A stretch of 19,133 bases of DNA from contig MNYV01000148.1 in the NCBI GenBank assembly GCA_001873285.1, forward strand, positions 1 to 19,133. The letters are read 5' to 3'. How positions within the stretch are numbered: the first letter of the stretch is position 1; the number at the start of each line of letters is the position of its first letter. The position numbers and the translations under genes are program-made. The notes under the pieces are model-generated. The model was given only the letters and a program-made list of their open reading frames with translations, searched no databases and was not told the origin of the DNA. The DNA is from Nitrospirae bacterium CG2_30_53_67 (GTDB lineage: Bacteria; CG2-30-53-67). This document shows positions 1-19,133 of the stretch, piece after piece.

Positions 1-471
1 GGCTACGTCGGCATCGGGACGACGAGTCCTTCGAGAAAACTCTTTGTATACGGTGATGCAGGAGGAACAAGTGCGTGGTATAACGACTCGGACCGAGGGC
101 TTAAAAAAGATATTCGAGAAATAGATAACGGCCTTGATCAAGTCCTAAAGTTGAGAGGCGTTTACTTTACCTGGAATGATACTGAAACGCGTGGGGAAGG
201 AAGGCAAGTTGGGATGATTGCTCAGGAGGTGAAGGAGATTGTACCCGAGGTGGTGCAGAAGAAGGGCGACTACTATTCGATAGCTACGGCAAATTTGGTT
301 CCCCTGCTCGTGGAAGCCATCAAAGAACAGCAGAAAGAGATTGACACGCTCAAGGTAAAGCAGGCATCCATGGAGCAGCAGCAGGCCCTGATTTCGGCGC
401 TGTATGAAAAGGTGAATATGCTGGAAAACCAGATGAAGCTGCAGGGGACCGTGGCGCAGGTGGATTATTGA
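1..471 (+). CDS. C-terminal part of a tail-fibre-type protein with Peptidase S74 / intramolecular chaperone domain (5' truncated by window)
   Basis: The reading frame is open from base 1 to a TGA at 469-471, giving 156 visible residues; the N-terminus lies outside the window. The start resembles the GYVGIGTTSPSRKLFV repeats seen at the C-end of phage and surface fibre proteins. From about residue 29 the S74 chaperone domain is recognisable: DSDRGLKKDI, then GMIAQEVKEIVPEV, then a YSIATANLVPLLVEAIKEQQ block and a closing coiled coil. In the S74 family this domain trimerises the fibre and is autocleaved before a serine with a Ser/Lys dyad; Ser30 and Lys35 have the expected five-residue spacing. 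It could belong to a prophage remnant or to a cell-surface fibre; nothing else phage-like is in the window. The fold call is firm, the biological role is inferred. Confidence 0.85.
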   Translation, partial: GYVGIGTTSPSRKLFVYGDAGGTSAWYNDSDRGLKKDIREIDNGLDQVLKLRGVYFTWNDTETRGEGRQVGMIAQEVKEIVPEVVQKKGDYYSIATANLVPLLVEAIKEQQKEIDTLKVKQASMEQQQALISALYEKVNMLENQMKLQGTVAQVDY

Positions 472-517
472 AAAAAATGATTTTGCCACTAAGTCTCTAA
501 GATGCGAGTTTTTCCGT

Positions 518-545
518 TTGACAGTTGCATTCCATTTCGTATAAC
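518..545 (+). promoter_or_regulatory. sigma70-type promoter of the DUF433/DUF5615 toxin-antitoxin pair
   Basis: A consensus -35 hexamer TTGACA (518-523) is followed after 16 bp by TATAAC (540-545), five of six matches to the -10 consensus. It lies 33-60 bp upstream of the antitoxin ATG, in the only gap (472-577) between the fibre gene and the pair, so the pair probably has its own transcript. Inferred from sequence only. Confidence 0.6.
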
Positions 546-552
546 ATACGAA
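536..552 (+). promoter_or_regulatory. perfect palindrome overlapping the -10 element, candidate antitoxin operator
   Basis: TTCGTAT-AAC-ATACGAA is a perfect inverted repeat with 7-bp arms and a 3-bp spacer. It covers the whole -10 hexamer of the preceding promoter and ends 25 bp before the DUF433 start codon. Toxin-antitoxin operons are commonly repressed by the antitoxin or the complex binding such a palindrome. The symmetry is seen directly; the repressor assignment is inferred. Confidence 0.5.
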
Positions 553-577
553 TATATTTTTTTTCTGAGGTGATCTT

Positions 578-814
578 ATGAAGAAAGAAGAACTTTTGTC
601 CAGAATCACGATCGATCCAGATGTGTTGGTAGGCAAACCTACCATCAGGGGGCTTCGAATCAGCGTAGAACAGATCATCAAGGCTCTTGCTCACAGTATC
701 CCGGTTAAAGAGCTCTTAGAAGAATATCCGGAACTCGAACCTGCGGATATTCAGGCAGCTCTTCTCTATGCAGCAGAAATCATTTCTGAAGAGCGCGTTT
801 TCGAACTCAAATAA
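578..814 (+). CDS. DUF433 family (VapB45-like) antitoxin
   Basis: A 78-residue protein matching DUF433 (COG2442) throughout. The hallmark N-terminal stretch DPDVLVGKPTIRGLRISV (residues 13-30) is present, then a helical region with PVKELLEEYPELEPADIQAAL and AAEI. Family members are small helix-turn-helix-like proteins usually encoded just before a PIN-like DUF5615 protein and regarded as antitoxins. The ATG at 578 is preceded by GAGGTGA (567-573) at a 4-nt spacing. The stop is separated by only 2 nt from the next gene, so the two are almost certainly co-translated. It likely neutralises the downstream protein and may repress its own promoter through the palindrome at 536-552. The family call is firm; function follows from the family and gene order. 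Confidence 0.88.
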   Translation: MKKEELLSRITIDPDVLVGKPTIRGLRISVEQIIKALAHSIPVKELLEEYPELEPADIQAALLYAAEIISEERVFELK

Positions 815-816
815 AT

Positions 817-1176
817 ATGAAAAAAAGCTTGAAGTTTCTCGTAGATGTTGGAGTCGGGAAGAATATAGAGTCTTGGCTCCGGTCTCAGGAATTTGATGTT
901 CTCGCTGTCAGAGACATCGATCCAAGGATGCGTGATTCAGAAATACTGAAGTTGTCCACTAATGAAAAAAGGGTTGTGATTACGATGGATAAGGATTTTG
1001 GTGAACTTGTTTATCACCATAAACAGAGACACATTGGCGTACTCCTTCTCAGAATGGAGGATGCCGGAAGAGATGAAAAGCTTTCTGTTGTACAAAAAGT
1101 ACTCATCGAGTTTGGCGACTTGCTCGCAGATAGTTTCTGCACTTATCAAAACGGCAAGTTCAGGATAAGGAAATAG
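817..1176 (+). CDS. DUF5615 PIN-like protein, putative toxin of a toxin-antitoxin pair
   Basis: A 119-residue protein of the DUF5615 family (COG4634, PIN-like predicted nucleases). Recognisable segments are KFLVDVGVGKNIESWL (residues 6-21), a DSEILKLSTNEKRVVIT stretch and the diagnostic TMDKDFGELVY, then GVLLLRMEDA. Candidate acidic active-site residues are Asp10, Asp40, Asp58 and Asp60. Position 11 is Val, where many relatives have DE after the first strand, so the metal site may differ from classical VapC. The ATG lies 2 nt after the antitoxin stop and has no obvious ribosome binding site of its own, which points to translational coupling. It would act as a cytoplasmic RNase in this family model; activity is inferred. 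It converges with psd. Confidence 0.85.
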   Translation: MKKSLKFLVDVGVGKNIESWLRSQEFDVLAVRDIDPRMRDSEILKLSTNEKRVVITMDKDFGELVYHHKQRHIGVLLLRMEDAGRDEKLSVVQKVLIEFGDLLADSFCTYQNGKFRIRK

Positions 1177-1215
1177 AATTTTTTATGTTTTTTTTGTGAC
1201 TTTGTGGCAAGATGA

Positions 1216-2085
1216 TTACTGTTTGTAACAAGCTATAATTCCGATCGGCTCCCCCACCCGGACGTGTTGTCCCTCTTGAACGGTAAGTTCCACCCGGTCC
1301 TTTTCAAAGAGGAGGATGACCGTGGAACCCAGTTCGAAGCGCCCCATCTCCTCTCCTCTCCGGAGGGTAATCGCCGGACGGTACCTCCTCAAGAAAGGGC
1401 CTTTGTGAAAGACTTGATTTCTGATCTCGTCGAATGTGATCCGGATCTTTCCCACATTGACGGCCCCGACCATGACCATGGCCATCTGCCCCAGACCGGT
1501 TTTCATGTGGACTACCAGGCGTTCGTTGATCACGAAAAGGTTTTTGATCCTGTCGAGGGAGTACCGATTCACCGGAAAGAGCCGGCCGGGGATGTACTGC
1601 AATGCCTCGGCCTCTGCATCTGCCGGCACGTGGATCCGGTGGTAATCCGAGGGAGAAAGGTAGAGGGTAACGGATGATCCTCCCAGAAAATCGGCGGCGC
1701 GTTCAGGGCCGCCGAGCAGGTCCCGGAGGGTGTATGTCCATGCCTTGGCTTGAAGCAGTGTGCCGTTGCTGACGGGGCCTGAACGGATCACCGTGCCGTC
1801 GACTGGAGAGAGAATATGTTTGGGATCCGGGTCTATGGGCCTAACTGATGGTTTCAGTTTCCTGACGAAGAATGCGTTCAGGGTATGGTATTGCGAGGGA
1901 GGGAGCTCAGCCTCTGAGAGATTGACATGGTATAGGGCCGCATAGGCGCGGACCAGAATAAGATTCAGCGGGAACGGGAGCGGGATCCTCCCGAACCATC
2001 CCGTGATACGGGAGATCAGATGCTTGGGCAAGAGATACAAAAGGCGCAGGAAGAGATGGTCGAGCTTTTTCGCGTAATACCCCAT
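1216..2085 (-). CDS. psd: phosphatidylserine decarboxylase proenzyme, type I
   Basis: A 289-residue pyruvoyl-dependent enzyme that converts phosphatidylserine to phosphatidylethanolamine at the inner membrane. Family landmarks are in order: an amphipathic N-terminus with LLPKHLISRITGWFG, SPVDG (Asp96), LSPSDYHRIHVP (His149, His152), and the self-cleavage motif LGST (Gly253-Ser254) near the C-end. Cleavage at Gly-Ser would give the beta chain and a short alpha chain with the pyruvoyl group; Asp/His/Ser match the maturation triad. The ATG is 12 nt after the rplQ stop on the same strand with no clear Shine-Dalgarno, suggesting read-through transcription and translational reinitiation at the end of the ribosomal operon. 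No convincing hairpin terminator follows in the 39-nt AT-rich gap to the convergent toxin gene. Confidence 0.96.
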   Translation of the reverse strand: MGYYAKKLDHLFLRLLYLLPKHLISRITGWFGRIPLPFPLNLILVRAYAALYHVNLSEAELPPSQYHTLNAFFVRKLKPSVRPIDPDPKHILSPVDGTVIRSGPVSNGTLLQAKAWTYTLRDLLGGPERAADFLGGSSVTLYLSPSDYHRIHVPADAEAEALQYIPGRLFPVNRYSLDRIKNLFVINERLVVHMKTGLGQMAMVMVGAVNVGKIRITFDEIRNQVFHKGPFLRRYRPAITLRRGEEMGRFELGSTVILLFEKDRVELTVQEGQHVRVGEPIGIIACYKQ

Positions 2086-2097
2086 GACGGAATCAGG

Positions 2098-2610
2098 TCA
2101 GCTCTTTTTTGACTTCTCGGGTTTTTTCTTGTCCTTGCCGGCTTCGGGGGATTCGGCCTTTGGTTTCCGGCTCTTTCCCTTCTCCATCACCTTTTTCAGA
2201 AGGCTTTTTTTCTTCTCGGGTTTTTCAGGTTCTGTTTTTTTCGGCGCTTTCAGCTCTCTGTCCAGATACTCGATCACGGCCATCACCGCCCCGTCCCCGG
2301 GTCTGGTCCGAGTCCGGAGGATCCGCGTATATCCGCCGTTTCTCTCCTTGAAACGAGGCGCCAGGGAATCGAAAAGTTTTTTGACCAGGTCCAGGTCCCG
2401 AAGGAGATCAAAGGCCCGCCTCCTGGCGGCAAGCGTTCCTTTCTTTCCGACGGTGATCAGTTTTTCGGCAAAAGGACGAAGCTCCTTGGCCTTAGGGAGG
2501 GTGGTTTCAATGGCTTCGTAACGGATCAACGACCCTGCAAGGTTCTTCATCAAGGCGGCCCTGTGGCTCGACGTCCGGCTCAGGGCTCTTCCTGCTATGT
2601 TGTGTCGCAT
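2098..2610 (-). CDS. rplQ: 50S ribosomal protein L17 with long Lys-rich C-terminal tail
   Basis: Large-subunit protein near the peptide exit tunnel. The L17 core spans about residues 1-119, with [17 protein letters not shown] near the start and [18 protein letters not shown] followed by AVIEYLD near its end. The usual protein is about 115-130 residues; this one is 170. The extra ~50 residues (121-170) are a low-complexity tail of Lys, Glu, Pro and Ser, probably disordered and rRNA-contacting. The ATG has AAAGGAT 7 nt upstream. It follows rpoA by 41 nt, the normal alpha-operon order, and is followed by psd. Identity is certain; the role of the tail is unknown. Confidence 0.98.
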
Positions 2611-2651
2611 GGCACTATCCTTTCGGCATCAAAGCGGCGCTGACTTGAGTC

Positions 2652-3674
2652 CTATTTTTCTTTTTCTTTGTCTTTTTCTTTTTCTTTGTCAGGCTTGGGC
2701 TTTAGAAAACTCGGATCGATTTTCATCCCGAGTGAAAGCCCCATCTCGGTCAAAAGCTCTTTGATCTCGTTGAGCGATTTCCTGCCGAAATTCTTGGTCC
2801 GGAGCATCTCGGAATCTGTCTTCTGCACCAGCTCTCCGATGGTCTTAATCTCGGCCTTCTTCAGACAGTTGTAGGAACGGACCGAGAGTTCCAGTTCCTC
2901 TACGCTCTTGAGCAGGCAGCTTCTGAAATTTTCATCTTTCTGGTCCACGACGGGCGTTTCTTCCTCGACCTCCTCCTCGAAGTTGATGAAAATCGACATG
3001 TAGTCCTTCAGGATCTTGGCGGCATAGGCAATGGCGTCGTCCGGCTTGATGGTCCCGTTGGTCCAGACATCGAGGATCAGCTTATCGTAATCCGTGGCAT
3101 GACCCACACGGGCATTCTCGACGCTGAAGTTGACCTTCTGGATCGGGCTGTAGACCGCATCCACGGGGATCACCCCGATGCTCTTGCGCCTTTCCAAATC
3201 CTCAGAGGCCGGGACATACCCGCGGCCCAGGCGGATCTCCATCTCCATATCCAGCTCAGCATCCTTCTCGAGTGTAGCGATATGATGCTCCGGATTGATG
3301 ATCTCAATCTCCGCATCGGTAGCGATATCTCCGGCCTTGACCTCCTTCTTCCCTTTGACCTTGAGACGGATCAGCTTGGGCTTGTCGGTATGCATCCTGA
3401 AATAGACCCCCTTGAGGTTCAGGATGATTTCCGAGACATCTTCCAGCACACCGGGAATGGTGGAATACTCGTGCATCACCTTTTCGATTTTGACGGATGT
3501 GATGGCCGCTCCCTCGATGGAAGCAAGGAGGATCCTCCTGAGGGAGTTCCCGATCGTGGTGCCGAATCCCCGTTCAAAGGGCTGGGCGTAGAACCTCCCG
3601 TATGTATCCGTCAAGATCTCGGATTCATAATTTAAATGCTTGGGTTTCTGAAAACCTTTCAATAACATTGCCAT
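2652..3674 (-). CDS. rpoA: DNA-directed RNA polymerase subunit alpha
   Basis: A 340-residue alpha subunit that nucleates RNA polymerase assembly. The N-terminal dimerisation domain has [20 protein letters not shown] and [10 protein letters not shown]. The C-terminal domain, which binds UP elements and activators, has [19 protein letters not shown] and [18 protein letters not shown]. The frame opens further upstream to 3746, but the start is placed at 3674 because the ATG-GCA there matches the family N-terminus and has AAGGGGG 7 nt upstream. The C-end carries a charged [12 protein letters not shown] tail beyond the usual ~330 residues, encoded by an exact 18-bp tandem duplication. It lies between rpsD and rplQ as in the canonical alpha operon. 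Confidence 0.98.
2655..2690 (-). repeat. two perfect 18-bp tandem repeats at the 3' end of rpoA
   Basis: Bases 2655-2672 and 2673-2690 are identical 18-mers (plus strand TTTTTCTTTTTCTTTGTC). They encode the last twelve residues of RpoA as two DKEKEK units immediately before the TAG stop. The in-frame unit length suggests slippage-driven expansion of a disordered tail. Confidence 0.9.
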
Positions 3675-3723
3675 AGAAAAGCCCCCTTCATGGGTGAGAA
3701 TGCCTTTTGGAACAAGAATCATC

Positions 3724-4350
3724 TTACTTGGAATAGAGTTCCACAATAAGCTGCTCCCGGACAGGAAGAGCGATCTCTTCCCTGGCAGGAAGGTACTTGA
3801 CCGACGCCTTCATCTCGGATTTGTTTACCTCCAGCCATGCAGGGACCCCCCGCCGATCCACGGCTGAAAAACTCGCCTGAATCGTTTGGATTTTCATGCT
3901 CTTTGGCCGGACCGAGATCTCCTCTCCGGGCCGTACCATGAAAGAGGGAATATTGACCTTCTTCCCGTTGACCTGAAAATGTCCATGCCGGATGAGGTGT
4001 CTCGACTCGGTCCTTGAATCCGCGAAACAAAGCCTGTATATGACATTATCCAGTCTGGCCTCGAGAAGGCGCAGCAGGTTGTCTCCGGTGATCCCCTTCT
4101 TCCGGTCCGCTTCTTTGAAATAGGAACGAAATTGATTCTCCATGACCCCGTAAATACGGCGGACCTTCTGTTTTTCCCTCAACTGCATCCCGTATTCTGA
4201 GAGCTTTTTGGGGCGCTGCCCATGCTGTCCCGGGGCGTAGGTTCGGCGTTCCACGCTGCATTTCTCCTTGAAACAGCGTTCGCCTTTTAAAAAAAGCTTT
4301 TCCCCTTCCCTGCGGCAGAGCCGGCAGACCGGACCAATATATCTTGCCAA
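3724..4350 (-). CDS. rpsD: 30S ribosomal protein S4, four-cysteine zinc form
   Basis: A 208-residue primary 16S rRNA-binding protein of the 30S body; in many bacteria it is also a translational regulator of the alpha operon. The start is a TTG at 4350, chosen because it gives the family N-terminus [12 protein letters not shown] and has a near-perfect AGGAGGTG 4 nt upstream; the longer frame to 4446 runs into a repeat element. Cys9, Cys12, Cys26 and Cys31 form the zinc knuckle of C+ S4 proteins. The S4 RNA-binding domain follows at [23 protein letters not shown] 255-nt gap containing a MITE-like element separates it from rpsK upstream; rpoA follows after 49 nt. Confidence 0.98.
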
Positions 4351-4354
4351 TGAA

Positions 4355-4362
4355 CACCTCCT
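4355..4362 (-). promoter_or_regulatory. strong Shine-Dalgarno fixing the TTG start of rpsD
   Basis: AGGAGGTG on the minus strand, 4 nt before the TTG at 4350. No ATG in a suitable place competes with it. It decides the start against the upstream extension. Confidence 0.8.
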
Positions 4363-4370
4363 GAAATAGC

Positions 4371-4520
4371 GGCTTCGTAAAAAGTCATATTGTCCCCTCC
4401 CCTGGCGGGAGGGGACAAAGGGGAGGGGGATGATAATGGATTGCAATATAAATACTTGTCACCCTCACCCTAACCCTCTCCCATCAAGGGAGAGGGAGTT
4501 TTTGGACTTTTTACGAATCC
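4371..4520. mobile_element. MITE-like 150-bp element with 16-bp terminal inverted repeats
   Basis: The ends are GGCTTCGTAAAAAGTC (4371-4386) and the inverse of GGATTCGTAAAAAGTC (4505-4520), 15 of 16 positions matching. Inside are two perfect hairpins: 11-bp arms at 4391-4401/4407-4417 with a 5-nt loop, and 9-bp arms at 4474-4482/4488-4496 with a 5-nt loop. There is no coding capacity. It fills most of the rpsK-rpsD gap and ends 9 bp from the rpsD Shine-Dalgarno. The TIR-plus-no-ORF structure is that of a non-autonomous miniature transposon; a clear target duplication is not visible. Its transcript would fold strongly inside the operon mRNA. Confidence 0.6.
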
Positions 4521-4605
4521 ATTAAGTATCGTATGCTCTCAAAATAAATTTAACCTTGCTCTTGTTCTCTTCTGTCTTCTATTTCCTATTTTCCATTTCC
4601 TGTTT

Positions 4606-5004
4606 TCAGACTCTCCGCCGTTTCGGAGGTCTGCACCCATTGTGAGGAATCGGGGTGACGTCCTTGATCAGCGTGATGTCAAGGCCCGATGCCTGAAGGG
4701 ACCGGATGGCGGATTCCCGGCCTATGCCGGGGCCCTTGACCAGGACCTCCACCTTGCGGACACCATGCTCCATGGCTTTTTTGGCCGCATTCTCAGCGGC
4801 GACCTGAGCGGCAAAGGGTGTGCTTTTGCGGCTCCCTTTGAAACCCTGCCCGCCGGCTGTGGACCAGGCAATCACGTCTCCGCCCACATCCGTAATGGTG
4901 ACGATGGTATTGTTGAATGTCGCCTTGATGTGGGCCACCGCGTTCTGGACGTTCTTCTTCTCCTTCTTCTTGTGGACCGGGGTTTTCTTTTTCGTCTCTT
5001 CCAT
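4606..5004 (-). CDS. rpsK: 30S ribosomal protein S11
   Basis: A 132-residue platform protein of the 30S subunit that contacts the Shine-Dalgarno helix region. Family landmarks are [50 protein letters not shown] and the C-terminal [13 protein letters not shown]. The frame extends to 5043, but ATG at 5004 is chosen because AGGAGG lies 4 nt upstream and the product then has the normal length. The N-terminus has a lysine-rich stretch ([13 protein letters not shown]). It follows rpsM by 94 nt and precedes rpsD in canonical order. Confidence 0.98.
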
Positions 5005-5098
5005 GATGCCTCCTGACACGGCTTGCCGGCCGTATCCTACCACGATGCCTTTGACCGGCTATACCCAAAATCGGCCATGGGCCGGCGCAGTCTCGTCC

Positions 5099-5485
5099 CT
5101 ACTTGGTCTTCAATACCTTTTTAGTCTTGACGGCAACACCGCGTCTCGGTCCTTTGCGCGTCCTTGCATTCGTATGCGTCCTCTGGCCCCTGACCGGAAG
5201 TCCCCGTCTGTGCCTGATGCCCCGGTAAACCCCGAGATCCATCAGCCGTTTGATGCTCATGGAGACCTCTTTTCTAAGATCCCCTTCGATACGATAGTCC
5301 GATACGATCACATCCCGGATCTTACCGATCTGCTCGCTGGTCAGGTCTTTGATCCGGGTGTTCTCATCTACATCTGACTTTTTCAGGATCTCCTTGGAGC
5401 GGGATCGGCCGATACCATAAATATACGTCAGACCGATTTCCACGCGTTTGTTATTCGGTACGTCCACCCCTGCTATTCTTGCCAA
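5099..5485 (-). CDS. rpsM: 30S ribosomal protein S13
   Basis: A 128-residue head protein of the 30S subunit that forms inter-subunit bridges and touches P-site tRNA. It begins [26 protein letters not shown], carries the helix-hairpin-helix region, then [26 protein letters not shown] and a basic tail. The start is TTG at 5485 (no in-frame ATG fits) with AAGGAGAT 5 nt upstream. It is the first large gene of the alpha segment, 63 nt downstream of rpmJ; that spacer contains a GC-rich run with repeated CCGGCAG units. Confidence 0.98.
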
Positions 5486-5548
5486 AGTCTATCTCCTTTA
5501 TGCATGCCTGCCTGCGCCCCCGCCGGCAGTCCTTCCGGCAGGGGAAGG

Positions 5549-5662
5549 TTATCCCTGCCTCTGTTTGTGCTTGGGATTGACACAAATCACACGGACCACA
5601 TTCTTCCTTCTGATGATCTTGCATTTCTCACACAATTTTTTTACCGAAGCCCTGACCTTCAT
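5549..5662 (-). CDS. rpmJ: 50S ribosomal protein L36, zinc-ribbon form
   Basis: A 37-residue gene read directly from the minus strand: ATG at 5660-5662, TAA at 5549-5551. The product begins [20 protein letters not shown] and ends NPKHKQRQG. Cys11, Cys14, Cys27 and His32 make the CCCH zinc-binding set of C+ L36. AAAGGAAG lies about 8 nt before the ATG. It sits between infA and rpsM, the usual place. The upstream gap of 254 nt to infA holds a 164-bp inverted-repeat element that ends 32 nt before the start codon. Confidence 0.97.
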
Positions 5663-5694
5663 GTTTTTACTTCCTTTCCCGTATTCCGGACCTT

Positions 5695-5858
5695 AGTGGC
5701 ACTATTCGTAAATACGGTGGCATTCGAGTACCGTATGGCGGCCGGGTCAAAGTTGCGCTCCTTGCGGTGTACCGGAGGGGTACGCCTCAGCCGCACGCCT
5801 TGATGAGACCACCCTACGACCCTCTCGGTACGTCACCATATTTACGAACAGGGCCACT
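5695..5858. mobile_element. repeat element copy A (164 bp, terminal inverted repeats), MITE-like
   Basis: The left end AGTGGCACTATTCGTAAATA and the inverse of the right end, AGTGGCCCTGTTCGTAAATA, match at 18 of 20 positions and the symmetry continues a few bases inward (GGTG). The sequence is non-coding. It is about four-fifths identical, in inverted orientation, to the element at 13933-14097 in the rplP-rpmC gap. If the element is trimmed by one base at each side it is flanked by TTA on both sides, a possible short target duplication. It lies between infA and rpmJ and disrupts neither. Confidence 0.7.
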
Positions 5859-5916
5859 TAGACTCTATTGACGAGAGCCGCCCCAACCGTTAGAGAAGTT
5901 GGTTCTCCAACGGGTC

Positions 5917-6135
5917 TTACTTGTGCCGGTAGGTAATCCTCCCTCTCGTCAGGTCATAAGGGGACAGCTCGATCTTAACCTTGTCACCGGGAAGGATCTT
6001 GATGTAATGAAGGCGCATCTTCCCGGAGATGTGGGCCAGGACCTTGTGCCCGTTTTCCAGCTCGACTCTAAACATGGCGTTCGGAAGCGGCTCCAGGACC
6101 GTCCCTTCAACTTCTATCGCATTTTCCTTGGCCAT
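5917..6135 (-). CDS. infA: translation initiation factor IF-1
   Basis: A 72-residue OB-fold protein that occupies the 30S A-site during initiation and assists IF-2 and IF-3. The sequence [39 protein letters not shown] and [15 protein letters not shown] matches IF-1 along its whole length, with the standard size. AAAGGA lies 3 nt before the ATG, a tight spacing. It follows map by 17 nt and precedes rpmJ across the copy-A repeat element, the common map-infA-rpmJ arrangement. Confidence 0.98.
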
Positions 6136-6152
6136 ATTTCCTTTATATTCCG

Positions 6153-6905
6153 TCAGGCCGCCTGGCTCAGAATCCTCGGCCCCTGATTCAAGACGGCAAT
6201 GGAATGTTCAAAATGAGCCGAAAGGCTCCGGTCCGATGTCACCGTGGTCCAGTTGTCCTCCAAAATCGTCACATCCCAATGTCCCATATTCACCATCGGC
6301 TCGATGGCCAGGACCATCCCCTCTTTCAATCTCGGTCCCCTGTTGGGGAACCCGAAATTCGGGATCTGGGGTTCTTCGTGCAGGCTGCGCCCGATCCCAT
6401 GGCCCACAAAGGCCCTGACCACGGAATAGGAATGACTCTCAACATATTCCTGAATGACGCTGGATATATCAAAGAGCCGATTCTTGACCGTGGCCTTTTG
6501 AATCCCCCGGCACAGGGCCTCCTCGGTCACCCGCATCAAACGGGCCGCATCCTCGGAAACGGCGCCGACCGGGTAGGTCCGCGCTGAATCACCGTAGTAT
6601 CCGTCTAAAACCACCCCGACGTCTATACTGATCAGATCCCCTTCCTTGAGAACCTGTTTTTTTGAAGGGATCCCATGGACCACAACCTCATTGACCGAAG
6701 TGCACAGAGTCGCCGGATACCCTTTGTATCCTTTGAATGCCGGCTTAGCCCCGTTCTTCCCGATGAATTCTTCCGCAATACGGTCCATCTCCAAGGTGGT
6801 CATCCCGGGCCGGGCCCATTCCCTCAACATCTCCAATAGATGGGCCACGATCTGGTTGGCCTCGTACAGCTTCTCCACCTCATCGGGATGCTTGAGAATG
6901 ATCAT
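6153..6905 (-). CDS. map: methionine aminopeptidase, type I
   Basis: A 250-residue cytoplasmic dimetal peptidase that removes the initiator methionine from new proteins. The pita-bread fold ligands are all present: Asp95 (SIDVGV), Asp106 (YYGDSART), His169 ([16 protein letters not shown]), Glu202 (IEPMVN) and Glu233 (FEHSIAV); His77 in VVHGIPS is the conserved substrate-side histidine. There is no N-terminal SH3-binding extension, so it is the short bacterial type Ia form. Its ATG overlaps the adk TGA by 4 bp (ATGA), so adk and map are translationally coupled. Confidence 0.98.
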
Positions 6906-7552
6906 CCCTGCTTCTCAATCACCGCGCGGATCCGGCCGAAGATATCCTCAATCCCTCCGGTCCCATGGATCTCCACCAGAACGCCGTCCTTCCTGTAGTA
7001 CTGAATCAGGGGTTCGGTCTGCTTGTTGTAGACGTTAAGACGGTTCTTGATGGTCTCTTCCTTGTCATCGTCCCGCTGGAACAAGGACCCGCCGCATTGG
7101 TCGCAGATTCCATCCTTGGCGGGTTTTTTGAAAAATACATGGAACCCGGCGCCGCATTCCTTGCACGTTCTCCGGCCGGTCAACCTTTTGATCAGCTCCG
7201 GATTGGGGACCACGATCGACAAGACATAGTCAATGGACTGTCCCATATTCTTCAGGGCCTTTTTGAGCTCATCGGCCTGGGGGACGGTCCTCGGAAATCC
7301 GTCGAGGACGTACCCCTTGGCGCAATCGCTGCTCTTAAGCCTCTCACGGATAATCCCCACCACGATGTGGTCAGGCGCCAGCGCCCCTTTGTCCATGTAG
7401 GACTTTGCCTCTTTGCCCAGGGAGGTCTTGTTCTTCACGGCCTCTCGGAGAATGTCGCCGGTTGATATCTGTGGTATGCCGTATTTTTCAACCAGCTTCT
7501 TGGCCTGCGTACCCTTCCCTGCCCCCGGAGGCCCTAAAAGTATCATTCGCAT
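6902..7552 (-). CDS. adk: adenylate kinase, long form with zinc-binding lid
   Basis: A 216-residue enzyme catalysing ATP + AMP = 2 ADP in the cytoplasm. The P-loop is [10 protein letters not shown] (residues 7-16); the AMP-binding region has [10 protein letters not shown] and [11 protein letters not shown]. The lid contains Cys130, Cys133, Cys150 and Cys153, the structural zinc site found in many Gram-positive and some Gram-negative Adks but not in E. coli. The ATG at 7552 gives the usual [10 protein letters not shown] start; GGAAGG lies about 9 nt upstream. It lies 64 nt after secY and overlaps map by 4 bp. Confidence 0.98.
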
Positions 7553-7616
7553 TTTCTGTGCCCTTCCTTTCTCTTGTTTCTTATTTTCGGCTCCCTCTCT
7601 TCATTCACGTTTGAAG

Positions 7617-8930
7617 TCAGCGCCCGCTCCGTCCATGAATCCTCCCCTTCTTCAAAAAGCCGTCATATTGGCGCTGCAGAAGATGGGATTCGATCTGTCT
7701 CAAGGTATCGAGCGCCACACCCACAACAATGAGAAGGGACGTCCCCCCGAAGTAGAAGGGGATGTTCAGCTCCTGGATCAAAAACATCGGAAGCACACAG
7801 ACCGCCGAAAGATAAAGGGCCCCGACAAAGGTGATCCTGCTCAGGACTTTGTCAAGGTAGTCCGATGTATTCTTCCCAGGCCGGAGTCCCGGGATAAACC
7901 CCCCCTGCTTCTTCATGTTTTCGGCCACGTCCACGGGATTGAACATCACCGCCGTATAAAAAAAAGTAAAAAAAATGATAAATCCTACATAGAGGATCAT
8001 ATAAACCAGACTCCCCGGGCTCAGACTCCCGGCCACCGCCTGCATCCAGGGATGATGAATCACCTGGGCGATGGTCGCCGGGAAGAGGATGATCGAAGAG
8101 GCGAAGATCGGCGGGATCACGCCCGCGGTATTGATCTTCAACGGGATATGGGTATCCGTGCCGCCATAGGCCTTGCGGCCGACCACCCGCCGCGCATACT
8201 GGACCGGCACCTTTCTATGCCCCTGTTCCATAAAGATGATGGCCCCTGTCACCAAAACGATCAGCAGCAGGATGACCAGAACCACATAAGGCTGCATGAT
8301 CCCTCCCCGGACCAAGGTCGCGGTTTGGGCCGCGGCAGAGGGCATGGCCGCCACAATCCCTGCAAAGATGATCAGGGAGATCCCGTTCCCGATCCCCTTC
8401 TCGGTGATCTGTTCACCGAGCCACATGATGAAGGCCGTTCCCGCCACCAGGGTGATCACGGTGAAGATCAGGTATCCGGGTCCGGGGTGGATCACGATGG
8501 GGGCGCCGCCCGGACTCGTGGTGCTCTGAAGGCCGACGGCAATGCCGGCGCCCTGTATGATGCTGAGAAGGATCGTTCCATACCGGGTGTACTGCGTGAT
8601 CTTTTTCCGTCCCGCCGCCCCTTCCTTGGCCAACTGCTCAAGACTCGGCACCACCGATGTCAGGAGCTGCAGGATGATCGAGGCGCTGATGTACGGCATG
8701 ATCCCCAAGGCAAAGACCGTCATACGGCTCAGCGCCCCGCCGGAGAACATGCTCACGAATCCGAGAATTCCCCCCTCCTGAGACTGGAAGAACTCGGAGA
8801 GGGCCTTTGAATCTATTCCCGGGATCGGGACATGACACCCTACCCTGTAAATCGCCAGAAACCCGAGTGTGAAAAGGATCCTTCTCTTTAATTCAGGAAC
8901 CTTGAAAATGTTCTGCAGGCTCTCTAACAA
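7617..8930 (-). CDS. secY: preprotein translocase channel subunit SecY
   Basis: A 437-residue inner-membrane channel of the Sec translocon with ten predicted membrane spans. Landmarks are [52 protein letters not shown], the [23 protein letters not shown] loop, [11 protein letters not shown], and [25 protein letters not shown] with LPFYF-like [17 protein letters not shown] near the end. The start is placed at a TTG (8930) with GGAGAT 4 nt upstream, which gives the family N-terminus (LESLQNIF). An ATG at 8969 would add 13 residues but has no Shine-Dalgarno and abuts a repeat tract. It follows rplO across a ~270-nt gap filled with G-rich repeats. Confidence 0.96.
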
Positions 8931-8934
8931 CCGG

Positions 8935-8940
8935 ATCTCC
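8935..8940 (-). promoter_or_regulatory. Shine-Dalgarno supporting a TTG start of secY
   Basis: GGAGAT on the minus strand, 4 nt before TTG at 8930. The alternative ATG at 8969 is preceded only by pyrimidines and an ACCCACTAA run. Confidence 0.6.
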
Positions 8941-8970
8941 GATATAATAAATTGTGGTTCTTCTCCCATT

Positions 8971-9182
8971 TAGTGGGTAAAAAGGGTTCGAGGGTTGAAG
9001 ATCCATAGGGTTCCAGGGGTCGAGGGGTCAAGGGTTCAAGTGAGATACTGAAACGCAAGCAAAATTTTCAGAGATAAATACTGGAACCCTTGACCCCTAG
9101 GACCCTCGGCCCCTTATGTTTTTAGCACTTCACTTGACCCCTGGAATCCTTGACCCCTTGACCCCTGATGTCTTCACCCACT
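8971..9182. repeat. G-rich degenerate heptad-like inverted-repeat tract between secY and rplO
   Basis: The left half (8971-9042) is made of variants of GGGTTC(G/A)A and GGGGTCA/GGGGTCGA; the right half (9081-9182) has the reverse complements (TTGACCCC, TTGAACCC-like). The outer ends are AGTGGGT (8971-8977) and its exact inverse ACCCACT (9176-9182). The unit TTGACCCC recurs several times. No ORF. A related tract lies in the rplC-rpsJ gap. It may be a decayed inverted-repeat element or a simple repeat expanded by slippage; which is uncertain. Confidence 0.65.
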
Positions 9183-9198
9183 CTTTTGGAGATGAACC

Positions 9199-9642
9199 TT
9201 ATTTTATGATCTCGGCCGTTCCGCCGGCTGCACGGATCTTCTCGGCCGCCTTTTTGCTGAATTTGTGCGCCTTCACCACCATGGGACGATGGAGCTCACC
9301 GGCGCCGAGAATCTTCAGCCCGGCACGCATTTGTTTGACCACCCCTTTATCGCGCAGGATCTCAGGATCCACTTGATCCGTTCCTTCGAGGAGATCCAGC
9401 CGGGAAAGGTTCAGGATGGTATATTCCTTGCGGAAGATGTTGGTGAACCCCCGCTTGGGGAGCCTCCTCTGCAATGGCATCTGCCCTCCCTCGAAGCCGG
9501 CCTTTTTACTGCCGCCTGAACGGGCGTTCTGTCCCTTGTGCCCTCGGGTCGATGTCCCGCCATGCCCGGAGGCGTTCCCTCTGCCGATCCTTTTGCGCTT
9601 CTTGGTGGACCCCTTCGGGGGCTTTAAATCATGTAATCTCAT
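9199..9642 (-). CDS. rplO: 50S ribosomal protein L15
   Basis: A 147-residue late-assembling protein near the peptidyl transferase region. The Gly/Arg-rich N-terminal arm is typical: [38 protein letters not shown], then [18 protein letters not shown]. The globular C-half ends [17 protein letters not shown]. The ATG at 9642 has AAGGATGG a few bases upstream. It follows rpmD by 13 nt and is followed by the repeat-filled gap before secY. Confidence 0.98.
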
Positions 9643-9655
9643 CTTCCATCCTTAC

Positions 9656-9856
9656 TCAATCGTTGACGGCTTCATCCATCACATTTTCCACATCCACCAG
9701 GTGAGGTATCTTATTGACCATTCCCCATATTTCCGGAGTATCCTTGCGAATCACCCACTGCTGTGTCCTTTTCAGACCCAGGCCGCGGATGATTTCCTTG
9801 TGTTTTTTGGGCTTCCCGATCGGGCTTCTTTTCAGTGTGATCTTTAACTGTCCCAT
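9656..9856 (-). CDS. rpmD: 50S ribosomal protein L30
   Basis: A 66-residue protein with the L30 fold: GQLKITLKRSPIGKPKKHKE, then LGLKRTQQWVIRKDTPEIWGMVNKIPHLV. The family length is about 60 residues. The frame is open much further upstream (to 10018), but that part overlaps rpsE and looks unlike any protein; ATG at 9856 gives the family start. The Shine-Dalgarno is modest (AAAGG about 11 nt upstream). It lies between rpsE and rplO, as in the spc operon. Confidence 0.97.
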   Translation of the reverse strand: MGQLKITLKRSPIGKPKKHKEIIRGLGLKRTQQWVIRKDTPEIWGMVNKIPHLVDVENVMDEAVND

Positions 9857-9894
9857 GAGTCCATCAACCTTTCGTATCCACGGCCCGGTCCACG

Positions 9895-10419
9895 CTAAGC
9901 GGTCAATTCGTCCACAGTCTTGCCTCTGAGCTTTGCAATTTGTTCCACATCTCTCAATTTGAGCAGTCCATCCATGACCGCGCGTACAGCATTGTAAGGA
10001 TTGCTGGACCCGACGCATTTGGTCAGGATATCCTGGACACCGACCACTTCCAAAACGGCCCGCACACCCCCGCCGGCGATCAGGCCCGTCCCTTCGGAAG
10101 CCGGTTTCATGACCACTTCTCCGGCCCCATAATGCCCGATCACCTGATGAGGAATCGTCTTCGAGCGAAGGGAGACCGTCACCATCTTTTTCTTGGCCTC
10201 CTCGATCCCTTTCCGGATGGCTTCCGGGACCTCATTGGCCTTGCCTTTGCCGTATCCCACGCTTCCTTTACCGTCACCGACAACCACAAGGGCGCTGAAA
10301 CTGAAGCGTCTTCCGCCTTTTACGACTTTGGCCACACGGTTGATATGAACGATTTTATCGATCAGTTCGCCGGATTGGTCATTCTTTTTCTCCAAAGAGT
10401 CCCTCCCTTTATTCATCAT
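9895..10419 (-). CDS. rpsE: 30S ribosomal protein S5
   Basis: A protein of about 174 residues that takes part in decoding accuracy and mRNA unwinding. Landmarks are [61 protein letters not shown] and [11 protein letters not shown]. The start is uncertain: ATGs lie at 10425, 10419 and 10416, and AAGGA directly abuts the first, so 10419 (6-nt spacing) is preferred. A TTG at 10395 with GGGAGG 5 nt upstream is a further possibility that would remove eight residues from the preferred form. It follows rplR closely (9 nt) and precedes rpmD. Confidence 0.96.
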
Positions 10420-10428
10420 CCTCATTCC

Positions 10429-10794
10429 TTAGAATTTGAGCCCGGATTCCTTGGCGGCTTCGGCGAGAACCTTGACACGCCCAAGAAATTTATAACCGCC
10501 GCGGTCAAAGACCACTTTCTTGATCCCTTTCTCCTGGGCCCGCCTTGCAATCTCCTGACCGACCCACTTCGCAGCTTCCTTTTTCCCGCCATCTACCTTC
10601 TGGTCCCGGAACACCGGATCCAAGGTAGATGCGCTTGCGATGGTATGGGAATGGATATCATCGATGACCTGCGCATAGATATGCCGTGCGCTCCTGAAAA
10701 CGGACAGTCTCGGACTTCCCTGAGCGCCGGACACCTTTTTCCGAACCCTCTGATGCCTTGCGATTCGGGCCACCCTCTTGGTATTTTTCTCCAC
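10429..10794 (-). CDS. rplR: 50S ribosomal protein L18
   Basis: A 121-residue 5S rRNA-binding protein of the central protuberance. Landmarks are [56 protein letters not shown] and the C-terminal KESGLKF. The start codon is GTG at 10794 (the codon reads GTG-GAG-AAA), with AAGGGGAAGAAG upstream. It lies 27 nt after rplF and 9 nt (or less) before rpsE. Confidence 0.97.
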
Positions 10795-10821
10795 GGTTCT
10801 TCTTCCCCTTTATGATCAGGC

Positions 10822-11355
10822 CTACTTGGTGGTCTTTCCGGCCTTTCTGATGATTCTTTCCTTCTGATACTTGATCCCTTTGCCCTTATAGGGTTCCGGC
10901 CGGCGAAGGGCGCGGATGTTTGCCGCGGTCTGCCCCACGTCCTCCTTGTTGATCCCGGAAATGGTGATGATACTCTTCTCCACCAAGGCTTCCACCCCTT
11001 CCAGAAGCGGGAATAGAATGGAATGGGAATATCCGAGATTGAACTCCACGGACCGTCCCTTAACCTGCGCCTTGTATCCCACGCCATTGATCTCCAGAAT
11101 CTTGGAAAAACCGCTTGTCACACCATGGACCATGTTGGCGATCAGATTCCGAATCAACCCATGAAAGGCGCGATGTTCTCTGGAATCCGATGCGCGGTGG
11201 ACCAGGATCTTTCCTTCCTGGAGTTCAACCGAGATATCCGGCGGGATTTTCCTCAAAAGGGTCCCTTTCGGCCCCTTGATCTCCAAGGTCGAATCCTTGA
11301 GCGCCGCCTTCACGCCTTTGGGCAGAATCACCGGCAATTTTCCTACTCTCGACAT
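10822..11355 (-). CDS. rplF: 50S ribosomal protein L6
   Basis: A 177-residue protein at the factor-binding region of the large subunit, built from two duplicated domains. Landmarks are SRVGKLPVILPKGVKAAL, EIKGPKGTL, NMVHGVTSGFSKILEINGVGYKA and the C-terminal RRPEPYKGKGIKY, which is the L6 signature. Normal length. The ATG has AAAGGA about 8 nt upstream. An 87-88-nt spacer with the sequence of no recognisable element separates it from rpsH. Confidence 0.98.
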   Translation of the reverse strand: MSRVGKLPVILPKGVKAALKDSTLEIKGPKGTLLRKIPPDISVELQEGKILVHRASDSREHRAFHGLIRNLIANMVHGVTSGFSKILEINGVGYKAQVKGRSVEFNLGYSHSILFPLLEGVEALVEKSIITISGINKEDVGQTAANIRALRRPEPYKGKGIKYQKERIIRKAGKTTK

Positions 11356-11443
11356 CTCTTTTTCCTTTAACCGTTAAACCGGAGAACCGTCTTCACCCCC
11401 GGCCGTTACACCTTTTTAAGGCAGGGTTAACAGATCGGATCTC

Positions 11444-11842
11444 CTACCAGACGGCGCACAACACCTCTCCACCCACATGTTCTTTCCTGCACTGCCGGTC
11501 CGTGATCACCCCTTTGGGCGTTGAGAGGATCGCCACGCCCAAGCCGTTCCTGATGTTCGGGATCTCATCCACCTTCACATAGACCCGCATCCCAGGCTTG
11601 CTGATCCTGTCGATTCCGTGGATGACGCTCTCTTTCCCTTCCGGTTTCTTTAAGCTGATTCGTATCGTCCCCTGAGGACTATCCTTTAAAACCTTGAAGT
11701 TCTTGATGAAGCCTTCTTCCTTCAGGATCTTCGAGAGCGCAATCTTGATCTCCGAAGCCGGAACGTCCGTCTCTTGTTTTTGCGCCTTGACGGCATTCCG
11801 AATACGTGTGAGCATATCGGCTATGGGATCGGTCATGGACAT
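11444..11842 (-). CDS. rpsH: 30S ribosomal protein S8
   Basis: A 132-residue primary 16S rRNA-binding protein; in enterobacteria it also represses spc-operon translation. Landmarks are MTDPIADMLTRIRNAVKA, KILKEEGFIKNF, ISKPGMRVYV and the C-terminal NGLGVAILSTPKGVITDRQC with GGEVLCAVW. The first of two nearby ATGs (11842, 11836) is taken because GGAG lies 7 nt before it. It is preceded by rpsN after 37 nt. No S8-binding hairpin in the leader was identified by eye. Confidence 0.98.
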   Translation of the reverse strand: MSMTDPIADMLTRIRNAVKAQKQETDVPASEIKIALSKILKEEGFIKNFKVLKDSPQGTIRISLKKPEGKESVIHGIDRISKPGMRVYVKVDEIPNIRNGLGVAILSTPKGVITDRQCRKEHVGGEVLCAVW

Positions 11843-11879
11843 GCATGGACTCCTGTAATCATATTCCTTAAAAATATTC

Positions 11880-12065
11880 CTACCAACTTGATTTCGTCAC
11901 CCCGGGGATATCCCCTCTCAGGGCCAGCTGGCGAAAACAGATTCTGCAGAGCTCGAACCGGTTGATATACCCTCTCGGCCTGCCGCATATTCTGCATCGG
12001 TTGTATGCCCTGACCTTGAATTTCGGCTTCCTCTGCTGCTTGATGATTAAAGACGTCTTGGCCAA
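11880..12065 (-). CDS. rpsN: 30S ribosomal protein S14, short zinc-binding type
   Basis: A 61-residue S14 of the type Z form (sometimes called rpsZ). Cys24, Cys27, Cys40 and Cys43 form the CX2C-X12-CX2C zinc site in [20 protein letters not shown]. It lacks the longer N-terminal half of the ~100-residue enterobacterial form. The start is TTG at 12065, with GGAGGAA 5 nt upstream; the N-terminus [16 protein letters not shown] matches the family. It lies 54 nt after rplE and 37 nt before rpsH. Confidence 0.97.
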
Positions 12066-12119
12066 TCGTATTCCTCCATTTTTCCGTTTGAACGGTTCAG
12101 AGAGCCGGGTGACCTCCGG

Positions 12120-12659
12120 TTAATTCCTGAAAGGCATGTGAAAGCCCGACAACAAGGCCTTGGCCTCCTCGTCGGTCTTCGCCGACGTGACAATGATAAT
12201 GTCCATCCCATGGACCTTCTCGACGTTGTCGTATTTGATCTCCGGGAAAATGCTCTGCTCCAAAAGACCCAAGGAATAGTTCCCGCGTCCGTCGAAGGAC
12301 TTCCCGGGAACACCCCGGAAATCCCGGATGCGCGGAAGCGCCGTATTGATCAAACGATCCAGAAATTCATACATCATGTTTTTGCGCAGGGTGACCTTGC
12401 ATCCCACGGCCATGCCTTCCCGAAGCTTGAAATTCGCGATGGACTTCCTGGCCAGCGTGACCACCGGCTGCTGGCCGGTGATCTGACGAAGCTCAGCCAC
12501 GGCCGATTCCAGGAGTTTTGGATTTTGAATCGCCTCTCCCATACCCACGTTCACCACGATCTTCATGAGACGGGGAACCTGCATCACACTGGAATATCCA
12601 AACTGCTTCATCAGCGATGGAACAATGTCTTTCTTGTAATTTTCCTTAAGCCTTGCCAT
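12120..12659 (-). CDS. rplE: 50S ribosomal protein L5
   Basis: A 179-residue 5S rRNA-binding protein of the central protuberance contacting P-site tRNA. Landmarks are [70 protein letters not shown] and [20 protein letters not shown]. Normal length with an ATG at 12659; the upstream GGGGAA is a modest ribosome binding site, 15 nt downstream of rplX, so coupling is likely. Confidence 0.98.
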
Positions 12660-12674
12660 GTTGATTCCCCGACG

Positions 12675-12995
12675 TTACGTCCGATCCAGCGGCTCTCCGC
12701 ATTTGGCGCAGACCCGAATTTTTTTCTGATCTTCCAGTTTCTTATGCCTGCTCTTGACGGGCGCATCGCATTTTTCGCAGACCACCATCACATTGGCAGC
12801 GTGGATGCTCCCTTCCTTTTCTATGATCCCGCCCTGCTGGTTCTCCGCGCTGGGCCGGGTATGCCTCTTGATATAGTTGACTTTCTCAATCACGAGACGG
12901 TCCCTTTCAGGGAAAACCCTGAGGACCTTTCCTCTCTTTCCCTTGTTTTTCCCGGCCATCACCTGGACCGTATCATTTTTCTTTACCGCCGCCAT
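12675..12995 (-). CDS. rplX: 50S ribosomal protein L24, four-cysteine form
   Basis: A 106-residue assembly-initiator protein with a KOW motif near the start (KNDTVQVMAGKNKGKRGKVL) and the typical KVNYIKRHTRPSAENQQGGI. The C-terminal part carries Cys73, Cys76, Cys96 and Cys99 in two CXXC pairs, a zinc-ribbon form absent from E. coli L24 but present in several other phyla. ATG at 12995, preceded by GGAAGAAAG. Located between rplN and rplE in canonical order. Confidence 0.98.
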   Translation of the reverse strand: MAAVKKNDTVQVMAGKNKGKRGKVLRVFPERDRLVIEKVNYIKRHTRPSAENQQGGIIEKEGSIHAANVMVVCEKCDAPVKSRHKKLEDQKKIRVCAKCGEPLDRT

Positions 12996-13067
12996 ATCTT
13001 TCTTCCATCCTGAAATGAACCCCCGACGCTTTCGGACGGGGAATCCTGCATCAACAAACCCGGCGCG

Positions 13068-13436
13068 CTACAGGACCTCCGGGGCCAGAGAAATGATCCT
13101 CATGAAATTTTTCCACCTGAGCTCGCGTGTCACCGGACCAAAGATACGCGTCCCGACCGGCTCCATCTGAGCATTGATGATCACAGCGGCATTGTCGTCA
13201 AATCGGATGCTGGATCCGTCCTTGCGTTTCAGGGCCCTCTTGGTCCTGACCACCACCGCCTTGACGACCGTGCCTTTTTTGACGTTCCCTCTCGGAATGG
13301 CTTCCTTTACGGACGCAACAATGATGTCTCCGACACGCGCATAACGGACCTTTGACCCGCCCATCACATGGATGCACATCAACTTCTTGGCGCCTGAATT
13401 GTCCGCCACGTTCAACGTGGTTTGAGGCTGGATCAT
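13068..13436 (-). CDS. rplN: 50S ribosomal protein L14
   Basis: A 122-residue subunit-interface protein. Landmarks are [61 protein letters not shown] and [13 protein letters not shown]. The frame continues to an ATG at 13448, but 13436 is preferred since GGAGGAAACC precedes it at the right distance and MIQPQT is the family start. It lies 36 nt after rpsQ. Confidence 0.98.
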
Positions 13437-13472
13437 GGTTTCCTCCAAACTCCCTGAGAGATCCTCATCCGA

Positions 13473-13730
13473 TTACTTCACCCGTTCCATGATCTGCACG
13501 ACCCGAAAACGTTTCTCTTTGCTGAGCGGCCTGCATTCCAGGATTCGAACCGTATCGCCGATCCGGCATTCGTTCTTCGCATCATGGGCCTTGTACCGTT
13601 TGCTCTTCCTCATGATCTTCTTGTAGAGAGGGTGCATCATGGACCGCTGTACGGAAACCACAACGGTCTTGTCCATCTTATTGCTGGTCACAACACCCCG
13701 CAGGCTTCTTTTCTTGCTTTGTTTTTCCAT
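13473..13730 (-). CDS. rpsQ: 30S ribosomal protein S17
   Basis: An 85-residue OB-fold primary rRNA-binding protein. Landmarks are [40 protein letters not shown], the [20 protein letters not shown] signature and VQIMERVK. Only one nucleotide separates its ATG (13730) from the rpmC stop, so translation is probably coupled; AAAGG lies inside the end of rpmC. Confidence 0.98.
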
Positions 13731-13731
13731 G

Positions 13732-13929
13732 TCAACGAAGGCCTTTCAATTTTTCTTTCCGAATTGTGTTGACCCGCGCAATGTCTTTCCGGGCCTCCCG
13801 AATGCGCGCCGGACTGCTCATCTGCCCGGTCTCCTTCTGAAACCGCAGGTTGAGAAGTTCTGACAGCAGTTCCTTTTCCTTGGCATCGATCTCCTCGATG
13901 CTTAAATCCCTGATCTCTGAAGCTTTCAT
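13732..13929 (-). CDS. rpmC: 50S ribosomal protein L29
   Basis: A 65-residue helical hairpin protein at the exit tunnel rim, near the SRP and trigger-factor docking site. Landmarks are [33 protein letters not shown] and [14 protein letters not shown]. The ATG at 13929 uses AAAAGGA 8 nt upstream; this Shine-Dalgarno lies inside the terminal repeat of element copy B that separates it from rplP. It precedes rpsQ by one nucleotide. Confidence 0.98.
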
Positions 13930-13932
13930 CTA

Positions 13933-14097
13933 AGTGGTCCTTTTCGTAAATATGGTGACGCACCGAGAGGGTCGCAGGGGCGGTTCATCAAGGCACGTGA
14001 CCGAGGCGTACCCTCTGTGGCACGCCGCAGGGAGCGTAACGAAGATAAGCCGGCCCTGCGGCACTCGAATGCCAACGTATTTACGAAACGGGCCACT
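13933..14097. mobile_element. repeat element copy B (165 bp, terminal inverted repeats), MITE-like
   Basis: It has the same terminal repeats as the copy at 5695-5858: AGTGGTCCTTTTCGTAAATA at the left end and the inverse of AGTGGCCCGTTTCGTAAATA at the right. Interior segments such as ACCGAGAGGGTCG, TCATCAAGGC, GAGGCGTACCC and ACTCGAATGCCA are shared with the reverse complement of copy A. It fills the rplP-rpmC gap completely: its right end overlaps the rplP TAG stop at 14096-14098 and its left end contains the rpmC Shine-Dalgarno. Non-coding. Confidence 0.7.
13938..13944 (-). promoter_or_regulatory. rpmC Shine-Dalgarno embedded in repeat element copy B
   Basis: AAAAGGA on the minus strand, 8 nt before the rpmC ATG. 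The matching place in copy A reads ACAGGGC, so the purine-rich site is a feature of this copy. Confidence 0.65.
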
Positions 14098-14515
14098 ATG
14101 CAACCACCCCATGTTTGGAAATAATCTTCGTCTTGATCGGGAGCTTGCTGGCCGCCCGGTTCAGGGCATCCATCGCGATCTGCTCGGTGACGCCCTCCAT
14201 CTCATAGAGAATTCTGCCGGGCTTCACCACCGCCACGTGATATTCAGGAGCGCCTTTGCCTTTGCCCATGCGGGTCTCCGCCGGTTTTTTGGTGACCGGC
14301 TTGTCCGGGAAAATCCGGATCCAGATCTTGCCGCCCCTCTTGACATAGCGTGTCATGGCAATTCGGGCCGCCTCAATCTGCTTACTCGTGATCCAGCCCA
14401 TCTCCAGGGCCTGGAGCCCGTATTCCCCAAAATCAATGCTGACCCCGCCTTTGGCCTTCCCTCGGGCCCTTCCCTTCATCTGTTTTCTATATTTCTCTTT
14501 CTTGGGCATCAACAT
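14096..14515 (-). CDS. rplP: 50S ribosomal protein L16
   Basis: A 139-residue protein at the tRNA corridor and the base of the central protuberance. Landmarks are [59 protein letters not shown] and [20 protein letters not shown]. The C-end is [10 protein letters not shown]. The final codon and stop read GCA-TAG-TGG, where AGTGG is the terminus of the copy-B repeat element, so the element supplies the AG of the stop codon. ATG at 14515 with GGAG 10 nt upstream. It follows rpsC by 57 nt. Confidence 0.98.
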
Positions 14516-14572
14516 GATGCATCTGCTCCATTACAATTGGAGATGATCTCAAATTGTAAAATAAAAACGGAA

Positions 14573-15235
14573 TTACAACGGCACCCCTTCGGTCTTGAGC
14601 TTCTTCTCCGGCTCCAGGATCTCTCCCTTGAAGACCCAGACCTTGACCCCGATCAGGCCGTATGTGGTCTGCGCCTCTGCAAATCCGTAGTCAATATCGG
14701 CGCGAAGCGTATGAAGCGGAACCCTGCCTTCCCGGTACCATTCCCGTCTCGCGATCTCGGCGCCGGCAAGGCGCCCGGCGCAATGGATCTTGATCCCCTT
14801 GGCGCCGAAACGCAGGGCGCTTGCCACACTCTTCTTCATGGCCCTGCGGAAGGCCACGCGCCGCTCGAGCTGGAGCGCTACGTTCTCTGCAATCAACTGG
14901 GCGTCCATCTCCGCTTTTCGGATCTCCCGGATATTCAGATAGATGTTCTTCTTGATCTTATTCTGAATGTCGGCCTTGAGCTTGTCGATCTCGGATCCTT
15001 TTTTCCCGATGATGATCCCGGGCCGGGCCGTATAGACATTCACCCGCACCTGTTTGGCGGCCCGCTCGATCTCCACCCGGCCGATCCCGGCATGATAGAG
15101 TTTCTCCTTGATGAACTTGCGCAACTGCAGATCCTCATGAAGGAGTTCCGCATAGTCCTTCTTTGCAAACCACTTGGAGTTCCAGTCTTTGATATATCCC
15201 AGACGAAATCCTATAGGATGGACCTTCTGACCCAA
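14573..15235 (-). CDS. rpsC: 30S ribosomal protein S3
   Basis: A 220-residue protein at the mRNA entry channel. The N-terminus [20 protein letters not shown] is typical; the KH domain has [14 protein letters not shown] (GKKG at 77-80); the C-terminal domain has [20 protein letters not shown] and [20 protein letters not shown]. The start is TTG at 15235 with the excellent AAGGAGGGT 6 nt upstream; no ATG alternative exists at that place. It lies 20 nt after rplV. Confidence 0.98.
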
Positions 15236-15255
15236 TGGATCACCCTCCTTTTCCC

Positions 15256-15585
15256 CTATTCAGAGACGACAATGGTTATATGACTCGTCCGTTTCCGGAT
15301 CGGCGTTGCTCGTCCCATGGCCCTCGGCAAAAAACGCTTGATGGTCGGACCCGGATCTACAACGGCATACCGGATCCGCAGCCTGTCCACGTCCTTCATC
15401 TCTTTTTGTTCCGCATTGGCCACCGCCGACTGTAAGAGCTTCTCGACCACCGGGGCCGCACGATGGGGGATGCTTCTCAGCAGGCCGATCGCTTCCTCCA
15501 CCCGATGCCCACGTATGGCATCCACCACCAGCCTGACTTTTCTCGGCGATATGCGAACGAACCTTGCTACGGCTTTGACTTCCAT
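15256..15585 (-). CDS. rplV: 50S ribosomal protein L22
   Basis: A 109-residue protein lining the peptide exit tunnel. Landmarks are [34 protein letters not shown] and the tunnel loop [20 protein letters not shown] near the end. This loop is where macrolide-resistance changes occur in other species; nothing unusual is seen here. ATG at 15585 with AGGAA 6 nt upstream, 46 nt after rpsS. Confidence 0.98.
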
Positions 15586-15631
15586 GATTGATTCCTGAAA
15601 ATTTGTCTCTTTGCGGCCGATCCCCTGCGCG

Positions 15632-15913
15632 TTATTTCGTCACTCCTGTGGACTTCTCCGACCGATGGCCCCGGAAGGTCCTCGTCGCTGAAAACTCGCC
15701 CAGCTTGTGGCCGACCATATTTTCCGTAATGAAAACCGGAATGAACTTCATCCCGTTATGCACAGCGATGGTATGACCGATCATGTCCGGCGTGATCATT
15801 GAACGGCGCGACCAAGTCTTGATGATCTCCCGGCCGCCGCTTTCGTTCATCTTACGGATCTTGTTCTCCAGATGTAGGTCCACAAAAGGGCCCTTTTTCA
15901 CCGATCGTGCCAC
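15632..15913 (-). CDS. rpsS: 30S ribosomal protein S19
   Basis: A 93-residue head protein. Landmarks are [60 protein letters not shown] and [10 protein letters not shown]. The start codon is GTG at 15913, with AAGGAGG 5 nt upstream. It lies 10 nt after the rplB stop. Confidence 0.98.
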
Positions 15914-15923
15914 ATCAGCCTCC

Positions 15924-16748
15924 TTATCCTCTCTTCTTTATAATGAATCGGTCGGTGCGATGCTTCTTCTTGCGCGTCTTATATCCCTTGGTGGGAACCC
16001 CCCAAGGGGTCACCGGGTGCCGGCCGCCCGAGGTCTTCCCTTCGCCCCCTCCATGGGGATGGTCCACCGGATTCATGGCTACGCCCCTCACCTTGGGGCG
16101 CATGCCCAGCCACCTTGCGCGGCCGGCCTTGCCGATGGAAATGTTCTCGTGATCCTGATTGCCCAGCTGCCCGATCGTGGCCATGCAATCCTGCAGGATC
16201 TTGCGGACCTCGCCGGAAGGAAGGCGGACCAGAGCATATTTTCCTTCCTTGGCCATGATCTGGGCATAGGTCCCGGCGCTCCGGATGATCTGACCGCCCT
16301 TTCCCACACGGAGTTCAATGTTGTGGATCAGGGTCCCGAGCGGAATGTTCCGCAAAGGAAGCGCATTCCCGAGACGGATATCCGCATCCTTCCCGGAGAT
16401 GACTTCGTCGTTCACGTGCAGTCCTTCAGGGGCCAGGATGTAACGCCTCTCCCCGTCCCGGTACTTAAGGAGCGCAATCCGGGCAGACCGGTTCGGATCA
16501 TATTCAATGGTCGCGACCTTGGAAGGAACGCCGATCTTATCGCGCCTGAAATCAATCACACGGTACCTGCGTTTATGCCCCCCGCCCCTCCTCCTCATCG
16601 TGATCCGCCCGTAGACATTCCTCCCCGCGCTCTCAGTGAGAGGCCTCAGAAGGGGCTTATGAGGTTCTGAGCAGGTGATCTCTTCAAAATCAGAGACGGT
16701 CTGGAATCGTCTCCCCGGTGATGTCGGCTTGTAACGTATAATCCCCAT
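15924..16748 (-). CDS. rplB: 50S ribosomal protein L2
   Basis: A 274-residue primary 23S rRNA-binding protein needed for subunit association and close to the peptidyl transferase centre. The N-terminus is [20 protein letters not shown]; the OB and SH3-like domains follow; the C-terminal [20 protein letters not shown] is the signature, with His230 equivalent to the functionally important histidine of E. coli L2. ATG at 16748 with GGAG 6 nt upstream. A 123-nt spacer to rplW upstream shows no recognisable element. Confidence 0.99.
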
Positions 16749-16871
16749 CTTCTACTCCACTACTCCGCTTCGCAGAATCTTCTTCAGGCAGATCTATGCT
16801 CAACGTCTTAAAGGTGTCGTTGACTTATGACGCACTGTATAACAATCCGCCTCATGGTCAAGGCCGGCATA

Positions 16872-17162
16872 CTACCCTTCCAGGTAGTCCACACGCTCTC
16901 CCGGCTTCAGGGTAACGATGGCCTTTTTCCAGTCCTTGCGCTTTCCGCGGCTGCTTTTGAACACCACGCGCTTTCCCTTTTGGTTCAGGATGTTGACCTT
17001 ACTGACCTTGACCTTGAAGGCCCTTTCCACGGCTTTTTTGATCTCGATCCGGTTGGCAGCAGGAGAAACCTCAAAAAATATTTTATTCTCCTCTTCCTTG
17101 AGTTTCACATTTTTTTCCGTCACCAGGGGCCGGATCAGGGTCTGGTAATCATTCAGTTTCAT
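16872..17162 (-). CDS. rplW: 50S ribosomal protein L23
   Basis: A 96-residue protein at the exit tunnel, docking site for trigger factor and SRP. Landmarks are LIRPLVTEKNVKL, FFEVSPAANRIEIKKAVERA and FKVKVSKVNILNQKGK, then basic KSSRGKRKDWKKAIVTLKPG. Its ATG overlaps the rplD TGA by four bases (ATGA), and GGAGG lies 10 nt upstream within rplD, so it is translationally coupled to L4. Confidence 0.98.
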   Translation of the reverse strand: MKLNDYQTLIRPLVTEKNVKLKEEENKIFFEVSPAANRIEIKKAVERAFKVKVSKVNILNQKGKRVVFKSSRGKRKDWKKAIVTLKPGERVDYLEG

Positions 17163-17785
17163 GCCGACAATGCCTCCGAAATCTTTTCCACCGCGTCACG
17201 GGTCATCAGGACTTTTCCCATGTTCAAGAGATCATACACATTCACCCGCCCGGCCGTGAGCACGGCAATATCCGGGACATTCCTGCCGGACAAGATCACC
17301 GACTCCTGGGACTCTGCGGTCACAATCAGGGTCTTGCCTGAAAGGCCCAGATCCTTCAATATGCCGAGCAGGCTGCGCGTCTTCGGCGTTTCGATCTCCA
17401 GGCGTTCCACAATTTTCAGGTTACCCTCCATCACCTTGCTGGAGAGGGCGCTCTTCAGGGCCAGCTTGCGAACCTTCTTGGGAACCTTCAGGTCATACGT
17501 CCTGGGTTTCGGGCCGAACGTAATTCCTCCGCCGCGCCAAATCGGAGATCCACGGAAACCGGCCCTGGCCCTTCCGGTCCCCTTTTGACGATAGGGCTTG
17601 ATGCTTGAATAGCTCACTTCGCCTCGGGTCTTGGTCGATGCCGTGCCCGCCCTCACTCCGGCCAGGTGCGAGCGGACCGCCAGAAACACGGCCCCTTTGT
17701 TCGGGCGGATACCGAAAATCTCATCCTTCAACTCCAGGGTCCCGACCTTTTTATTCTTCTGATCTACAACATCTACGAACGGCAT
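17159..17785 (-). CDS. rplD: 50S ribosomal protein L4
   Basis: A 208-residue protein with a tunnel-lining loop; in enterobacteria it also autoregulates the S10 operon, which is not demonstrated here. Landmarks are STKTRGEVSYSSIKPYRQKG, TGRARAGFRGSPIWRGGGIT, FGPKPRTYDLKVPKKVRKLA and the C-terminal VYDLLNMGKVLMTRDAVEKI. ATG at 17785 with GGAGAG 5 nt upstream; 16 nt after rplC. Confidence 0.98.
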   Translation of the reverse strand: MPFVDVVDQKNKKVGTLELKDEIFGIRPNKGAVFLAVRSHLAGVRAGTASTKTRGEVSYSSIKPYRQKGTGRARAGFRGSPIWRGGGITFGPKPRTYDLKVPKKVRKLALKSALSSKVMEGNLKIVERLEIETPKTRSLLGILKDLGLSGKTLIVTAESQESVILSGRNVPDIAVLTAGRVNVYDLLNMGKVLMTRDAVEKISEALSA

Positions 17786-17801
17786 GGTTCTCTCCGGTTT
17801 T

Positions 17802-18461
17802 CTATTCTTTGCCCTTGGCCGCTGCTTCCTTCCCCGGCTTCTTCCTGATCCGCAAAATCCCGTTCTCTCCTCCAGGCACCGCGCCCTGGATCAGGATGAT
17901 ATTCTGGTCCGGAAGAATCTCCACCACTTTTAGATTCTTCACGGTCACCCGTTCTACGCCCATATGCCCGGCCATGGGTTTCCCTTTAAAGATCTTGTTC
18001 GGGGTGGCATGGTGGCCGATTGAGCCGGGCGACCTGTGAAAACGAGAACCGTGCGACATAGGCCCGCCGCTGAAACCATGCCTTTTCACCACGCCGGCAA
18101 ACCCCTTTCCCTTGCTGATGCCGGTTACGGCAACCTCCTCTCCTGCAGCGAAGAGATCCGCCTTGAACTCCATGCCGACCTCTATGCCGGAGAGATCCGG
18201 AAGCCTCACCTCGCGCAGATGCCGGTACAGGGGAAGCCCGTTCTTTTTGCAGTGACCGGTCTCCGGCTTATTCAACCGGTTCTTCCTGTTTTCTTCTTCA
18301 AAACCGAGCTGCACGGCATTATAGCCGTCCGTCTTCTCGCTCTTGATCTGGATGACCCGGCAGGGACCGGCCTGTACCACCGTTACAGGAATAAGCCGGC
18401 CTCCCTCTTTCTCAAAAACCTGGCTCATCCCGATCTTCTTCCCGATCAACTCGGTCATCAT
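17802..18461 (-). CDS. rplC: 50S ribosomal protein L3
   Basis: A 219-residue assembly-initiating protein reaching the peptidyl transferase centre. Landmarks are ELIGKKIGMSQVF at the start, TGISKGKGFAGVVKRHGFSG, SHGSRFHRSPGSIG and KIFKGKPMAGHMGVERVTVK. After SPGSIG the sequence is HHATP, where E. coli has a Gln-containing stretch that is methylated by PrmB, so that modification site seems absent. Two adjacent ATGs (18461, 18458) exist; the first is used. The C-end has a Lys-rich GKEAAAKGKE tail. A 139-nt repeat-bearing gap separates it from rpsJ. Confidence 0.98.
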   Translation of the reverse strand: MMTELIGKKIGMSQVFEKEGGRLIPVTVVQAGPCRVIQIKSEKTDGYNAVQLGFEEENRKNRLNKPETGHCKKNGLPLYRHLREVRLPDLSGIEVGMEFKADLFAAGEEVAVTGISKGKGFAGVVKRHGFSGGPMSHGSRFHRSPGSIGHHATPNKIFKGKPMAGHMGVERVTVKNLKVVEILPDQNIILIQGAVPGGENGILRIRKKPGKEAAAKGKE

Positions 18462-18493
18462 TGTTTTTACTTCTCCAGCTTCTTCAATATATG

Positions 18494-18596
18494 AGGGTTC
18501 AAGGGTTCAAGTAAAAGACCGGAACAAACGCTGGAAAGAAAGCGCTTGGACCCTTGACCCCTGGGCCCCTCGGCCCCTTGTATCTTGACCCCTGTG
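18494..18596. repeat. G-rich heptad-like repeat tract between rplC and rpsJ
   Basis: The left part (18492-18511) has GAGGGTTCAAGGGTTCAAG; the right part (18545-18596) has the inverse type (CTTGGACCC, TTGACCCC twice). The block 18545-18581 matches 32 of 37 positions of 9081-9117 in the secY-rplO gap, same strand, so the two tracts are related. No ORF and no stable coding signal. Confidence 0.65.
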
Positions 18597-18600
18597 CCCA

Positions 18601-18906
18601 TTACAACTTGATCTCCACATCCACGCCGGCGGCGAGATCCAGTTTCATCAGCGCATCCACGGTCTGCGGCGTTGGTTCCAGGATGTCAATCAGCCGCTTG
18701 TGCGTCCGGATCTCGAACTGTTCCCTGGATTTTTTATCCACATGGGGGGATCTTAAGACGGTAAACTTTTCTATCCGTGTGGGAAGGGGTATGGGTCCGG
18801 CTACTCTTGCGCCAGTCCGCTTTGCCGTCTCAACAATATCCAACACGGACTGATCCAGGAGCTTATAGTCATAGGCCTTCAGCCGAATGCGTATTTTCTG
18901 ATCCAC
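18601..18906 (-). CDS. rpsJ: 30S ribosomal protein S10
   Basis: A 101-residue head protein that also partners NusB in antitermination complexes. Landmarks are [60 protein letters not shown] and LPAGV-like [11 protein letters not shown] at the end. The start is GTG at 18906 with GAGGAG 9 nt upstream (and GGGAAG adjacent). It lies 18 nt after the tuf stop, so the S10 segment appears joined to the str segment. Confidence 0.98.
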
Positions 18907-18924
18907 CTTCCCGACTCCTCTTAT

Positions 18925-19133
18925 TTATTCGATGATCTCGCTGATGACGCCGGCGCCTACGGTCCGCCCGCCTTCTCGGATGGCAAACCGAAGCTCTTTC
19001 TCCATGGCGATCGGGGTGATCAGCTCCACCTGAACCGATATGTTGTCCCCAGGCATGACCATCTCAACCCCTTCCGGAAGCGTCACCACGCCGGTCACGT
19101 CCGTGGTCCGAAAATAAAACTGGGGCCGGTATC
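18925..19133 (-). CDS. tuf: elongation factor Tu, C-terminal end (5' part outside window)
   Basis: The last 68 codons plus TAA of a gene entering from the right edge. The visible product starts [20 protein letters not shown] and ends [14 protein letters not shown], which is domain III of EF-Tu, the GTPase that brings aminoacyl-tRNA to the ribosome. [20 protein letters not shown] and [15 protein letters not shown] are diagnostic. Position directly before rpsJ is the common str-S10 junction. Confidence 0.97.

Follow-up and report, generated by a model that had tools for sequence, protein, structure and literature searches.

An inverted-repeat element between rplP and rpmC spares the rplP stop codon and offers rpmC a candidate Shine-Dalgarno sequence

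Prokaryotic MITEs, for example, RUP, Correia/NEMIS, Nezha, and ERIC, were reviewed in 2024 (PMC10969869); the terms “stop codon” and “ribosome” have no occurrence in the main text of that review. Repeats supplying stop codons are already known from pneumococcal BOX elements, which, according to the relevant passages of PMC3049150, give a stop codon to 36 annotated genes. A target of the form C|TNA|G has been described for NuwaII, within the PIF-Harbinger-IS5 superfamily (PHIS, PMC4482050). Here, we describe a repeat with a similar target that has inserted at the junction of two ribosomal-protein genes, and we evaluate its contribution to the stop codon of the upstream gene and to the Shine-Dalgarno (SD) sequence of the downstream gene.

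The window, meaning the whole stretch of 19,133 nucleotides analyzed here, corresponds to contig 148 in a draft genome of 2.36 Mb (G000) and encodes the S10-spc-alpha ribosomal-protein cluster on its minus strand (Table 1). A 163-bp inverted-repeat element, copy B, parts rplP from rpmC, and the rpmC ATG comes straight after TTAG, which consists of the right target duplication and a G. In a genome of the same genus (G001), we observe an empty site: rplP ends in GGT GTA TAA, and the ATG of rpmC follows immediately, without a spacer. This empty site is orthologous, since rplP and rpmC share 86% and 89% DNA identity, respectively, between G000 and G001. The corresponding junction reads TAG ATG in G003, TAA A ATG in G005, and TAA ACG ATG in both G002 and G004, and joining the flanks of copy B without the element yields GCA TAG ATG. 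The original prediction, which regarded the repeat as an insertion, is therefore borne out by the sister-genome comparison, the stop of the uninserted G001 junction directly abutting the rpmC start. Scans for promoters and terminators near the junction returned none on the operon strand, and an Rfam scan of the window matched no family.

Table 1. Features of the rplP-rpmC junction and of the two element copies in the window.
Feature	Position	Strand	Basis or remark
rplP (ribosomal protein uL16)	14096..14515	-	ORF; homologues in 8/8 genomes searched
rplP stop TAG	14096..14098	-	T and A are target DNA; G is the first base of the element
Left target duplication, ATA (likely TTA before decay)	14097..14099	-	3-bp TWA duplication in the family
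Copy B of the MITE, 163 bp, GTGGCCCGTTTCG...CGAAAAGGACCAC (minus strand)	13934..14096	-	nhmmer and alignment with 74 other full-length copies
AAAAGGA, putative rpmC Shine-Dalgarno	13938..13944	-	Consensus here AACAGGA; C to A at 13942
Right target-site duplication TTA	13931..13933	-	Next base, G (13930), belongs to the native CTTAG-like target
rpmC (ribosomal protein uL29)	13732..13929	-	ORF; N-terminus and position conserved in G001
Copy A of the same MITE, between infA and rpsM	5696..5857	+	Touches neither gene's start nor stop

Copies A and B lie in opposite orientations and belong to a dispersed repeat family. A genome search with the 169 bases of the stretch in which the repeat was first noted returned 45 matches, roughly 40 of which were close to full length, and an internal probe of the element was found at 67 places. 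In all, 75 full-length copies were obtained, with 69 copies gathered in this genome and 20 in G001, from searches and the stretches around their matches. We also observe copy pairs with the same flanks on different contigs (L006/L007 and L021/L023, at contig ends), which suggests that contig ends in the draft assembly are broken or duplicated by the repeat and that the copy counts are approximate. The aligned copies open with GTGG and close with CCAC (full ends, GTGGCCC...GGACCAC). Their consensus is 162 bp long with 60% G+C, and its outer 24 positions pair as an inverted repeat except at positions 5, 9, and 20. Exact matches to the terminus number 105 in the genome versus none in a reversed control, so the terminal sequences are far beyond chance. 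The 3-bp flanks are identical in 55 of the 75 copies (TTA/TTA in 35, TAA/TAA in 19, and TGA/TGA in 1), and the duplication is preceded by C in 60 and followed by G in 66. Together, the identical TWA flanks and the outer C and G indicate a C|TWA|G target with a 3-bp duplication. A 5-bp CTWAG duplication is less likely, given that some copies, L025 for example, have retained these 3 bp but lack the outer C or G.

The element thus displays the typical properties of a MITE: it is short and bounded by terminal inverted repeats, it is flanked by a target-site duplication (with G001 empty sites of matching length), and it occurs in multiple dispersed copies without a transposase gene, for which 162 bp is too short. 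All six family genomes contain it, and it is absent from the 2 class-level relatives and the 52 more distant genomes searched. When the exact terminus was rechecked in the class-level genomes it was again absent, and it matched none of the viral contigs. On sequence grounds, we classify the element as non-autonomous, MITE-type, and restricted to one family of genomes, and we infer its mobility from the copies, duplications, and empty sites. A short derivative of the element with an internal deletion (L224, positions 7943-8021) is located in the ribosomal-protein cluster of G005. In addition, the window harbors another repeat family at positions 9005-9181 and 18493-18593, with units of the GGGGTCAAGGGTTCAAG type (read on the opposite strand as CTTGACCCCT) arranged in both direct and inverted orientation ahead of the secY and rplC genes.

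The rplP gene ends in GCA-TAG, as had been read originally, and the AG of this stop was proposed to derive from an element terminus AGTGG. The G is indeed the first base of the element, but the A is target DNA, since the alignment of 75 copies places the boundary at GTGG/CCAC. Moreover, the stop evidently predates the insertion, because the rplP stop is TAA in G001, at the equivalent codon, and TAG in G003, where the rpmC ATG follows without a gap. The element's first base is identical to the G that previously stood in the rplP stop, and with TWA duplicated and this G following, the stop is rebuilt automatically. The view that the stop was co-opted from the element consequently does not hold: it was already there and was rebuilt, as at 17 other insertions. 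The difference between the left duplication, ATA, and the right, TTA, would amount to one decayed base, and the corresponding change from GCT to GCA would be synonymous; the mismatch nevertheless counts against the insertion account given below.

At the other end of the element, AAAAGGA sits 8 nt upstream of the rpmC ATG, within the terminal repeat, in agreement with the original prediction. The family consensus at this terminus is CGAACAGGACCAC; AGGA is thus ancestral, and copy B is distinguished at this end by a single base, the C to A at 13942. For the earlier comparison, copy A is a poor yardstick, its AGGGC terminus being deviant from the family consensus. The anti-SD sequence, CCUCCUUU, was read from the 16S of family genomes, namely, G003 and G005 (16S tail, GGATCACCTCCTTTCT), as G000 and G001 yielded no 16S sequence. 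AAAAGGA is predicted to pair with it over 6 bases at -5.5 kcal/mol, the consensus terminus AACAGGA over 4 bases at -4.0 kcal/mol, and the copy A terminus, if placed in the rpmC position, at -3.1 kcal/mol. The joined flanks, representing the pre-insertion state, reach -5.8 kcal/mol and the G001 junction reaches -6.6 kcal/mol; the median of the 23 genes in the window is -6.1 kcal/mol. As judged from these pairings, the insertion moved the native SD, at the end of rplP, away from rpmC, and the terminus now offers a comparable SD, the only candidate for this gene. The ribosome presumably uses it; expression of rpmC from a downstream transcript, or through coupling, is conceivable.

Most copies do not carry AAAAGGA, which leaves standing the part of the original prediction that set copy B apart: among the 105 exact termini of this genome, it is found in copy B alone. 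Across the six genomes, a terminus has an ATG within reach at 17 places. The idea that termini often act as mobile SDs was rejected, with rpmC the sole verified gene start among the places read. One frame runs open into a contig edge (L017), and the others either are short or score poorly or, in L168, overlap a better-scoring gene on the opposite strand; apart from copy B, none of the copies was thus shown to provide an SD. We also observe that L164 in G000 and L206 in G001, the latter a truncated copy carrying AAAAGGA, are at a corresponding locus by their flanks (TTAGAGGGGGATGTGAGG and TTAGGGGGGGGATGTGAGG) and appear to represent a single insertion event that preceded the divergence of G000 and G001.

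We propose the following account, to which we assign a probability of roughly 85%. A non-autonomous inverted-repeat element, which targets C|TWA|G and duplicates the central TWA upon transposition, entered a native rplP-TAG-ATG-rpmC junction. The duplication, together with the element's leading G, rebuilt the rplP stop and kept the rpmC start, while the old rpmC SD, located in the last rplP codons, was parted from the ATG and lost its use. The right terminus, whose AGGA is 8 nt away from where the restored target ends, would then have taken over as SD, and a later C to A change would have lengthened its pairing. The ribosome would now stop rplP at the TAG, at the foot of a hairpin, and start rpmC from AAAAGGA on the other arm.

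A stronger reading of the last change was contained in the original prediction, which saw the terminus as domesticated: selection would have tuned it, through the C to A, into a better rpmC SD that compensates for the loss of the native one. The change does lift the predicted pairing close to its pre-insertion value, it is unique to copy B among the exact termini, and no copy other than copy B was shown to have a verified gene start at SD distance; adaptation of the terminus as the rpmC SD is possible. However, copy B is also the most diverged of the 75 full-length copies, differing from the consensus by 15.4% (25/162 positions), and 16 of these 25 differences are private or nearly so. Three of the 42 possible single changes near the SD reach copy-B strength, and the chance of such a change in copy B without selection is about 10%. 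The same C to A recurs in L206, where the gene start is too far for use as an SD, and in L188, a decayed copy containing GGAAAGGACCAC, there is no nearby gene start. Domestication in this sense is thus unlikely, and the change is more likely to have been neutral or under mild selection than to be a tuned adaptation. A further idea, compatible with the insertion account, concerns how rpmC is translated: the long stem may set the rplP stop beside the rpmC start, such that a stopping ribosome opens the base of the stem and frees the SD. The copy-B transcript is predicted to fold into one stem (-77 kcal/mol, z=-4.4), and in the folding model accessibility of the SD region increases from 0.34 to 0.57 when the stopping ribosome covers 12 nt past the stop. 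This effect is nevertheless modest and comes from a single thermodynamic model, and every copy has the stem, which therefore gives no sign of function at rplP-rpmC; we regard hairpin-bridged coupling as doubtful. If true, it would represent coupling across a long hairpin. Quite improbable, in our view, is the combination of all these effects in a portable gene junction, in which the duplication would rebuild the upstream stop, the element would bring the SD, and the hairpin would preserve rplP-rpmC coupling across 163 nt.

The repeat might also actively recognize stop codons as targets. A neighboring gene's stop codon lies within the duplication in 18 of the 75 full-length copies, many of them in essential genes; they include genes with products that read as DnaN, PyrD, ribonuclease III, RpoZ, NuoI, and an HU-like protein, with names assigned by reading the sequences rather than by family search. 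For five insertions (rplP, nuoI, pyrD, dnaN, and rpoZ), G001 has orthologous empty sites; the stop of the empty site is at the same codon in rplP, nuoI, pyrD, and dnaN, and rpoZ is three codons longer in G001. Yet the stop share of insertions is the same as that of the available non-coding CTWAG sites (18/75 versus 12/64; Fisher p=0.54), based on 277 kb biased to the neighborhoods of the copies and on gene calls from our own codon-usage caller (n=100 sites; 36 coding, 52 intergenic, and 12 on stops). Coding insertions, on the other hand, are depleted (2/75 versus 36/100 CTWAG sites; p=2e-8). The target consensus and the removal of coding insertions suffice, the stop-codon landings being as predicted by target plus purifying selection, and an active preference for stops is highly improbable.

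According to the insertion account, a TWA-duplicating element with a leading G leaves TAA or TAG stops intact, and stop codons are hence safe landing sites in genomes with little spacer. This provides a simple reason for repeats settling within the most tightly packed essential operons. The rplP-rpmC junction also represents a clean natural test of how much the Shine-Dalgarno sequence and gene coupling matter. Several other insertions (L207, L167, L016, L030, and L201) are at a TAAGGAGG-like sequence just upstream of a start codon, where the duplicated TAA spares the gene's own SD, akin to the safe landing on stop codons. In L011, near position 1505 (G000:C101:18723-18891), an rnc-like gene ends in CGAAAAGGGCCAC-TTA, resembling the element terminus; an older element remnant may have fused to the 3' end of this gene and then been struck again.

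No partner transposase with matching ends (GTGGNCCTRTTCG) was found in PF01609 and PF13359 searches of the six draft family genomes, which revealed eight PF01609 loci, all without matching ends, and no PF13359 loci. Because no transposase with the element's ends was found, we do not claim membership in IS5/PIF-Harbinger, and the resemblance is in the target only: the element makes the 3-bp TNA or TWA duplication of that superfamily, and NuwaII, with C|TNA|G, shows the same pattern, whereas the groups described in PMC4482050 are eukaryotic or have DDE transposases, none of which is seen here with matching ends. Like the prokaryotic MITEs reviewed in PMC10969869, the element is short and non-coding, has terminal inverted repeats and a target duplication, is present in tens of mostly intergenic copies, and gives a stable hairpin transcript. 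It differs from them in its 60% G+C, where those elements are A+T-rich, in its C|TWA|G target, and in that a partner transposase was not found. The BOX passages of PMC3049150 report no terminus acting as a downstream SD. The element resembles BOX in that a repeat ends genes, but in those passages the BOX stop is encoded by the repeat itself, whereas the rplP stop is rebuilt from duplicated target. The insertion is ordinary in sparing a stop codon; what is unusual is that the only visible Shine-Dalgarno sequence of an essential gene is transposon DNA.
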